Shown: piece after piece, positions 1 through 64,000 of the stretch
Layout: each line of letters opens with the position of its first letter
Position numbering within the stretch: the stretch's first letter is position 1
Source of the DNA: Actinomycetota bacterium
GTDB taxonomy: Bacteria > Actinomycetota > Acidimicrobiia > Spongiisociales > UBA4744
Assembly (NCBI GenBank): GCA_013152275.1
Contig: JAADGS010000027.1
Coordinates: 1-64,000 of the forward strand
DNA length: 64,000 bases
Direction: 5' to 3'
Translations under genes and position numbers: made by a program
The notes under the pieces: model-generated
Databases searched by the model: none
Seen by the model: the letters and a program-made list of their open reading frames with translations, nothing else
What the model was told of the DNA's origin: nothing

Positions 1-1314
1 CAGGACAGCGACTTCTACTACCTGACCGGTTTCGAGGAACCCGACGCGATTGCCGTGTTCAATCCGTCGCATTCCTCCGAGAGGTATGTGCTGTTCGTTC
101 GACCCCGGGACAAGGAGCAAGAGACATGGGTCGGTCGCAGGGCCGGTGTCGAGGGGGCCGTCGAGCGGTTCGGGGCAGATACTGCCTATCCGTTGACCGA
201 GTTTCAGGAGCGTCTCCGCGGATACCTGATCGGAAGGCCGATGCTGCACTGCAGGGCAGATACCGTGGAGAGACTGCTCGAGCCGTTGAGCGCCGCACGA
301 ACGTTCCATCTCAGGGATGGCAGGCCGGTGCCCTTCGAAATCGGCGACTTGGCATCGCTGCTCGCAGAGATGCGGCTCCGAAAGGACCCGACCGAGATCG
401 ATCTCCTTCGGAAGGCGGCTGCCGTCACCGGAGCGGGCCATCTCGAAGCGATGAAGTTCACGAAACCGGGAGTCGGCGAAGATCGGGTCCAGGCGGTGAT
501 GGAGTACGTGTTCCGGGCAGGGGGCTCTCCTCGCAACGCCTACCCTTCCATCGTCGCCTCCGGTCCCAATGCCTGCATTCTCCACTACACGGAGAACGGC
601 AGGCAGATGCAGGGTGGAGACCTTCTCCTGATCGATGCGGGCGCCGAATACGGGTATCTGGGGGCCGATGTCACACGTACCTTCCCGGTCAACGGGAAGT
701 TCACCGCGCCACAGGCTGCCGTCTACGAAGTCGTGCTCGGCGCGCAGAAAGCAGCGTTCGACGAGGTCATCGTCGGAGCGACGTACGAGCGAATGCATAT
801 GGCGGCACGGAAGGTCATCACCGAGGGGCTCTTCGAGATGGGCTTGTTGCCGAAGGGAACCGAACAATCGATCGCCATGCACCACTATCGCGAGTTCTTC
901 ATGCACGGGACCGGCCATTGGCTCGGTATGGACGTCCATGATGTTGGCGCGTACAAGGATGCCGCGGGTTCTCGGGTGCTGGAGCCCGGTATGGTCTTCA
1001 CGGTCGAACCGGGTATCTACGTCGATCCGGAACGAGCGACCGTCAAGTTCGCGCTGCTGGAATACGACCTGGACGATTGGATGGAGCGGCGCTATCGCCT
1101 CGGCGCGGAAGCCGCACGCAAGATCGAGACCGAGGAGCGTGACAAAGCGGGGTACGCGGAGCACGCGATTCCCGAGGAGTTTCGTGGGATCGGTGTGAGG
1201 ATCGAAGACGATCTGCTCGTAACATCGTCCGGATACGAGATTCTCACGGCGGATGTTCCCTCGACGCTCGAGGACGTAGAAGAGGCGTGTGCCCTGCGGT
1301 CGACTCTCAGGTAG
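1..1314 (+). CDS. pepP: Xaa-Pro aminopeptidase (aminopeptidase P), 5'-truncated
   Basis: The frame is open from base 1, so the N-terminus lies outside the window; 437 residues remain. Aminopeptidase P removes an N-terminal residue preceding proline. The start of the fragment (SDFYYLTGFEEPDA) matches the end of the AMP_N domain, and the rest is a pita-bread metallopeptidase. Visible dinuclear metal ligands, in fragment numbering, are Asp212 (LIDAGAEY), Asp223 (DVTRTFP), His306 (HGTGHWLGMDVHD), Glu336 (VEPGIY) and Glu402 (GVRIEDD). The spacing between the last two Glu ligands is about 40 residues longer than in E. coli PepP; the extra residues are charged and probably form a surface insertion. 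A hairpin at 1321-1359 follows the stop codon. The family assignment is firm. Confidence 0.95.
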   Translation, partial: QDSDFYYLTGFEEPDAIAVFNPSHSSERYVLFVRPRDKEQETWVGRRAGVEGAVERFGADTAYPLTEFQERLRGYLIGRPMLHCRADTVERLLEPLSAARTFHLRDGRPVPFEIGDLASLLAEMRLRKDPTEIDLLRKAAAVTGAGHLEAMKFTKPGVGEDRVQAVMEYVFRAGGSPRNAYPSIVASGPNACILHYTENGRQMQGGDLLLIDAGAEYGYLGADVTRTFPVNGKFTAPQAAVYEVVLGAQKAAFDEVIVGATYERMHMAARKVITEGLFEMGLLPKGTEQSIAMHHYREFFMHGTGHWLGMDVHDVGAYKDAAGSRVLEPGMVFTVEPGIYVDPERATVKFALLEYDLDDWMERRYRLGAEAARKIETEERDKAGYAEHAIPEEFRGIGVRIEDDLLVTSSGYEILTADVPSTLEDVEEACALRSTLR

Positions 1315-1320
1315 TGGAGA

Positions 1321-1359
1321 ACATCCGAAGCCGCCCTCAGGGCACCTCGTGTCGGATGT
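1321..1359 (+). terminator. Hairpin after pepP
   Basis: ACATCCGA at 1321-1328 is perfectly complementary to TCGGATGT at 1352-1359. The interior holds a smaller GCCCT/AGGGC stem. There is no T-tract, so this is a terminator-like structure whose efficiency is unknown. Confidence 0.5.
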
Positions 1360-1419
1360 CATGGGCGACGCAGGCCAGATACCGCTTCACATGACGTTCC
1401 CGTTGCCGATAGAGATTGA

Positions 1420-2403
1420 ATGAGCGTTGCAACTCTCAAAGGGACGTTCGATAGTTTTCCCTTGCCGGATGTACTCCGTCTCGTTGCCGCGTCCAGGGAA
1501 ACAGGGTTGCTCGAGGTACATTCGCCGGAGCTTGGCGGCAGGATCTTCGTCGTCGATGGGCAGATTGCCTACGCCACAACCCGGTCCGACGATCAACTCA
1601 TCGACGATCTAGCGCGGATGGACCACATCAGCGAAGAAGAGCGAGACGCAATCGAACGCCGCGCCGTTCAGCTCGAGGATGTCTTGAGCACCCGTGCCGC
1701 CGTGCTCGGTATCTTCTTCGGGTACCAGGTGACCGATGTGCTCGTGCGCCTGCTCGCTGTGACCGAAGGGAGTTTTTCGTTTGACGTCGGAGTCATGACG
1801 AAACACCAAACTGCCTACCGGATCGACGTCGAAGCTGCACTGGAGGCCGCAACGGCGCGATCCATCGAGTGGGAGGAGATCCACAAGGTCCTTCCGAGAG
1901 TCGACGTCTCCTTTCGTATGGCGCCCGCGATCGACGATGAAGTCACGATCGACCCGAACCGCTGGGCGATTCTTGCTGCTTTGCCCGCGGCGGGTACCCC
2001 GCGAGAGCTTGCTCTGGCGCTGAAGATCTTCGAATTCGATGCGGCCAGGAGGTTGGCGGAGCTGGTGACGGCCGGCCTGATCGTTGCCGAGGAGCGGCGA
2101 TCGGAACCCGCCGCCGTCAGTCATGGTGTTCCCGAGCAACCGCCGGAGCCGGTATCGGAAGAACGGGAGTTGACGTCCGAGGAACGCGAGTTGACGTCCG
2201 AGGAACGCGAGTTGACGTCCGAGGAAGCGGCGGAGGTGCTCGGGTCTTTCATCGGCCTCGGCGACAGGTCGGAAGAAGAGCCGGCCGGTCAGGAAGAAGG
2301 ACCTGAAGAGCGAGCGGCAGGAGCAGGCGCCGAGGAAGAGGAAAGTGACCTCGCCCGGCGGTGGAGACGACTACGCAAGGACCACAGATCCGCAGGGAGC
2401 TGA
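1420..2403 (+). CDS. DUF4388 (PATAN-like) domain protein with acidic repeat tail
   Basis: A 327-residue cytoplasmic protein. Residues 1-110 match the DUF4388 pattern (LKGTFDSFPLPDVLRLVAAS, then GLLEVHSPELGGRIFVVDGQ), a domain found in bacterial regulatory and gliding-related proteins. Residues 110-230 look like a degenerate winged-helix segment (LALALKIFEFDAARRLAELV). From about residue 235 the chain is Glu-rich and low-complexity, including three back-to-back copies of a heptapeptide (SEERELT type, about residues 246-268) encoded by a 21-bp DNA repeat near 2158-2226. No Shine-Dalgarno sequence is obvious before the ATG. No partner gene is adjacent: pepP lies upstream in the same direction and an amidase is convergent. 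The domain call is good, the function unknown. Confidence 0.75.
   Translation: MSVATLKGTFDSFPLPDVLRLVAASRETGLLEVHSPELGGRIFVVDGQIAYATTRSDDQLIDDLARMDHISEEERDAIERRAVQLEDVLSTRAAVLGIFFGYQVTDVLVRLLAVTEGSFSFDVGVMTKHQTAYRIDVEAALEAATARSIEWEEIHKVLPRVDVSFRMAPAIDDEVTIDPNRWAILAALPAAGTPRELALALKIFEFDAARRLAELVTAGLIVAEERRSEPAAVSHGVPEQPPEPVSEERELTSEERELTSEERELTSEEAAEVLGSFIGLGDRSEEEPAGQEEGPEERAAGAGAEEEESDLARRWRRLRKDHRSAGS
2158..2226 (+). repeat. In-frame 21-bp tandem repeat
   Basis: Just over three consecutive near-identical 21-bp units (GAGGAACGCGAGTTGACGTC type) lie inside the DUF4388 gene and encode repeated EERELTS heptapeptides. The length is a multiple of three, so copy-number change would preserve the frame. 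Confidence 0.85.
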
Positions 2404-2431
2404 GGGATCTTCGACGTCCGTCCGGCCTCCG

Positions 2432-2462
2432 GTCCCCCTCGGTATTCAAACGAGTGGGGGAC
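2432..2462. terminator. Convergent hairpin terminator between DUF4388 gene and amidase
   Basis: GTCCCCC at 2432-2438 pairs with GGGGGAC at 2456-2462, extended by TCG/CGA. It sits between two convergent genes and overlaps the last codons and stop of the amidase, so it may serve both strands. Confidence 0.55.
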
Positions 2463-3930
2463 GACGATCCGCCCAAGGTTGGGCGGCCTCGAGTTGTCCC
2501 GCGAGCCTCAGTAGTGTCGCCTCATCGCCGTATCTGCCTGCGAACTGGACGCCGATCGGGAGATCCGAGGCGTTCCAATGGAGGGGAATCGACATGGCGG
2601 GCTGTCCGGTCAGGTTGAACAGCATCGTGTTGGGAACGGGGTCCATCTGTTCGGCTGCCATCTGGTCCAGGACGAGGTCCAGTATCTTGCGGGCCGGGAA
2701 GCGACCGACGGCCTTGATCGCCAACTCGTCACGCCGGGATGGCTGGAGTTCTCCGATCTTCACGGGAGGCCGGCCGAGCGTCGGTGTGAGTAGGACGTCG
2801 TAGGTCTCGTGGAAAATGGCGATTCTCCGGGCATCTTCCTGGGTTGCGACCAGGAGAGAAGCGAGTTCATCGCCTCGGGTTTTTCGCCCTATCAGCATCA
2901 TGAGCCAAGTCACCGGCTCGAAGTAGTCGCGTTTGGGTTCCTTCCCAACGAGATGGGCCGCGTAGTCGATGTCGGCGGCGAGGCCGGTGGCAACGATACG
3001 TAGATACGCCTCCACCATCCTCGCCTTGTTGAACGGTGGACATGCCTCTTCAACATGGTGTCCGAGGCTCTCCAGAAGAGCAGCCGCCTTTTCTGCCGCC
3101 TCTACGCAGTCGGGATGTGTGGTCGTGCCGAACAGGGACTTCGTGCAGAGGGCTACGCGCAGGTGCCCCGGGTCCGTGTGGGCCTCTTCGAGGAATGGGC
3201 GTTCCGGAGCGGGCGCGATCAGAGGTTCGCCGATTGCAGGTTGTGACGAGATGTCGAGCATTGCGGCACTGTCACGAACGCTGCGGCTCAAGACGTGCTC
3301 CTGGACGAGACCGAGCCAGTTTCCGTCGAAGTGCGGTCCCAGAGGGTTGCGACCTCTGGACGGTTTCAGCCCGAACAGCCCGCAGGCAGACGACGGGATA
3401 CGAATCGACCCGCCTCCGTCGCCGCCATGGGCCGCCGGAACGAACCCGGCGGCAACGGCGGCTGCGGAGCCGCCGCTGGAACCTCCGGGAGTGTGATCGA
3501 GGTTCCACGGATTGCGTGTCGGGCCTCGAAGGGCGGGTTCTGTGACGGCGAGCAGACCGAATTCGGGCGTGTTGGTCTTGCCAAGAACGAGAAGACCCGC
3601 CTTGCGGTAGCGTGACACGAGTACCGAATCCTCGTCGGCGACGAAGAACTGGAGAAGGCGAGACGACGCGGTCGTCGGTTCGCCTTCGTAGAGGGCCGTC
3701 AGGTCTTTGAGGAGGAAGGGGACCCCGGCGAAAGGCCCGTCGAGTGACTGCGCGGCCTGGGCGAGGGCTCGGTCGTACATCTTGTGGACGACTGCGTTCA
3801 GGCGGGGATTGAGCTGTTCGATGCGAGAGATTGCAGCCTCGACGAGTTCGCTTGGGTGTACATCACCGTTTCTGACGAGATCGGCGAGGCCGATGGCGTC
3901 GTACTCGGCGTATTCGGCAAACACTGTCAC
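2446..3930 (-). CDS. Amidase signature family hydrolase
   Basis: About 494 residues, typical for the amidase signature (AS) family, which hydrolyses carboxamides with a Ser-cisSer-Lys triad. Visible catalytic residues, counted from the start chosen here, are Lys75 (FLLKDL), Ser151 (GGSSGGS) and Ser175 (GGGSIRIP). These have the expected spacing. The start is taken as GTG at 3930 because GGAGGTGG lies 5 nt upstream; the longer in-frame GTG at 3945 would place that ribosome site inside the gene. Sequence flavour is closest to 6-aminohexanoate-cyclic-dimer hydrolase-like or indole-acetamide-type amidases, not GatA: there are no gatB/gatC neighbours. The substrate is unknown. Confidence 0.88.
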   Translation of the reverse strand: MTVFAEYAEYDAIGLADLVRNGDVHPSELVEAAISRIEQLNPRLNAVVHKMYDRALAQAAQSLDGPFAGVPFLLKDLTALYEGEPTTASSRLLQFFVADEDSVLVSRYRKAGLLVLGKTNTPEFGLLAVTEPALRGPTRNPWNLDHTPGGSSGGSAAAVAAGFVPAAHGGDGGGSIRIPSSACGLFGLKPSRGRNPLGPHFDGNWLGLVQEHVLSRSVRDSAAMLDISSQPAIGEPLIAPAPERPFLEEAHTDPGHLRVALCTKSLFGTTTHPDCVEAAEKAAALLESLGHHVEEACPPFNKARMVEAYLRIVATGLAADIDYAAHLVGKEPKRDYFEPVTWLMMLIGRKTRGDELASLLVATQEDARRIAIFHETYDVLLTPTLGRPPVKIGELQPSRRDELAIKAVGRFPARKILDLVLDQMAAEQMDPVPNTMLFNLTGQPAMSIPLHWNASDLPIGVQFAGRYGDEATLLRLAGQLEAAQPWADRRPPLV

Positions 3931-4182
3931 TGGGACCACCTCCACGAGTCAGCTTACGCGCATCGTCGTCCAGCAAGGCCAGGAGTCCGCCGATGAAGGG
4001 TGGTGCGCCGACCGGCCGGCGGGCACGTCGATTGCCCTGCGGTTCGTATCTGCTCGTGGGCATCGAGACTGCAGGTCGAGGCGAGACGGCGGAGGACGGC
4101 GTTCCGGATCAGGAGGAACGGTCTTGCACCGGCCGGCGGCCGCGCCGGATGCGAGGTACCGGTCTGGAGCCGAGGGCTCGAA

Positions 4183-4548
4183 TCAGTTCACGAGGCGGAT
4201 CGTTACCGGATAGCGGTAGTACTCACCGTTGGACGCGCGAACGGCAGCAAGGATCACCAGCACGAGCCAGGCGATCAAGACGATGGGCAGCAGCAGGAGG
4301 CCGATACCGACGAGTATCAACAGTGCCGAAACGATGCCATAGATCATGAAGGAGATGTTGAAGTTCAGGGCCTCTTTCCCGTGATAGTCGATGAACGGGT
4401 CTTCATCCTTCTTGATGAGCCAGACGACGAGTGGTCCGATGACCGATGGGATGCCGACGAGATTGACCAGTGCGGACAGATGCGCGATGACCGCCCAATT
4501 CTTCGCATCCTGTGTGGCCGGTTCGGGGACGAGTGGCTGAGCTTCCAC
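4183..4548 (-). CDS. DUF4870-like small membrane protein
   Basis: About 121 residues. The start is GTG at 4548, preceded by a purine-rich GAGGAGAGGAGAGGAG ribosome site 5 nt away. The frame stays open well upstream, but that part reads as non-protein sequence. A short acidic N-terminus (EAQPLVPEP) is followed by AKNWAVIAHLSALVNLVG, a cytoplasmic-looking KKDEDPFIDYHGKEALNF loop, then two long hydrophobic helices. This HLSAL ... FIDYHGKEALNFN pattern is characteristic of DUF4870/Tic20-like proteins. No function is assigned for the family with certainty. The gene follows the GNAT and TrhA genes on the same strand. Confidence 0.75.
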   Translation of the reverse strand: MEAQPLVPEPATQDAKNWAVIAHLSALVNLVGIPSVIGPLVVWLIKKDEDPFIDYHGKEALNFNISFMIYGIVSALLILVGIGLLLLPIVLIAWLVLVILAAVRASNGEYYRYPVTIRLVN

Positions 4549-4756
4549 GATGACTCCTCTCCTCTCCTCACGCATAGTCTGCCAGCTCGTATCGAAGTTT
4601 GCTCGTGGTCCATGTCGCTTCCTCCACCTGAACGTCGGTGCAGGCAACCCCGAGGGTCGGGAGGAAGCGTGCAAGAGCCGTCCGCTCGACCATGTCCGGC
4701 TTCTGGTCCGCTCGGGTGAATCGAGGATTTCGGTCGGACACGTCGTCGAGGTCGCC

Positions 4757-5392
4757 TCAGGCTTGGGAAGAGCCTTCGGTCGTGCCGGGATGGACACGGA
4801 GCTCCCCCTTGCCGGCTGCGCGTAATGTCAGATAGAGAGAGGAGTTCTCCAGCGGTGTCGACGGCAGCGGAAGGGGAATGTCGACAACGACGGCTCCTTC
4901 CTCGAGCCGGCGTTCGATATCCCATCGTTCGAGCGCTTTCATGACGACGTCGTTCTGTGGGGAGACCCACGCCCGGAACCGCCGAATACCGTGTTCGAAG
5001 GCGGTTTCGGCGGTGAGCCGCAGAAGTATGCCGCCAAGTCCTCGTTGCTGGTACCCGTCGAGGACGACAACGGCGGCCTCGGCTGCGCCGGGCTCGAACT
5101 GGGCATACCGAGCGACGCCGATGCCACGGGGCTGCGGAGTCGAGACGTCGAACGCAACCCAGGCGAAGTGCGTGTCGTAGTCGACATTGGTCAGATACGC
5201 GAGTTCCCCGCTGCTGAGCTTGTCGACCGACCGGAGGAATCGCAGGTAGCGGGACCGGGGAGAGAGGTCCTCGAGTCCCTCGGCGAGTTTGGGACCGTCG
5301 TCGGGGACGATGGGTCGTATACGGACCGGCGTTTGGTCACGAAGGCGGATGTCGACGGTCCGAGCGGTGATGAACGGATCCGATTCTTTCAT
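4757..5392 (-). CDS. GNAT-family N-acetyltransferase
   Basis: 211 residues. The acetyl-CoA pyrophosphate-binding motif A is visible as VLDGYQQRGLGGILLRLTAE (about residues 111-130), preceded by a beta-strand-rich segment and the N-terminal VRIRPIVPDDGPKLAEGLEDL typical of GNAT domains. Glu-rich SPRSRYLRFL resembles the GNAT domains attached to acyl-CoA synthetase-type (Pat/AcuA) proteins, so protein lysine acetylation is possible but not shown. Its ATG overlaps the stop of the upstream TrhA-like gene by 4 nt (ATGA), so the two are translationally coupled. The substrate is unknown. Confidence 0.85.
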   Translation of the reverse strand: MKESDPFITARTVDIRLRDQTPVRIRPIVPDDGPKLAEGLEDLSPRSRYLRFLRSVDKLSSGELAYLTNVDYDTHFAWVAFDVSTPQPRGIGVARYAQFEPGAAEAAVVVLDGYQQRGLGGILLRLTAETAFEHGIRRFRAWVSPQNDVVMKALERWDIERRLEEGAVVVDIPLPLPSTPLENSSLYLTLRAAGKGELRVHPGTTEGSSQA

Positions 5393-6054
5393 GTCCGGGC
5401 GATCGGCGCGATGTACAAGAGGATCATCAGGAAGTGCGCGACGCTTCCGGAGATGACCAGGAGGTGGAATACCTCGTGGTAGGAGAACACCCGCGGTGAG
5501 AGGCGGGGGCGCTTGGTGACCAGCAGAATCATGCCGGTGCTATAGAAGATGCCACCGAGGATCAGGAGTCCGACCGCTCCCATGCCGAGTCGATCCATGA
5601 GCCGGGGGAGGGGGATCACGGCGAACCACCCCATCACCATGTAGAGCGTGATCGAGAGCCAGTTCCTGATCTTCGGAAAGAATACTTTCTGGAAGATGCC
5701 GGCCGCTGCAATGCCCCAGACGAACGCAAGCGTGACCCATTTGAGGGATCCGGAGAGAACGTTGAAGGCAATCGGGGTATAGGTGCCTGCGACGAGCAGG
5801 AAGATCATCGAGTGATCCAGGCGCTGCATACGCTGTTTCCAGCGTCTTCTCCAGGGGATCGAGTGGTACAGGGAACTGGTCGTGTACAACGCGGCTGCGC
5901 TGAGTCCGAACGCGATCATGGAAAGCATGCGCGGGGTGTCCCACGCAGTGCGAATGGCAAGCAGGATCAAGGCTGCGACGGACGCTGCGGCCGCAGTACC
6001 GTGGAGGAACCCGCGAACCGGGTTGTTCATCCTTCCCAACGTCGTTCGGTCCAC
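5389..6054 (-). CDS. Hemolysin III / PAQR-family membrane protein (TrhA-like)
   Basis: About 221 residues with seven hydrophobic helices. Hallmarks of the hemolysin III/PAQR family are SSLYHSIP (helix 2 end), RLDHSMIFLLVAGTYTPIA and FSYHEVFHLLVISGSVAHF, which supply the conserved His/Asp metal-site residues. In other bacteria the family affects membrane-lipid homeostasis (TrhA). The start is taken as GTG at 6054, because a -10 like TAGTCT (6061-6066, minus strand) ends 6 nt before it, implying a leaderless mRNA; GTG at 6060 and ATG at 6027 are alternatives. It is divergent from the cis-prenyltransferase gene and overlaps the GNAT gene downstream. Confidence 0.88.
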   Translation of the reverse strand: MDRTTLGRMNNPVRGFLHGTAAAASVAALILLAIRTAWDTPRMLSMIAFGLSAAALYTTSSLYHSIPWRRRWKQRMQRLDHSMIFLLVAGTYTPIAFNVLSGSLKWVTLAFVWGIAAAGIFQKVFFPKIRNWLSITLYMVMGWFAVIPLPRLMDRLGMGAVGLLILGGIFYSTGMILLVTKRPRLSPRVFSYHEVFHLLVISGSVAHFLMILLYIAPIART

Positions 6055-6060
6055 GCTCAC

Positions 6061-6066
6061 AGACTA
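6061..6066 (-). promoter_or_regulatory. -10 box of hemolysin III-like gene (leaderless)
   Basis: TAGTCT on the minus strand, 6 nt before GTG at 6054, with no Shine-Dalgarno in between. Confidence 0.45.
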
Positions 6067-6093
6067 CCGGGGTGGTGGGAATGGGGATACAGG

Positions 6094-6099
6094 TAGCAT
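6094..6099 (+). promoter_or_regulatory. -10 box of cis-prenyltransferase gene (leaderless)
   Basis: TAGCAT, 6 nt before GTG at 6106. There is no ribosome-binding site between, so transcription should begin at or next to the start codon. Confidence 0.5.
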
Positions 6100-6105
6100 T
6101 GGTTT

Positions 6106-6885
6106 GTGAAACCCGAACGGCTCCTCCGACCCATCTATCGGTTGTACGAAGACAGTGTGCTTCGTGGTCTTCCTGCAGATCGGCTGCCCCGTCATATCGG
6201 AATCATCCTCGACGGGCATCGTCGGTACGCACGAGCCGAAGGGTTGTCCGATTATGCGGCAAGCTATCGGGCCGGAATGCGCAAGTTCGAGGAGTTCATC
6301 GGCTGGGCCGAACAGATCGAGATTCCTGCAATCACGGGATGGCTCCTGTCCAAGGAGAACCTCGCGAGACCGGACGAGGAACTGGAACCGTACTTCGACG
6401 TCCTGATCGGACTCTTTGAACGTCTGCCGGATCTCGCGGCACGAAACGACCTGAGGGTTCGGTTCATCGGGAGTCTGGGGCTGCTTCCCGACACACTGAC
6501 CATGGCAGCGAAAAAGGTCGAAGAGGAGGCAGGTGACGGCAGCAGGCGCCTGACGATCGCCATGGGGTACGGTGGCAGACAGGAGATCGTCGACGCGTGC
6601 CGTGACCTCGTTTCCGCGCTTGCCGCCGAGGGTGTTCCTGCCGCCGAGATTGCCGACAGGATCGACGCAGAGGGGATTGGAACTCATCTGTACACGGCAG
6701 ACTTGCCCGATCCCGACCTCGTCATCCGAACCAGCGGCGAGTCGCGCTTGTCCGGTTTCCTCCTGTGGCAGTCGGCATATGCCGAATACGCGTTTGTCGA
6801 TGTCTACTGGCCCGCGTTTCGGCGCGTCGACTTTCTTCGGGCGTTGCGTGATTTCTCCCGGAGGGACCGCCGGTTCGGCAGGTAG
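6106..6885 (+). CDS. uppS: Short cis-prenyltransferase (Z-farnesyl/polyprenyl diphosphate synthase)
   Basis: 259 residues. The UppS family condenses isopentenyl diphosphate in cis. Motifs: LPRHIGIILDGHRRYAR (residues 28-43), GYGGRQEIVDA, and IRTSGESRLSGFLLWQSAYAE (from 207). The N-terminal PIYRLYE and the C-terminal FSRRDRRFGR end closely resemble mycobacterial Rv1086, a short-chain omega,E,Z-FPP synthase, rather than the longer decaprenyl synthase. The usual DGN(G/R)RW motif reads DGHRRY here (His38 in place of Asn). The position of the GHxxG His is SYRAG (Tyr54), as I recall for Rv1086-type enzymes. The product chain length is inferred. GTG start at 6106 fits a leaderless promoter. Confidence 0.88.
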   Translation: MKPERLLRPIYRLYEDSVLRGLPADRLPRHIGIILDGHRRYARAEGLSDYAASYRAGMRKFEEFIGWAEQIEIPAITGWLLSKENLARPDEELEPYFDVLIGLFERLPDLAARNDLRVRFIGSLGLLPDTLTMAAKKVEEEAGDGSRRLTIAMGYGGRQEIVDACRDLVSALAAEGVPAAEIADRIDAEGIGTHLYTADLPDPDLVIRTSGESRLSGFLLWQSAYAEYAFVDVYWPAFRRVDFLRALRDFSRRDRRFGR

Positions 6886-7240
6886 GCCGAGGACCCATCG
6901 GTGCGGTGAGTGCCGTGGCTGCGTGTGGGACCCGGCGGGGTTCCTCTCGTCTTCTTCGAAACCCTGGTTTGCCGGGATGTCCGCATCGAGGTGCAGCGCA
7001 TATCTCGGTCGGGCTGTCTGAGGTCTGGACTCGGAGGTTCTCGAAGAACAGGGGTCTCACGTGTTCCGAGCGGTGATCGAGTTTTTTGCGACAGGGACGC
7101 TTTGCCTCAGGGCCAACCTGGCGGCAGGCAAAGGAATGTCGCATAACCGGTGCGACCGCCCTCGGGGAGGGCGGTCGCTATGGTCGGGCTAACTTGGGAG
7201 GTTGGCTAACACTCATGGTATCGGCGTCCGGGAGTGGAAC
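6886..7240 (+). other. Long intergenic region with serial stem-loops (candidate pyrE leader or ncRNA)
   Basis: No credible protein gene is seen in these 355 bp. Four structures follow one another on the plus strand. The first is a long hairpin at 6928-6982 (GGAC/GTCC, CCGGC/GCCGG, GGGGTT/AACCCT). The second is a 7030-7070 arm (CTCGGA/TCCGAG) enclosing GTTCT-CGA-AGAAC, with six T residues at 7082-7087. The third is a nested arm at 7088-7142 (GCGACA/TGTCGC, CTTTGCCT/AGGCAAAG, CAGG/CCTG). The fourth is a perfect 12-bp hairpin at 7152-7178. I recognise no known riboswitch, tmRNA, SRP or RNase P signature. An attenuating leader for pyrE or a separate small RNA are both possible. Confidence 0.5.
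7152..7178 (+). terminator. Strong hairpin upstream of pyrE
   Basis: A 12-bp perfect stem (GCGACCGCCCTC with its complement) closes a GGG loop, 62 nt before the chosen pyrE start. There is no T-tract. It could end transcripts from upstream or act as an attenuator. Confidence 0.5.
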
Positions 7241-7780
7241 TTGAGCGATTTGTTTCGGCATCTGATCGAACATTCTTTGCGGACCGACGGACCGTTTCTT
7301 CTTCGGTCGGGCATCGAGAGCGATTGGTATCTCGATGCCCGCCGGACCACCTTCGATGGAGCCGGCGCACGTCTGGTGGCGGAGGCGGTCCTGGACGTTC
7401 TGGCGTCCGGCGTCCAGGCGGTCGGGGGGATGACGATGGGGGCGGATCCCATCGCCGTGTCCACGGCGATCGTCGGCACTGAGCGGGGTCTCGACCTGCG
7501 GGCATTCTCGATCCGCAAGCAGGGCAAGGATCACGGAGTGCGGGGACGGTTGGTGGGTGCGGTCTCGCCCGGCGACAGCGTCGCCGTCCTGGAGGACACG
7601 ACCAGTACGGGAGGCGCTCTGGCCGAAGCCGTCGACGTCGCCGTCGGACAGGGACTCGTCGTGATTCAGGCCATAGCGCTCGTCGACAGGAGTGGCACCG
7701 TTGCTGCACGGCTGATGGCCGAGCGCGGGGTACCGTATGTGGCACTGGTCCGTCCCGCGGATCTGGGAGTCGTCGAATGA
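7241..7780 (+). CDS. pyrE: Orotate phosphoribosyltransferase
   Basis: About 179 residues; converts orotate plus PRPP to OMP in pyrimidine synthesis. The phosphoribosyltransferase PRPP loop reads VLEDTTSTGGALAEAV (around residues 116-131), with the acidic ED pair intact although TTSTGG replaces the commoner VVTTGG. Upstream are LLRSGIESDWYLDAR and GGMTMGADPIA, typical of PyrE, and KQGKDHGVRGRLVG supplies the flexible catalytic loop with Lys and His. The start is uncertain: TTG at 7241 has GGAG 6 nt upstream and is preferred, while TTG at 7202 sits too close to its GGGAGG. The stop overlaps the next ATG by 4 nt. No other pyr gene is nearby. Confidence 0.9.
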   Translation: MSDLFRHLIEHSLRTDGPFLLRSGIESDWYLDARRTTFDGAGARLVAEAVLDVLASGVQAVGGMTMGADPIAVSTAIVGTERGLDLRAFSIRKQGKDHGVRGRLVGAVSPGDSVAVLEDTTSTGGALAEAVDVAVGQGLVVIQAIALVDRSGTVAARLMAERGVPYVALVRPADLGVVE

Positions 7781-8349
7781 ATCGATTGGAAGTCGAGCGG
7801 TCCGCGCTGAGGGTGTGGTTGCTGTCGCTCCTCGGGGTCCCGTTTATCCTGCTCGGCCTCGACCTGCTGACCGAACAGCGCTTCATCAACGCGTTCGGCG
7901 CGCTCGTCTACGGTGCAGAGCAGATCCCTGCTTTCGAGCCGAGAGACAAGATCTTCGCGATCGTCTCGGTGCTTGCGGGATTGGTGCTGGTGATCTGGGG
8001 ATTACGAGACCTCGTCCTTCCTCGGAAGTTGGTCGTCGCGGACGGAGCGGGACTCCGGATCGCTCTCGCAGGTCCCCTCCGGCGCGCGGTGTCGATCCCC
8101 TGGGACGAGGTCGGCGACATTAGGGCGGAAATGGCCGACGAGGGCGGAGAGATGCTTCCTGTTCTGGTCGTCGAGTTCTCTGATCCGGACCGGCTTCCCA
8201 CCGACCCGTGGGCGGCGCGTTGGGTGGGCCCGACAACGCTCATGATCGAGAGTGCGGGATGGTCGCTGAGCGCCGAGAGTGTCGCCGCCACGCTGAACAA
8301 GATTCGGGAGTCGATTCCCGCCGAATCCGAAGCGATGCCTTGGGAGTAG
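7777..8349 (+). CDS. Membrane protein of unknown function
   Basis: 190 residues, coupled to pyrE by an ATGA overlap. Two transmembrane helices are visible (about residues 12-30, [18 protein letters not shown], and 58-78, [18 protein letters not shown]). A soluble domain follows of alternating beta strands ([28 protein letters not shown]), with a PH-like (bPH) look and a WDEV motif as in membrane proteins with bacterial PH domains. It ends just before nfo. No family is assigned firmly. Confidence 0.7.
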
Positions 8350-8352
8350 GGT
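8347..8352 (+). promoter_or_regulatory. -10 box of nfo (leaderless)
   Basis: TAGGGT ends 7 nt before the nfo ATG. It overlaps the stop codon of the preceding gene. No Shine-Dalgarno is present. Confidence 0.45.
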
Positions 8353-8359
8353 CGCGCCC

Positions 8360-9124
8360 ATGCTGATCGGAGCCCACGTTCCCAGTGCCGACCCGATCGG
8401 GGAGGCAGCGGCACGAAACGCCGATGTGGTGCAGATCTTCCTTTCGAACCCGCAGTCGTGGAAGAAGCCCCTCGAGCGGGATGACGCCGGCGAGCTGGCG
8501 GCGTCGGGGCTGCCGATCTACGTGCATGCGCCATACCTGATCAACGTGGTCTCACCGAACAACAAGGTGCGCATTCCGAGTCGCAAGATACTCGTCGACA
8601 CGGTTGCAGCGGCAGAGACGATTCGTTCGGCGGGAGTGATCGTCCACGGGGGCCATGTGACAGGCGACAGCACATTCGAAGAAGGATTGGAGCGGTGGGG
8701 GAAGGCACTCCAGCCGATCGAATCCACGGTCCCGATCCTGATCGAGAATACGGCCGGTGGGGGAAACGCCATGGCGCGCAGAGTCGAGGATATCGCCCGG
8801 CTCTGGGAGGTCGTAGGCGCTTTCGGGGCCGGACTCTGCCTCGATACGTGCCATGCGTGGGCCGCCGGTGAGGATCTCGACGGGATCGTCGATCGGGTCA
8901 TGGGGGCGACAGGACGGATCGATCTCATACATCTGAACGATTCGCGGGATCCCTTCGACAGCCGTCGCGATCGTCACGCAAACCTTGGGGAAGGCGAGAT
9001 CCCCACCGACCTGCTGGTGCAAGTCGTCCGCGATGCCGGCGCACCGGTGGTGGTGGAGACACCGGGAGGAGCGGAGGCACAGGCAGCCGATATCGCCTGG
9101 ATTCGGGAACGCCTTCGGAGTTGA
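8360..9124 (+). CDS. nfo: Endonuclease IV (AP endonuclease)
   Basis: 254 residues, slightly shorter than E. coli Nfo. It cleaves the DNA backbone 5' of abasic sites in base-excision repair. The TIM-barrel trinuclear zinc ligands can be read: His56 (YVHAPY), His96 (IVHGGH), Glu129 (LIENTAGG), Asp162 and His165 (CLDTCHAW), His191 (LIHLND), Asp204 and His206 (RDRHANLG), Glu233 (VVETPGG). The ATG start follows a likely leaderless promoter. The gene is convergent with ino1, and the gap carries a heptad repeat element. Confidence 0.93.
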
Positions 9125-9158
9125 CGGCGGCCGGCATCGCTCGGCCGATTCGCGGCCT

Positions 9159-9250
9159 GTTCTCAGTCGTCAGAAGTCGTCGCGCCGCCCTCTGTCGGGA
9201 ACGCTCGATGACTGATGACTGATGACTGATGACTGATGACTGATGACTGA
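9159..9250. repeat. Intergenic element with heptad array, copy A
   Basis: Copy A of a four-member family in this window. The core CTGTCGGGAACGCTC (from 9190) is followed by six perfect TGACTGA units at 9209-9250. A TTCTCAGTCGTCAG stretch lies on the left side. It sits between the convergent genes nfo and ino1. Confidence 0.85.
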
Positions 9251-9256
9251 GTACCC

Positions 9257-10363
9257 CTACTCGAGGAAGGTCCGCATCTTCTCGCGTTCCGGATCACCCG
9301 TCGAGATGAATTCCTCCACGAATCGGCGGGCGTCCTCGTCGTGGTACTGCACCGGGGGGCTCTTCATGAAATAGGCCGACGGGCCGAGCAGCGGTCCACC
9401 GATACCCCGATCCTTTGCGAGCTTGACAGTCCGGATCGCGTCGATGACGACCCCTGCCGAGTTGGGTGAGTCCCACACTTCCATCTTGAGTTCGATATTC
9501 AGAGGCACATCTCCGAAGGCGCTGCCTTCGAGTCGGATATACGCCCACTTTCGATCGGTCAGCCATGGGACGTAGTCGGAGGGACCGATGTGAACGTTGT
9601 GGTCGCCCAATTCGTGGCTGAGCTGTGAGGTGACTGCCTGCGTCTTGGAGATCTTCTTCGATTCGAGTCGTTCCCGTTCCAGCATGTTCATGAAGTCCAT
9701 GTTGCCGCCGACGTTGAGCTGGGAGGTCCGGTCCAGATTGATGCCGCGGTCCTCGAAGAGGCGCGCCAACTGGCGGTGAACGATGGTGGCGCCGACCTGC
9801 GACTTGATGTCGTCACCAACGATCGGGACGCCTGCGTCGTGAAAGCGTCGAGACCATTCTTGATTGGAGGCGATGAAGACGGGGATGCAGTTCACGAACG
9901 CCACCCGGGCCTCGAGTGCCGCCTCCGCATATGACCGAGCGGCGTTCTCGGAACCGACGGGCAGGTAGTTGACCAGCACGTCTGCTCCAGAGTCACGCAG
10001 CGCCTGGGCGACGTCGACCGGTTCGGCCGGGGACTCATCGATCGTCTTGCGGTAGTAGGTCCCGAGTCCGTCGAGGGTTGGCCCGCGCAGCACCTCGACA
10101 CCTTTGTGGCCGACGTCCGTGAACCGGTACGTGTTGTTCTGCCCGTTCCACATTGCTTTCGATATGTCGACTCCCACCTTGGTGGCGTCGACGTCGAACG
10201 CGGCCACGAACTCGAGGTCACCAACGTGGTAGCCGTGCATCTCGACATGCATCAAGCCTGGCACCGTGTTGCTCGGATCTGCCTCCCGGTAGTACTCAAC
10301 GCCCTGGATCAGGGAGTTTGCGCAGTTCCCCATTCCGGCGACCGCCACGCGTATCGTGCCCAT
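9257..10363 (-). CDS. ino1: myo-Inositol-1-phosphate synthase
   Basis: About 368 residues, the short actinobacterial form. It makes L-myo-inositol-1-phosphate from glucose-6-phosphate with NAD; in actinobacteria this feeds phosphatidylinositol and mycothiol. The N-terminal Rossmann motif [18 protein letters not shown] is followed by [12 protein letters not shown] and [16 protein letters not shown]. The catalytic-domain signature [19 protein letters not shown] lies near residue 265. ATG at 10363 is chosen because GAAGGGAAG precedes it; an earlier in-frame ATG at 10384 overlaps the padR stop. Gene order padR-ino1 matches Rv0047c-Rv0046c of M. tuberculosis. An inositol-monophosphatase family gene lies at 38109. 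Confidence 0.95.
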
Positions 10364-10380
10364 TGATTGCTTCCCTTCGT

Positions 10381-10929
10381 TCATTCGTGCGTCCGAGCCT
10401 TGGTGGGATTCCGACGGTGCATGACCGCCTGCTCCGTTTCGATGAGCTCGTCGATCCAGGCGATATCCGCTTCGGCTCGATGCGCTCCTCGTTCGATCAA
10501 GGAGATCGTGTATCGGTCGATCCGTGCTCGTGTGCGGTTCATCGTCTCGTGCAACGATGCGCGAGCATCGCTGGCCCGATCGGCGAGGATCATGCGTCTC
10601 CGTTCGAGGAGTCTGAGCCGGGTCTCGGGGTCGACGTATCGAAAGAAGGCAACTCTGAGATTGAAGCTGCGATCGTCTTCGTTCTCGGTTGTACGTCCCT
10701 CGATGAGTTCGCGGAACCGAGCTTCTCCCGCCGCGGTGATCTGATAGACCCTCTTGCGCTCCTGTGAGTCGACCGCCTCGATGAGGCGGTGACGATCGAG
10801 GCGCCGGAGCGCCGGATAGAGCGAGCCGAACGACACCGAACGCAACCCGAGGTCCGCGAGACGGCGCCTGAGGTCGTACCCGTGGCGGGGTTCTTCTTTG
10901 AGAAAGCCGAGGATTGCGAGGTCGAGCAA
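10381..10929 (-). CDS. PadR-family transcriptional regulator
   Basis: About 182 residues from TTG at 10929. The frame stays open to 11034, but the extra 35 residues are not PadR-like. The N-terminal winged helix is clear: [57 protein letters not shown]-terminal helical Vir_act_alpha-type dimerisation region follows. A 17-bp palindrome (10941-10957) lies 11 bp upstream of this start, over a TATAAC -10 element, so autoregulation is likely. It sits directly upstream of ino1 and is probably co-transcribed with it. The effector ligand is unknown. Confidence 0.88.
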
Positions 10930-10940
10930 TGTGATTTCGT

Positions 10941-10957
10941 TATAGCGATTCGATATA
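10941..10957. promoter_or_regulatory. PadR operator palindrome
   Basis: TATAGCGATTCGATATA fits TATA-N-CGA-N-TCG-N-TATA, perfectly symmetric apart from the three N positions. It overlaps the -10 region (minus-strand TATAAC) immediately before the padR start and lies between divergent genes. It is the likely operator for padR-ino1 and may affect the divergent membrane-protein gene. Confidence 0.65.
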
Positions 10958-11081
10958 GCTTGCCACCAAGACGGCGTCGTGTCCAGCGGGACGGGCAACC
11001 CGGGTGCCGAGGCGCCAGGTTTGACCTTGTTCACGATCCGTCACAGAATCGAACATTGCAGGGAGGTTCCGGATCCCCGAC

Positions 11082-11459
11082 GTGCTACTCACCGCCCATT
11101 CGATCGTACGCTGGTTCGTGCTGGCGGGACTCGGCGCGACGGCGCTCGCCGGGGTGACACTGACCCTCCGCAAGGAGGCATGGAGGCTCGGGTATGGCCG
11201 AATCGTTTCTGTCACACTCGGACTGATCGATCTTCAGGTGGCTCTGGGCTTGCTCGTGTGGATCACCAAGCAGGACCTCTCGATCTTCAGGGCCTACATC
11301 GATCCGATCGGAATGCTGGTGGCGGTCGCCGTGGCGCACACGGCTGCGGCGCGGGCAAAGAGGCAATCGGGCTATGCGGGTGCGGGTACCGTAGTCGCCG
11401 GTCTGATGGCGGCTTTTGCGATCGTCGTTCTCACGATTCCTCGTGCAGTGTGGTTTTGA
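11082..11459 (+). CDS. Four-helix membrane protein, unknown function
   Basis: 125 residues with about four hydrophobic helices: SIVRWFVLAGLGATALAGVTL, GLIDLQVALGLLVWI, MLVAVAVAHTAAARA and VVAGLMAAFAIVVLTI. HSIVRW and the HTAAARAKR block resemble small quinol/heme-adjacent membrane proteins (CopD-like or cytochrome b561-like folds), but only two His are seen and no family is claimed. GTG start, with GGGAGG rather far upstream. It is divergent from padR, and its stop overlaps the next gene's start. Confidence 0.65.
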   Translation: MLLTAHSIVRWFVLAGLGATALAGVTLTLRKEAWRLGYGRIVSVTLGLIDLQVALGLLVWITKQDLSIFRAYIDPIGMLVAVAVAHTAAARAKRQSGYAGAGTVVAGLMAAFAIVVLTIPRAVWF

Positions 11460-11869
11460 TCCGTCGCGTCGGACTCGTTCTCATCGTGTTCTTGATCGCG
11501 GGTTGTGCGACCAACCGATACGGCCCCTGGTACACGCCTTCCGGCAACCTCGTGTCGAACAGCATCGTGGTCGAGTTCCAGGGCTTCAAGGATTGCGGAA
11601 CCGACAAGGTGGTGTTCCTCAGGTTCCTTGGTCGCCAGTACGCCCACGATCCTCAAGGCCAACTCGGCACTTTGACCGCCGCCGACGGTACGGAGCTCAC
11701 GTACGCCGAACTCGACGGTCCGCCGGCAGGAGCCGAGGCAACCGGTGTCCGGCACAAAGATCAGGAGATCTGGAGGTCGTCGGCGGACATCGAGAACTAC
11801 TTGTATATCGTCTACGACAACGGGTATACGCAACGCTGGCCGAGGGCTGAGGTCCGATGCGAGCGATGA
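11456..11869 (+). CDS. Small secreted lipoprotein
   Basis: About 137 residues. The N-terminus MIRRVGLVLIVFLIAGC carries a classic lipobox (Cys17), so the protein should be anchored outside the membrane. The mature part is polar and beta-rich, with two further Cys (KDCGTDK and EVRC) that might pair. The start is TTG at 11456, overlapping the stop of the upstream gene (TTGA), or GTG at 11450. No family is recognised; co-transcription with the upstream membrane protein is likely. Confidence 0.7.
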   Translation: MIRRVGLVLIVFLIAGCATNRYGPWYTPSGNLVSNSIVVEFQGFKDCGTDKVVFLRFLGRQYAHDPQGQLGTLTAADGTELTYAELDGPPAGAEATGVRHKDQEIWRSSADIENYLYIVYDNGYTQRWPRAEVRCER

Positions 11870-12017
11870 TACGGGGGCCTGCAGGGCAGGCGGTGGCCGG
11901 CAAGAGCCCCCGGCTCGTCCCACGGTCTCGCCGTGACACCTGTCGCGACACGAGGTGAGGCTCCATGGCGAACGGTCGCGAACCGGTAACGTGTGACCGG
12001 CAAGACGAGGAGGGGAT

Positions 12018-12680
12018 GTGACCTTTGATCTGACCCGCCATGAGACGGTGTTCGTGTTGACGATGGACGCGGGAGACAATCGCTTCAACCGCAGGTCCTT
12101 GGAGCGCATCAACGACCTTCTCGATCAGGTCGAGAAGGTGGATGGTCCTGCGGCGCTGGTGACGACCGGAACCGGGAAGTTCTACTCGAACGGCCTCGAC
12201 CTCGATTGGGTGTTGAGCGGTGAGGCCGACATGTGTTTCGTGGATCTGGCCATGGCGACACAGCAACTCCTGGCGCGTACGCTGATCTTTCCGCGCCCCA
12301 CCGTGGCTGCGATCAACGGGCACTGCTTCGCGGCCGGTGCCATGTGGTCACTTGCACATGACTTTCGTGTGATGCGTGCCGACAGGGGGTTCTGGTCGAT
12401 GCCGGAAGTGGACATCAAGATACCGTTCACCGAGGGCATGGCCGCGTTGATTCAGGCACGGCTCTCGCCGCAGCAGGCCCACACGGCGATGACGACGGCG
12501 CGCCGCTACGGGGGAACGGAAGCGGCCGAAGCGAGGATCGTCGAACAGGCCGTGTCGGAGGATGACGTGCTTCCGACGGCGATCGAGATGGCCGCAACAC
12601 TCGCGAAGAAGGACACGGCAACACTGGGAGCGATCAAGCAGATCATGTATGCGCCCGTTGTCGAGGCGCTGACGGGATGA
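12018..12680 (+). CDS. Enoyl-CoA hydratase/isomerase family protein
   Basis: 220 residues of crotonase fold. The oxyanion-hole strand reads ALVTTGTGKFYSNGLDLDW and the second motif INGHCFAAGAMWSLAHDFRVM, the standard crotonase signature. It is shorter than the usual 255-270 residues, and the C-terminus ends early, so it may be a delta3-delta2-enoyl-CoA isomerase-type member. AGGAGG lies 5 nt before the GTG start. A CGGGGTC/GACCCCG hairpin at 12695-12710 follows. The substrate is unknown. Confidence 0.85.
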   Translation: MTFDLTRHETVFVLTMDAGDNRFNRRSLERINDLLDQVEKVDGPAALVTTGTGKFYSNGLDLDWVLSGEADMCFVDLAMATQQLLARTLIFPRPTVAAINGHCFAAGAMWSLAHDFRVMRADRGFWSMPEVDIKIPFTEGMAALIQARLSPQQAHTAMTTARRYGGTEAAEARIVEQAVSEDDVLPTAIEMAATLAKKDTATLGAIKQIMYAPVVEALTG

Positions 12681-12694
12681 GGGAAGGCGCACGG

Positions 12695-12710
12695 CGGGGT
12701 CTCGACCCCG
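12695..12710. terminator. Short hairpin between convergent genes
   Basis: CGGGGTC-TC-GACCCCG palindrome 14 bp past the crotonase stop codon. It lacks a T-tract. Confidence 0.35.
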
Positions 12711-12790
12711 GGCGCGCGAGTACCGAATCGTCGGAGCCGAGCCGTCGGCGGTCGCCTCGACGTGCGGCCTCGAGTCGTGAGCCATGACTC

Positions 12791-13306
12791 CTACGTTCCG
12801 AGCGAGAACGCCGTGTGCGCGGTCCACGACACGTTGTCGGTGACCATGAGTGTCACGGTCCGGGCAACCGAGTCGAGCGGGAGGTATGGGGACACGTCGG
12901 CGACGATTCGCCGTGCGACGGCGTCATTCGAAGTGTGCGCGACGGTCACGTGGGGAATGATACGATCGAACTTGCCCTCGTAGGGCTTGGCGTCGGGCCA
13001 GTGTTGCACGAGCATCTCGGTGAGGTCGGCGAACGGCTCGCGGGGTTCCGGGACCAGATACACGACGTCCGGCCACCGACGTACCTCGGTCAGAGCGAAT
13101 GGGAACGGCCGGATGTTCCGAAACAGGTCACCGAGAGATCTCAGCGTCACCTCGTCGAGACGGTTCGGTGCAAGGAACGGATACAGCACGGTGACATGGG
13201 CGGGGACGCCGACCAGCGCAGCCGGATCCAGGAGGGTTCTCCAACGGCCGATCACGGGCTCGGCTTCGGGAACTTCGATCAGCAGCGCCGACTCGGTCAA
13301 CATCAC
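12791..13306 (-). CDS. 2H phosphoesterase (2'-5' RNA ligase/LigT-like)
   Basis: 171 residues. Two HxTx catalytic motifs define the 2H superfamily: HVTV at residues 37-40 (PAHVTVLYPF) and HVTV at 119-122 (IIPHVTVAHT). Such proteins hydrolyse cyclic nucleotides or 2'-5' linkages; the physiological substrate here is unknown. Its ATG overlaps the upstream cupin stop codon by 4 nt, so the two form an operon. Confidence 0.85.
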   Translation of the reverse strand: MMLTESALLIEVPEAEPVIGRWRTLLDPAALVGVPAHVTVLYPFLAPNRLDEVTLRSLGDLFRNIRPFPFALTEVRRWPDVVYLVPEPREPFADLTEMLVQHWPDAKPYEGKFDRIIPHVTVAHTSNDAVARRIVADVSPYLPLDSVARTVTLMVTDNVSWTAHTAFSLGT

Positions 13307-13614
13307 TCACGCAGCAAGGTCAGCAGCATCACGGTCGGCTCGAGCGCGTAGACCGCATGGGTGAGGCCCGCCGGCAGGTACGTCCAGGAACCCGGCACGG
13401 CTTCAACGATGCTCGCCCCGAGGGTCAGGCGCGCCTTGCCGGAGATCACCTGGACGATCGCGGGCATCGAAGCGGTGTGATCGGTGAGTTCCTGATCGGC
13501 GTCGAATCCGAATACGACGACCCGGACACGATCGTTCTTGTACACAACCTTGCTGAGCGTCCCCTCATCCGGGATGTCGACGTTCAACGCGGGAAGAAAG
13601 GTGTAGTCGTCCAT
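13303..13614 (-). CDS. Small cupin protein
   Basis: 103 residues, a single cupin barrel. The conserved motif 1 region reads ELTDHTASMPAIVQVISGKARLTLG and motif 2 reads PGSWTYLPAGLTHAVYALE, with His residues at metal-ligand-like positions (DHT and LTH). The metal and function are not known. The frame stays open far upstream through the antisense of panB, but the real start is the ATG at 13614, with a TACGGT -10 element 6 nt away. It is in an operon with the 2H phosphoesterase. Confidence 0.8.
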   Translation of the reverse strand: MDDYTFLPALNVDIPDEGTLSKVVYKNDRVRVVVFGFDADQELTDHTASMPAIVQVISGKARLTLGASIVEAVPGSWTYLPAGLTHAVYALEPTVMLLTLLRE

Positions 13615-13620
13615 GAGGGA

Positions 13621-13626
13621 ACCGTA
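13621..13626 (-). promoter_or_regulatory. -10 box of cupin gene (leaderless)
   Basis: Minus-strand TACGGT, 6 nt before the ATG at 13614. Confidence 0.45.
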
Positions 13627-13767
13627 GCGTCCAAGGGTTCGATAAGGCGGTAGGCTTGGTGCTCCCACCGGTCCGGGCGACCTGTCGAGGCGGCCGAGTC
13701 CAACACGTGGGTACGACATTCCGAACAGGTCCCCCAACCCGTCGTGGTGGGGAGAGAGGAGCCAGTC

Positions 13768-14604
13768 ATGGCAGGCAAGATCACCGTTCCGCACGTTCGG
13801 TCGCGCAAGGGCGGTGAGAAACTGGCCGTGGTGACCGCCTACGACACACCGACGGCGCGCATCGCCGACGCAGCGGGTGTCGACATGATTCTCGTGGGTG
13901 ACTCTCTTGCCAACGTCGTGTTGGGATACGAGGACACGCTGAGAGTCGACATGGACGTGATGGTCCACCACACTGCCGCGGTCGCGAGAGCCGGTACGAA
14001 CGCGCTCGTGATCGGGGACATGCCGTGGATGAGCTATCACGTGTCGATCGAGGATGCGGTCCGCAACGCAGGCCGCTTCATTCGCGAAGGCGGTGCCGGA
14101 GCGGTGAAGCTCGAGGGGGGACGCAAGAGAGTTCCTGTCGTCGAGGCGATCATCGACGCGGAGATCCCGGTAATGGGCCACCTGGGGCTGACTCCGCAGT
14201 CGGTGCACGCCATGGGCGGATACAAGGTACAGGGCAAGACGAGTGCTGCAGCCAGGGAACTGCTCGCAGACGCCCTCGCACTGGCCGAAGCGGGAGTGTT
14301 CTCGATGGTGCTCGAAGGGATCCCCGACCTGCTTGCCGAGATGGTCACCAAGGAGGTGCCGGTGCCGACGATCGGGATCGGTGCCGGCAACGACACCGAT
14401 GGACAAGTGCTCGTGTTTCACGATGTGCTCGGACTGAACACCGGACACCTCCCCAAGTTCGTTCGGCAGTACGCGAATCTGTATGGCGTCGCGGTCGATG
14501 CGCTGCGGCACTATGTCGCCGACGTACGATCCGGAGGGTTCCCGAGTGACGATGAGAGCTACCACATGGGTGAGCAGGCGGCGGCGGAGCTTCTGGGAAG
14601 ATGA
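13768..14604 (+). CDS. panB: 3-Methyl-2-oxobutanoate hydroxymethyltransferase
   Basis: 278 residues. It transfers a hydroxymethyl group from methylene-tetrahydrofolate to alpha-ketoisovalerate, giving ketopantoate for pantothenate and CoA. Motifs: VVTAYDTPTARIADAAGVDMILVGDSLANV (metal Asp in VGDS), KLEGG, MGHLGLTPQS, IGIGAGNDTDGQVLVFHDVLG. ATG at 13768 is preferred over GTG at 13744 because GAGAGGAG lies just upstream and family length fits. It overlaps the next gene by 4 nt. panC and panD are not in the window. Confidence 0.95.
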   Translation: MAGKITVPHVRSRKGGEKLAVVTAYDTPTARIADAAGVDMILVGDSLANVVLGYEDTLRVDMDVMVHHTAAVARAGTNALVIGDMPWMSYHVSIEDAVRNAGRFIREGGAGAVKLEGGRKRVPVVEAIIDAEIPVMGHLGLTPQSVHAMGGYKVQGKTSAAARELLADALALAEAGVFSMVLEGIPDLLAEMVTKEVPVPTIGIGAGNDTDGQVLVFHDVLGLNTGHLPKFVRQYANLYGVAVDALRHYVADVRSGGFPSDDESYHMGEQAAAELLGR

Positions 14605-15086
14605 AGCGGCTGGTCGTGGGGGTCGTGTTGTTGTTGCTGACAGCCGGTTGCGGCGTGGGAGGAGCGACGATCGTGGATCCGATGCCCGTCTCCACGTCCT
14701 CCGTTCCCCGAACGGAACCGTGGAACGGCTTCGAGACTCGACAGATCACTCTGAACGGGACGCCTCTCTTTGTCGCCGTGGCCTCGACGCGCGATGAGCG
14801 AGCCAAGGGGTTGAGTGGTGTCTCGAATCTGGACGGGATCGATGGCATGTTGTTCTTCTTCGAAGGGTCATCGACGGCGAGATTCTGGATGAAGGACACG
14901 CTGATCGATCTCGACATCGCGTTCTTCGACACTCTGGGTCGGCTCATCACGGTCAGAACGATGCCCGTATGCACGGAGGATCCGTGTCCCACGTACGGTT
15001 CCACCGGTCCGTACCGATGGGCCTTGGAGGTACCGGCGGGCCATGCTCTGACCGACCTGGCTCCGGGGTCGGTTCTGGTCCCTTGA
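14601..15086 (+). CDS. DUF192 lipoprotein
   Basis: 161 residues. The N-terminus MKRLVVGVVLLLLTAGC is a lipoprotein signal (Cys17). The rest matches DUF192: VAVASTRDERAKGLSGV, MLFFFEGSSTARFWMKDTLI, LDIAFFD, and the C-terminal WALEVPAGHAL. The family is exported and of unknown biochemical role. Coupled to panB by an ATGA overlap. Confidence 0.87.
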   Translation: MKRLVVGVVLLLLTAGCGVGGATIVDPMPVSTSSVPRTEPWNGFETRQITLNGTPLFVAVASTRDERAKGLSGVSNLDGIDGMLFFFEGSSTARFWMKDTLIDLDIAFFDTLGRLITVRTMPVCTEDPCPTYGSTGPYRWALEVPAGHALTDLAPGSVLVP

Positions 15087-15244
15087 GAGGGCACCGACAT
15101 CTCGGATGCAGGGAACGCCACATCGTCGGCCACGATGCCGGACGCCTGCACGATCTGCGCCGCAGGAGCTGTTCCACAGGTGGAGTGCGCATCGCTTTGA
15201 TACGACGCTGCCACGAAGTCGGGAAAACCTCTTTGCGGTTCGGC

Positions 15245-15273
15245 TTTCAGGTACCGATCGAGGCGGTTACACT
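15245..15273 (+). promoter_or_regulatory. Promoter of the rpsF operon
   Basis: TTTCAG (15245-15250), 17-bp spacer, TACACT (15268-15273). This predicts a leader of about 80 nt before rpsF, containing the hairpin CGGCG-AAT-CGCCG at 15288-15300. An S6:S18-binding autoregulatory leader would be expected here, but I could not verify its consensus. Confidence 0.5.
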
Positions 15274-15359
15274 CCAACCGCTTCCCTCGGCGAATCGCCG
15301 AACCCTGCTCCGTCGACCGGCGGGGCCTTCCGCGAAAGTGGATGTCCAAAGGAGGTGCA

Positions 15360-15647
15360 ATGCGAAGCTATGAATTGATGACCATTCATCGGCCCGAGTT
15401 GGCCGAGAGCGACTACCTGAAGCTCGTCGAGCAGACGGAGGAGTTTCTCCGCAGTCGCGGAGGAACCGTAGGCGAGCGGGATCTCTGGGGAAAACGTCGA
15501 TTTGCGTACGAGATCAATCACCTGCACGAGGGGTACTACTCGGTGCTTCACTTCGAGGCCGAACCGGATGTTGTGGATGATCTCGACCGGGTGCTGCTCC
15601 TCGCAGACCTGGTCGTGCGCCACAAGATCATTCGTCCCGAGAACTGA
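15360..15647 (+). CDS. rpsF: 30S ribosomal protein bS6
   Basis: 95 residues, the normal length. [42 protein letters not shown] and the C-terminal [10 protein letters not shown] are diagnostic for S6. ATG at 15360 has a perfect AAAGGAGGTG ribosome site. First gene of rpsF-ssb-rpsR-rplI-dnaB. Confidence 0.97.
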
Positions 15648-15717
15648 TCGACTGTTTTCTGTCACACCCCCACGACAGGATGGGCGGTGGAGACCGGGCT
15701 GCAAAGGAGAGAGAATC

Positions 15718-16161
15718 ATGGCGACGAACACCGTGACGGTGATTGGCAACCTCGTCGAAGATCCGGAATTGCGCTTCACTCCCTCTGGTGTTGCGATGGC
15801 GAAGATTCGCGTAGCCGTGAATCGGCGTTGGAGGGACCAGGCCGGAGAGTGGCAAGAGCAGACGAGCTTCTTCGGTGGGACGCTGTGGCGAGAAGCGGCC
15901 GAGAATGCCGCCGAATCGTTGCAGAAGGGAGCGAGGGTGATCATCACCGGCAGTCTCGAGCAACGGCAGTGGGAAACCCAGGATGGGGAGAAGCGCTCGG
16001 TCGTGGAACTTCGCATCGAGGAAATCGGGCCTTCCCTGCGTTGGGCGACCGCTTCGGTCACAAAGACCGCACGCGACAGTGGCGACTGGGGCTCGTCACG
16101 TCCGGCGCCTGCCGCGCCCGTCGCCCGCAAGGACTACGAGCCCGACGAGGCCCCGTTTTAG
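15718..16161 (+). CDS. ssb: Single-stranded DNA-binding protein
   Basis: 147 residues. The OB fold starts [23 protein letters not shown] and continues [35 protein letters not shown]. The C-terminal tip PDEAPF preserves the acidic-Phe end used to recruit partner proteins, less acidic than the usual DDDIPF. The linker is short for an actinobacterial SSB. AAAGGAGAG precedes the ATG. It sits between rpsF and rpsR, as in most bacteria. Confidence 0.95.
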
Positions 16162-16170
16162 AGAGGACAT

Positions 16171-16434
16171 ATGGCACAGAGAGCCAAACCGAAGCGCCGC
16201 AGGCAGTCGCAGAGCAGCCTCCGGCAACGCAAGCCGAAACCCTGCTATTTCTGCAAAGAGAAGATCGACTACATCGACTACAAAGATGTGGCGGTTCTCC
16301 GCAACTACATGTCCGACCGCGCCAAGATCAGGGCTCGGCGGGTGACCGGCAACTGCACGCAACACCAGCGCAAAGTGGCACGCGCCATCCGCAACGCCCG
16401 TGAGATGGCGCTCCTTCCCTACATCAAGCGATGA
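16171..16434 (+). CDS. rpsR: 30S ribosomal protein bS18, zinc-binding form
   Basis: 87 residues. The core [22 protein letters not shown] and [29 protein letters not shown] is S18. It keeps CYFC (Cys25, Cys28) and GNCTQHQ (Cys/His), so this is the zinc-ribbon C+ form rather than the zinc-free paralogue made under zinc starvation in many actinobacteria. It overlaps rplI by ATGA. Confidence 0.96.
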
Positions 16435-16877
16435 AGCTCATACTCACTTCCGAAGTTCCCGATCTGGGGGGAAAGGGTGATGTCGTCGAGGTTTCCGAAG
16501 GGTACGGGCGAAACTATCTACTTCCGAAGAACCTTGCGGTGAAAGCGACTCCCGGTGCCCTGAGCAATGCGGAGGCACTGCTCAGATCCCGGAGGGAGAC
16601 GGAACGGCGCTCATTCGAGGCTGCCGAGGCAGTCGCCAAGGCTCTGGTCGGCACTCGCGTCGTAGTGGCCGCTCGCGCCGGTGACGAGGGCAAGCTGTTC
16701 GGATCCGTGTCCACAGCCGACATCGTCGAGGGTGTAAAGAAATTCACAGGGATCGAACTGGACAAGAGCCACGTGTATCTCCCCGAGCCGATCAAGAGCA
16801 TCGGACTGTACGAAATACGGGTGAAGCTGCATCCGGACGTGGAGTTCCCCCTTTCTCTGGATGTGATCCCCGCGTAG
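16431..16877 (+). CDS. rplI: 50S ribosomal protein bL9
   Basis: 148 residues. The N-terminal domain [21 protein letters not shown] and [19 protein letters not shown] is followed by a long helix and the C-terminal domain ending [21 protein letters not shown]. Coupled to rpsR (ATGA overlap) and followed 7 nt later by dnaB. Confidence 0.96.
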
Positions 16878-16884
16878 AGGTGAC

Positions 16885-18255
16885 ATGACCGATCTGGACC
16901 GAATGGCCCCTTCCCCGGCAGGCGGTGTGAGCCGCAGGCTCCGGGTCGCCCCACACAATCGAGAGGCAGAGGAATCCGTTCTGGGAGCGATCATGCTCTC
17001 GTCGGAGGCCGCGAACCTCGTAATGGACAAGCTGGACCCCGACGACTTCTACATCCCGGCACACCAGGCCATCTTCGAAGTGATCGTGGACCTCTACAAC
17101 GCCAACCAGCCGATCGATCCGTTGACGGTTTCGGATGCATTACACCGCAAAGGTGAGTTGGATCGGGTTGGCGGAGCGGGCTATCTGTCAGAGGTGATGG
17201 ACGCCGTGCCGACGGCATCCAACATCGAGTACTACGCGAGTATCGTCGAAGAGCACGGTCTTCGACGCCGCCTCATCAGCGCAGGAGGCATGCTTGGCGA
17301 TCTCGCCATCGCCACCGATGTCGCGATCACAGAAGTCCTGGATCGAGCCGAGCAGACCGTGTTCGCGGTGGCCGAGCGCCGAGTCGGAGACGGCCTCATG
17401 CCGATGAGCCCGCTGCTCCACAGCACACTCGAGACGATCGAGGAGATGGAGGCTCGGGGAACGGAACTCACGGGTCTGGCCACGGGGTTTCGCGATCTCG
17501 ACAGGAAGCTTGGAGGGCTCCAGCCGGCGAACCTCGTCATCGTGGCCGCGAGACCGGCGATGGGCAAGTCCGCTTTGGCGGCCAACATCGCGACCAACGT
17601 CGCACTCGAAGGGGGCACCGTCGCCTTGTTCTCCCTCGAGATGAGTCGCGAGGAAATCGTGCAGCGGCTGTTGTGCTCGATCGGGCGGGTCGACTCGATG
17701 AAACTTCGGACCGGCCAGCTCGGCCCTCAGTTATGGCAGAAGGTCGTCCATGCGGCATCGAAGATGTACCAGGTGCCCGTCTACATCGACGACTCCGGGC
17801 AGCTCACCGTCACCGACATCCGTGCGAAGTCCCGCAGACTGAAGCGGGCACACGGTCTCGACCTGGTGATCGTCGACTATCTGCAGCTCATGCAAGGCTC
17901 CAACCGCGAGAATCGGCAGCAAGAGATCGCAGAGATCAGCCGTTCGCTCAAGAACCTGGCCCGTGAGTTGGAGGTGCCGGTGATAGCGGTGTCGCAGCTG
18001 AACCGGGGCCTGGAATCTCGGGAAGACAAACGTCCCCGCCTCGGGGACCTTCGCGAATCGGGCGCCATCGAGCAGGACTCGGACCTCGTCATGTTCATCT
18101 ACCGCCATGAGTACTACCACCCGGAGGCACAGGAAACGAAGGGCCTCGCCGAGGTGATCGTCGCCAAACATCGGAGCGGGTCTACGGGCAAGGTGGACAT
18201 GACCTTCCTTCCCGAGTTCACACTCTTTGCCGACCTCGGCCGCGACGTCGTCTGA
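16885..18255 (+). CDS. dnaB: Replicative DNA helicase
   Basis: 456 residues, full length and without an intein. The N-terminal domain begins VAPHNREAEESVLGAIMLS. The RecA-type motor has Walker A AARPAMGKSALA (Lys228; Ala instead of the common Ser or Gly before MGK), Walker B LDLVIVDYLQLM, and the C-terminal IAVSQLNRGLESREDKRPRLGDLRESGAIEQDSD block. It unwinds DNA ahead of the replisome. Last gene of the ribosomal/replication operon. Confidence 0.97.
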   Translation: MTDLDRMAPSPAGGVSRRLRVAPHNREAEESVLGAIMLSSEAANLVMDKLDPDDFYIPAHQAIFEVIVDLYNANQPIDPLTVSDALHRKGELDRVGGAGYLSEVMDAVPTASNIEYYASIVEEHGLRRRLISAGGMLGDLAIATDVAITEVLDRAEQTVFAVAERRVGDGLMPMSPLLHSTLETIEEMEARGTELTGLATGFRDLDRKLGGLQPANLVIVAARPAMGKSALAANIATNVALEGGTVALFSLEMSREEIVQRLLCSIGRVDSMKLRTGQLGPQLWQKVVHAASKMYQVPVYIDDSGQLTVTDIRAKSRRLKRAHGLDLVIVDYLQLMQGSNRENRQQEIAEISRSLKNLARELEVPVIAVSQLNRGLESREDKRPRLGDLRESGAIEQDSDLVMFIYRHEYYHPEAQETKGLAEVIVAKHRSGSTGKVDMTFLPEFTLFADLGRDVV

Positions 18256-18541
18256 GAGGCTTGCATCGCTGGCCGTGCCGGGTGCTTCGTAGTTGGTATC
18301 GGGCCTCAGATCGATGCAAGATCGCGGGGTGAGCGTCGCGGCTCCCGGCATCGGCTTCGAACGCCGCGAGAGGCGGTACACCGTCGTTGAGATGCGTGCC
18401 GTGTGTTGATCGACGGGCCCCTGGGACATTTGCGGGCGAGGCCTCGGATCGGACCGACGTGATCGCTTGGGACCTTCGGCGGATCCTGTAACCGCGTCGT
18501 CGGATAGTGTGGGGGAAACAACGAGATCATGAGGAGGATCC

Positions 18542-20941
18542 ATGGCTATAAGGATCAACCGGGCGGCAGTGCTGGGAGCAGGCGTCATGGGCCAGGGCAT
18601 CGCAGCCCACCTGGCCAACGTCGGAATACCCTCTTATCTCTTCGATATCGCACCGACCGAGCTGACCGATCAGGAGGTGAAGAAGGGTCTGACACTCGAA
18701 GATCGTGAAGTTCGCAACAGGATCTCGGCCGCCGGGTATACATCGATGATCAAGGCCAAACCGGCCTTGCTCTATCACAAGGACTTTGCACGATTCGTCA
18801 CGCCCTGCAACTACGAAGACGACGCCGACAAGCTGGGGGACGTGGACTGGATCATCGAAGCGGTTGTGGAGCGGCTCGACATCAAGCAGAAGGTCTTTGC
18901 GATGGTTGACGAACGACGCAAGCCGGGAAGCATCGTCTGCTCCAATACCTCTGGTCTCTCGGTTGCGGGGATGGTCGAAGGTCGCAGCGACGACTTTCGC
19001 AAGCACTTCCTCGTGACCCACTTCTTCAATCCGGTCAGATATATGCGCCTCCTCGAGCTGGTCCCCTGCGAGGACACCGACCCGGAATTGCTGGCCGACA
19101 TGGCCGCGTTCGGTGCGAACGTTCTCGGCAAGGGCATCGTCTACGGCAAGGACACTCCGAACTTCGTTGGAAACCGGATCGGCACCTTCGGCATGACGTC
19201 GGTATTCCACTGGATGAACGAGATGGGTGTTGGCGTTACCGAGGTCGACAAGATCTTTGGACCTGCAACAGGGCGTCCGAAATCAGCCGTGTTCCGAACC
19301 CTGGACGTCGTCGGTCTCGACACCATGGCCCATGTTGTGACCACGCTGGCGGAGTCTTCACCCGACGATCCGTGGCGTGAGCGATTCACCGTTCCGGACG
19401 CTCTCCGGAAACTGGTCGAAAGGGGCGATCTGGGGGAGAAGACAGGGGCCGGCTTCTACAAGAAGACTCGGGATGCGGAGGGAAAGCGCAAGATCCTCGT
19501 GCTGAACCTGGAAACCCTCGAGTATGAAGAACAGCCGAAAGTCCGGTTCGACTCCATTGCTGCAGCCAGGAAGTTCGAGACTGCGGCGGAGAGAATCCGT
19601 GAGATGGTCTGGTTCGATGACAAGGCAGGACGGCTCGCCTGGAAGGTCACGGCGGAGATGTGTATCTATTCCGCACAACTCCTGGGAGAGATCACAGACG
19701 ACATCGTCAATATGGATCGGGCCCTTCGGTGGGGCTTCAACTATGAACTTGGTCCATTCGAAACGTGGGATGCGATCGGTGTCGAACGGTCGGTTCGGCG
19801 TATGCGCGAGGAAGGCATGACGGTTCCCGGTGTTGTCGAAACGCTGCTCGCCAAGGGTGATGGAACCTGGTACGTGCGTCGTGACGGCACTCTGTACTTC
19901 TGGAATGTGTTCACCGAGGAGTACGTGCCGGTTCCAGGGTTGGAAGACATCATCACGATTGCCGATCTGGAGGTGCTCGACAGCAACGAAGGGGCCACGC
20001 TGTTCGACATGGGAGACGGTGTCGGCCTGCTCGAATTCCACACGAAGATGAACTCGATCGACGCGCAGGTCATCGAGATGATGGACAAGGCGTGTGATTG
20101 GGTGAACGAAGGCAGGCTCGTCGGCCTCGTGGTCGGCAACGAGGCTGTCAACTTCTCCGTCGGAGCGAACATCGGTCTGGTGGGGATGCTCGCCATGTCG
20201 AACATGTGGGACGAACTCGAGGGTGCGGTTGAGGGCATCCAGAATGCCTATATGAAGATGAAGTACTGTGAAGGGCCCGTCGTGGCCGCTCCAAGAGGTC
20301 TGGCGCTGGGCGGTGGATGCGAAGCCGTCATGCACAGCGATGTCGTTCGGGCGTTCGCCGAGACGTACATGGGTCTTGTGGAGCTGGGGGTGGGACTCAT
20401 CCCAGCGGGGGGTGGATGCAAGGAGATGGCGTTTCGGTACTACGGAAGCGTGCCGGTCGGCGTGGACACGAACATGTTCCCGTTCATGGAGAAGATCTTC
20501 AAGACGATCGGGATGGCCACCGTGTCCACGAGTGCCGAGGAAGCGCGCGACCTCGGGTACTTGCGTCCGATCGACAAGGTACACCTGAACTCCGATACTC
20601 TCCTCGCCGCCGCCAAGAAGGACGTTCTAGCGATGGTGGACACCGGGTACACGCCGCCGGCGCGGCGCACGGTCACCGTCCCCGGGAGGGATGGCGTTGC
20701 CGCCATCGAGATCGCGGCACACACGATGCGAGGCGGCGGCTACATCAGCGAGTATGACGAGCATCTGGCCAAGAGGCTTGCGTACGTGATCTGTGGTGGC
20801 GATGTCGCCCAGGGAACCGAACGGAGCGAGCAGGACTTCCTCGATCTTGAACGTGAGGTATTCCTGGAGCTGTGTCACGAAGACAAGACACTCGAACGGA
20901 TTCAGCACATGTTGGCTACCGGAAAACCGCTGCGGAACTAA
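18542..20941 (+). CDS. fadN: 3-Hydroxyacyl-CoA dehydrogenase / enoyl-CoA hydratase, FadN type
   Basis: 799 residues. The NAD-binding dehydrogenase comes first (AAVLGAGVMGQGIAAHLANVG, CSNTSGLSVAGM, HFFNPVRYMRLLELVP). The crotonase domain is C-terminal (SVGANIGLVGML, AAPRGLALGGGCEAVMHSD). This order and length match Bacillus FadN rather than E. coli FadB. It performs the hydration and oxidation steps of fatty-acid beta-oxidation. AGGAGG lies 4 nt before the ATG. A 286-bp gap upstream has TAGTGT at 18505-18510 as a possible -10. The thiolase gene follows after 14 bp. Confidence 0.93.
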   Translation: MAIRINRAAVLGAGVMGQGIAAHLANVGIPSYLFDIAPTELTDQEVKKGLTLEDREVRNRISAAGYTSMIKAKPALLYHKDFARFVTPCNYEDDADKLGDVDWIIEAVVERLDIKQKVFAMVDERRKPGSIVCSNTSGLSVAGMVEGRSDDFRKHFLVTHFFNPVRYMRLLELVPCEDTDPELLADMAAFGANVLGKGIVYGKDTPNFVGNRIGTFGMTSVFHWMNEMGVGVTEVDKIFGPATGRPKSAVFRTLDVVGLDTMAHVVTTLAESSPDDPWRERFTVPDALRKLVERGDLGEKTGAGFYKKTRDAEGKRKILVLNLETLEYEEQPKVRFDSIAAARKFETAAERIREMVWFDDKAGRLAWKVTAEMCIYSAQLLGEITDDIVNMDRALRWGFNYELGPFETWDAIGVERSVRRMREEGMTVPGVVETLLAKGDGTWYVRRDGTLYFWNVFTEEYVPVPGLEDIITIADLEVLDSNEGATLFDMGDGVGLLEFHTKMNSIDAQVIEMMDKACDWVNEGRLVGLVVGNEAVNFSVGANIGLVGMLAMSNMWDELEGAVEGIQNAYMKMKYCEGPVVAAPRGLALGGGCEAVMHSDVVRAFAETYMGLVELGVGLIPAGGGCKEMAFRYYGSVPVGVDTNMFPFMEKIFKTIGMATVSTSAEEARDLGYLRPIDKVHLNSDTLLAAAKKDVLAMVDTGYTPPARRTVTVPGRDGVAAIEIAAHTMRGGGYISEYDEHLAKRLAYVICGGDVAQGTERSEQDFLDLEREVFLELCHEDKTLERIQHMLATGKPLRN

Positions 20942-20955
20942 AGGAGCAAAGATAT

Positions 20956-22107
<1,152 letters not shown>

Positions 22108-22225
22108 ACCCTCTCTTTCTCGTCGATCCGGCCGTCGTTTCTTGCAGAGTCTTCGAGGTTTGCTCACAGGCCGCTTACATCGCAGCCACATCGTGAGAGC
22201 AGACGCAGAACCAAGGAGGTTGCAG

Positions 22226-22726
22226 ATGCGTTTGCGAAAACTCACGATCCTGCTGTTGGCCGTCGCCCTCATCGGTGCCGTGTTGGCAGTACCCGCCCTC
22301 GCCGAAGAGACCGGTGGGAATGGCGACGCCCTTGTCTCGGGCCGAGGATGGCTCTGGGCGAAAGGTGTCGGGGAAGTACGGTTCGACATGGGCGGCCGGG
22401 TGCAGCTCCTCATCGACGGTGATGTGACGATCAGCGATTTCGCCGGTGACATGAAGGTCAAGATCATCAGCGAGGACACGTTCCGAGAGAATGGGATTGC
22501 GGTCGCCGACGAGGAGTATGTCGGCAGCGACCTGACCCTCGAAGACTTCCGCGGCTACGTCGCCGTGGAAGGCACCCACTTCCTGCTGGAGGCTCAGGGG
22601 AAGGCCAGGCTTCGAGCCCACGGCGGTGGTGTCGCGTATCTTGCGGGACGAGGCTGGTACAAGACCGACAGCGGACCGATGGTCCGGTGGATCGGCACCG
22701 GGACGGAGGTCGAACTGGCCGGATGA
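22226..22726 (+). CDS. Secreted protein of unknown function
   Basis: 166 residues. The signal peptide MRLRKLTILLLAVALIGAVLAVPALA has an AxA cleavage site before EETGGNG. The mature part is predicted all-beta (VSGRGWLWAKGVGEVRFDMG, YVAVEGTHFLLEAQGKARL). AAGGAGG precedes the ATG. No family is recognised; an extracellular beta-sandwich seems likely. Confidence 0.75.
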   Translation: MRLRKLTILLLAVALIGAVLAVPALAEETGGNGDALVSGRGWLWAKGVGEVRFDMGGRVQLLIDGDVTISDFAGDMKVKIISEDTFRENGIAVADEEYVGSDLTLEDFRGYVAVEGTHFLLEAQGKARLRAHGGGVAYLAGRGWYKTDSGPMVRWIGTGTEVELAG

Positions 22727-22740
22727 GTCGGTGACACGAA

Positions 22741-22764
22741 GGGCCCGGCCGTCAGGTCGGGCCC
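22741..22764. terminator. Convergent terminator hairpin
   Basis: GGGCCCG-GCC and GGT-CGGGCCC form a strong stem around GTCA. It lies 14 bp past the secreted-protein stop and overlaps the last codons of the convergent EamA gene. Confidence 0.55.
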
Positions 22765-23603
22765 TCGGACTGTGTTCCTGCAGCAATGCCGGCGCCGACG
22801 ACGAGTGCGACGCCGATCCACGACCACGTATTTCCGGGTTCGCGCAGGAACAAGGCAGCCCACACGACCGCCGAGGCGGGCTCCAGGTACGAGAGGATCG
22901 CGATGCTCATGACGGGCAGGGTCGCTATGAGCGACCAGTAGATCATCAACCCGACGCCGGTGAGTACGACTCCAAGGAGGACGATCTTCCACCAGTACAC
23001 CGGAATCTCGGGAATCGACATGGCAGCCCAGGGTGTCATGACGAGAGCCGCGACACTCATCTGCAGGCCCGCCAGCTTGAGTCCCCCCACCTGTTGAGCG
23101 GCCGGCTTTCCGATGAGGACCATGGCGGCGAAGGTGGCCGCGGCAATGAGACCGGTGATCACGCCCTCTGCGGTGACGCCGGCACCCGGACGTGCCACCA
23201 GGATCACACCGACCAGGGCGGCCGCGAGAGCGATGATGGATCTGCGCTTGAGTGGTTCACCGAGAACTGCACGAGCCAGGGTCCCCATCGCGACAGGTCC
23301 GAGGTAGACCAACACCAGGGCCACCGCCACCGTCGTCGTCTTGATCGACCAGAAGAACGCGGCCCAGTGGATGGCCAGAAGGATCCCGATCGTGACGATC
23401 CGGCCGAGCGGGTCGGTACGTCGAAGGTGGAGCTCACCTCGGATTCCGAGGACGATGAGTACCGTGATTGCACCGAGCCAGAGCCGCAAGGCCGCGAGCT
23501 GTTCTGCGGGCAGGGAGACGGTCCGGACGATCAGGGGAATCGTGCCCCACGCCGCCGCCACGACCGCCATGGTGGCGGACGCAACGACACGAGGGCGGGC
23601 CAT
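22752..23603 (-). CDS. EamA/DMT-family transporter
   Basis: About 283 residues with ten hydrophobic helices in two EamA repeats (ASATMAVVAAAWGTIPLIVR and ITGLIAAATFAAMVLIGKP); the second repeat ends YLEPASAVVWAALFLREP, a typical EamA motif. A metabolite exporter or importer; the substrate is unknown. The ATG at 23603 lies 10 nt after the LysR stop codon, so the regulator and transporter are probably one transcript. Confidence 0.85.
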   Translation of the reverse strand: MARPRVVASATMAVVAAAWGTIPLIVRTVSLPAEQLAALRLWLGAITVLIVLGIRGELHLRRTDPLGRIVTIGILLAIHWAAFFWSIKTTTVAVALVLVYLGPVAMGTLARAVLGEPLKRRSIIALAAALVGVILVARPGAGVTAEGVITGLIAAATFAAMVLIGKPAAQQVGGLKLAGLQMSVAALVMTPWAAMSIPEIPVYWWKIVLLGVVLTGVGLMIYWSLIATLPVMSIAILSYLEPASAVVWAALFLREPGNTWSWIGVALVVGAGIAAGTQSEGPT

Positions 23604-23613
23604 CAGGAGGAGG

Positions 23614-24558
23614 TCAGCAGAACGTGTCTGGTGGGAGACTTGGTTGACGTCGGATGTGTTCGTTCTCGGGCGAGAACGCAAACTCCCAATACGCCGCCTG
23701 GGCTCTGGTAGCAGGCCGGTCGGTATCGCGGGCCATGAAGAGCGTCGTTGTGAGGTCCATGTCTTCGATCTGGATGGGAACGACCGTCCCGGCCTTCGTG
23801 GCCTCGCAGGCAACGGACATCGAGACGAACGCAACTCCGATCTTTTCCTGTACCGCCCCGCAGATGGCTTCCGAGTTCCCGAGCACCATCACCTTCTCGA
23901 GATCGTCGATGGTCATATCGTGCCAGGAGAGCCCTTCGATCACCGCTCCGCGGGTTCCCGACTGGGACTCTCGAAGGATGAACTGACCTGCGAGTAGCTC
24001 CTTGGGTTTGAGAGGACGTTCGAGTGTCGCCCAGGGATGATCCGGCGGGACGATCAACACGATCCGATCGGTCAGGAACGGCCGGTATTCGATGCCTTTG
24101 TACGGTTCTCGGAGGCTCGTCAGTGCGAGCTGAACGTCACCTTCGCGCAGTTTCTCCAGTGCCATGTGGCGGCCGGTCACGTCACAGATGAGGCCCACTC
24201 TCGGGAAGCGCTTGTGAAAGCCGGCCATGAGTTTCGGAATGACGTACTTTCCGGCAGCCGTGCTGCACCCGAGCTTGAGCACTCCGACGATTTCTCCCTG
24301 CAACGAGGCCATCGCCTCCTCCAGGTGGATGGTGCGGTCGATGACGTCGCGGGCCATCGGGATGAGTACCCGGCCCGGGTCCGTCAGGGTGACCTGTCTG
24401 CCTGTGCGGGTGAACAGGGGGACTTTGAGTTTCTCTTCCAAAGACCGGATCTGCATCGAGATTGCAGGCTGTGAGATGCTGAGCCTTCTGGCAGCCTCGG
24501 AGAAGTTTTCGGTCTCGGCCGCGGCGAGGAAGATCTGGAGTTCTCTCGGGTTGAGCAT
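23614..24558 (-). CDS. LysR-family transcriptional regulator
   Basis: About 314 residues. The N-terminal helix-turn-helix reads LQIFLAAAETENFSEAARRL, SISQPAISMQIRSLEEKL and LFTRTGRQVTLT. The effector domain begins GVLKLGCSTAAGKYVIPKLM, a CysB/CbbR-like start. ATG at 24558 is preferred; TTG at 24564 is possible. It likely regulates the EamA gene downstream. Effector not known. Confidence 0.92.
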   Translation of the reverse strand: MLNPRELQIFLAAAETENFSEAARRLSISQPAISMQIRSLEEKLKVPLFTRTGRQVTLTDPGRVLIPMARDVIDRTIHLEEAMASLQGEIVGVLKLGCSTAAGKYVIPKLMAGFHKRFPRVGLICDVTGRHMALEKLREGDVQLALTSLREPYKGIEYRPFLTDRIVLIVPPDHPWATLERPLKPKELLAGQFILRESQSGTRGAVIEGLSWHDMTIDDLEKVMVLGNSEAICGAVQEKIGVAFVSMSVACEATKAGTVVPIQIEDMDLTTTLFMARDTDRPATRAQAAYWEFAFSPENEHIRRQPSLPPDTFC

Positions 24559-24871
24559 AACCAAACTCTATCAGAAGCGAAGGGGAGAGCGCCACTTGAC
24601 TTCTTGCCAACGGGCTGTGGTTGATAAGGCGTTGTATGTGGTGCCGGCTTTGCTCGATAAGTGGTTCGTGATAAACTGTGGGTGTTCGTTCGGGAATCTC
24701 GAGCGGACCGTACAGTGAACGTGGCACCCTCGGCTACCTCCCTCCCGGCTGGGGGTGCTTCGCGTTGCCCTCAAGATCCAGACCGGATCGACCGATACCT
24801 GGTGGTGAGAGTGTCCTCGATGCGCCAACAGCAAACGGAGTACCCCCTTCCTCCAACTCACCGAGGACAAC

Positions 24872-24899
24872 GGAGGCCCCCCGAGTTCGGGGGGCCTCC
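24872..24899 (+). terminator. Very strong hairpin upstream of surE
   Basis: A 13-bp perfect stem (GGAGGCCCCCCGA with its complement) closes GT, 25 nt before the surE start. It implies a transcript ending here from upstream. Confidence 0.6.
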
Positions 24900-24909
24900 G
24901 CATGCCGAG

Positions 24910-24915
24910 TACTCT
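24910..24915 (+). promoter_or_regulatory. -10 box of surE (leaderless)
   Basis: TACTCT, 9 nt before GTG at 24925, just past the strong hairpin. No ribosome site is present. Confidence 0.4.
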
Positions 24916-24924
24916 GGCCCTCTC

Positions 24925-25725
24925 GTGGGGTATCTTCTGTTGACCAATGATGATGGCGCCGACTCGCCGGCCTTGCTGCCGTTTGCTCATGCGCTGCAAG
25001 AGATCGCAGAGGTCAAGGTGGTCGTTCCCGATCGCGAGCGCAGCTGGATCGGCAAGGCGATCACCAGGTTCGGGGAAATCCGGGTGCAGCGAACGGTTCT
25101 CGAAGGTGTCGAAGTGGTGGTGGCAGACGGGTTTCCTGCCGACTGCACCCAGCTTGGTGTGCATTCGTTGTTCGGGGCCCGGCCGGACATGGTCGTATCC
25201 GGTATCAACATCGGCTTGAACGACAGCCTGGCGTTCTTCCTGTCCAGCGGCACGGCCGGCGCGGCGGCCGAAGGATGGATTGCCGGTATCCCGGCATTCG
25301 CCTTCTCCACCGGGGTGACGAGTGACCATCGGTCATGGGCAAAACGCGTATGGGCGGGTGAGGACGCCGAGTTGTGGCCTCGCGCCGCCCAGATCAGTGT
25401 CGGCGTCGTAGGCGATGCCATGCGTAACGGCTACCCGAAAGGCGTCGATCTGCTCAATGTGAACTTCGGGATCGACGCGACCGTGCACTCATCCCGATTG
25501 ATCACGGATCTTGCCAAACTCGGTTATGACAGCATCTTCCGAGAACGAGAACCGGGCGTGTTCGTTCACGACTTCTCCACCGGCCTCCGGTTGCGTGGCG
25601 ACCTTTCGGGTACCGATGTGGAAGCGGTGGCGCGAGGCTTCGTGTCGATCACTCCGGTCCGCCTGGCGCACGCAGCCGAGATCAGCGATGAGGATCGACG
25701 TGTGTTGGAGCGGCACGACGGCTGA
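24925..25725 (+). CDS. surE: 5'/3'-nucleotidase SurE
   Basis: About 266 residues. SurE is a metal-dependent survival-protein phosphatase acting on nucleoside monophosphates. Metal ligands are read as Asp9 and Asp10 (LLTNDDGADSPA), Ser40 (VVPDRERSWIG) and Asn95 (VVSGINIGLND). The usual P-x-x-x-Q-S-G-x-G strand is altered to PDRERSWIGKA, which keeps the Ser. GTG start at 24925; the frame is open upstream through the hairpin but is not protein-like there. Convergent with dcd after 3 bp. Confidence 0.88.
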   Translation: MGYLLLTNDDGADSPALLPFAHALQEIAEVKVVVPDRERSWIGKAITRFGEIRVQRTVLEGVEVVVADGFPADCTQLGVHSLFGARPDMVVSGINIGLNDSLAFFLSSGTAGAAAEGWIAGIPAFAFSTGVTSDHRSWAKRVWAGEDAELWPRAAQISVGVVGDAMRNGYPKGVDLLNVNFGIDATVHSSRLITDLAKLGYDSIFREREPGVFVHDFSTGLRLRGDLSGTDVEAVARGFVSITPVRLAHAAEISDEDRRVLERHDG

Positions 25726-25728
25726 GCC

Positions 25729-26286
25729 CTACGCGAAGTCCTGGTGGATTCTGCTTGGTGTCGGTCCCCGCTGTCCCTGATACTTGCTGCCCGCCGTGCC
25801 GTAGGGGTGGTCGGCGGGTGTCGTCAACTCGTAGAAGGAGATCTGTCCGATCCTCATACCCGGGTAGATGGCGATCGGCAGCTTCGCAACGTTGGAGAGT
25901 TCGAGCGTGAGATAGCCGTCGAATCCGGGATCCACGAACCCGGCGGTCGAATGGATCAGCAGACCGAGCCGTCCGAGACTCGACTTGCCCTCGAGCCGTG
26001 CGACGACATCGTCGGCGAGACGAACTCGCTCCAGAGTGGAGCCGAGGACGAACTCGCCCGGGTGCAACATGAAGGGATCGTCGGCGCCGGTCTCCACGAG
26101 AGCGGTCAGATCCTCCTGGGCCAGTTTTGGGTCGATGTGGGAGTATCGGTGGTTCTCGAAGACCCGGAAGAACCGGTCGACCCTCAGGTCTACGCTGGAA
26201 GGCTGCACGAACGACTCGTCGAAGGGGTCGATGACGATGCGCCCCGAGTCCACGGCCTCTTTGATGGTCCTGTCTGAGAAGATCAC
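25729..26286 (-). CDS. dcd: dCTP deaminase, bifunctional dCTP deaminase-dUTPase type
   Basis: 185 residues. It converts dCTP towards dUMP for thymidylate synthesis. [24 protein letters not shown] supplies the active site (Ser102 or 103, Arg106) and TLELSN the catalytic Glu129. The C-terminal [14 protein letters not shown] matches mycobacterial bifunctional enzymes. GTG at 26286 is chosen for its CAGGAGG site, and a TACCAT -10 element lies at 26304-26309 (minus strand), giving a leader of about ten bases. Confidence 0.93.
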
Positions 26287-26364
26287 GGCTGCCTCCTGGG
26301 GGGATGGTAGATGAGAGACGTCCCCGGGGCACCAGGACCGACGACAACGGTGCGCCATGTCCTG

Positions 26365-26460
26365 CGAACCCAGGGCTCAGGGGGGTCGCCACGACGCCTA
26401 CGAACCCAGGGCTCAGGGGGGTCGCCACGACGCCTACGAGCCCAGGGCTCAGGGGGGTCC
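26365..26460. repeat. 36-bp tandem repeat (minisatellite)
   Basis: Two perfect 36-bp units (26365-26400 and 26401-26436) and a 24-bp partial third unit with one change. Each contains CCCAGGGCTCAGGGGGGTCG. It is intergenic, between the dcd promoter and the end of the next minus-strand gene. It reads open in several frames but has no start or gene context. Confidence 0.9.
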
Positions 26461-26503
26461 ACGGCGCCCCTCTGTTCATACGACCGCCGAGCCACCGGTT
26501 TTC

Positions 26504-28228
26504 CTACCCCGGCGGGAAGAGCACGTGGACTCCGGTATCCACGGTCCACTGATCGCCGGTTTGCGTGTCGACGATGAACCGTCGACCCAGATCTTCGCTT
26601 TCGACGTAGGGAGCGTAGAGAGGCGGAACGGCGAGAGTGGCGGCCGCGTAGCGTCCATCGAATACGAGAGATGTCGTGAATGCCTGAGAGGCGATGATCG
26701 CGTCGGCGAGCACGGACCATCGATCGATTTCGGTTCCGTCGAGAGTAGACGTCAACACGATGGTCTGGGGGTTGTGCAGCGAGACGTCTGCGGTGTAGAC
26801 GAACGTGGAGCCATCAGGCGAGAGAACTGCGCATCCGGATGCCTTCGGCGGCTCCAGGTGTGCCGACTGGACGAGGTCGCCGAGACCGTAGAGGTCATAG
26901 GACGTCGAGTCGCCGACCACCGAGGTGACGAGGAGCTGGTTGCCACCAACCGTGGCACAAACGATCGAAGATTCGCTTCCGTCGAGATCCACCAGGGTCC
27001 GCACCTCGCTGCTTGCAAGGTCGTAGGCGGCGAGTCGCCGTCCGTCGGTCACCAGGGCGGTGGGGGCATCGTCGATCATGGCGACACCCGCAAGGCGCCA
27101 CGGATCTGCGGCAATGACTTTCTGGACCTCGACGGTGCCCGATTCGTAGGTGGCGAGACGAACACCACCGAAACCGGTGAAGAGAACCCGTCCGGCAACC
27201 GTCTGCACATCGGGAGCGTGTGAGGCGCTCGGCCATCCATACCATGTGGAGTCCGGGCCGCCGAACTGCAGGGCTCTGGACCGGACGAGCACGAAGTGAG
27301 TCGGGAGTCCATTCGGGAAGAGCCGGTCTTGTATGGATACGAGAGTGCGTCCGGGCCTACCTTCGGGTGGCAGTTCTCCAGCTGTCAAGCTGCCTTTGAA
27401 CAGCACGACCGGGATCTCGGTGTCGACGGGTCCTTCGGTCGAGTCGAACCGGATGCCAAAGGTGCGGCTTTGGGGATCGAGGGTTTCGCCATCAAGGATT
27501 TCGTACGAAGCGCCGCACAGAGCGGTCTCACAGAACGGTTCCAGGAGTTCATTCCACGGTGTGGTCCAGAGATCCGGGAATCGGGCCTCGATGGCGGGGG
27601 TGGTTCCTCGGTTCACGAGGAGACTTCCTGCCACATCCCACGCGCCGTCGGCAAGGGCTGCAAGGAGATCGTCGATGATCCGTCGGGCGTCGATCTCTGC
27701 GACCATCGACTCGGGCTCGACCCTGACGCCGACGATCAAGACCTGCCGGCTGTCTCCCGGGCCTCGAACCGTCTGGATGTCGTAGATCTCCCGCATCCGT
27801 CGATGGATTCTGTCTTCGATCTGGTAATCGATGAGCAGCGAACGGAGCGGCCCGAGATTGGTCTCACCTGCAGGGATGATGTTCGGGGTCTCGGGGAGTT
27901 GGAGCTGTGCAATATCGGAGCATGCGTAGAGGCAGAGCGGAAACGTCGAGTCTGCAAAGGCCTTCGCTGCCGTATCGGTGAGGCAACCTTCCGCGCCGAC
28001 ACCGTTGAGGCGATCGGTGTTGAACCGTGCGATCAGTTCGTCTGCGACCCGGACATCGGGGATCCGTTCACCGGTGAGCAGCGGGGTACCGCAGAGTCCG
28101 GGCCCGGTGCGCAGCGTTGTGCTTGTCGTCGTAATCGACGAAACCGTCGTGGTCGTGGGTATCCACACGGGGCGGGGTGGTGAACAGGCGGCTGCAAGCA
28201 GCAGGAGGGCGAGAAGGGCTCGTTGCAT
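26504..28228 (-). CDS. Large surface lipoprotein, propeller-like C-terminus
   Basis: 574 residues. The start MQRALLALLLLAAACS gives a lipobox (Cys15), followed by a Thr-rich stalk (TTTTVSSITTTSTT). Residues 45-300 are mixed alpha/beta with several Cys (CGTP, GCLT, CLYAC, FCETALC), suggesting disulfides. Residues 330-574 show repeated four-stranded units with VLFTG, ALVTDGRRLAAYDL and AVLSPDGSTFVYTA motifs, which look like beta-propeller blades. ATG at 28228 is chosen for the signal peptide; the frame is open further upstream. Function unknown. LpqB-like lipoproteins have a comparable layout, but no GerMN motif is clear. Confidence 0.72.
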   Translation of the reverse strand: MQRALLALLLLAAACSPPRPVWIPTTTTVSSITTTSTTLRTGPGLCGTPLLTGERIPDVRVADELIARFNTDRLNGVGAEGCLTDTAAKAFADSTFPLCLYACSDIAQLQLPETPNIIPAGETNLGPLRSLLIDYQIEDRIHRRMREIYDIQTVRGPGDSRQVLIVGVRVEPESMVAEIDARRIIDDLLAALADGAWDVAGSLLVNRGTTPAIEARFPDLWTTPWNELLEPFCETALCGASYEILDGETLDPQSRTFGIRFDSTEGPVDTEIPVVLFKGSLTAGELPPEGRPGRTLVSIQDRLFPNGLPTHFVLVRSRALQFGGPDSTWYGWPSASHAPDVQTVAGRVLFTGFGGVRLATYESGTVEVQKVIAADPWRLAGVAMIDDAPTALVTDGRRLAAYDLASSEVRTLVDLDGSESSIVCATVGGNQLLVTSVVGDSTSYDLYGLGDLVQSAHLEPPKASGCAVLSPDGSTFVYTADVSLHNPQTIVLTSTLDGTEIDRWSVLADAIIASQAFTTSLVFDGRYAAATLAVPPLYAPYVESEDLGRRFIVDTQTGDQWTVDTGVHVLFPPG

Positions 28229-28409
28229 GAGACGAACGGCAGGGTAGTAGGGGGAGGGGTCGGCTCGGTGCTTCCGGAACGAAGGAAGGTGTGTTCCTCG
28301 AGTCCCGACAGAGGCGTTCCGCCTGCGGACAACACTCCTGGCATGGAGGGGTTCGGGCCCCGGCGGGCCGAGTGTCGGCGGGTCGTCGCCCGGAAGCATG
28401 CCGGAAGTC

Positions 28410-28886
28410 TCAGTTTCTGGCGGTGACCTGCACGGTGGCGAAGCCGGTGATCCACGTGTCCTCGATGTGGTTCTCGATCCGGTGGACGCCGGGGGATACA
28501 TCAGGAACGAGGGTTTCCGAGGAGTCGGGCAACCGAATACCGATCGCGGGAAGGGCCGTGGTTTGGCCCGGCATCACCGGAACGGTACCTGGCGATAACC
28601 CGGGCTTGTCGCGCGTGAGGAGGAAGAGCGGCTTCCGGTCCGCCCCGTTTCGGCGCCGGAATCCTGCACCGATCCCGACCATTTCTCCGGCGAGATCACC
28701 GTCGGGATCCATGGAGAGTCTTGCTCTTGTTCCTGCCACGAGCGGATTCGGTTCGAGACTCGTCTCGATCGTGGAGGTCGCGTCGCATTCGCATGCGGGA
28801 GGTGTGACACAGGCGGCGGTGGCCACATCAGCCGAACACGAGGCCGCGAGCAGTGTGAGGACGGGTGCGACTCCGGCCTGATACAC
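28410..28886 (-). CDS. Small secreted lipoprotein, Cys-rich start
   Basis: 158 residues from GTG at 28886. APVLTLLAASC gives a lipobox (Cys17), though the N-terminus lacks basic residues. The mature start is Cys-rich (AACVTPPACECDA), and the rest reads as an immunoglobulin-like beta domain (IETSLEPNPLVAGTRARLSM; SPGVHRIENHIEDTWITG). An in-frame stop lies just upstream, so this start is the first available. Function unknown. Confidence 0.6.
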   Translation of the reverse strand: MYQAGVAPVLTLLAASCSADVATAACVTPPACECDATSTIETSLEPNPLVAGTRARLSMDPDGDLAGEMVGIGAGFRRRNGADRKPLFLLTRDKPGLSPGTVPVMPGQTTALPAIGIRLPDSSETLVPDVSPGVHRIENHIEDTWITGFATVQVTARN

Positions 28887-28955
28887 GAAGCCGGGTCACG
28901 CCAGGTCGTCGCCGTGTCGAGGGTTTCCCATGCCGGTCCGCCGGCGCGGGTGGAG

Positions 28956-29026
28956 AGCGGGTGAGGGGAATCGAACCCCCGTTGCAAGCTTGGGAAGCTC
29001 GTGTTCTACCACTGAACTACACCCGC
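28956..29026 (-). tRNA. tRNA-Gly (anticodon CCC)
   Basis: On the minus strand a complete cloverleaf can be folded. The acceptor is GCGGGTG/CACCCGC, the D-arm GTTC-AGTGGTA-GAAC, the anticodon arm CGAGC-TTCCCAA-GCTTG with anticodon CCC, and the T-arm GGGGG-TTCGATT-CCCCT. The discriminator is T, as expected for bacterial tRNA-Gly. The 3' CCA is not encoded. Confidence 0.93.
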
Positions 29027-29039
29027 GAAGGTCGCAAGC

Positions 29040-29255
29040 TTACCCGATGAGACTGGCCACGGCCCAGACGGTGATGACCGCTCCGGCGACGAGCAGAAAC
29101 CAGGCTCGGCCTACGTGCAGGCTCCCCTCTTGGCCGACCGGACCTTCGCCCCTGCTGCCTTTCACGAGGGCAAACGCATTTCCCAAGACCATTGCCAGCC
29201 CGATTGCGAGCACCAGCAGCGCAATCGTCTCATCGAGGCTGAATAGTCCTGACAT
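29040..29255 (-). CDS. Small two-helix membrane protein
   Basis: 71 residues with two hydrophobic helices (TIALLVLAIGLAMVLGNAFAL and AWFLLVAGAVITVWAVASLI) separated by a Gly-rich polar loop. ATG at 29255; the frame is open upstream but non-protein-like there. It lies immediately upstream of tRNA-Gly on the same strand. Function unknown. Confidence 0.6.
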   Translation of the reverse strand: MSGLFSLDETIALLVLAIGLAMVLGNAFALVKGSRGEGPVGQEGSLHVGRAWFLLVAGAVITVWAVASLIG

Positions 29256-29330
29256 GATGGACGTTACGTTAGGAGCCTGACGGCGACGAGACGAAGTCGG
29301 CGGGGTTCTACGCACTCCATCCGGCACCCG

Positions 29331-29336
29331 TACAAT
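29331..29336 (+). promoter_or_regulatory. -10 box of CDF gene (leaderless)
   Basis: TACAAT, 7 nt before ATG at 29344. An earlier ATG at 29335 overlaps the -10 box itself and would not be in the message. Confidence 0.55.
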
Positions 29337-29343
29337 GCGGCCC

Positions 29344-30249
29344 ATGCCGAGCAAAGGTTCCCGATCTGCGGTCATCGCCGCGCTGGTGGGCAACAGCAGC
29401 ATCGCCGCTGCAAAGTTCGTTGCCGCACTCCTTACCGGGAGTGCGGGCATGCTCGCAGAGGCGTTTCATTCGGTTGCGGACACCGGAAACCAGTTGTTGC
29501 TGCTGCGGGGTCTGGCAGTGTCGCATCGTGGCCGATCCGTGGAACATCCGTTCGGGCGCGGCAAGGAGGTGTACTTCTGGAGTTTCATGGTGGCGGTCAT
29601 GCTGTTCGTCGGCGGCGGCGTTCTGGCGGTTCAGCGCGGCATCCAGGCGCTGCAACATCCGCACGAGGTGACCGATTTCACGGTGAACTTCATCGTGCTC
29701 GGTGTTGCCGCCATAATCGAATCGCTGTCGTTTCGTGTGGCGCTGAGACACTTCAACAACGAACGGGGAAGCCGTGGCGTATGGCGTTCGTTGCGTGGGA
29801 CCAAGGACACTGCGGTATTGGTTGTCTTGCTGGAGGACAGTGCTGCCATCGTCGGGCTTCTGGTCGCCGCGGTCGGTCTGGCACTCACGCAGATCACGGG
29901 CTCGACGATATGGGATGGACTTGCATCGATCGTCATCGGTATTCTCCTTGGCCTCGTGGCCGTGCTGCTCGCTTCAGAGACAAAGGAGTTGCTGGTCGGC
30001 GAGGCGGCGGACCGTTCGGATCGTTCCGCCGTCAGGGGGGCGGTGCTGTCGGTCGATGAGGTCGAGGGCATCGGCAGGCTGCTCACGATGCATATGGGGC
30101 CGGAAGAGGTGCTGGTGAACATCGAGGTCGACCTTCGCGACGATCTCACCGGAGAGCAGGTGGAGGCTGCAACGAGACGGATCGAAACGGCCATCCGGGG
30201 CGTCCTTCCCGAAGCAGGTGACATCTTCGTGGAGTCGATCCATGTCTGA
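29344..30249 (+). CDS. Cation diffusion facilitator, SLC30A9-like
   Basis: About 301 residues; exports divalent metal (usually zinc) against protons. Six helices precede a cytoplasmic C-terminal domain. The first metal site HxxxD is His42/Asp46 (EAFHSVADTGNQ). Next come HPFGRGKEVYFW and the helix-5 motif LLEDSAAIVGLL, where Glu-Asp replaces the usual His, typical of the ZnT9-like subgroup. The leaderless promoter fixes ATG 29344. The 3' end overlaps thrB by 8 nt. Confidence 0.88.
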   Translation: MPSKGSRSAVIAALVGNSSIAAAKFVAALLTGSAGMLAEAFHSVADTGNQLLLLRGLAVSHRGRSVEHPFGRGKEVYFWSFMVAVMLFVGGGVLAVQRGIQALQHPHEVTDFTVNFIVLGVAAIIESLSFRVALRHFNNERGSRGVWRSLRGTKDTAVLVVLLEDSAAIVGLLVAAVGLALTQITGSTIWDGLASIVIGILLGLVAVLLASETKELLVGEAADRSDRSAVRGAVLSVDEVEGIGRLLTMHMGPEEVLVNIEVDLRDDLTGEQVEAATRRIETAIRGVLPEAGDIFVESIHV

Positions 30250-31096
30250 AGCCTCGGCTCCGGGATCATCGGGGAATCTGGGCCCCGGATTCGACACCCT
30301 CGCACTGGCCGTGGAGCTTCGCTGCCGAGTCGATGCGGTTCCGGCCGATGCGTGGAAGATCAGTCATGTCGGTGTACATCGACCGGAGCATGGCGATGCC
30401 GTTCTTGCAGCGGCGCGTCTCGCCGTCGGGGATCGATCGCCGCTCCTGCTGACGGTCCGCAACGAGATTCCGATCGGTCGGGGATTGGGTTCCTCCGCGG
30501 CCGTGGCAGCAGCAGGCGCCGCGGCAGCGTGGCGCGCGGTCGGGCACACACCGGCGCTGTCGGAGCTATTCGGCATCGCGACGGAGATCGACGGTCACCC
30601 CGACAATGCGGCGGCCTCGGTCTACGGAGGTCTCGTCTCGGTGACGACAGAGGGAAACGTTCTTCGGCTCGCTCTGCATGAGAGCATCGAGTTGGTGATC
30701 GGAGTTCCCCGGGAGACGTTGGCGACGAAGGAGGCAAGGAAGGTGTTGCCGGACACGATCGATCGCAATGTGGGGGTGCGGAGCCTGCAGAGGATCGTTG
30801 CGTTGGTCGAGGGCCTGCGGACGGGTGATGCCGCGACACTGTCCGCCGCCGCAGGCGACGAGCTTCACGAATCGCCGCGTGCGCGTCTGAACCCCCGGGC
30901 GGAGCGACTGATCGATGCGGCACGACGCGCCGGAGCACTCCATGCGTGCTGGAGTGGTGCCGGTCCTTCCGTGCTCGCGCTCACGGCTGCCGGCAGCCGC
31001 ACGGCGGTGGTCGATGCGATGCGTGTCGAGCTCGGAATCGACGGCGTCGTGCTGACACCGGAGGTGGCGTTTGACGGGGTGAAGGAGATGGGCTGA
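30242..31096 (+). CDS. thrB: Homoserine kinase
   Basis: 284 residues of the GHMP kinase family; phosphorylates homoserine in threonine synthesis. Motif 1 is GSSGNLGPGFDTLALAVEL, the ATP-binding motif 2 IPIGRGLGSSAAVAAAG, and motif 3 HACWSGAGPSVLAL. The N-terminus has SAPGSSGN where most have VPATSAN. It overlaps the CDF gene by 8 nt. thrA and thrC are not in the window. Confidence 0.9.
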   Translation: MSEASAPGSSGNLGPGFDTLALAVELRCRVDAVPADAWKISHVGVHRPEHGDAVLAAARLAVGDRSPLLLTVRNEIPIGRGLGSSAAVAAAGAAAAWRAVGHTPALSELFGIATEIDGHPDNAAASVYGGLVSVTTEGNVLRLALHESIELVIGVPRETLATKEARKVLPDTIDRNVGVRSLQRIVALVEGLRTGDAATLSAAAGDELHESPRARLNPRAERLIDAARRAGALHACWSGAGPSVLALTAAGSRTAVVDAMRVELGIDGVVLTPEVAFDGVKEMG

Positions 31097-31162
31097 CAGG
31101 CTCCGGCTTGCGCTCGGACGTCGGAGCGTGCATGCTATTGGTCTCAACGCTCAGAGGTTCAC

Positions 31163-31252
31163 ATGGGTTCGCTGATCAAGAAGCGGCGCAAGAAGATGTC
31201 GAAACACAAGTACCGCAAGCGCCGCAAGGCCAATCGGCACAAGAAGAAGTAG
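31163..31252 (+). CDS. bS22 / AURKAIP1-COX24-like ribosomal peptide
   Basis: A 29-residue, extremely basic peptide (MGSLIKKRRKKMSKHKYRKR and onward, ending HKKK). The GSxIKKRRKxMSKxKxRK pattern matches the actinobacterial bS22 / AURKAIP1-COX24 ribosomal protein. AGAGG lies a few bases before the ATG. Two adjacent strong hairpins follow. Confidence 0.85.
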   Translation: MGSLIKKRRKKMSKHKYRKRRKANRHKKK

Positions 31253-31257
31253 CGACG

Positions 31258-31277
31258 CGGCGGCGTTCACGCCGCCG
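31258..31277 (+). terminator. First hairpin after bS22 gene
   Basis: CGGCGGCG-TTCA-CGCCGCCG, an 8-bp perfect stem 6 nt past the stop codon. Confidence 0.6.
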
Positions 31278-31288
31278 GTTCGTCCCGC

Positions 31289-31311
31289 GAGGTCCGGCAA
31301 GGCCGGACCTC
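31289..31311 (+). terminator. Second hairpin after bS22 gene
   Basis: GAGGTCCGGC-AAG-GCCGGACCTC, a 10-bp perfect stem 12 bp after the first hairpin. Together they form a tandem terminator. Confidence 0.55.
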
Positions 31312-31392
31312 ATCGCGTAGTCGCTCTCAGACGTGTCGTCGCGTGCGACGCTTCGCTCCCATGCCCCGGATGTCGCCGGTCCTGTTGGGTGA

Positions 31393-31806
31393 TCAGACCG
31401 AGAATCCTTGGCGGACTCCAGCGATGATTGCCCCACCCATCACGATGATCGCTATGACGGCCAGGATCAGCCCGACGAGGGTGATGATTCCGTAGAGGGT
31501 GAAGAGAGTCTTGAGCTTTGTCTGTGATACGAGGAAGCGGTCGACGTTCCCCGTCGAGTGTGCATCTTCTGCGGCGCCGGCGGACTGCCAAAGAAGGACG
31601 CCAATCCATATGGGAAGCCACGCCACGATGATGCCCACGATGGTGAGGGCGTAGAGCGCTCCGCCGCCGATCGACAGCACGGCGAGGAGTTTCATCCAGC
31701 CTTTTGCCTCGAAGAGCGGTCTGGCCGCATCCTGAACACGTAGTGTCGACGGGGGTGGCGCTGCCGGCGGTTGGGCCGGTGGTCCGAATCCTTCCGGGTA
31801 GGTCAT
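31393..31806 (-). CDS. Small membrane protein (DUF5362-like)
   Basis: 137 residues. A Pro-rich cytoplasmic start (YPEGFGPPAQPPAAPPPS) is followed by an amphipathic stretch and hydrophobic helices (LLAVLSIGGGALYALTIVGI, WLPIWIGVLLWQSA, LYGIITLVGLILAVIAIIVM). This layout resembles DUF5362 proteins. GGGAG lies before ATG 31806. Downstream of copA on the same strand, separated by 93 bp. Function unknown. Confidence 0.65.
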   Translation of the reverse strand: MTYPEGFGPPAQPPAAPPPSTLRVQDAARPLFEAKGWMKLLAVLSIGGGALYALTIVGIIVAWLPIWIGVLLWQSAGAAEDAHSTGNVDRFLVSQTKLKTLFTLYGIITLVGLILAVIAIIVMGGAIIAGVRQGFSV

Positions 31807-31899
31807 GAGTTCTCCCTCTCGTTCTCCGTCACCGTAGCGGATAGATCCCCTCTCGTCTCTGCCGGCCACGGATAGTGCTGCCGGCAGAGACGAGAACAT

Positions 31900-34080
31900 T
31901 CAGGGCCGGAACCGGCGAAGCCTCAGTGAGTTGGTCACCACCGAGACACTCGATGAGGCCATCGCCGCTGCAGCGAGAACCGGGCTGATGATGCCGGCCG
32001 CCGCCAGGGGAATCATGGCAGTGTTGTAGATGAACGCCCAGAAGAGGTTCTGCTTGATCGTGCGGAACGTTGTCCGAGCCAGGCTCATCGCGGTGCCGGC
32101 GAGTGCGGGGTCGCCGGACATCAAGATTACGTCACCGGCCTCGATAGCTATGTCGGTCCCTGTTCCGATGGCCATTCCCAGATCTGCCTGGGTGAGTGCC
32201 GGGGCATCGTTGATGCCGTCACCGATGAACGCGACCGTCATGCCTTGGGATTGGTAATGCTCGACGCGGGCGGCCTTGTCGCCGGGCATGACCTCGGCTA
32301 CGACGTCGTCGATGCCGAGCGAACGGCCGATCGCATCGGCGGTCGTCCGGTTGTCGCCGGTGATCATTGCCACGCGGGTGCCCATCTGCTTGAGGTTCCG
32401 GATCGTGTCTCTTGCGGTCGGCCTGACGGTGTCGGCGACTGCGATCGCTCCACGGGTCAGACCGTCCCAGGCCACGAAGAAGACGGTTCTTGCATCCTTC
32501 TCGAGGTCGGCGGCCTTCGTGAGTAGAGACGTATCGATGTCGAGACCGAGGTCTGCGAACAGGGCTCGTCTGCCCACGACGACATCGTGGCCGTCAACGG
32601 TCCCCTGGACCCCCCGGCCGGGGTGATTCACAAACTGCGCCGGTCGTTCCAGCGTCACCTCGCGTTCTTCGGCACCAAGCGCGACCGCTCGGGCGATGGG
32701 ATGCTCGGACGCGGCCTCGATGGAACCGGCGAGCCGCAGGAACGTGTTCTCATCCTCGGTGGTGATGACGTCTGTCAACTCCATGAGCCCGTGCGTGAGG
32801 GTTCCGGTCTTGTCGAACATCACCAGGTCTACGTTCTTGGATCGCTCGAAGACCTCCGCTCCCTTGAAGACCACGCCGAGCTCGGCGCCCTTTCCGGAGC
32901 CCACCATGATGGCGGTGGGGGTGGCGAGGCCCAGTGCGCACGGGCAGGCGACGACGAGAACGGCGACACCGGTGATCACCGCTTTCGAGATGCCGCCGCC
33001 GGCGATGATCCACCCGACGGCGGTGAGCAGGGCGATACCCATGACGATGGGAACGAACAAGCCGGCGATCTTGTCTGCGAGCTTCTGGACGGGGGCCTTG
33101 GACGCTTGGGCGTCCTCCACGAGCGCCACGATCTGCGACAGGGCCGTATCGGCACCAACGCGAGTTGCCCGCACGATCAGGTTTCCCTGCTGGTTGATCG
33201 TTGCACCGAACACGTTCGCTCCGGGAGCCTTGTCCACGGGAACCGATTCGCCGGTGAGCATGCTCTCATCGATGGAAGACCGGCCATCGGTGATCACACC
33301 GTCGGTCGGAATCTTCTCCCCAGGCTTGACGATCATCAGGTCTCCGGCGGTGATGTCTTCGATCGGAATCAGTGTCTCTGTGCCGTTTCGCACGACCCTG
33401 GCCTGTTTCGCTCCGAGTTCCAGCAGTTTGCCGATGGCAGAGGAAGCGCGTCCCTTGGATCGAGCCTCGAAGAAACGACCGAGCAGAATCAGGGAGATGA
33501 TGATGCCGGCGGTGTCGAAGAAGAGCGGTTGACCGGCGAAGAATGCCCAGACCGAGTATCCCCATGCAGCGAGCGTCCCAACCGAGACGAGCGTGTCCAT
33601 GTTCGCGTCGAAACCGCGCAGCCGCTTGGCTGCGACACGGTGGAACTGCCAGCCGAAGACGAACTCCACGATCGTGGCGAGTCCCCACTGCAGGAGGCCG
33701 TTCGTTCTCGACTGCGGGACGAGCCATGCGAGGAGGATGAGAGGAATCGTGAAGAGCACCGCCCCGATGAAGTTGCGCCGCTGGTAGCGTTCCTCGTCGC
33801 TGTAGCGCTCCACGATGTCCACGCGTTCCATGTCGGGGGTCTTCTCCGAGATCTCATATCCGATCTTCTCGACTGCCCGGATGAGCCCGGAAACGTCGAC
33901 GTCGGGCGTAGTGGTGACCCTTGCTTCTTGACCTGCGTAGTTCACGACTGCCGTCGCGACACCTTCTTGTCTGGACAAGATGCGTTCGATACGGAGGGCG
34001 CACGAAGCACAGGTCATACCCTCGACATCGAAAGTGATCTGATCTGGAGGGAAGGTTCGAGTATCGGTGTCAGTGGCCAT
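31900..34080 (-). CDS. copA: Copper-exporting P1B-type ATPase
   Basis: 726 residues. It pumps Cu(I) out of the cytoplasm. One N-terminal heavy-metal domain (GMTCASC, Cys24 and Cys27), eight helices, the intramembrane CPC metal site ([15 protein letters not shown]), TGES actuator loop, phosphorylation motif [14 protein letters not shown] and [10 protein letters not shown] are all present. The C-terminal YN and [15 protein letters not shown] motifs confirm the Cu(I) class. It overlaps copZ by 11 nt; third gene of csoR-copZ-copA. Confidence 0.96.
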
Positions 34081-34282
34081 CGACGCTGTAGCCCTGATCC
34101 TCGATGGCCCCCACGATGGTGCCGAGAGTCAGCGTTGCATCGTCCCATGTGATATCGACGGTGCGCGGTTCGATGTGCACTTCTACCTTTTCGACGCCTG
34201 GGAGCCCGCCGATGGCGCCTTCGATCGACGTTTTGCAGTGGCCGCAGGAGATGTCGGGAACGTTCAAGGTCATGGTGGTCAT
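34070..34282 (-). CDS. copZ: Copper chaperone
   Basis: 70 residues, a single heavy-metal-associated domain. The Cu(I)-binding motif is SCGHC (Cys13, Cys16). It carries copper to CopA, encoded immediately downstream. CAGGAG lies 5 nt before ATG 34282, which overlaps the csoR stop (ATGA). Confidence 0.93.
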
Positions 34283-34584
34283 TGGATCTCCTGGTCGAGT
34301 TGGGGTGCCGGTCCGGTGACCGCTTCGGTGTATTTCATCGTCTCCATCAGCTCGTCGACGATTTCGTCGGCACGGTTCTCCCGTACGGCATCCGCGAAAC
34401 AGGTCTCGAGATGATTCTGGAGCACGATCCTGTTCACTCGTTCGAGCGATGCCTGGAGTGCTGAAACCTGTTTCATCACGTCTGGGCAGTATCGATCTCC
34501 TTCGACCATCGCGATGACTCCATCGAGGTGCCCTCTGATCGTCTTGAGCCGGTTGAGCGCTTTGTGCTTGTGATCCGCCTTCAT
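34279..34584 (-). CDS. csoR: Copper-sensing repressor CsoR
   Basis: 101 residues, all-helical. The conserved Cu(I) ligands Cys33 (RYCPD), His58 and Cys62 (QNHLETC) are present, as in M. tuberculosis CsoR. Copper binding should release the repressor from the palindrome at 34605-34619. ATG at 34584; a TAGGGT -10 element ends 8 nt before it. First gene of the copper operon. Confidence 0.94.
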   Translation of the reverse strand: MKADHKHKALNRLKTIRGHLDGVIAMVEGDRYCPDVMKQVSALQASLERVNRIVLQNHLETCFADAVRENRADEIVDELMETMKYTEAVTGPAPQLDQEIQ

Positions 34585-34592
34585 GGCACAAC

Positions 34593-34598
34593 ACCCTA
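34593..34598 (-). promoter_or_regulatory. -10 box of csoR operon (leaderless)
   Basis: Minus-strand TAGGGT, 8 nt before the csoR ATG, with no Shine-Dalgarno between. Confidence 0.5.
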
Positions 34599-34604
34599 CC
34601 AGGG

Positions 34605-34619
34605 CCCACCCGGGGTGGG
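34605..34619. promoter_or_regulatory. CsoR operator
   Basis: CCCACCC-G-GGGTGGG, a perfect 7-1-7 palindrome of the GC-rich type bound by CsoR. It lies 6 bp upstream of the -10 box, where it would cover the -35/-10 spacer. Confidence 0.7.
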
Positions 34620-34719
34620 GTGGGGACAATCTGGCAAGGGTGAGGCCCCGGAGGAGGGGACGTCCGGGGCCTCGGATCGGCGCCTGCGTGGAGGGGGTGG
34701 CGCCGCGATGGGAGGGGAT

Positions 34720-34914
34720 TCAGGTGCTTTCGGGGACGACACGTCCTCGGACTCTCGGGAACCTGACGGGGGCGTGGGCAAAGCAGTACTCGCGCCGGTT
34801 GTACATGGAGAGGCGAGTGTGGCAGCCCTTGTGGGCGCATACCCGATTCTCTCCGTACTTGCGGGAAGGACGGATTCCGCCCTTCAGTCTTGCGCCTTTC
34901 AATGTATCTGTCAT
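34720..34914 (-). CDS. Small Cys/His zinc-finger-like protein
   Basis: 64 residues, very basic. The pattern Cys26-x4-Cys31-x12-Cys44-x2-His47 (RVCAHKGC ... MYNRREYCFAHAP) forms a likely zinc site. I recall small proteins of this type as common in actinobacteria, without a known function. ATG 34914 has GGAGG 5 nt upstream. Two ECF-type promoter sequences lie upstream (34942-34968 and 35007-35033), suggesting stress control. Confidence 0.78.
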   Translation of the reverse strand: MTDTLKGARLKGGIRPSRKYGENRVCAHKGCHTRLSMYNRREYCFAHAPVRFPRVRGRVVPEST

Positions 34915-34941
34915 GCCGGCCTCCATCCTCGAACTTCTGTC

Positions 34942-34968
34942 AACGTTCGTGATCCGGGTTTTGTTCCC
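34942..34968 (-). promoter_or_regulatory. ECF-sigma promoter, proximal
   Basis: Minus strand GGGAAC (34968-34963), 17 nt, CGTT (34945-34942). This fits SigH/SigR/SigE-type promoters. The distance to the zinc-finger gene ATG is 27 bp, leaving a short leader with its GGAGG site. Confidence 0.6.
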
Positions 34969-35006
34969 GGTACATTACCCGGATCCCCGAGGGTTTCACC
35001 TATTAA

Positions 35007-35033
35007 GACGTTGGCAATGGTGGTTTTGTTCCC
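35007..35033 (-). promoter_or_regulatory. ECF-sigma promoter, distal
   Basis: Minus strand GGGAAC (35033-35028), 17 nt, CGTC (35010-35007). It repeats the architecture of the proximal promoter 65 bp away, sharing the 12-mer GGGAACAAAACC. Confidence 0.55.
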
Positions 35034-35160
35034 TGATCTTTCGCGTTCTCGAGAATCATGCCTCGACCTCTGTTAATCAGTGTGCCCTATGAAGATGAAC
35101 ACGGCGTGAAGGCTTCCTAAGCATTTGGTGAGAACGCTCAGAGTGATGTGTGGGTGCCGG

Positions 35161-35236
35161 GTTTCGGTCATCGTCGGCTGATGCTGCGCCGTCTTGTCGG
35201 GAACGTTCCGACGACCGACGACCGACGACCGACGAG
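35161..35236. repeat. Intergenic element with heptad array, copy B
   Basis: Core CTTGTCGGGAACGTTCCGAC followed by four CCGACGA units at 35208-35235. The array ends 5 bp before the SDR gene -10 box, so the -35 zone lies within the repeats. Confidence 0.85.
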
Positions 35237-35240
35237 GCAC

Positions 35241-35246
35241 TACCGT
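35241..35246 (+). promoter_or_regulatory. -10 box of SDR gene (leaderless)
   Basis: TACCGT, 7 nt before ATG 35254. No ribosome-binding site is present. Confidence 0.45.
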
Positions 35247-35253
35247 CTTGTTC

Positions 35254-36021
35254 ATGGATACCGATCTGCGCAATAAGGGAGTTCTCGTCACTGGTGGTGC
35301 GGGAGGAATCGGACAGGCCGTGGTCCGGGCATTCGCCTCCGAGGGAGCGAAGGTGGCGATCCATTATCTGACTTCGGAAGCTCCGGCACTGGCGCTTGCC
35401 GCAGAGGTGGGCGGAGTTGCGCTCGGAGCAGATCTGCGGCTCGAGGAGGAAGCGGACGAACTCGTGCCGCGTGCTGCGCAGGCATTGGGCCGTGTCGATG
35501 TCTGTGTTGCCAATGCCGGTGTGTGGCCATCCGAGGATCTCCGCCTCTGGGATCTGCCGTTGGCCAGATGGGAAGAGACCATGAGCGCAAACCTCACGGC
35601 AACCTTCCTCACGTTGCGGGCGTTCCTCCGTCACGCCGAGAAGACGCACACGGGGAGCATCGTGATGGTCGGCTCGACGGCCGGCATATTCGGAGAGGCC
35701 GGCCACGTGGACTATGCGGCTGCAAAGGGCGCCATCATGACGGGGCTTCTGCTCAGCGCCAAGAATGAGGCGGCTCGGATCGGTGTCAGGGTGAACGCCG
35801 TCGCTCCCGGATGGACGGTCACGCCGATGACCACGGAAGCTCGAAAGGACCCGGCGCTCGAACGGCGGGTGACGTCGACGATGGCACTCAAGAAACTCGG
35901 GACGCCGGAGGATGTCGCTGCACAGATCGTCATCCTCGCCTCCGATAAGGTTTCCGGCCATGTCACCGGTCAGGTCGTCATGGTTGCGGGAGGCATGGAA
36001 GGCAGGCTTCTTCGGGACTGA
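35254..36021 (+). CDS. Short-chain dehydrogenase/reductase
   Basis: 255 residues, classical SDR. NAD(P) motif TGGAGGIG (13-20), NAG (87-89), Asn113, catalytic Ser141 (VGSTAG), Tyr154 and Lys158 (YAAAKGA), and the C-terminal APGWTVTPM. It resembles FabG-like 3-oxoacyl reductases or sugar dehydrogenases; the substrate is not determined. Leaderless start. Convergent with the amidohydrolase, 9 bp apart. Confidence 0.9.
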   Translation: MDTDLRNKGVLVTGGAGGIGQAVVRAFASEGAKVAIHYLTSEAPALALAAEVGGVALGADLRLEEEADELVPRAAQALGRVDVCVANAGVWPSEDLRLWDLPLARWEETMSANLTATFLTLRAFLRHAEKTHTGSIVMVGSTAGIFGEAGHVDYAAAKGAIMTGLLLSAKNEAARIGVRVNAVAPGWTVTPMTTEARKDPALERRVTSTMALKKLGTPEDVAAQIVILASDKVSGHVTGQVVMVAGGMEGRLLRD

Positions 36022-36030
36022 ATGACGTCG

Positions 36031-37566
36031 TCAGACCTTACGTCCTTCTACCCAGGTGGAGAGCACCCTTGCCTGGCGAAGTTCTGTGGGCGAGGCTGTC
36101 ACGGGGTCACGATCGACGATGATGAAATCCGCCGGACTGCCCGGGGAGAGGGGCTCCGGTTCACCGAGAAGGCGGGCCGCGTCGTCGGTGAAGAGAGCGA
36201 GCGCCTGGTTGGCGGTGAGCGACTCTTCCGGCCAGAAACCGGCCCGATCTCGAGCTGCCGCCATACCGGCGAAGGGGCTCGGTGATTCCACTGGCGCGTC
36301 CGAACCACCTGCCAGATGGATTCCATCCCGTGCCATCGTCGCAAATCGGTACGTGCACGCCGCCCGGCGTGTGCCGAGGCGTTGTTCCAGCCAGGGTCCA
36401 TCGGATGGTACGAACGCCGGCTGGATACACGCGCCAACGCCGGTTTCTGCCATGCGCCGCAGGTCGTTCCCTTGCAACATCGAAGCATGCTCCATGCGAA
36501 GTCGAGATGGATCGGCACCTTGGTCGATGAGCGATTCGAACACGTCGAGGACGTGGGATGTGGCACGATCGCCGATCGCGTGGATGGCAACGGATCCGTC
36601 GAGAGCAAGCGCTGCGTGAGCTCGCTCCAGTGTCTCGGAACGGTTCAGCATGAGGAGAGTGCCGGAGTCTTTCGGCCGGTCTGCATACGGGGCCTGTAGC
36701 GCCGCCGTGTGCCCTCCGAGGCTTCCGTCTGCAAACTCTTTGGCGCCTCCGAAACGCAGGCGGGATGAGGTCCTGTCGATCTGACGTGCTGCCGTCTCGA
36801 GATCCTTCGATGTGGGGGCAATCACAAAGGCGCAAACACGCAGGGGGAGGTCTGAAGCGATGTCGGCGAGTATCTCGAGTTCGTTTCCCGACGTCCAGAC
36901 GCCGCCGGAGACGTCGACGATCCCGCCGAGCGATGTGAGCCCGAGACGAGCAAGATGGCGCATCGTTTCGAGAAGGGCACTCGTGTCGACGGGAGGCATC
37001 TTCAGAACCGACGCCACGAGCCCGATCGCCGCCTCCCGCAAGACCCCGTTTGGATTCCCGTCTGTGTCACGATCGAAAGAGCCTCCGACAGGATTTGAGG
37101 CGTCCGGTCCTATCCCTGCCGCCTCGAGCGCTGCGGTATTCACCACCGCGATGTGGCCGCAGACTCGAGCGAGAAACACCGGACGCTCTGCGATCACGGT
37201 GTCCAGGTCGTGCCTGGTCGGTAGGCGCCGATCGGAGAAGCGTTCCTCGTCGAGGCGGTTTCCGATCAGTGCCCAACCGCCGTCAAGGTGGGCGTCGGCG
37301 TCTGCGAGTACCGACAACAACGTCGAGATATCCGGGACTCCGTCGAGGAGGAGGCCTCCTTTGGCGGATGCGTAGCCGACAGGATGGATGTGGGCGTCAT
37401 GGAGGCCTGGGAGGAGCGCTCCGCCGGAGAAGTGCTCCTCCGGGATGTCTCTCGATCGCAATCGGTCGGCTTGGCCGAGTTCGACGACCTTTCCTTCGTG
37501 GACGAGAACGGCATCCCCGGAGACCCCGCGCGCCGTTCGAACCAGATCGGCCACGAAGAGACGCAT
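36031..37566 (-). CDS. Amidohydrolase family protein (YtcJ-like)
   Basis: 511 residues. The metal-binding HxH motif (LPGLHDAHIHP, residues 55-65) opens the TIM barrel. VCGHIAVVNTAAL, KEFADGSLGGHTAAL, HAIGDRA and the C-terminal LAGGSDAPVESPSPF follow, all typical of the YtcJ/AepA amidohydrolases of unknown physiological substrate. ATG at 37566 shares its A with the stop of the preceding nitroreductase gene (TGATG), so the two are coupled. Confidence 0.88.
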   Translation of the reverse strand: MRLFVADLVRTARGVSGDAVLVHEGKVVELGQADRLRSRDIPEEHFSGGALLPGLHDAHIHPVGYASAKGGLLLDGVPDISTLLSVLADADAHLDGGWALIGNRLDEERFSDRRLPTRHDLDTVIAERPVFLARVCGHIAVVNTAALEAAGIGPDASNPVGGSFDRDTDGNPNGVLREAAIGLVASVLKMPPVDTSALLETMRHLARLGLTSLGGIVDVSGGVWTSGNELEILADIASDLPLRVCAFVIAPTSKDLETAARQIDRTSSRLRFGGAKEFADGSLGGHTAALQAPYADRPKDSGTLLMLNRSETLERAHAALALDGSVAIHAIGDRATSHVLDVFESLIDQGADPSRLRMEHASMLQGNDLRRMAETGVGACIQPAFVPSDGPWLEQRLGTRRAACTYRFATMARDGIHLAGGSDAPVESPSPFAGMAAARDRAGFWPEESLTANQALALFTDDAARLLGEPEPLSPGSPADFIIVDRDPVTASPTELRQARVLSTWVEGRKV

Positions 37567-38084
37567 CAGTGTGGGAATTCCCACACGAGTTCGCTCATCG
37601 GCTTCCTGCCGGCATATGCGCGCCGAGATCGTGAGACTCGTTCACGCTCCGCGTCTTCGTAGCCGAAGGCGATCGCGTACCGGCAGACATGGCCGTCGGG
37701 TAGGTGGAGGGTACGGCGGCTGCATTCGCCGTCGTGCAGCGTTACCGGGCACGACGCAATTCCCAGGGCTGCGGCGGCCAGCATCATGTTCTGTGCCACC
37801 CGCCCGATATCGAACTCGTAGCCGTCCGGGAGTCGAATCAGCGCTATGCCAAAGGTTGCGTTGCGGAGGGGTGTCGTGTAGTTGCCGCACGCCGAGATCG
37901 CCTCGCGCGCGGCTTCATCCCGCAGTGGGACGAACGCCCAGCGCTGTGTGTTCTTGGCGCTGCCCGTCCAGCGACCCGCCTCGAGGATGCGATCTATGTC
38001 CTGATCGGGGATGGGGTCTGTGGTGAATTGTCGGACGGCTCTGAGTCCCGTGATCAGTGCATATGGGTTCGTGAGATGAGCCAT
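37566..38084 (-). CDS. Nitroreductase family flavoprotein
   Basis: 172 residues. FMN-binding signatures include the N-terminal RAVRQFTTDPIPDQDIDRIL, SAKNTQRWAFVPLRD and the C-terminal AIAFGYED. NMMLAAAALGIASCPVTLHD is the usual central helix. It is an NAD(P)H-dependent flavin reductase of unknown substrate, coupled to the amidohydrolase gene. Confidence 0.88.
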   Translation of the reverse strand: MAHLTNPYALITGLRAVRQFTTDPIPDQDIDRILEAGRWTGSAKNTQRWAFVPLRDEAAREAISACGNYTTPLRNATFGIALIRLPDGYEFDIGRVAQNMMLAAAALGIASCPVTLHDGECSRRTLHLPDGHVCRYAIAFGYEDAERERVSRSRRAYAGRKPMSELVWEFPH

Positions 38085-38108
38085 GTGCGCAAACTCCTCA
38101 TTGCTGGC

Positions 38109-38909
38109 TTACGAAACGGAATCTACCCTCGGTCCGGAGAGCGACGCGTCGATGAGCGTGCGCCATTCGGCATGCATGGCTGCATTGGATGCGATGAAGT
38201 GGGCGTCCAACGGGGTGGAGGGGTCCCCGGTTCTGTTCGTCACGACGCCACCCGCCTCTCGCACGAGGAGAAGTCCTGCGGCGACATCCCACGGGGCGAG
38301 GTCCAGTTCCCAGAACGCGTCGTATCGACCTGCAGCGAGCCATGTGAGGTCCAGTGATGCGGTCCCCATGCGCCGAAGCCCTTGGATACGGGCCAGCACG
38401 GCGCCGAGTGTTCGTGCATATTCGTCTGCGCGTTCACGACGATCGTATGGAAAACCCGTTGCGACGATGGCTTTGTCGAGTGTCTTCGTGGGCGACACCG
38501 TGAGACGCCGATCGTTCAGCCACGCTCCGCCTCCCGCCATGGCGTGGAATACCTCTTGCCGAAACACGTCGAGAACGACACCGACCAGGGGCCGCCCACC
38601 TTCATAGAGAGCGACGGAGACGGCGACATGCGGCACGCCGTGCACGAAGTTTACGGTGCCGTCGAGCGGATCGACGATCCACATCCGCTCGGTATTCTCG
38701 AGGTCGCCACCTTCTTCCTCGCCGAGGAACGCGTCGCCGGGCCGTTCCCGGGACACGAGCGTCCGAATACGTTCCTCGGATTCTCGATCTGCGGCCGTGA
38801 CCGGATTGACCTTGCCTTTGTAGTCGACCGACGTCAGGTGTCCGAAGAGACGTCGGATCGCCGACGCCCCTTCGCTCGCCGCCGCTCGCGCAAGTTGGAG
38901 ATCGTTCAT
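38109..38909 (-). CDS. Inositol monophosphatase family phosphatase
   Basis: 266 residues. Metal site: GEEEGGD (63-69; Glu64 and Glu65) and WIVDPLDGTVNF (Asp80, Asp83); the second Asp comes from LAPWDVAAGLLLVREAGG. It could be inositol-1-phosphatase, histidinol phosphatase (HisN) or a CysQ-type enzyme; with ino1 in the same window inositol is attractive but not proven. ATG 38909, with TAGAGT 8 nt upstream, suggests a leaderless transcript. Confidence 0.87.
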   Translation of the reverse strand: MNDLQLARAAASEGASAIRRLFGHLTSVDYKGKVNPVTAADRESEERIRTLVSRERPGDAFLGEEEGGDLENTERMWIVDPLDGTVNFVHGVPHVAVSVALYEGGRPLVGVVLDVFRQEVFHAMAGGGAWLNDRRLTVSPTKTLDKAIVATGFPYDRRERADEYARTLGAVLARIQGLRRMGTASLDLTWLAAGRYDAFWELDLAPWDVAAGLLLVREAGGVVTNRTGDPSTPLDAHFIASNAAMHAEWRTLIDASLSGPRVDSVS

Positions 38910-38917
38910 GGTCGTGG

Positions 38918-38923
38918 ACTCTA
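38918..38923 (-). promoter_or_regulatory. -10 box of IMPase-family gene (leaderless)
   Basis: Minus-strand TAGAGT, 8 nt before ATG 38909. Confidence 0.4.
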
Positions 38924-39039
38924 GGAGCCCGTCGGCCGATGCATGGCATGGGTTTCGAAGACCCTGGGTCACCAGGCACGTGTCGTCGTTTCGTCAGAGG
39001 AGCGACGTCCGCTCCGGGGTCTTGCGGCGACGCAGGTCA

Positions 39040-39068
39040 CGGTACCCGATACGAAGTACCGGGTACCG
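39040..39068 (-). terminator. Distal hairpin after aminotransferase gene
   Basis: CGGTACCCG and CGGGTACCG form a perfect 9-bp stem around an 11-nt loop, downstream of the minus-strand aminotransferase gene. Confidence 0.45.
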
Positions 39069-39108
39069 TGGGCGAAGCGGGCCTGTGTGTCGCCTCCTGC
39101 AGCCGATC

Positions 39109-39126
39109 CAGGGGTCGTGACCCCTG
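39109..39126 (-). terminator. Proximal hairpin after aminotransferase gene
   Basis: CAGGGGTC-GT-GACCCCTG palindrome, 28 bp past the stop codon of the aminotransferase gene. Probably the main terminator. Confidence 0.5.
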
Positions 39127-39153
39127 CCGGGGGCAGGTCGGCCCTGTGGATCG

Positions 39154-40431
39154 TTACCGGCTCTCGTACGCGAAGAGCCCTGCCTCGATCGTGTCGATTG
39201 CTTGATCCAGCTCCTCGATCGTGGTGATGAGCGGGGGGATGAATCTGATCACGTTTCCATCGGGGCCGCACGAGATGATGATCAGTTCATGCTCCAACCC
39301 GAACCGTGCGAGGAACTGCATCGCTTCCGCGTCGGGCTCTCTGGTGTCACGATCCTTGACCAACTCGACACCGATCATCAAACCGAGTCCGCGCACATCA
39401 CCGATCGTGGGATGTTCTATCTGCGCCTTACGGAAACGTTCGAATGCGTGAGCAGAGAGATCTCGAGCATGCGGGAGGAGACCCTCCATGACCTCGAGGC
39501 CGGCCACCGATGCGGCACATGCCACCGGATTCCCACCGAAGGTCGTACCGTGAGCGCCGACGGGCCATGCGTTCATGACTTCCCGAGAAGCTCCGTACGC
39601 CGAGAGCGGCATTCCGTTTGCGATGCCCTTGCCGAGCACGATGATGTCGGGATCGATCCCGAAATGCTCAGAGGCGAACCAGTTCGCCGTGCGGCCGAAA
39701 CCTGTCTGGACTTCGTCGAACACCAGCATGATGCCGTGCTCGTCTGCCATCTCTCGGAGTGCTCGGAGGAAGGGCTCGGGAGCGGGGTAGTAGCCACCTT
39801 CTCCTTGCACGGGCTCGACGAGGAACGCGGCGATGGTCTTCGGGAGGACCTCGTGCTTGAACATTCTCTGCAGTTCGTCCAAGGAGAGTTTCGTCGCCTC
39901 CTCCTCGGTCATTCCCCAGCGATAAGGGTGTGGAAACGGGGCGACCCACACCGAACCGAGGATCGGGTGATAGCCGTCCCGATACTTCGCGTTCGAGGTC
40001 GTATAGGAGACCGATCCCATCGTTCGACCGTGGAACGCGCCCCGAAACACGACTACACCCTGACGTTTCGTCGTGTACTTGGCGAGTTTGACCGCGGCTT
40101 CGACGGCTTCGGCGCCTGAGTTCGCGAAACCGAACATCTCGATGCCATCGGGGGTGATCTCACGAAGTCGTTCCGCTGCGCGGACGATGGAGTCATATCG
40201 AAAAACGCAGCCGGCGTGGGTCAGCTTGTCAAGTTGCTCTTTGGCGGCTGCCACGATGACCGGATGGCTATGCCCGAGATTGGCGACGGCGGTTCCGCAC
40301 GCGAAGTCGGCATAGCGGTTGCCGTCGGTGTCGTATACCCAGAGGCCCTCGGCGTGGTCTGCGTGGATGTCGGTGTCAAAGGCGAGGACGGGGGCGACGG
40401 AAGAGGCGAAACGGTCGAGAAAGTCGTTCAT
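39154..40431 (-). CDS. Class III PLP aminotransferase (4-aminobutyrate aminotransferase-like)
   Basis: 425 residues. The PLP Lys is in VLGKGIANGMPLSAYGA; LVFDEVQTGFGRTANWFA holds the cofactor Asp, and NSGAEAVEAAVKLAK binds phosphate. RGAFHGRTMGSVSYT is also conserved. Overall likeness is to GabT and related omega-amino acid transaminases; ornithine or other substrates cannot be excluded. AAAGGAA precedes the ATG. A possible 23-codon leader ORF lies at 40474-40545. Confidence 0.9.
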   Translation of the reverse strand: MNDFLDRFASSVAPVLAFDTDIHADHAEGLWVYDTDGNRYADFACGTAVANLGHSHPVIVAAAKEQLDKLTHAGCVFRYDSIVRAAERLREITPDGIEMFGFANSGAEAVEAAVKLAKYTTKRQGVVVFRGAFHGRTMGSVSYTTSNAKYRDGYHPILGSVWVAPFPHPYRWGMTEEEATKLSLDELQRMFKHEVLPKTIAAFLVEPVQGEGGYYPAPEPFLRALREMADEHGIMLVFDEVQTGFGRTANWFASEHFGIDPDIIVLGKGIANGMPLSAYGASREVMNAWPVGAHGTTFGGNPVACAASVAGLEVMEGLLPHARDLSAHAFERFRKAQIEHPTIGDVRGLGLMIGVELVKDRDTREPDAEAMQFLARFGLEHELIIISCGPDGNVIRFIPPLITTIEELDQAIDTIEAGLFAYESR

Positions 40432-40473
40432 TGAGGTTCCTTTCAGCAGTGGCAGCGGATCTGGAGAGGATCG

Positions 40474-40545
40474 CTACAAAGGAACGGCAAACAGCGCGGC
40501 CCTTGCGAGACGCGGAGTGTACGCACGCAGATCCACGGTTGCCAT
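40474..40545 (-). CDS. Possible leader peptide upstream of aminotransferase
   Basis: A 23-codon frame (MATVDLRAYTPRLARAALFA and onward) whose ATG follows minus-strand CACAAT by 6 nt, the geometry of leaderless genes here. It ends 42 bp before the aminotransferase start. Nothing else supports it as coding; it could be a leader peptide or chance. Confidence 0.25.
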   Translation of the reverse strand: MATVDLRAYTPRLARAALFAVPL

Positions 40546-40614
40546 GGGCTCATTGTGCCACAGGACGCAAACGACCGCAGGGCTATTACGTGTTGGTCGG
40601 GTAGGGGGCCGACG

Positions 40615-42795
40615 TCATGGTGACGGTATCCAGGCGACCTGATCCGGGGCGGCGATGTCGATGACTACCCGTCCGCGTCCTCGGGTCGAGATCGCTTCGA
40701 GCCGTCCGGCGATGTTCGCGAGCAACCACGATCCGTCAGGGGAGAAGCCAAGGACCGTCCCGTCGAATGCATCCGTGACGCAGGCGACGATTCCAGAACA
40801 CGTGGACAGTCCCATTCCCGGATCGGCCATGATGAGCGTGAGTGCGCCGTCGGGAGAGTGCATCTCGACGGCGAAGGTTTGAGCGTCGTCGGCCGGGACG
40901 ATACGACCCGAGGTTATCTGTAGGTCTTGCGGGTTGGTGTAGATCAACGAGAAGGGAGTTGCGTTGGACATCGGAGCATTGGGAAGCACGATGTCGCGCA
41001 GGAGTTCGGAGTCGCCGGGGATCCAGAGCACGGCAGGCACTCCGATCTGTTGCTGAACGAGGACCAGCAGGTCCGAACGGACTCCGACCGCGGCGAGCAA
41101 TCCACGGACACCCGGGAGATCCGAAGCGTGGATGAGGACCTCGGGGTCTTCACCCTCTGGAGGCACCGTGAGGATCGACGAGGAGGTTTGCGAAACGGCG
41201 AATGGCACCGTGCCGACGACACCGAGTGAGGATCCCGAGAGCACCGTTGTGAGTCCTGCGGGACCGGCGCGAAGGATCTCTCGGTTATCGGTCTCGAGGA
41301 GAACGCCGAGATCAGCATTATTGACGATCGCGGTGACGGTTGCGGCGCCTGCAGGCAGGGAGCCGAGCGTTCGCTCCGTCGTGCCCGTTGTGTCGAGGAG
41401 CAGGACGTCGACGGTGTCGAGCCCGAACGCTGCCGTACGCAACAACGGCGTCGCGGGATCGACGGAGAACGCGGCCTGAATGGATGTGGTGGTCCCTGTG
41501 TCCGCCGGGTCGATGAGGTGCAGGCCATCCGGGTCGCGGCGGAACAACACCGAGTCTCGCAGTTCGAAGAGTGGCCCGGTATCGACGAGCGGCGTCGAGG
41601 TCGGGACCAGCGCAGGATCGTAGACTCGTAGGCGATCGCCGGGCTCGGCGGCCGTGTCACTGATGAGCGTTTCTGTGAATCGGGGTCCGACGGGGTGCGC
41701 ATAGGTTCCGGTTTCGTCGGCCCAGTAGAGGGCGGTTCCGTCACCGGACCATGTGAACGGGGAGTTCGCGGGTGCGAGCAGGTGGGGGATGGGCTCCATG
41801 AGGTTGAGCAGCCAGATGCCGGAGCCTTCGCCGGTGATCGTTGCGTCGACGGCGAGATACTTCGCGTCGGGGCTAAGTACCCCAATACGGATGTCCGAGA
41901 TGGCAGTCCGAGGAAGGATGTGGAAACCTCCGTTTATCCTGAGGCCCTCCTCATCTTCGCCTACCGCAGCAAGTCGGCTCACCGCGATCAGGCGACCGGC
42001 CGTTGGGCCTTGGAGGAGTGGTCCTTCCACCGACCAGACGTAGTAGGACTGCTCGGACAGACCGAGACCCAAAGCCATCGAATCGGCCGACCAGTGCAGG
42101 GATGCTGCGCGCGGTGGACTGGGGTAGGAAACCCGGTCGAGCTCGAGCGAAGCTCCGGTCTCGAGATCCCAAACCGTGGGGTGACCGTCGAGGTCGACCG
42201 TCGCGAGCAGCCTTCCGTTGGGGGAGAGTGCCGCGTCGAGGAGATCGGCAGGAACGGGGATCGGCAAGGGCGTGTGGCCTCCATCGGGGGTGACTCGCAC
42301 ATAGGCTTCGTCGGTGACGGTCAGCAGCGACCCGTCCGGCAATACGTCGAAGGCCGGTTCCAGGAAGGGGAACGTTCCTGTGAGAGTCTCCGGCGGCGTA
42401 TCGGGCTTCAGTAAACCCAACCAGGTTCCGGCGGCGGGCTCGTACGCGGGTCGGTCGGCGCCGGGCCTGGGGATCGTGGTTGTCGTTGTCGTGATGACCG
42501 GTGGGGCGGTCGGTGCCGTCACGCGTTGGAAGCCGGATGGAATGGTGAGGATGGACAGGACTACTCCCAGTCCCACCACGGTGGCGGCGACCACCCAAGG
42601 CTTGATCGAGGGCCGCTGTTCCGTGGACTCCGGAAGAGGCGCCATGGAGGGTGGCATGTCCGATGGTGTATCGAACGTCTCGAGTGAGGAATCATCGGTT
42701 CCCTGCGGTTCCTCGGCGGGCGTCCAGGCGGGCCGTCCGCACCTCGGGCAGTCGTTGCCATCAACAGGCGCATCACAGTAGAAGCAGTACCCCAT
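40615..42795 (-). CDS. Zinc-ribbon, single-TM, extracellular beta-propeller-like protein
   Basis: 726 residues. The start MGYCFYCDAPVDGNDCPRCG is a four-Cys zinc ribbon (Cys4, 7, 16, 19). An acidic linker is followed by one helix (about 65-88, KPWVVAATVVGLGVVLSILT), then a Pro/Thr-rich stalk (VITTTTTTIPRP) and about 590 residues of repeated WD40/TolB-like blades (LSPNGRLLATVDLDGHPTVWDLE, LSPDAKYLAVDA, FSPDGSWLLANIA). The topology suggests a cytoplasmic ribbon and an external sensor or scaffold. ATG 42795; TACTCT lies 7 nt upstream (leaderless). Function unknown. Confidence 0.78.
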   Translation of the reverse strand: MGYCFYCDAPVDGNDCPRCGRPAWTPAEEPQGTDDSSLETFDTPSDMPPSMAPLPESTEQRPSIKPWVVAATVVGLGVVLSILTIPSGFQRVTAPTAPPVITTTTTTIPRPGADRPAYEPAAGTWLGLLKPDTPPETLTGTFPFLEPAFDVLPDGSLLTVTDEAYVRVTPDGGHTPLPIPVPADLLDAALSPNGRLLATVDLDGHPTVWDLETGASLELDRVSYPSPPRAASLHWSADSMALGLGLSEQSYYVWSVEGPLLQGPTAGRLIAVSRLAAVGEDEEGLRINGGFHILPRTAISDIRIGVLSPDAKYLAVDATITGEGSGIWLLNLMEPIPHLLAPANSPFTWSGDGTALYWADETGTYAHPVGPRFTETLISDTAAEPGDRLRVYDPALVPTSTPLVDTGPLFELRDSVLFRRDPDGLHLIDPADTGTTTSIQAAFSVDPATPLLRTAAFGLDTVDVLLLDTTGTTERTLGSLPAGAATVTAIVNNADLGVLLETDNREILRAGPAGLTTVLSGSSLGVVGTVPFAVSQTSSSILTVPPEGEDPEVLIHASDLPGVRGLLAAVGVRSDLLVLVQQQIGVPAVLWIPGDSELLRDIVLPNAPMSNATPFSLIYTNPQDLQITSGRIVPADDAQTFAVEMHSPDGALTLIMADPGMGLSTCSGIVACVTDAFDGTVLGFSPDGSWLLANIAGRLEAISTRGRGRVVIDIAAPDQVAWIPSP

Positions 42796-42802
42796 CGGGC
42801 AC

Positions 42803-42808
42803 AGAGTA
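42803..42808 (-). promoter_or_regulatory. -10 box of propeller protein gene (leaderless)
   Basis: Minus-strand TACTCT, 7 nt before ATG 42795. Confidence 0.45.
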
Positions 42809-42946
42809 CGGTGCACGTGGAGCAAGTGCAGGGGTGGGTCGGCTGCTGCGGGTGGTTCCCCGGGGGAGGGGGTGTTGGCGCCTCACGGCACGATGGGTGT
42901 GATTCCGGCGCATGCGAGGACGCATTCCGGGCGCGAAGACGAGGCA

Positions 42947-43738
42947 CTAGGGCTTGCGCTCGAAATGGATATGGCGTGCATCGACGGGTCGGTGGTGGGG
43001 ATCGTCGTGGAGGACATGGCCCTCATCGGTGGTCGACATGGGATGTCCATAGGCGATACTCAGAGATTCTGCCGTCAGTACCTCATCAGGTGTGCCGGAG
43101 GCCACGACGCGACCTGCGAGCAGGATCACGTGGTCCGCCATGTCTGCCTCATCGAGAGAATGAGTCGTGCCGATCACGGTGTTGCCGGCCGCCCTTTCGG
43201 CTTCGATGGCCTCCAGGATGTACTCGCGCGAAACGAGGTCGAGGCCGGTAATGGGTTCGTCGAGCAGGAGCAGCGAAGCCTCCTGGGCAAGTCCCTGGGC
43301 GACAAAGACCCGCTGACGCTGGCCGCCGGAGAGTTCAGACAGGTGCCGATCCGCCAGATCGCGGATACCGAGACGTTCCATGGCGCGTTGACAGGCCAAA
43401 CGATCTCGTGGCTGGAAGCGGTGGAAGAACCCGAGTTGTGCATACCTGCCCATCCCCACGGCTTCGTGAACGGTGATTGGGGTGAGCTCGTTCAGTTTTG
43501 TCGACTGGAGCACGTAGGCGATGCCGGCCGGCCCGAGCGACGGCATGATCAACGAACCGGAGGTCGGTTCGATGAGGCCGGCGATAGCGCCGAGAAGGGT
43601 TGACTTGCCCGCACCGTTGGGTCCGATGATGGCGGTAACCGAGCCCGCAGGTATCTCGAAGCTCGACGAAACCAGCGCCGTCCGGTCCCCGTAGGAGAGT
43701 TCGAGGTTCTCCGCGCGAATCAGTGTTTTGCCTGGCAT
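42947..43738 (-). CDS. znuC: Zinc ABC transporter ATPase
   Basis: 263 residues. Walker A GPNGAGKST, Q-loop YVLQSTKLN, signature LSGGQRQR, Walker B LLLLDEP and His-switch GTTHSLDEA are intact. The C-terminus is His-rich (DEGHVLHDDPHHRPVDARHIH), which fits zinc handling. It overlaps zur by 19 nt and pairs with znuA-znuB on the opposite strand. Confidence 0.9.
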   Translation of the reverse strand: MPGKTLIRAENLELSYGDRTALVSSSFEIPAGSVTAIIGPNGAGKSTLLGAIAGLIEPTSGSLIMPSLGPAGIAYVLQSTKLNELTPITVHEAVGMGRYAQLGFFHRFQPRDRLACQRAMERLGIRDLADRHLSELSGGQRQRVFVAQGLAQEASLLLLDEPITGLDLVSREYILEAIEAERAAGNTVIGTTHSLDEADMADHVILLAGRVVASGTPDEVLTAESLSIAYGHPMSTTDEGHVLHDDPHHRPVDARHIHFERKP

Positions 43739-44172
43739 GCCTTACAGATCCCTTCCAGTTCGAGGCGGTGACCTGTGATGTGGTAGTTCCCGGCATCTGC
43801 CAACGAACGGATGAGACGCGAAATGGCACGTTCGAGTTCGGATGGGATGGCGACATCATCGGTGAGGCCACACTCGATGCACACGAAGTGGTGGTGATGC
43901 TCACCGGTGACCGCTTCGGCGATCTCGTAGCGGGCGACGCCCTCCGCGTCTCGATACTTGGTGACGAGTTCCGCCGTTTCCAGCGAGAGAAGCGTTCGGT
44001 AGAGCGACGATACGGGAACTGCCCGTCCCATTGCAGTGTCCAGCTCCGCGGCGGTGCGGGGCCCTGGTGTCTCCGTGAGCGCCTCGAGAACGAGTCGCCT
44101 TGCCTTGGTCAGCCGGACGTTCCGGGCGACGAGTTGTCGCTTCGCCCGTTCGAGAAGGTCTGCTTGCGTCAT
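43720..44172 (-). CDS. zur: Fur-family zinc uptake regulator
   Basis: 150 residues. The Fur fold shows the winged helix LTKARRLVLEALTETPGPRTAAEL and VSSLYRTLLSLETAEL, the His-rich metal strand EHHHHFVCIECG, and the C-terminal structural CKAC pair. Zinc specificity is inferred from the adjacent znu genes. The start is ATG 44172, or GTG 44175, which is 6 nt from the TATCAT -10 box. The promoter overlaps that of znuA. Confidence 0.9.
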   Translation of the reverse strand: MTQADLLERAKRQLVARNVRLTKARRLVLEALTETPGPRTAAELDTAMGRAVPVSSLYRTLLSLETAELVTKYRDAEGVARYEIAEAVTGEHHHHFVCIECGLTDDVAIPSELERAISRLIRSLADAGNYHITGHRLELEGICKACQAKH

Positions 44173-44181
44173 CACGCCAAG

Positions 44182-44187
44182 ATGATA
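44182..44187 (-). promoter_or_regulatory. -10 box of zur-znuC
   Basis: Minus-strand TATCAT, 6 nt before GTG 44175 and 9 nt before ATG 44172. It shares two bases with the oppositely oriented znuA -10 box. Confidence 0.55.
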
Positions 44188-44191
44188 CCAT
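44186..44191 (+). promoter_or_regulatory. -10 box of znuA-znuB (leaderless)
   Basis: TACCAT, 6 nt before the znuA ATG at 44198. No Shine-Dalgarno is present. Confidence 0.55.
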
Positions 44192-44197
44192 TCCCTC

Positions 44198-45103
44198 ATG
44201 AAAATGAGAACCGTTACCATAATGATGGTGGCACTTTCCCTCTTCGGAAGTGCCTGCAGCAGTTCGCCGGTGGATGATCGACCGATCGTGGTGGCCACGA
44301 CCACAATCCTCGGTGATATCGTCCGCGAGATCGCGGGCGACGAGTTGAATGTACAGGTCCTCATGCCGGTCGGAGTGGACCCTCACGAGTTCAGCGCGTC
44401 GGCCAAGCAGGTCGCGCAGATGGAGTCCGCGGTCCTCGTGGTGGCCAATGGCCTCGGCCTCGAGGAGGGTCTCACATCGGTCCTCGACGCCGTGATGGCC
44501 GACGGAGTGCCGGTGCTGAAGGTGGGGGATGTGGTGACGCCGCGGTATTTCGAGAACGGACGACCCGATCCCCACATCTGGTTCGATCCGGAGCGGATGG
44601 CCGTTGTCGCCCGCAAGATCGCCGATCGCCTCGCGCAGGTTGACGATGGTTTGTCACCTGCCGACTGGTCGAGTCGTGGAGGCGCCTACGCGGCTCGGAT
44701 TCTGGACACCGAAGCGGAAATGGAGCGACGCTTTGGGCAGATCAGCCCCGAGCGCCGCAAGCTGGTGACTTCGCACATGGCGTTCGGCTACCTCGCCGAT
44801 CGTTTCGGTTTCGAGGTTGTTGGCGTTGTCATCCCGGGCGGTGGCACACTTGGCGAAACGAGCGCATCCGCGCTCGGATCTCTTGCAGAGACCATCGTTG
44901 CCGAGGACGTGCCCGCGATTTTCGTCGAGACCACGGTGTCTCCTCGGCTCTCTGAAACGCTGGCTGCGGAGACAGGTCGCGACGTGAAGATCGTTACCCT
45001 CTATACGGGCTCGCTTGGTGCCCCTGGATCGGGAGCGGATACGTACCTGGGGCTTCTGCTCACCGATACGGAGCGAATCGTCGACGCCTTGAAGGAGGGC
45101 TAG
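44198..45103 (+). CDS. znuA: Zinc ABC transporter substrate-binding lipoprotein
   Basis: 301 residues, cluster A-I metal-binding protein. Lipobox LFGSAC (Cys20). Ligands His63 (DPHEFS), His126 (DPHIWFD), His193 (TSHMAFGYL) and a C-terminal Asp (SGADTYL). A third His, rather than the Glu of manganese-specific relatives, favours zinc. The His-rich loop found in many ZnuA proteins is absent. The gene begins at its transcription start, and a Zur-like palindrome lies in codons 3-8. Confidence 0.9.
   Translation: MKMRTVTIMMVALSLFGSACSSSPVDDRPIVVATTTILGDIVREIAGDELNVQVLMPVGVDPHEFSASAKQVAQMESAVLVVANGLGLEEGLTSVLDAVMADGVPVLKVGDVVTPRYFENGRPDPHIWFDPERMAVVARKIADRLAQVDDGLSPADWSSRGGAYAARILDTEAEMERRFGQISPERRKLVTSHMAFGYLADRFGFEVVGVVIPGGGTLGETSASALGSLAETIVAEDVPAIFVETTVSPRLSETLAAETGRDVKIVTLYTGSLGAPGSGADTYLGLLLTDTERIVDALKEG
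44204..44220. promoter_or_regulatory. Candidate Zur operator inside the start of znuA
   Basis: ATGAGAACCGTTACCAT fits ATG-NN-AAC-N-GTT-NN-CAT, a dyad with a one-base centre as in Zur and Fur boxes. It begins 6 nt after the predicted znuA start point, so bound repressor would block early elongation or initiation. Confidence 0.6.
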
Positions 45104-45161
45104 TGGCAACGTCGAGGGATGGAGAGGATCCCAGGACGAGTTGTGCGAGGGGCCACTGAGC

Positions 45162-45986
45162 GTGGACTGGCTCATCGATCCGTTCCGTCTGGAGTTCATG
45201 CAGCGGGCGTTGCTGGCAGGATTCCTCGTGGCGGCAGTGACGTCGGTTGTCGGTACCTGGGTCGTCCTGCGGGGCCTTGCCTTCATGGGCGACGCACTTG
45301 CCCACGGAGTGTTGCCCGGGATCGCTCTCGCGGTGTTGATCGGATTCAGTCAGCTGCTTGGCGCAATCGTATCTGCGCTCGTGATGGTGTGGGGTATCGG
45401 TGTGATCCATCGCAGGGCGAGACTTTCGGAGGACACGGGGATCGGTCTGCTGTTCGTGGGGATGTTGGCCCTTGGCGTGGTGATCATCTCCCGCACATCC
45501 TCCTACGCGGGAAGTTTGACAGGGATCCTCTTCGGTGATGCGCTGGGCGTGACGAGGGGCGACCTCTGGGTTCTGGGCGCCGGGTTGGTCGTGACGGTGA
45601 TCATCGCTCTGGCCTTCTACCGACCGTTTCTCGCCCTGTCGTTCAACGAAGACAAGGCCGCCGTGCTTGGAATGCGGCCCCGTCTCGCTCACGCCGTCAT
45701 GCTCGCGCTCGTGACCCTGGCTGTCGTCATCGCATTCAGAACGGTGGGAACCCTGCTGGTCTTCGGCCTCTTGATCGCTCCACCGGCAACTGCGGCGCTG
45801 ATCACGCGGCGCGTGCCGACGATGATGGTGATGGCCGTCGGGCTAGGCCTGCTCTCGGTGGCGGGCGGGCTCCTCACGAGCTTCTACGCGAACACGGCCG
45901 CCGGGGCGACGATGGCGGGACTCTCTGTGGCGTTGTTCTTCCTCGTGCTCATGTCGAGAGATCTCGTGACGCGCCATCACGCGTAA
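45162..45986 (+). CDS. znuB: Zinc ABC transporter permease
   Basis: About 274 residues, ABC-3 family, with eight or more helices. LRGLAFMGDALAHGVLPGIA, DTGIGLLFVGMLALGVVI and FRTVGTLLVFGLLIAPPATAALI are typical. GTG 45162 has GAGGGG upstream; TTG 45141 is an alternative. The gap to znuA is 58 bp. Works with ZnuA and ZnuC. Confidence 0.9.
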   Translation: MDWLIDPFRLEFMQRALLAGFLVAAVTSVVGTWVVLRGLAFMGDALAHGVLPGIALAVLIGFSQLLGAIVSALVMVWGIGVIHRRARLSEDTGIGLLFVGMLALGVVIISRTSSYAGSLTGILFGDALGVTRGDLWVLGAGLVVTVIIALAFYRPFLALSFNEDKAAVLGMRPRLAHAVMLALVTLAVVIAFRTVGTLLVFGLLIAPPATAALITRRVPTMMVMAVGLGLLSVAGGLLTSFYANTAAGATMAGLSVALFFLVLMSRDLVTRHHA

Positions 45987-46008
45987 TCGAGATGTTCCGG
46001 CAGGCATC

Positions 46009-46014
46009 TACCAT
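46009..46014 (+). promoter_or_regulatory. -10 box of LCP gene (leaderless)
   Basis: TACCAT, 8 nt before ATG 46023. Confidence 0.45.
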
Positions 46015-46022
46015 GAATGTTC

Positions 46023-47195
46023 ATGGCCAGGCATCGAGTATCGACGAAACGCCCTGAAGTCGTGCGGGCTCTGCTGGCGGCTGCAATCGTGTTCGGCGTC
46101 GTCCTGTTCGCCTTTGTCACAGTATCGGGTGTCCGCGCCTTTCAGGCCTATCGGAGCGTTGAGCGCGAGCCGTTTGCCGAAGCGACCAAGGTGCGGCAAG
46201 GAATCGCAGGCATGACGGACGAGCAGCGATCCGAGATTCGGCAGGAGGCCTCGGTCGCTCAGAAGACCGCTCAGAAGACCGGTCAGGAGGCCAGTCGCGC
46301 CATTCCGCTCCTCGATCGGGATCTGCTCGCGATCGTGGCGGCACAGCGGAACGGCCGTCAACCCTATTTCGTTCCCTTCACCGTCCCGGAGGCTACGAGC
46401 CCCGCGCTTCCGGACGGCATGTTCGCGTCGTACCTGTTGGTGGGTCAGGAGGGGCCTCGCGCCGACTCGATGATCTTCATCCTCCTTCCTTCCGACGGGT
46501 CTGCTCCGATCATGACGTCCCTTCCTCGGGACCTCTACGTGAAGAATCCCTGTACGGATGAGTACGCCCGACTCAACACGGGTCTCGGCGGGTGCAAAGG
46601 TTTTGCGGGTGGCGCCGAGTTGCTGTCATTGATGGTGCAGGACTACACGGGCATCGAAGTGGACCATTTCGCCCGGATCGACTTCGGCGGGTTCGCCGCC
46701 GTCATCGATGCGCTGGGAGGGGTGGACGTGTGTCTCGACAATCCCGTTCGAGACTGGAGGTCGAAGCTCGACCTTCCGGCAGGATGCTCACATATCGGTG
46801 GCGATCAGGCGCTTGCGTGGGTGCGAACGCGACATACCGAGGAGTATGTCGATGGCGCGTGGCGGCCCGTGCGGGGCGCAAGTGATTTCACCCGCGAGCG
46901 GCATCAGCAGGAGATGCTGTTCAAGGTCGCCGACCGGCTCGCCTCGTTCGGCTCGCTGTCGGCGTTCTCCAATGTGGCGGACCAGGTGGCGGGAATGATC
47001 CATCTCGATTCGCGATTCGCATTCGGCGATGCGGTGAGTCTCGCTTGGAGCTTCCGTGGGATCAGTTCGTCACAGGTCAAGCGTGTCCGCGTGTCGGTGA
47101 AGGATTACGTCACCGATCGGGGTGCGTGGGTGCTGCTTCCGACGGCGACGTTCAACGAGGCCTTGGCGAAGGTCTATCCGCCGGCAAAGCGCTGA
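46023..47195 (+). CDS. LytR-CpsA-Psr (LCP) family protein
   Basis: 390 residues. One N-terminal helix (VRALLAAAIVFGVVLFAFVTV) is followed by a Gln/Glu-rich linker and an external LCP domain: RADSMIFILLPSD, MTSLPRDLYV (conserved Arg), LNTGLGGCKG, VDHFARIDFGGFAAVIDALGGVDV, and WVRTRHTE with the ERHQQEML tail. LCP enzymes attach polymers such as arabinogalactan or teichoic acids to peptidoglycan. ATG 46023 is preferred; ATG 46017 lies within 2 nt of the -10 box. Confidence 0.9.
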   Translation: MARHRVSTKRPEVVRALLAAAIVFGVVLFAFVTVSGVRAFQAYRSVEREPFAEATKVRQGIAGMTDEQRSEIRQEASVAQKTAQKTGQEASRAIPLLDRDLLAIVAAQRNGRQPYFVPFTVPEATSPALPDGMFASYLLVGQEGPRADSMIFILLPSDGSAPIMTSLPRDLYVKNPCTDEYARLNTGLGGCKGFAGGAELLSLMVQDYTGIEVDHFARIDFGGFAAVIDALGGVDVCLDNPVRDWRSKLDLPAGCSHIGGDQALAWVRTRHTEEYVDGAWRPVRGASDFTRERHQQEMLFKVADRLASFGSLSAFSNVADQVAGMIHLDSRFAFGDAVSLAWSFRGISSSQVKRVRVSVKDYVTDRGAWVLLPTATFNEALAKVYPPAKR

Positions 47196-47219
47196 TCGAG
47201 CACGAAACCGCTCGGCCAT

Positions 47220-47333
47220 TGGTTCTCGGTCATCGGTGATCAGTTTTCAGTCATCAGTGGTCGACGCGGTGGCCTTCTTGTTGGGAACGCTTCGACGGCC
47301 GACGACTGACGACTGACGACTGACGACTGACGG
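47220..47333. repeat. Intergenic element with heptad array, copy C
   Basis: Left part GTTCTCGGTCATCGGTGATC and CAGTTTTCAGTCATCAG. The core CTTGTTGGGAACGCTTCGAC is followed by five units of CCGACGA/CTGACGA type (47299-47333). It lies between the convergent LCP and OsmC genes. Confidence 0.85.
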
Positions 47334-47345
47334 AGGCGGTCTCGC

Positions 47346-47738
47346 CTACACGATCTCCACGGTTGTTTCCACCGGCACGTTTCCGCGAATGGCGTGAGAT
47401 ACCGAGCACATCTCCTCGTGGCTCTTGTGCACCGCATCGGTGGCCTCCTGTTCGGTTATGCCGTGGCCACCGACTCGGTAGTGCATGCGGAAACGCTGGA
47501 ACTTCCACGGAGGATCCGGTTGCTTCGTGTAGCGAACGGTGATTGTGAACTCGTCGACCCGATCGGTGCCGAGCAGGTTCAAGACGTCGATGCCCGAACA
47601 ACCGGCCAGGGCCATCGGCAGGAGGTCGGAGGGGCGAACGCCCAACGTCGCCTCTCCATCGATGTCGACGGGCATGTCATCCCGGTCGACGGCATCGAAG
47701 CGATGGTCGCCCCCCCACGTGAGAGATACGGAAGCCAC
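47346..47738 (-). CDS. OsmC-family peroxide-detoxifying protein
   Basis: About 130 residues. The two reactive Cys are Cys47 (ALAGCSGIDVLNLL) and Cys111 (HEEMCSVSHAI), with the conserved Arg-region RPSDLLP upstream. OsmC/Ohr-fold proteins reduce organic peroxides with thiols. It resembles the YhfA-like OsmC subgroup. GTG 47738 has AAAGGAA upstream; the frame stays open further into the divergent gene. Confidence 0.87.
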   Translation of the reverse strand: MASVSLTWGGDHRFDAVDRDDMPVDIDGEATLGVRPSDLLPMALAGCSGIDVLNLLGTDRVDEFTITVRYTKQPDPPWKFQRFRMHYRVGGHGITEQEATDAVHKSHEEMCSVSHAIRGNVPVETTVEIV

Positions 47739-47881
47739 TTCAGTTCCTTTCGTAACTGTTTCGAATGATGGCAGATGTCGATGGACACCCGGTTGGAGGT
47801 AGTGCATGACTGGTAGAACGTGGGACACGAGGGCGGCCGCCCGTTGTCCTCGATCCCGGACAGGACTAAGTTGGACGTTGC

Positions 47882-47910
47882 TTGACATGTTCCGTCGAGC
47901 GACATCTAAT
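47882..47910 (+). promoter_or_regulatory. Sigma-70-type promoter of the peptide ABC operon
   Basis: TTGACA (47882-47887), 17-bp spacer, TCTAAT (47905-47910). The -35 is perfect. The predicted start point (near 47917) falls inside the GGAGGAG ribosome site, leaving a very short leader before ATG 47923. Confidence 0.5.
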
Positions 47911-47922
47911 GGAGGAGAGAGC

Positions 47923-49638
47923 ATGAGACGCCGATTCTGGGTCGTTGCGTTGTTTGCCGTGTTGGCCATGGTGGCTGCTGCTTGCGGTGGCGGCGCGACG
48001 ACAACGACGACGGCTGCCCCGGCAACGACGGCTGCCACGACGACAACCGCCCCGACGACAACGACGACGGCTGCCACGACGACGACCGAGGCACCTCCGA
48101 GCCCCAAGACGATCATCATCGGCACGACCGACACGATTGCCGAGTTCGACTCGGCAGATGCGTACTCGGTGCGTGACTGGGAGATCATTCGTAATACCGG
48201 TGTGGGTCTGTTGACCTTTGCCCCCGGTACGACGGATCTGGTGCCCGGCATCGCCAAGAGCTACGACGTCAGTGATGACGGAAAGACCTATACGTTCCAT
48301 CTTCGTGACGATGTGAAGTTCGGCGATGGTTTGGCCCTGACGGCGCCGATGTATGTTGACCACATCCACCGGATGCTGACCCTCGACGGGTCGGGCGGTG
48401 TCGGCGGCGCGCTCGGTACGCCGTACATCGATACGGTGAGTGCACCGGATGATTTGACCGTGGTCTTCCAGCTGAAGGACGCGTTCGGCTACTTCCCGCA
48501 GATCGTTGCGGGTGCGCCGTACATCCCGATGGATCCGAACCAGTTCCCCCAGGACGCTCTCGTCGAGTTCCCGGACCCGCCGTTCTATGGCGTAGGTCCG
48601 TGGACGGTCACCGACTACACGATCGGTGAGCAGATGGTCCTCGAGCCCAATGAGTTCTACTTCGGCGACAAGCCGAAGGTGGACCGGATCATCATCAAGG
48701 ACTACTCGGATGCCCAGACCATGGCGCTGGCGCTGCAGAACCACGAGATCGACATCGCGTGGCGCACGATTGCGCAGCCCGACCTTCTCGAGCAGCTCAA
48801 GGGCGTGGACGGCCTGACGGTCGCCACCGTGCCTGGTGGTTCCATCCGCTATCTGATCATCAACCACGCTCTGTCGCCGACCGACGACTCCAACGTGCGC
48901 AAGGCGCTGGCATACGCGCTCGACCGTGACGACATCGTCGACCGGGTATCCGGTGGGACGTGGGAGCCGCTGTACTCGATGGACCCGCCAGGGTTCCTCG
49001 GTGCAACGGAGGCGTTCGACACGATGTACGGGTCGCCGAATCTCGACAAGGCGAAGGAAGCGTTGAAGGCCGCCGGCTACAGCGAATCGAACAAGCTGGA
49101 GCTGCAGTTGAGCTTCCCGCCACAGCACTACGGTGGCACGGTGAGCGACACGATGCAGGTTCTGAAGGAGCAGTTCGAAGCGACCGGCATGATCAACGTC
49201 ACGTTGAACTCGCAGGAGTGGAGCACGTATATCGGTGCCGTGATCGGCGGAGCCGACTACACCGTCTCGCTGCTCGGTTGGTTCTTCGACTATCCGGATC
49301 CGAGCAACTACCTGGAGCCGTTCGTACTCAATGGTGGACTTGGCACGATGGTGACCGATCCCGATACGGGTGAGGCATTGAGTGATGAGGCCGCGAACCT
49401 CGTCGACCTGCTGAAGCAGGCTGCGACGAGCACGGATCAGGCGAAGCGCGCCGACCTCTACGGGCAGGCACAGGATGTGTATGCAGACCTGGTCGTGACG
49501 ATCCCGATGTGGTTCGAGGCGGAGCACGTGATCTATTGGGACAACATCTCTGGCTCGGCGACCGACGCGAACCCGCAGTCGCTGAACATCGGACCTTCGT
49601 TCGATCTGAACTACGCGCTGCTGGATATCACCGGCTAG
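47923..49638 (+). CDS. Peptide ABC transporter substrate-binding lipoprotein (SBP_bac_5)
   Basis: 571 residues. Signal and lipobox LAMVAAAC (Cys21), then a Thr/Ala-rich stalk (about 25-60). The mature protein is DppA/OppA-like: DLVPGIAKSYDVSDDGKTYTFHLRDDVKFGDG, YGVGPWTVTDYTIGEQMVLEPN, NVRKALAYALDRDDIVD, LGWFFDYPDPSNYLEPF. Specificity is for peptides or similar oligomers. A hairpin with a TTCG loop follows, then two permeases and two ATPases on the same strand. Confidence 0.92.
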   Translation: MRRRFWVVALFAVLAMVAAACGGGATTTTTAAPATTAATTTTAPTTTTTAATTTTEAPPSPKTIIIGTTDTIAEFDSADAYSVRDWEIIRNTGVGLLTFAPGTTDLVPGIAKSYDVSDDGKTYTFHLRDDVKFGDGLALTAPMYVDHIHRMLTLDGSGGVGGALGTPYIDTVSAPDDLTVVFQLKDAFGYFPQIVAGAPYIPMDPNQFPQDALVEFPDPPFYGVGPWTVTDYTIGEQMVLEPNEFYFGDKPKVDRIIIKDYSDAQTMALALQNHEIDIAWRTIAQPDLLEQLKGVDGLTVATVPGGSIRYLIINHALSPTDDSNVRKALAYALDRDDIVDRVSGGTWEPLYSMDPPGFLGATEAFDTMYGSPNLDKAKEALKAAGYSESNKLELQLSFPPQHYGGTVSDTMQVLKEQFEATGMINVTLNSQEWSTYIGAVIGGADYTVSLLGWFFDYPDPSNYLEPFVLNGGLGTMVTDPDTGEALSDEAANLVDLLKQAATSTDQAKRADLYGQAQDVYADLVVTIPMWFEAEHVIYWDNISGSATDANPQSLNIGPSFDLNYALLDITG

Positions 49639-49655
49639 TCGCTTTCAAGCTGAGG

Positions 49656-49683
49656 AAGGGGCGGGCCTTCGGGCCCGCCCCTT
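49656..49683 (+). terminator. TTCG-loop hairpin between binding protein and permease genes
   Basis: AAGGGGCGGGCC-TTCG-GGCCCGCCCCTT, a 12-bp perfect stem with an extra-stable cUUCGg loop. It sits inside the operon, so it probably stabilises or partly terminates the abundant binding-protein message. Confidence 0.65.
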
Positions 49684-49791
49684 CTCTTGTCGTTGTGGGA
49701 CCTGCACAGGCGGCCAATCCGAGGATCGGAAGGGCGCCAGAGGGCGACCGTGGCGCGACGGGGGTAAACGCGGAGTAATCTGACGCTCCTT

Positions 49792-50889
49792 GTGCATCCA
49801 CTAGCGATTCTCTTTCTCATGATCGGCATCCCTGCCGGGATCGCTCTTCTGTATGTTTTCGTGCGCGGGAGCGCAGGGCTGCGGCGCTATGTGATCACTC
49901 GTGTGCTGCTGACGATCCCGATGATCTTCATCCTCGCATCGCTCGTGTTCCTCGTCCTGCGGGCGATTCCGGGTGATCCGGTGACGTCCAGCCTTGGGCC
50001 GAAAGGCAGCCCCGAACTCAAGCAACGGCTGAGGACGGAACTCGGCCTGGAAGATCCGATGATCGTGCAGTACGGAAGGTTCCTGGGAGAGGTCGTCACC
50101 TTGGACTTCGGACGGTCACTCGTCGGGGGACGGCGGCGCATCGTGGACGAGATGGGTGAGCGGTTTCCCGCGACGTTGGAGCTGATCGTCCCTGCCGCGT
50201 TGATGGCGCTGCTCCTGGGTATCGTTCCGGGGACCTTCGCGGCGTCGCGTCGAAGACGGACAGCCGACTACTCACTGCGCCTGTACAGCGTCATCGTGTA
50301 TTCCATGCCGATCTTCTGGCTGGGTCTGCTGCTTCAGTTGCTGTTCGCCGTCCATCTGGGCTGGGTTCCGGTCGCAGGGCGCATTGACGCCGTTGTGGGG
50401 ACGACTGTCCATCGAACTACCAATATTCTCCTGATCGACACCCTGTTGACGGGGAATTGGCCTGCTTTCTGGAGTGTCGTGCATCACCTCATCCTTCCGG
50501 TGATCACGCTCGGATTGATCCTGTCGGGAGTCTTTCTCCGACTCACCCGCATCAACGTCATCGAGACGTTGCAGCAGGACTACATCACCGCAGCCCGCGC
50601 TCGAGGTGTCAAAGAATGGGTCGTCGTCTATCGACACGCGTTGAAGAACGCGATGATCCCGGTGATCACGCTGATCGGACTGCAGGTGGCCATCCTGCTG
50701 GCAGGTGCGGTGCTGACCGAGACGGTGTTCTCATGGCCGGGAATGGGGCGGTATCTCGTGGAAAGGATCTCGGTTCGTGACTACACCGCCGTCCAGAGTG
50801 TGATCACGATGTTCGCGATCTTTGTGGCGCTCATCAGCCTTGCCGTGGACATCGTCTACTCGCTGCTCGACCCGAGGGTGCGGTACTGA
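49792..50889 (+). CDS. Peptide ABC transporter permease, DppB type
   Basis: 365 residues. The typical DppB start YVITRVLLTIPMIFILASLVF is preceded by an extra N-terminal helix (LAILFLMIGIPAGIALLYVF). The RAIPGDPV loop, the ATPase-contact EAA segment (TAARARGVKEWVVVYRHALKNAMIPVI) and the C-terminal SVRDYTAVQS are present. It starts with GTG; the next gene starts at its stop codon. Confidence 0.9.
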   Translation: MHPLAILFLMIGIPAGIALLYVFVRGSAGLRRYVITRVLLTIPMIFILASLVFLVLRAIPGDPVTSSLGPKGSPELKQRLRTELGLEDPMIVQYGRFLGEVVTLDFGRSLVGGRRRIVDEMGERFPATLELIVPAALMALLLGIVPGTFAASRRRRTADYSLRLYSVIVYSMPIFWLGLLLQLLFAVHLGWVPVAGRIDAVVGTTVHRTTNILLIDTLLTGNWPAFWSVVHHLILPVITLGLILSGVFLRLTRINVIETLQQDYITAARARGVKEWVVVYRHALKNAMIPVITLIGLQVAILLAGAVLTETVFSWPGMGRYLVERISVRDYTAVQSVITMFAIFVALISLAVDIVYSLLDPRVRY

Positions 50890-52151
50890 TGGCGAATCCG
50901 CAGACCCGCGAAGAGGTACCCCAGTGGGAGCAGGACCTTGCCAAGGTCGGCTGGGTCCGCAGGGCAATCCAGGCACGCCGTTGGTACAAGGCCGACTGGT
51001 GGTTCGTCACGATCAGCATGGTCCTCGTGTTGTTCTTCCTCATGTTGGCGATCGCCCCGGGAGCGTTCGCCGCCCATGATCCTCGGGAGCAGGTCGGACC
51101 CCGACTCCTCGCACCCGGTGAGGCACCCGACGTCGAGGCGCTTGTCGTGCCCGTGGATTCGGGCATCGCCACACTCAGTGACCTCGCAGGTGTCGGCAGA
51201 GTCTCCGTTGGAGTCGTCAAGGGCACGCCTTCGAGCCAGACGGTTCGTGATGAGGCAGCCCGCATCACCGACGAGATGAAGGCGAAGGGAAGCGACGATA
51301 CGATCCGGCTGAGGGTGAAGCGCTATGAGACCGTGGAAGAGACGCTCGCGGCATTGGCCGCCGGTGACATCGGCTTCGCCGTGCTTTCCTCGAAAGCCGC
51401 ATCGGCGATCATCGATCAGTATCCCGGACTGGTCGTGGACGGACCGGTGGCCGGAGAAGGAATCTCGACGAGTGGCAGTTTCCCGCTCGGAACGAACCAG
51501 CTCGGTCAGGACGTTCTCAGCCGGCTGATCTGGGGGACGCGAGTTGCCTTTCTCATCGGATTCGCGGCGGCACTCATGTCGCTGATCATCGGGCTCCCAC
51601 TCGGGTTGATTGCCGGGTTCGCGGGCGGATGGCTGGATCGCACGATGAGTGTGATCATGGACAGCCTCTACGCGTTCCCGGGGCTGATCCTCGCCATCGC
51701 GATCACGGCGGTACTCGGTCCTTCGATCATCAACGTGATCGTTGCCATCGGCGTCGTGTATGTTCCGACCTACTACCGGATCGTGCGCGGGCAGACGCTG
51801 TCGGTGAAAGAAGAGATGTATGTGGAGGCAGCTCGCAGCATCGGCGCCACGCGCGGCTCGATCTTGCGCAGCTATGTCTTCCCGAACGTCATTCCATCGG
51901 TGGCCATCATCTTCTCGGTCAACGTCGCCGATGCCATCCTCACCGGTGCAGGCCTGAGCTTCCTTGGTCTCGGCCTTCCACCGGACACGCCGGACTGGGG
52001 CATCGATCTGGCTCGCGGTCAGGAGAACATCCAGAACGCGTGGTGGATGATCACCTTCCCCGGTCTCGCCGTGATGTCCGTCGTGCTCGCCTTCACCATG
52101 ATGGGTGAGGGCCTCATGGAGATCTTCAACCCGAAACTGAGGGATCGATGA
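50889..52151 (+). CDS. Peptide ABC transporter permease, DppC type, with inserted binding-protein-like domain
   Basis: 420 residues, about 100 more than usual. Helix 1 (about 36-58) and HDPREQVGPRLLAP are standard, as is everything from FPLGTNQLGQDVLSRLIWGT (198 on): five helices, the EAA loop AARSIGATRGSILRSYVFPN and LSFLGLGLPPDTPDWG. Between them residues 82-192 read like one lobe of a type 2 periplasmic binding protein: TLSDLAGVGRVSVGVVKGTP, then KRYETVEETLAALAAGDIGF and AIIDQYPGLVVDGP. The insert lies in the external loop. GTNQLGQ replaces the usual GTDxxGR. It overlaps the next gene by 4 nt. Confidence 0.88.
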   Translation: MANPQTREEVPQWEQDLAKVGWVRRAIQARRWYKADWWFVTISMVLVLFFLMLAIAPGAFAAHDPREQVGPRLLAPGEAPDVEALVVPVDSGIATLSDLAGVGRVSVGVVKGTPSSQTVRDEAARITDEMKAKGSDDTIRLRVKRYETVEETLAALAAGDIGFAVLSSKAASAIIDQYPGLVVDGPVAGEGISTSGSFPLGTNQLGQDVLSRLIWGTRVAFLIGFAAALMSLIIGLPLGLIAGFAGGWLDRTMSVIMDSLYAFPGLILAIAITAVLGPSIINVIVAIGVVYVPTYYRIVRGQTLSVKEEMYVEAARSIGATRGSILRSYVFPNVIPSVAIIFSVNVADAILTGAGLSFLGLGLPPDTPDWGIDLARGQENIQNAWWMITFPGLAVMSVVLAFTMMGEGLMEIFNPKLRDR

Positions 52152-53140
52152 TGGGAGACATCCTCTACTCGATACGCGACCTCACCGTGGAGTACGCGAC
52201 CCGCTCCGGTTATGTGCACGCTGTCGACCAGGTCTCGTTCGACATCCGCAGAACCGAGATCCTGGGTCTCGTCGGCGAGTCCGGTTGCGGCAAGTCCACG
52301 TTGGGCAAGGCGCTCATGCGAATGATCCGACCTCCGGGTCGGATCGACGGCGGGGAGCTGTGGTTCGACGGCGTCGACCTCATGACGCTGTCGGAAAGGC
52401 AGATGCAGTCTGTCCGCGGTGCCGATATCGGCATGGTGTTCCAGGATCCCATGACGTCGCTGAACCCGGTCCAGAGGGTGATCGAGCATCTCACCGAGAC
52501 CATCCGAACCCATGAGCGGGGTGTCTCGGAGCTTGCGGCGAGAGCGAGATCCGAGGAACTGGTCGAGAAGCTCGGGATCAGGCGGGAGCGTCTTACCGAC
52601 TACCCCCACCAGCTCTCCGGAGGAATGCGGCAGCGGGTCATGATCTCACTGGCGCTTGCCCTGCGAGCAAAACTGGTGATCGCCGACGAGCCGACGACCT
52701 CTCTCGACGTCATCGTCGAGGCGAAATTCCTGGATCTGCTTCGGGAGCTTCGTGAGGAGTTCGACCTGACGATCCTGCTGATCACGCACAACATCGGCGT
52801 CGTCGCCGAAGTCGCCGACCGTGTCGCCGTCATGTATGCGGGCCGGATGGCGGAGATCGGTGACGTGTATGGAGTGTTCGAGAAACCGAAGCATCCGTAC
52901 ACCGATGGTCTGCTCCAGTCGGTGCCGAACATCAATCTGGCCGAACACGACCTCTACAAGATGGAGGGTTCCCCACCGAACCTGCTCCATCCTCCGTCCG
53001 GATGCCCGTTCCATCCTCGCTGTCCGAAGGCGATGGATATCTGCGCAGTCGAGGTGCCGGTGTTCCACGAAGTGGTTCCGGGACAGGCAACCGCATGCTG
53101 GCTCTATGAAGACGCCACCGAGGGGGCTGCGCGTGGCTGA
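52148..53140 (+). CDS. Peptide ABC transporter ATPase, DppD type
   Basis: 330 residues. Walker [11 protein letters not shown]-loop [10 protein letters not shown], signature LSGGMRQR, Walker B LVIADEP, D-loop TSLDV, switch THNIG. The C-terminal oligopeptide extension has four Cys ([16 protein letters not shown]), the arrangement that binds an iron-sulfur cluster in some DppD proteins. ATGA overlap with the permease gene; 8-nt overlap with the next ATPase gene. Confidence 0.92.
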
Positions 53141-54161
53141 GAATCTCGTCGAGGTTGTCGACCTCAAGAAGTGGTTCCCCGTCGCGCAGGGGTTTGTGGC
53201 GGGGCTGACCGGTGCTCCCCGTCGGTATGTGCGAGCCGTCGATGGGGTCACGTTCGAAATCCGCAAGGGAGAGGTATTCGGCCTCGCCGGCGAATCCGGC
53301 TCGGGAAAGTCCACCGTCGGCAGATTGGTGCTTCGGCTGCTCGAGCCGACCGACGGGAAGGTCGTGTTCGATGGCGTCGAGTTGGGTTCACTGTCTCGTG
53401 AAGAAATGCGGAAGCTTCGGCACCGCATGCAGGTCGTCTTCCAGGATCCGCTGGCGTCACTGAACCCCCGGATGACGATCGGCGAGGCCATCGAACATCC
53501 TGCAAAGATCCATATGCCCCATCTGAGTGCGGAGGAGCGCCACGCGCTCGTCCTTCGGATGCTCGACCAGGTGGGGATGGTGCCTCCGGAGTTCTTCCAC
53601 TCGAAGTATCCGCATCAGATCAGCGGTGGGCAACGGCAGCGGATCGTGTTCGCGAGGGGAATGATCACCGCACCCGATCTCATCGTGGCCGATGAGCCGA
53701 TCGCCATGGCGGACGTGAGCGTGCGAGCGCTGCTGCTCGATCTGATGATGGAGCTCAAGGATGAGTTCGACCTCACGTATCTGTTCATCAGTCACGACCT
53801 CGCCACCGCGAAGTATGTGTGCAACCGGATTGCCATCATGTATCTCGGCAAGATCGTCGAGATCGGTCCGCTCGAAGAGGTCTACACGAACGCGCAGCAT
53901 CCCTACACGCGGGCACTGCTCGACGCGGTTCCCGTTCCAGACCCGAAGCACCGGCGCACCGAGCCGCTGCCGGCCGGCGAGATTCCCAACCCGATCGATC
54001 CGCCTCCCGGCTGCAATTTCCATCCGCGGTGCAAGATCGCGCAAGCCGGGATCTGTGACGAGATCGACCCGGTCCTCTTGCCGGTCGGCGATGATCCCGA
54101 GCATCTCGCCGCCTGCCATCTTCGTACCGGCGAGTATCGGGACCTCGACCCGACGAAGTAG
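53133..54161 (+). CDS. Peptide ABC transporter ATPase, DppF type
   Basis: 342 residues from GTG 53133. Walker A GESGSGKST, FQDPLASLNP, signature ISGGQRQR, Walker B LIVADEP, switch SHDLATAKYV, and the C-terminal GCNFHPRCKIAQAGIC motif. The D-loop is unusual: DEPIAMADVS where most have DEPxSALDVS. Two 37-bp palindromic repeats lie just downstream. Confidence 0.9.
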   Translation: MAENLVEVVDLKKWFPVAQGFVAGLTGAPRRYVRAVDGVTFEIRKGEVFGLAGESGSGKSTVGRLVLRLLEPTDGKVVFDGVELGSLSREEMRKLRHRMQVVFQDPLASLNPRMTIGEAIEHPAKIHMPHLSAEERHALVLRMLDQVGMVPPEFFHSKYPHQISGGQRQRIVFARGMITAPDLIVADEPIAMADVSVRALLLDLMMELKDEFDLTYLFISHDLATAKYVCNRIAIMYLGKIVEIGPLEEVYTNAQHPYTRALLDAVPVPDPKHRRTEPLPAGEIPNPIDPPPGCNFHPRCKIAQAGICDEIDPVLLPVGDDPEHLAACHLRTGEYRDLDPTK

Positions 54162-54172
54162 TTCCCGTTCTC

Positions 54173-54209
54173 GTCAATGCCGGCGTCGGTATGCGACGCT
54201 TGTATTGAC
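54173..54209 (+). repeat. Self-complementary 37-bp repeat, copy 1
   Basis: GTCAAT ... ATTGAC ends and an inner GCGTCG/CGACGC stem around GTATG. It begins 11 bp after the ABC operon stop codon. Confidence 0.9.
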
Positions 54210-54232
54210 AGGAATCAGGTCCCGGTTTTCTT

Positions 54233-54269
54233 GTCAATGCCGGCGTCGGTATGCGACGCTTGTATTGAC
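54233..54269 (+). repeat. Self-complementary 37-bp repeat, copy 2
   Basis: Identical to copy 1, 60 bp downstream, ending 14 bp before the ROK gene start. The outer flanks (TTCTC before copy 1, GAGAA after copy 2) are also complementary, so the pair can fold as one large stem or as two hairpins. Confidence 0.9.
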
Positions 54270-54283
54270 GAGAAAGGGTGGAT

Positions 54284-55174
54284 GTGCGGATAGGGATCGA
54301 CCTGGGTGGAACCAAGATCGAGGGGATCGCTCTCGACGACAGAGACCACGAGCTGGTTCGGCGGAGGATCGCGACCCCTGCCGGCGACTATGAGGCGATC
54401 GTTCGAGCCGTCGCAGAGCTGGCCCGATCGCTCGAAGAGGCGACCGGATCTCAGGGAACGGTGGGGATCGGGCACCCGGGCGCGATCTCACCTGCCACAG
54501 GTCTGGTCAAGAACGCCAACTCCGTCGTGCTCAACGGGCGTCCGCTCGATGAAGACCTCTCGGCAGCTCTCGGTCGGCCGGTCCGTCTCGCCAACGACGC
54601 CGACTGCTTCGCGCTGTCCGAGGCGATCGACGGGGCGGCGGTTGGAGCAGACGTCGTGTTTGCAGTGATCCTGGGCACGGGGGTCGGTGGGGGCATTGTG
54701 GTACATGGCGCACTGCTGTCCGGTCCGAACGGTATCGCCGGCGAGTGGGGGCACAACCCGTTGCCGTGGCCACGGGCGGATGAACTGCCCGGTCCCGCCT
54801 GCTATTGCGGGCTGCACGGCTGTGTGGAGACGTACCTCTCAGGGCCGGCGATGGAGCGCGATTACTCCGAAGGGCGGGAGCTGTCGAGTCGGGAAATCGT
54901 TCGGCGGGCCGAGGCCGGAGGCGACAGGGCGATCGCGGTGATGGATCGGTATGTCGACAGGCTCGCGAGGTCGCTCGCCGTTGTGATCAACATCGTCGAT
55001 CCGAACGTCGTCGTCTTGGGTGGTGGCATGTCCAACATCGATGTTCTCTATGAACGGATTCCACAGATGTGGGACAGGTACGTGTTCAGCGACCGGGTCG
55101 ATACCCGGTTGGTGAAGGCGCTCCACGGTGACTCGAGCGGAGTGCGTGGTGCTGCACGGCTCTGGCCCGGGTAG
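54284..55174 (+). CDS. ROK-family sugar kinase
   Basis: 296 residues. The ATP motif IGIDLGGTKIEG (3-14), GIGHPGAIS, NDADCFALSE (catalytic Asp), GTGVGGGIV and the ROK zinc site GEWGHN (His157) with CYCGLHGCVE (Cys173, 175, 180) are present. Best guess: fructokinase or glucokinase-type. GTG 54284 has AAAGGG 5 nt upstream; GTG 54278 is less well placed. Confidence 0.9.
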   Translation: MRIGIDLGGTKIEGIALDDRDHELVRRRIATPAGDYEAIVRAVAELARSLEEATGSQGTVGIGHPGAISPATGLVKNANSVVLNGRPLDEDLSAALGRPVRLANDADCFALSEAIDGAAVGADVVFAVILGTGVGGGIVVHGALLSGPNGIAGEWGHNPLPWPRADELPGPACYCGLHGCVETYLSGPAMERDYSEGRELSSREIVRRAEAGGDRAIAVMDRYVDRLARSLAVVINIVDPNVVVLGGGMSNIDVLYERIPQMWDRYVFSDRVDTRLVKALHGDSSGVRGAARLWPG

Positions 55175-55204
55175 TCGGGTCACGGCTGTAGCCTCCTCCG
55201 AGCG

Positions 55205-55792
55205 ATGAGGATCGGTACGACACGTTTCCAGAAGACAGCATTTGCATTTGGCGGCCTCGCGGCCCTCGGCGCGCTTCTGCTCGTCACGGGCGGGTTGTCG
55301 GGAGCCCATCTGGAGAATCGTGACACGTTCTGCGCGTCTTGCCATTCGCAACCGGAGAGTGTCTACGTCACTCGCAGCCTCGCGGCGAACCCGATCGATC
55401 TGGCGAGCTTCCACACCACGAAGCAGGTGCGCTGCATCGACTGTCACTCCGGGCCTGGCGTGATGGGGAGGGCCTCCGCCCTCGCGCTGGGGGTTCGGGA
55501 CGCAACGCGCTACTTCACGGGTCGTTTCACCCAGCCGGCACCACTGACCAGGGCGATCGCCGACGCGCAGTGCACGAAGTGTCACGGCGATGTGGCGAAC
55601 GGGCAGGACTTCCAGAACCACTTCCACGTGTTCCTCGCCCAGTGGCAGGCACGGAGCCCGAACGCGGCCTCCTGTGTCCGCTGCCACGAGAGTCACATCA
55701 CCGATGGAGAGGCGCGTATCGGATTCCTCAACGAGGCGCGCACCACCCAGGTCTGTCAGGCTTGTCACTCGTTCGCGGGCGCAGATGACTGA
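55205..55792 (+). CDS. NapC/NirT-type multiheme cytochrome c
   Basis: 195 residues. One N-terminal helix (FAFGGLAALGALLLVTGG) anchors the protein. Five CxxCH haem sites follow: CASCH (43), CIDCH (77), CTKCH (123), CVRCH (157) and CQACH (183). This resembles NapC/NrfH quinol dehydrogenases (usually four haems), with one extra. No reductase or cytochrome maturation genes are near. The 3' end overlaps the convergent purB by 28 bp. Confidence 0.9.
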   Translation: MRIGTTRFQKTAFAFGGLAALGALLLVTGGLSGAHLENRDTFCASCHSQPESVYVTRSLAANPIDLASFHTTKQVRCIDCHSGPGVMGRASALALGVRDATRYFTGRFTQPAPLTRAIADAQCTKCHGDVANGQDFQNHFHVFLAQWQARSPNAASCVRCHESHITDGEARIGFLNEARTTQVCQACHSFAGADD

Positions 55793-57093
55793 GGTATCTC
55801 GAGGACGAGCCCTTCGAGGCGGTCGAAGACGACGCCGGCGTTGCGGAGATGCCGTTCCGGCTCGAAACAGCCGGCGATGCCGTCACCGTCGAGTGGCACA
55901 TCGAGATCGGTCATGAGCAGGTCGCGCAGATCTCGGTCTTCGTTCCAGGCGCGTACCGCGTCACGCTGGACGATCCGATAGGCGTCGTCGCGCGTGAGGC
56001 CGGCGTCCACGAGCGCGAGCAGCACGGACTGACTGAACACGAGGCCGCGTGTTGCGTCGAGGTTCGCCTGCATGCGTTCCGGTTTGACGATCAGACCGTC
56101 GACAACCCTTGCGAATGTGGCAAGCATGTAGTCGAGGGTCGTGCACGCATCGGGAAGAATCACCCGTTCGGCGGAGGAGTGGCTGATGTCCCGTTCATGC
56201 CAGAGTGAGACGTTCTCCAGGGCCGTTACCGCATAGCCGCGCAACACGCGGGCAAGGCCCGCCATACGTTCGGACAGGATCGGGTTGCGCTTGTGAGGCA
56301 TCGCCGATGAGCCCTTCTGGCCAGGCTGGAAAGGCTCTTGAACTTCGCCGAGTTCACTTCGCTGCAGGTGGCGGATCTCGGTGGCGAAGCGCTCGATCGA
56401 AGATCCCGTGAGAGCGATGGCCTGAATCAGTTCCGCATGGCGGTCCCGGTGGGTTATCTGTGACGATGCGGGTTCGATGCCCAGACCGAGCCTCTCACAC
56501 ACATACGCCTCGATGGCAGGGGGTGCCTGAGCATAGGTGCCGACTGCTCCGCTGATCTTGCCGACGGCAACGGACTCGCGGGCGCGTTGCATCCTGGCGT
56601 GGTCTCGCTCGAGTTCGAACGCCCATGTGGCGAGTTTCAAGCCGAATGTCGTGGGTTCGGCCCACATGCCATGGGTTCGGCCCACCATCACCGTGTCTCG
56701 GTGTTCGAACGCTCGACGTTTGACGATGTCGAAGAGGGCGGTGATCTTCTCGATCAGGAGGTCCGCTGCATCGCGCAGCACGGTGGCCTGTGCGGTGTCG
56801 AGGACATCGGACGAGGTGAGACCGTAGTGGACCCACGAGCCGGCGGGCCCCGACGATGATGCGAGCAGATCGACGAACGCCGCGACGTCGTGGTGTGTGA
56901 TCTGTTCTCGCTCCTTCCAAGCGACAGGATCGACCGGTGGTGCAGAGCGGACGGCCTGTCCGGCTCCTTCCGGAGCGATACCGGCGTCTTCCCATGCCTC
57001 GACGACGAGTGCCTCGACTTCGGTCCACATGGAGAGTTTGTGTGACTCAGACCAGAGTTCCACCATTTCGGGGAGGGAGTATCGGGCGATCAT
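55765..57093 (-). CDS. purB: Adenylosuccinate lyase
   Basis: 442 residues. Catalytic regions: GLTSSDVLDTAQ, GRTHGMWAEPTTF, and the signature loop GSSAMPHKRNPILSE. It acts twice in purine synthesis. The C-terminal 9 codons overlap the cytochrome gene on the other strand. purA lies 2 kb away. Confidence 0.95.
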   Translation of the reverse strand: MIARYSLPEMVELWSESHKLSMWTEVEALVVEAWEDAGIAPEGAGQAVRSAPPVDPVAWKEREQITHHDVAAFVDLLASSSGPAGSWVHYGLTSSDVLDTAQATVLRDAADLLIEKITALFDIVKRRAFEHRDTVMVGRTHGMWAEPTTFGLKLATWAFELERDHARMQRARESVAVGKISGAVGTYAQAPPAIEAYVCERLGLGIEPASSQITHRDRHAELIQAIALTGSSIERFATEIRHLQRSELGEVQEPFQPGQKGSSAMPHKRNPILSERMAGLARVLRGYAVTALENVSLWHERDISHSSAERVILPDACTTLDYMLATFARVVDGLIVKPERMQANLDATRGLVFSQSVLLALVDAGLTRDDAYRIVQRDAVRAWNEDRDLRDLLMTDLDVPLDGDGIAGCFEPERHLRNAGVVFDRLEGLVLEIPQSSAPANE

Positions 57094-57196
57094 GGGCGTA
57101 TCTTCGCAGGTCCCCGTCTGCTCCGGCGTGAGGCGGTGGGGCTTCTTGGCGAACTCATGAACGGGCCGTCTAGTGTCGTGGTTCCTGGAGGGAGCA

Positions 57197-58378
57197 ATGC
57201 GAACGCTGACAAATGCTCAGGCGCGCAGAATCGCGCTTCACGCGCAAGGGTTTGCCGACCCGGTGCCCAAGGGCAGAGTGGACGTACGGCACTTTCGCAG
57301 GGTGATCCGCCGCACCGGAGTCGTACAGCTGGATTCGGTGAACGTGCTCGCGAGGGCTCACTACCTGCCGTTCTTCTCTCGGCTCGGCTCGTATGATCGG
57401 GGCACGCTCGACCGGTGGCTGTGGAATAGTGGCGAACTGTTCGAGTACTGGGGGCACGAAGCCTCGCTCCTTCCCATTGACGCCAGGCCCCTGCTTGTGC
57501 ACCGAATGAACGGCGACACCCACTGGGCGTCGATCGAAAGGCTCGGCCGGGAACGTCCCGACTTCATCGAGCACATCTTGAACGAAGTCCGGACCAGAGG
57601 TCCACTGACCGTATCGGACCTCGACGCGCAAGAGCGGAGATCTGACGCGTGGTGGGGATGGCGAGCGGAGAAGCTCGCTCTCGAATGGCTTTTCTTCCGT
57701 GGAAGGCTCACCGTCGCCGGTCGGCCCAACTTTTCGCGGTTGTACGACTTACCCGAGCGGGTTCATCCGCAGGCGCTCACGTGGATCGCACCGGCGGTGG
57801 AGGATGCCCGAAAGGAGTTGCTTCTGCGTGCCGCAACAGCACACGGGATAGGGACCGCAGCCGACCTGGCCGACTACTACCGGATGCGGCCGGCGGTGGC
57901 GAGGCCTCTTCTCGATGACCTGGTGCGGTCCGGTCGGCTGCAGCTCGCCGAGGTGACCGGATGGTCCGGAAACGCGTACGTGCATCCTGACGCGGTCTTG
58001 CCCCGTCGCATCGAGGGCGCCGCGCTCGTAGGCCCGTTCGATCCGCTCATCTGGTGCAGGCCCCGTGCGGAGCGACTGTTCGATTTCCGCTACAGGATCG
58101 AGATCTATGTACCCGTGGAGAAGCGACAGTTCGGGTACTACGTCCTGCCGTTTCTGCTCGACGGGGAGTTCGTCGGTCGTGTCGATCTCAAGGCCGATCG
58201 CAAGAGGAGCGTTCTGATGGCGCGGAGTTCCTATGTGGAAGATGGGCACGATCCGATGAGGGTTGCCCGGGCCATGGCCGGAGAGCTTTGGTCGATGGCC
58301 CGATGGCTGGGACTGGGAGAGCTCGAAATCGACCAAAAGGGGGACTTGTCGAGCCTCCTCCGGAAGGAGGCGCAGTGA
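57197..58378 (+). CDS. YcaQ/AlkX-family winged-helix DNA glycosylase
   Basis: 393 residues. The conserved Q-x-D catalytic motif is VVQLDSVN (Gln44, Asp46). LARAHYLPFFSRLGSYD and FEYWGHEASLLP follow, then winged-helix repeats and the C-terminal PFDPLIWCRPRAERLFDFRYRIEIYVP. The family unhooks DNA interstrand crosslinks and excises alkylated bases. GGAGGG precedes the ATG. Coupled to the LysE gene by GTGA overlap. Confidence 0.9.
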   Translation: MRTLTNAQARRIALHAQGFADPVPKGRVDVRHFRRVIRRTGVVQLDSVNVLARAHYLPFFSRLGSYDRGTLDRWLWNSGELFEYWGHEASLLPIDARPLLVHRMNGDTHWASIERLGRERPDFIEHILNEVRTRGPLTVSDLDAQERRSDAWWGWRAEKLALEWLFFRGRLTVAGRPNFSRLYDLPERVHPQALTWIAPAVEDARKELLLRAATAHGIGTAADLADYYRMRPAVARPLLDDLVRSGRLQLAEVTGWSGNAYVHPDAVLPRRIEGAALVGPFDPLIWCRPRAERLFDFRYRIEIYVPVEKRQFGYYVLPFLLDGEFVGRVDLKADRKRSVLMARSSYVEDGHDPMRVARAMAGELWSMARWLGLGELEIDQKGDLSSLLRKEAQ

Positions 58379-58980
58379 GCGCGTTCCTCGAAGGCGTCAT
58401 CGCAGGATACGGCATTGCCATCCCCGTTGGCCCGATTGCGGTGCTGATCATCGGACTCGGTACACGTCGTGGCTTCCCCCGGGCCTTCTTTGCAGGTCTT
58501 GGCGCGGCACTGGCCGATCTGATCTACGCAGGCGTTGCGGCGGTCGCCGGGGCTACCGCCGCCGCCCTGCTGATGCCATACGAAGGGGCATTGCGGGTTG
58601 CCGGAGGGTTGGTGCTGCTGGTTGTCGCCGTCGCCGCGGCGATGAAGACGTTCCGGCCGGGCTCTGAAAGCGAACGTACGGCTTCGTCTCATGTGCGCGC
58701 GCTGACGGGCTTCCTGTCGATCACGTTGATGAACCCGGTAACGCTCACGTACTTTGCCGCCTTGATTCTCGGATCGGCCGGAGGCGTGGCCACGACGGCG
58801 ACAGGAGCGATGTTGTTCGTCACCGGAGCCTTCCTCGCGTCACTCTCATGGCAGACATCCCTCGCCGTGGCCGGCGCGGTGCTCGGGCATCGTATGTCCG
58901 ATCGAACACGCGTCGTCACGGGGTTGCTGGGGGCCGGCGTGATCCTGCTGCTGGCGGTTCGGATGCTGTTCGTAGCCTGA
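58375..58980 (+). CDS. LysE-family transporter
   Basis: 201 residues with six helices. The N-terminal IAIPVGPIAVLIIGLGTRRGF (PxGP motif), FFAGLGAALADLIYAG and ITLMNPVTLTYFAALIL are family hallmarks. An exporter of amino acids or other small molecules. AAGGAGG is placed in the end of the upstream gene. Confidence 0.88.
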   Translation: MSAFLEGVIAGYGIAIPVGPIAVLIIGLGTRRGFPRAFFAGLGAALADLIYAGVAAVAGATAAALLMPYEGALRVAGGLVLLVVAVAAAMKTFRPGSESERTASSHVRALTGFLSITLMNPVTLTYFAALILGSAGGVATTATGAMLFVTGAFLASLSWQTSLAVAGAVLGHRMSDRTRVVTGLLGAGVILLLAVRMLFVA

Positions 58981-59053
58981 GCTGCCACGCTCACCGCACG
59001 GTCGTGTGTCGATCCGAGGCCGCGCAACGAAGCGCCTGGTACTCGACAGAGGC

Positions 59054-60328
59054 CTACTCCACAGGAATCACCTGTGTGCGCTCCGGACCGACCGAGATCC
59101 ATCGGACGGGAACGTCTGTGCTCTCTTCGATGAACTCGAGATAGGTTCGGGCCTCTTTCGGCAGGTCGTCGATCCGGCGCACCGCCGAGATGTCATTGTG
59201 CCAGCCGGGCAGCTCCTGGTAGACGGGAGTGCAGTTGTAGAGCACTCGCTGTTGACGGGGCAGCTCCGTGTAGCGATCTCCGAGCGAGCTGTAGGCAGTG
59301 GCAACTTTGAGCGTGTCGAACTCCGAGAGGATGTCCAGTTTCGTGATGAACAGGTCGGTGAGAGAGTTGACTCTGACCGAATACCGCAGTGCTACGAGAT
59401 CCAGCCAGCCGCATCTGCGCCGCCGCCCGGTCACGGTTCCGTACTCGCCCCCCACCCGGACCATGGTCTCGCCGACCTCATCGTCGAGTTCGGTTGGGAA
59501 GGGCCCGGTTCCGACCCTGGAGATGTATGCCTTTGCGACGCCGACGACGCGGTCGATCGCCTTCGGACCGATACCTGAGCCCGTCAGAGCGCCTCCTGCG
59601 GACGGATTCGAGGAGGTTACGAACGGGTATGTTCCATGGTCGATGTCGAGCAGTGTGCCCTGGGCACCTTCAAAGAGCACTCTCTTGCCGTCTCGCAGAG
59701 CCGACCAGATGAGTAGAGAGGTGTCCGTCACGTATGGCCGGAGACGTTCTGCATACTCGTGGTACTCCTCCGTGATCTGATGCCCGTCGAGGGGGAGCTG
59801 GTTATAGACCCGCGTCAGGATCTTGTTCTTCTCTTCAAGCGCAATGTCGAGCTTGTTGCGAAAGATCTTCTCGTCGAAGAGGTCCTGGACTCTGATTCCC
59901 TGGCGTGCGTACTTGTCGGTGTACGCGGGCCCGATGCCCTTCTTTGTCGTGCCGATCTTCTGCCGTCCGAGATAGCGCTCTTTGACGGCGTCCAATTTGC
60001 GGTGGTAAGGCATGATCACATGGGCATTCGAGGAGAGGCGGAGGCGCGAAGGGTCGACTCCCCGAGACGCGAGCATGTCGATCTCTCCGAGCAGCACACC
60101 GGGGTCTACCACGCATCCGGAGGCGATGACCGGTGTGCACATCGGGTTCATGACGCCTGAAGGAACGAGGGAGAGAGCGAAACGTTCCTCGCCCACCACG
60201 ACGGTATGACCGGCGTTGTTTCCCCCCTGGTATCGCACGACGTAGTCGGCGCCTTCCGAGAAGTAGTCGGTGACTTTTCCCTTGCCTTCATCGCCCCACT
60301 GGGCACCGAGAACGATCGTTGCAGTCAT
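59054..60328 (-). CDS. purA: Adenylosuccinate synthetase
   Basis: 424 residues. It makes adenylosuccinate from IMP, Asp and GTP. The start VLGAQWGDEGKGKVTDY holds Asp13 and the P-loop, followed by RYQGGNNAGHTV, GIGPAYTDK and TGSGIGPKAIDRVVG. ATG 60328, with TACCAT 6 nt upstream, implies a leaderless transcript. Confidence 0.96.
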   Translation of the reverse strand: MTATIVLGAQWGDEGKGKVTDYFSEGADYVVRYQGGNNAGHTVVVGEERFALSLVPSGVMNPMCTPVIASGCVVDPGVLLGEIDMLASRGVDPSRLRLSSNAHVIMPYHRKLDAVKERYLGRQKIGTTKKGIGPAYTDKYARQGIRVQDLFDEKIFRNKLDIALEEKNKILTRVYNQLPLDGHQITEEYHEYAERLRPYVTDTSLLIWSALRDGKRVLFEGAQGTLLDIDHGTYPFVTSSNPSAGGALTGSGIGPKAIDRVVGVAKAYISRVGTGPFPTELDDEVGETMVRVGGEYGTVTGRRRRCGWLDLVALRYSVRVNSLTDLFITKLDILSEFDTLKVATAYSSLGDRYTELPRQQRVLYNCTPVYQELPGWHNDISAVRRIDDLPKEARTYLEFIEESTDVPVRWISVGPERTQVIPVE

Positions 60329-60334
60329 GCGCAG

Positions 60335-60340
60335 ATGGTA
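60335..60340 (-). promoter_or_regulatory. -10 box of purA (leaderless)
   Basis: Minus-strand TACCAT, 6 nt before ATG 60328. Confidence 0.5.
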
Positions 60341-60431
60341 CATCGAGATCGCTCCATGGAGCCTTTCGCCGTTCAGGAACATCCTCCGCCTGTCGATAGG
60401 ATGGTGTGGATCAGTCGAGGAGGGCTCTGCA

Positions 60432-61043
60432 ATGCCGCGAATCCGCGCCGGCAACATCGCCGAACATAAGGAACTGACGCGAATGCAGATCCTTGGGGCT
60501 GCACAGATCCTTTTCCACGATCTCGGGTACCAGGGAACGTCACTCGCCGACATCGCCGCCAAGGTGGGCATCGGGAGGACCACGCTGTACGAGTACTTCA
60601 CCGACAAGGAGGACCTGGTCGTCTCCTTGGTCGAACTGGAGCTACCGAAGCTGCTGCACCGTCTCGTCCAGTCTGTGGATACCGCGGCTCCGTATGCCGA
60701 TCAGATCGCCGAGCTGGCCAGGGGAATGGTCGAGTTCGTGGGGACCGACCCGACGCTTGGACTGATTCTTCACCGAGATATCCCGAAGCTTTCGCGCAAG
60801 GCCCAACGTCGAGTGCGCGGCGCCCACGCGGAGTTCACGGACGCGTTGGCCCGCATCTACGGAGAAGGCGTGGAGGCGGGTGAGCTCCGGGCGATTCCGG
60901 TCGACTTGGCAGGGCGATTCCTGCAGGATCTGATCATGTCTGCTGCCAAGGCGTTGATCGTTCGACCCGATCCAGCCGACCGGATGCAAGAGGTGACTGC
61001 CTCTATGGAAGAGTTTCTTCTCCATGGCTTGTCCGTTGGGTAG
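60432..61043 (+). CDS. TetR-family transcriptional regulator
   Basis: 203 residues. Helix-turn-helix: MQILGAAQILFHDLGYQGTS, LADIAAKVGIGRTTLYEYFTDKEDL. The ligand-binding part is helical and of unknown specificity. AGGAGG precedes the ATG. It is followed after 14 bp by the CHAD gene, so it may be the first gene of TetR-CHAD-Nudix. Confidence 0.9.
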   Translation: MPRIRAGNIAEHKELTRMQILGAAQILFHDLGYQGTSLADIAAKVGIGRTTLYEYFTDKEDLVVSLVELELPKLLHRLVQSVDTAAPYADQIAELARGMVEFVGTDPTLGLILHRDIPKLSRKAQRRVRGAHAEFTDALARIYGEGVEAGELRAIPVDLAGRFLQDLIMSAAKALIVRPDPADRMQEVTASMEEFLLHGLSVG

Positions 61044-61057
61044 AGGGGCGGGAGATC

Positions 61058-61945
61058 ATGGCTGCCGGTGCCATCTATCCGAAGATCCGTGTTCACGATC
61101 TGCCGGATGATCCCTCTGCGGGTGAGCTTCTGACGCACGGTTTTGCACGTTCCAGCGCACGACTCTTCAAGAACTTGTCGGAGAGCGATCCCGAATCGAT
61201 CCACCAGGCGCGCGTGGCGACGCGGCGCCTTCGATCTGATCTGCGAACGTTCGGTCCACTCTTGGAAGGGAGTGCTCGGGCCTTGCGGCGAGACTTGAAG
61301 CCTCTCGCGGCGGCGCTCGGAGAAGTCCGCGACCGTGATGTCTTCATGCATTGGGTTGCCGACAACATGGAAGTACTCGATGAGACCGACCAGCTCGTGG
61401 CCGAGGCACTGCTCGGAGCCTTCGGCCGTCGCCGGGAAGAGGGTCTCGTTCGGTTGCATGTGTACTTGGAGACCTTCGAGGGGCTTGCCGAGAGGCTGAC
61501 CGCGTGGGCGTGTTCGCCACCCCTGAAGGCCGAGGCCGACCGTCGGGGCAGGAAAGTGATGCCTCCTCTGGTTCGGAGACGCTGGAACTGTCTCAAATCC
61601 GCGGTGAGGGAGCCAGGGCCGAAGGACGGTGCCGCCCTGCATCGGATTCGTGTTCTGACGAAGCGAGTCCGTTACGGAGCAGAGCTCGTGGCACCCGCAA
61701 TCGGACGCAAGGCCGATCGATTCGCGGCCGCAGCGGCGATCGTCCAGGACGTTCTCGGGGAGCACCATGATGCCGTGGTGGGACACCGGATCCTCGTCGG
61801 CGTCGCTCGCCGACTCGCCCCCCGGTACGCCGTTGCACTTGGACAGCTCGCCGGGCTGGAACTCGTCCGACGGAGGCAGGCGGAAGCCGACTGGGAACCG
61901 GCCTTCGTCGCCCTGAACCGCAAGGAGCTGAGGAAGTGGATGTGA
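61058..61945 (+). CDS. CHAD domain protein
   Basis: 295 residues. The CHAD signature SIHQARVATRRLRSDLRTF and the repeat LHRIRVLTKRVRYGAELV supply conserved His and Arg/Lys on a helical bundle that binds polyphosphate. LGEVRDRDVF lies between. It overlaps the Nudix gene by 10 nt and lies near ppk, so a role in polyphosphate biology is likely. Confidence 0.9.
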   Translation: MAAGAIYPKIRVHDLPDDPSAGELLTHGFARSSARLFKNLSESDPESIHQARVATRRLRSDLRTFGPLLEGSARALRRDLKPLAAALGEVRDRDVFMHWVADNMEVLDETDQLVAEALLGAFGRRREEGLVRLHVYLETFEGLAERLTAWACSPPLKAEADRRGRKVMPPLVRRRWNCLKSAVREPGPKDGAALHRIRVLTKRVRYGAELVAPAIGRKADRFAAAAAIVQDVLGEHHDAVVGHRILVGVARRLAPRYAVALGQLAGLELVRRRQAEADWEPAFVALNRKELRKWM

Positions 61946-62319
61946 TTCGCGCAGCCGGAGGGGTCATTCCGAGGGATCGTTCGGTTGTTCTCGTCCACCG
62001 GCCGAAATATGACGACTGGAGTTTTCCGAAGGGCAAGCTCGACGGTTCCGAGAGTTTTCACGACGCAGCGCTGCGAGAGGTCGAGGAAGAGACGGGGCTG
62101 CGGTGTCGGCTGGGTCGGTGGTTGTCCGATGTGGAGTACGTTGACGCCGATGGCCGCCAGAAGATCGTTCGGTACTGGCTCATGGAGGTGGTCGGGGGTG
62201 ACGTGGCCGATCACGAGCCCGACGCCGAGATCGACGCGGTCGAATGGGTTCCCATGGAAGAAGCCGTCGGGCGGCTGACGCACGATCTCGACAGGAAGCT
62301 TCTGGCGCTGATCAAGTAG
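61936..62319 (+). CDS. Nudix hydrolase
   Basis: 127 residues. Nudix box GSESFHDAALREVEEETGL, with WSFPKGKLD before it as in Ap4A or diphosphoinositol-polyphosphate hydrolases. GTG 61936 overlaps the CHAD gene. The substrate is probably a phosphoanhydride; mycobacterial MutT1 relatives carry an extra phosphatase domain absent here. Confidence 0.88.
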   Translation: MDVIRAAGGVIPRDRSVVLVHRPKYDDWSFPKGKLDGSESFHDAALREVEEETGLRCRLGRWLSDVEYVDADGRQKIVRYWLMEVVGGDVADHEPDAEIDAVEWVPMEEAVGRLTHDLDRKLLALIK

Positions 62320-62322
62320 CCG

Positions 62323-62431
62323 GTTTTCAGTTCTCAGTTTTCAGCCATCGGTGGTTGACGTGGTGTGCTCTTGTCGGGAACGCTCCGACGACCGACGACC
62401 GACGACCGACGACCGACGACCGACGACCGAC
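62323..62431. repeat. Intergenic element with heptad array, copy D
   Basis: Left part TTTTCAGTTCTCAGTTTTCA, core CTTGTCGGGAACGCTCCGAC, then six CCGACGA units and a partial seventh (62385-62431). Between the convergent Nudix and ppk genes. Confidence 0.88.
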
Positions 62432-62433
62432 TC

Positions 62434-64000
62434 CTACCCGGGCGGTCGCAGTTGGGTGATTGCTGCCTCGCTGTCGCTTCCTCGAAAGCCCCAGTTGTCC
62501 AGCATCCATTGCTGACTGTCGAAGCCGTCGCCGTCGCCGTCGGCGCGGCGGTAGCTGCCATCTGCTTGGAGAATCCGAGCCTGTGCCGTGTCCTTGAGGT
62601 GAACGGCAAGCACCGCATCTCTTACGAGAATGAGATCGGCGCCTTCGAGGGGGAACAACAGCTCGACCCGTCGGTTGAGGTTGCGGGGCATGAGGTCGGC
62701 GCTTCCGAGGAACAGCTCCTCTCCGTCACCACCGTTGTGGAAGTAGTAGATGCGCGTGTGTTCCAGGAACCGGCCAACGATGGAGCTGACGGAGATCGTG
62801 CTGCTCACACCCGGAACACCCGGGCGGAGGGCACAAATGCCTCTCACCTGGAGATCGATCTTCACACCGGCTTGCGAAGCGCGATAGAGCGCCTGGATTA
62901 TCTGTTTGTCGACAAGGGCGTTCATCTTGAATGCCAGGTATCCATCACCGTGCGTTTGATGTCGTTCGATCTCACGCTCGATCCGTTCGAGGAGTTCGGA
63001 ACGCATGGCGGTCGGTGCGACGAGGAGCTTTCGGTACTTGGACTGATGGGCATAACCGGTGAGGACATTGAAGAGTTCGGAGACATCCTCGGCGATGTCC
63101 TCGTCGATCGTGAACAGCCCGAAGTCCGAGTACACGCGCGCCGTGACCAGGTTGTAGTTCCCGGTTCCCAAATGCACATAGCGACGAAGGCCTGTCGACT
63201 CTCGGCGCACGACGATGGTCATCTTCGCGTGGGTCTTCAACCCGACGAGTCCATAGACGACATGCACCCCCGCTTTCTCGAGGGCACGTGCCCAGCCCAG
63301 GTTGTTTTCTTCGTCGAACCGAGCTTTGAGTTCCACGAGCACGCTGACTTGCCTGCCGTCCTCGCGTGCCTCGAGGAGTGCGTCGACGATCGGGGAATTG
63401 GGTCCGATGCGATACAGGGTCTGCTTGATCGCCAGCACCTTGGGATCGCGTGCCGCCTGGCGGAGGAAGTCGACGACCGGCATGAAGCTGTCGTACGGGT
63501 GATAGAGGATCACATTCTGCTGGCGGATCGCAGCGAAGATGTTGTCTGCTCCTGCAAGAGCCGGTGGGATGGACGGCTTGAACGGCTCGTCTTTCAAATC
63601 GGGTCGGTCGACCTGTGTGAGCTCCATCAGATCTGTGAGACCGAGCGGACCGTCGAAGGCGAACACCTGGTATGGGGCGAGCCCGAGGTTCTTGATCAAC
63701 ATGGCGCGCACCCATTCGGGCATCGCCTGGTCGATCTCCAATCGATCGGCAGAGCCAAAGCGCCGGAGTCCAACCCAGCGTTCGACGGCGACGGAGAGAT
63801 CTGCAGCTTCGTCTTCCTCGATCTCGACATCGGCATCGCGTGTGAGGCGGAACGGATACGCCGCGACGATCTCAACCCCTGGAAACAGCAAGTCGAGGTT
63901 GGCTGCGATTACCTCTTCGATCCAGACGAACGTGTTGCTGGAATGTACAAGGCCAAGGTTCTCGTAACTATCGGCCTTCTCTTCGCTTGGGACGCGGAGG
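62434..64000 (-). CDS. ppk: Polyphosphate kinase 1, 5'-truncated
   Basis: The frame is open to the window edge, so about 520 C-terminal residues are present. It makes polyphosphate from ATP. The fragment contains NTFVWIEEVIAANLDLLFPG, IRQQNVILYHPYDSF, AIKQTLYRIGPNSPIVDALL, GLKTHAKMTIV with the phospho-His, VHLGTGNYN, and the C-terminal SADLMPRNLNRRVELLFP. The N-terminal domain lies outside. It faces the CHAD-Nudix genes across repeat copy D. Confidence 0.95.
   Translation of the reverse strand, partial: LRVPSEEKADSYENLGLVHSSNTFVWIEEVIAANLDLLFPGVEIVAAYPFRLTRDADVEIEEDEAADLSVAVERWVGLRRFGSADRLEIDQAMPEWVRAMLIKNLGLAPYQVFAFDGPLGLTDLMELTQVDRPDLKDEPFKPSIPPALAGADNIFAAIRQQNVILYHPYDSFMPVVDFLRQAARDPKVLAIKQTLYRIGPNSPIVDALLEAREDGRQVSVLVELKARFDEENNLGWARALEKAGVHVVYGLVGLKTHAKMTIVVRRESTGLRRYVHLGTGNYNLVTARVYSDFGLFTIDEDIAEDVSELFNVLTGYAHQSKYRKLLVAPTAMRSELLERIEREIERHQTHGDGYLAFKMNALVDKQIIQALYRASQAGVKIDLQVRGICALRPGVPGVSSTISVSSIVGRFLEHTRIYYFHNGGDGEELFLGSADLMPRNLNRRVELLFPLEGADLILVRDAVLAVHLKDTAQARILQADGSYRRADGDGDGFDSQQWMLDNWGFRGSDSEAAITQLRPPG

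Follow-up and report, generated by a model that had tools for sequence, protein, structure and literature searches.

The two identical 37-nucleotide repeats located near 54 kb of the window, a term used here for the whole 64,000-nucleotide stretch of Actinomycetota DNA that was analyzed, are probably one dimer of a REP-like family of dispersed hairpins that is restricted to a single genus, is non-autonomous and reliant upon an enzyme supplied in trans, and often lies at transcript ends.

The repeat pair and the anatomy of the unit

The preliminary description of this DNA reported a pair of identical 37-bp repeats between an ABC transporter operon and a ROK kinase gene, and exact copies of GTCAATGCCGGCGTCGGTATGCGACGCTTGTATTGAC with a pitch of 60 are indeed present there, between neighbors whose identities are confirmed by Pfam (Table 1). 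The chance expectation of a 37-mer pair in the window is a mean of 0.00 (100 shuffles), and longer copies of 47 nt (54168-54214 and 54228-54274), likewise spaced by 60, are 94% alike. The pair takes up almost all of the space between the stop codon of the ABC ATPase gene, which ends at 54161, and the ROK gene, whose start would be a GTG at 54278 or 54284, and GAGAAAGGGTGG at the right edge of the pair may serve as the ribosome-binding site of the ROK gene. The best database relatives of the ROK protein (54278-55174) are mostly from Proteobacteria, at 58-67% identity, and one Acidimicrobiia record is found among the 80 relatives kept; the gene was perhaps acquired horizontally.

Table 1. Coordinates of the repeat units, their parts and associated genes (window positions unless a locus is given).
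Feature	Position	Strand	Details
Unit 1, 49-bp imperfect palindrome	54167..54215	.	62.8 bits on +, 63.6 on -
Exact 37-mer core of unit 1	54173-54209		
Spacer between the 49-bp units, 11 nt	54216..54226	.	dimer pitch 60
Unit 2, direct (head-to-tail) copy of unit 1	54227..54275	.	66.3 bits on each strand
Exact 37-mer core of unit 2	54233-54269		
Alternative single long stem of the whole pair, extent	54164..54278	.	
ABC transporter ATPase, oligopeptide type, upstream gene	53106..54161	+	PF00005, PF08352; gene call
ROK family, downstream gene	54278..55174	+	PF00480; gene call
Diverged third copy in the window	31849..31897	.	27.7 bits, E 8e-6
1057-aa gene, Exo_endo_phos domain, between two units	L052:4007-7543 (G000:C46)		

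Comparison of 55 units yields a 49-bp consensus, TTTCYY-GTCAATGNNNGCGTCG-N5-CGACGCNNNCATTGAC-RRGAAA, which forms an imperfect palindrome and in which the arms GTCAAT, GCGTCG, CGACGC and ATTGAC are nearly invariant while the triplets and the loop vary, an arm conservation that is inflated because the units were collected by a core pattern. In 42 of the 55 units the triplets are asymmetric, reading NNA on the left and mostly CRG on the right, which produces a 3x3 internal mismatch and gives the unit a direction; a stem of about 22 positions with this mismatch is usual for the family. The third copy in the window retains a perfect 16-bp outer stem with a changed inner part, and lies beyond a predicted minus-strand gene (31900-33945), 2 nt from its stop codon.

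All 19 dimers, 15 from the genome to which the window belongs (G000) and four from its sister species (G001), are nearer in direct than in inverted register, the closest call being that at L047 with 8 versus 9 differences. Dimer pitch is 60 in 11 cases and 61 in the remaining eight, and the partners within a dimer differ by a mean of 1.7 positions as compared to 5.6 for units from different dimers, taking the better of two orientations. The spacers keep a length of 11-12 nt while varying in sequence, although they are partly alike from site to site; several share a G-rich stretch on one strand, e.g., GGGGTTGG, and no link was seen between the G-rich strand and the direction of the unit. Complementary flanks that would lengthen the stem are suggestive at single loci, such as CCC/GGG at the 54 kb pair, but stand at chance level family-wide (2.60 versus 2.55 of 8), and the idea was rejected; the value for family 4, in which many loci had been counted on each strand, was left aside.

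Two further properties of the sequence were considered and set aside. The peptide QYKRRIPTPALT, which the preliminary description regarded as encoded by the unit on the minus strand, can be read twice in a mechanically listed open reading frame (53836-54315), but that frame is antisense to the codon-biased ABC ATPase gene and shows no sign of translation, and a coding role was rejected. Similarly rejected was a DNA uptake signal: TTCTCGTCA occurs three times in the window, twice within the 54 kb pair, versus 0.73 expected, a count that covers the window only.

Distribution of the family among related genomes

Members of the family were counted with the pattern GTCAATNNNNGCGTCGNNNNNCGACGCNNNNATTGAC, allowing at most 3 mismatches; the pattern is its own reverse complement, so that each place is counted once, and a backwards control pattern gives 0 matches. 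The 37-mer is not unique, and the case that the preliminary description named as refuting, a unique and unconserved pair, does not apply: 37 units lie at 22 sites of the own genome, composed of 15 tandem pairs and 7 singles with never more than two units at one site, and the sister species of the same genus holds 18 units, composed of 4 pairs and 10 singles. At the same threshold, the pattern is absent from the other 37 of 39 relatives and, when all 138 order genomes are searched, from the remaining 136, and a pattern for the outer arms, searched in the 138 order genomes, matches the same two genomes only (22 and 10 matches, respectively). A covariance model built from 48 units adds diverged copies missed by the pattern, namely that at 31849-31897 of the window, L069:5151, L073:1539, L232:278 and, weakly, L059:3668. 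Because patterns limited to 3 mismatches miss such copies, the copy numbers given above are lower bounds and the conservation of the arms is overstated.

In other sequence collections, the exact pattern finds no match in the genome_contigs or viral_contigs sets, and BLAST of the pair against plasmids and phages returns nothing, both in sets that may omit the own and very near genomes. One chance-like match (L142) was found at up to 7 mismatches in 80 loci around the relatives of the ROK protein, and no description of the family was found in the open-access literature searched by titles and abstract starts.

Most of the main blocks in which G000 and G001 align show 85-92% identity, and 14 of the 22 own sites could be compared one to one with the sister species; three more represent one rearranged place, and L044, L049, L053, L056 and L061 were left out. 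A recognizable hairpin is kept in G001 at 13 of the 14 comparable sites, the exception being L055 versus L065, where G001 is without a unit; this share of conserved sites is biased upward, since most of the G001 stretches were chosen for holding a unit. Where the hairpin is shared, copy number or middle sequence often differs. A pair in G000 is opposed by a single in G001, with one repeat of 60-61 nt less, at L058/L067, at L057/L071 and at the second L046/L066 site, while the middle is replaced and the outer arms kept at L069:5151 and at L232:278, the latter opposite the L054 pair.

In the rearranged place, the sister species (L069) carries one diverged unit, flanked by an HD-domain gene on one side and by an aldo/keto reductase gene on the other. 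In G000, contig C46 has the order reductase gene, unit, 1057-aa gene, unit and start of the 3' part of the HD gene, this last being a contig-end copy, and the last features of contig C80 are the HD gene and, after it, a repeat pair. Identity is 91% between the two copies of the HD gene and 99% over the 81 bp on the far side of the repeat, so the arrangement reflects either two strains mixed in the assembly or two copies; under either reading, the pair/single difference occurs within one assembly. The position of the Exo_endo_phos gene between units is possibly the result of insertion or exchange at the repeats.

Among more distant relatives, G002 (another genus of the same family) has no element at the L054 site, where the genes nearly abut, G003 lacks the full element at the first L058 site, and the ABC-ROK gap of L100, an Acidimicrobiia bacterium that is syntenic with 80% DNA identity over 2.4 kb, contains no unit. 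In nine stretches taken from G002, G003, G004 and L100, the covariance model run with all filters off scores at best 12.3 bits (E 0.059), at L199. At the second L058 site, G002 (L196, G002:C56:2000-2800) carries CCGGCATTGACAGGAGC, 2 mismatches from the 17-nt arm, and 400 randomly drawn 800-nt segments of the window all stand at least 3 mismatches from that arm. This sequence could be a decayed half-unit; such a remnant, if real, would imply that the family predates the genus, and it weakens the claim that the relatives are without the element.

The own genome also harbors two further hairpin families of about 50 bp. The second family, CCCGTTCTCGTGACGSTT..GGGATTATTCC..CGTCACGAGAACGGG, measures about 56 bp (L058:9120-9176; loci L202-L221), has the end TTCTCGT in common with the present family, and is matched 42 times in G000, 9 times in G001 and twice in G068, a more distant genome from another family of the order (3 of 138 genomes). 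The third family, GAACCCAGGGCTCAGGGGGGTCGCCACGACCCCT..GGGTTC (L054:5516-5552; loci L234-L251), is near-identical in all 18 places retrieved, 13 of them agreeing over the full 34 nt compared and the other five having a single mismatch, a near-identity suggesting that it is probably the most recently active. At two contig ends, L248 (G000:C41:1-300) and L249 (G000:C59:1-300), both flanks of a third-family hairpin are inverted copies of each other, an arrangement that looks like a fold-back assembly artefact.

Folding, gene context and rival explanations

As the preliminary description stated, each copy is self-complementary, with predicted RNA folds of -26.1 kcal/mol (z -6.2) and -30.1 (z -7.6), and the outer TTCTC and GAGAA segments pair such that the whole can fold as one long stem; as a single RNA stem, the plus strand of 54160-54282 scores -71.1 (z -8.9), and its minus strand -53.7 (z -8.1). 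Base-pair covariation among 48 of 53 distinct units scores 0.077 versus 0.101 in shuffles, paired cells amount to 84.8% versus 86.5%, and compensatory cells and paired percentage fall below all or nearly all shuffles, values that are partly lowered by the mixing of both orientations in the test. An oriented retest of the mismatched triplets finds 24 of 120 cells paired, which is the shuffle level. The proposal of an RNA structure proven by covariation was rejected with scores at or below those of shuffles, and the fold therefore follows from the conserved sequence while selection as RNA is not supported. A search of Rfam over 53500-55000 at a permissive threshold returned no family at gathering score over the repeats, the best match there being a microRNA model at 22.1 bits versus a cut-off of 116.6. 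A T-tract, taken as five or more T among the 8 nt that follow the stem, with both strands considered, is found at 1 of 56 units, and a canonical intrinsic terminator is accordingly not supported. Within the same ABC gene cluster, a strong hairpin with a TTCG loop (49654-49685) follows a gene called at 47923-49638 and has a partly T-rich tail, CTTGTCGTTG, making it more terminator-like.

The sites lie mostly in gene gaps, as delimited by a crude codon-bias script some of whose calls are doubtful, and whose calls for L050 and L051 differ from those for the G001 counterparts. By these calls, 9 of the 22 own sites are convergent, 7 tandem and 5 divergent, with 1 unclassified at a contig end, as compared to 24 convergent, 107 tandem and 30 divergent gene pairs without an element; convergent gaps are thereby enriched (9/21 versus 24/161, one-sided Fisher P 0.0045). 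Such placement, together with the great stability of the hairpins, an element start no more than 12 nt away from a predicted stop codon at 11 of the 22 own sites, several convergent gaps with little content besides the element, and the keeping of the outer stem where the middle has been replaced (L069:5151 and L232:278), would suit bidirectional terminators without a U-tract, often doubled and kept for their function, whose shared sequence stems from copying by recombination and not from transposition. That explanation is rather unlikely: in addition to the near absence of T-tracts and the lack of covariation, 5 of 21 sites are divergent, neither conserved sequence nor polarity is needed for termination, and G002 does without the element at the L054 site. 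Another account, in which the palindrome is the dimer-binding site of a host protein (a regulator, nucleoid or replication protein) amplified because it is useful, draws upon the near-invariant hexamers separated by variable positions and upon a pitch of 60-61 nt and spacers of 11-12 nt that are kept despite varying spacer sequence. We regard it as improbable, given that gene ends and not promoters are favored, that some orthologous sites have lost the inner arms, and that the conservation of the core is inflated by the core-pattern search.

The preliminary description proposed that two alternative folds might act as a terminator/antiterminator, and both folds can be formed, but there is no positive evidence for such a role, which is left without support by the rarity of T-tracts, the lack of covariation and the 5 of 21 classified own sites that are divergent. 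A switch or attenuator particular to the ROK gene is very unlikely, as the pair has no U-tract and the same dimer occurs at 15 own sites beside different genes and so is not a ROK-gene device. The superficial likeness in repeat length, spacing and palindromy to a two-repeat CRISPR array, with a 37-nt repeat and a 23-nt spacer, can be dismissed with near certainty: units are scattered over 22 own sites with at most two at each, spacers are partly alike between sites, and no Rfam CRISPR family lies at the repeats, the sole sub-threshold match falling in coding sequence at 53945-53990. The dispersed, REP-like hairpin family named at the outset is the explanation we prefer, and its members may influence where transcripts end or how stable the mRNA is.

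Mobility, known repeat systems and a proposed mechanism

A search for Y1_Tnp (PF01797; RAYT-type transposase) found no match in 39 genomes, a result that covers Y1 enzymes only and comes from a search that recovered the domain in 5 of 14 known genomes used as a positive control. Target-site duplications were rejected, as the sequences on the two sides of 35 elements from two genomes agree at chance level, and no recent insertion with clean boundaries was seen; mobility is consequently argued from dispersal. Regarding the REP- or MITE-like character put forward in the preliminary description, the broad sense stands, as the repeats are short palindromes that are dispersed in many copies and mostly extragenic, while the GTAG/CGTC tag, a Y1/RAYT transposase and target-site duplications were not found. 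In 55 units the unpaired GTAG/CGTC end tag is absent, CGTC being found only inside the stem, and the ends TTTCYY and RRGAAA are mostly paired.

Rho-independent terminators have in common with the family a stable hairpin after a stop codon, but the T-tract is missing here. MITEs are small, palindromic, non-coding and dispersed, all of which they share with the present repeats; unlike MITEs, the family has yielded neither a target-site duplication nor a parent transposon. According to the portions of Di Nocera et al. (2013, PMC3733652) drawn upon here, tagged dispersed hairpin repeats have been described mainly from Proteobacteria and are tied to RAYT transposases. As described in those portions, tagged REPs resemble the present units in being short extragenic palindromes, single or dimeric, that lie near gene ends and between convergent genes, with several families per genome, and in forming dimers whose spacers are similar in length and different in sequence and which are able to fold into a single large stem. 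The same portions also describe features that set tagged REPs apart: an unpaired GTAG/CGTC end motif, stems of 5-13 bp (GTAG) or 8-9 bp (CGTC) versus about 22 positions with a 3x3 mismatch here, and head-to-tail dimers that are absent or under-represented, as opposed to 19 of 19 here (PMC3733652). A further difference is that the present family was not found in the other order genomes searched. It is REP-like, but stands outside the tagged, RAYT-linked REPs.

REPINs, as presented in the parts of Bertels and Rainey (2011, PMC3116915) used here, likewise consist of a hairpin unit of two inverted half-sites and frequently form doublets, their singles are explicable as remnants, and their ordered clusters are tandem near-identical units. 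In contrast, of the 430 REP doublets counted in those parts, 93% are inverted (PMC3116915), whereas the hairpin copies here are direct: the inverted HH or TT dimers that define REPINs and BIMEs are found in none of the 19. The Y1 transposase domain of RAYT, the mobilizer of REPINs, was not found here in 39 genomes. The nearest heading, likened by description, is that of the untagged REP-like families of M. tuberculosis, D. radiodurans and others, which the consulted portions of Di Nocera et al. (2013, PMC3733652) characterize as palindromic and intergenic, with no conserved terminal tag. By analogy, the present repeats would be REP-like elements working as passive hairpins at gene ends.

A course of events consistent with these observations can be proposed. 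Units would have spread as hairpin DNA in an ancestor of the genus, or perhaps before that, with a mobilizer supplied in trans that would not be a recognizable Y1/RAYT transposase. Exchange or slippage between direct repeats may then have homogenized the partners of a dimer, or led to their loss or gain, turning pairs into singles and back. Where transcribed, the hairpin would stand in the 3' end of the mRNA, most likely as a passive barrier that causes a pause or Rho-dependent termination or that stops 3' exonucleases. In the case of the 54 kb site, the dimer would in this way form a boundary between the ABC operon and the ROK gene, with the presumed ribosome-binding site of the latter overlapping the right edge of the repeat. 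The end TTCTCGT common to the present and second families is the basis for a more specific and speculative version, in which a REP-like mobile system employs an enzyme other than Y1/RAYT that recognizes polar mismatched hairpins, places them by stop codons and leaves direct dimers with a pitch of 60-61 bp, serving at least two families with TTCTCGT...ACGAGAA-like ends; we hold this version to be doubtful.

A genus-confined family from a clade in which no RAYT was found, with direct dimers of fixed pitch and pair/single differences between two sister species, offers a tractable case in which to study how repeats spread, how their partners are homogenized and whether the repeats set transcript ends. 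Even if it is merely another decaying REP-like family, it would still explain the filling of many gene gaps in this genome.
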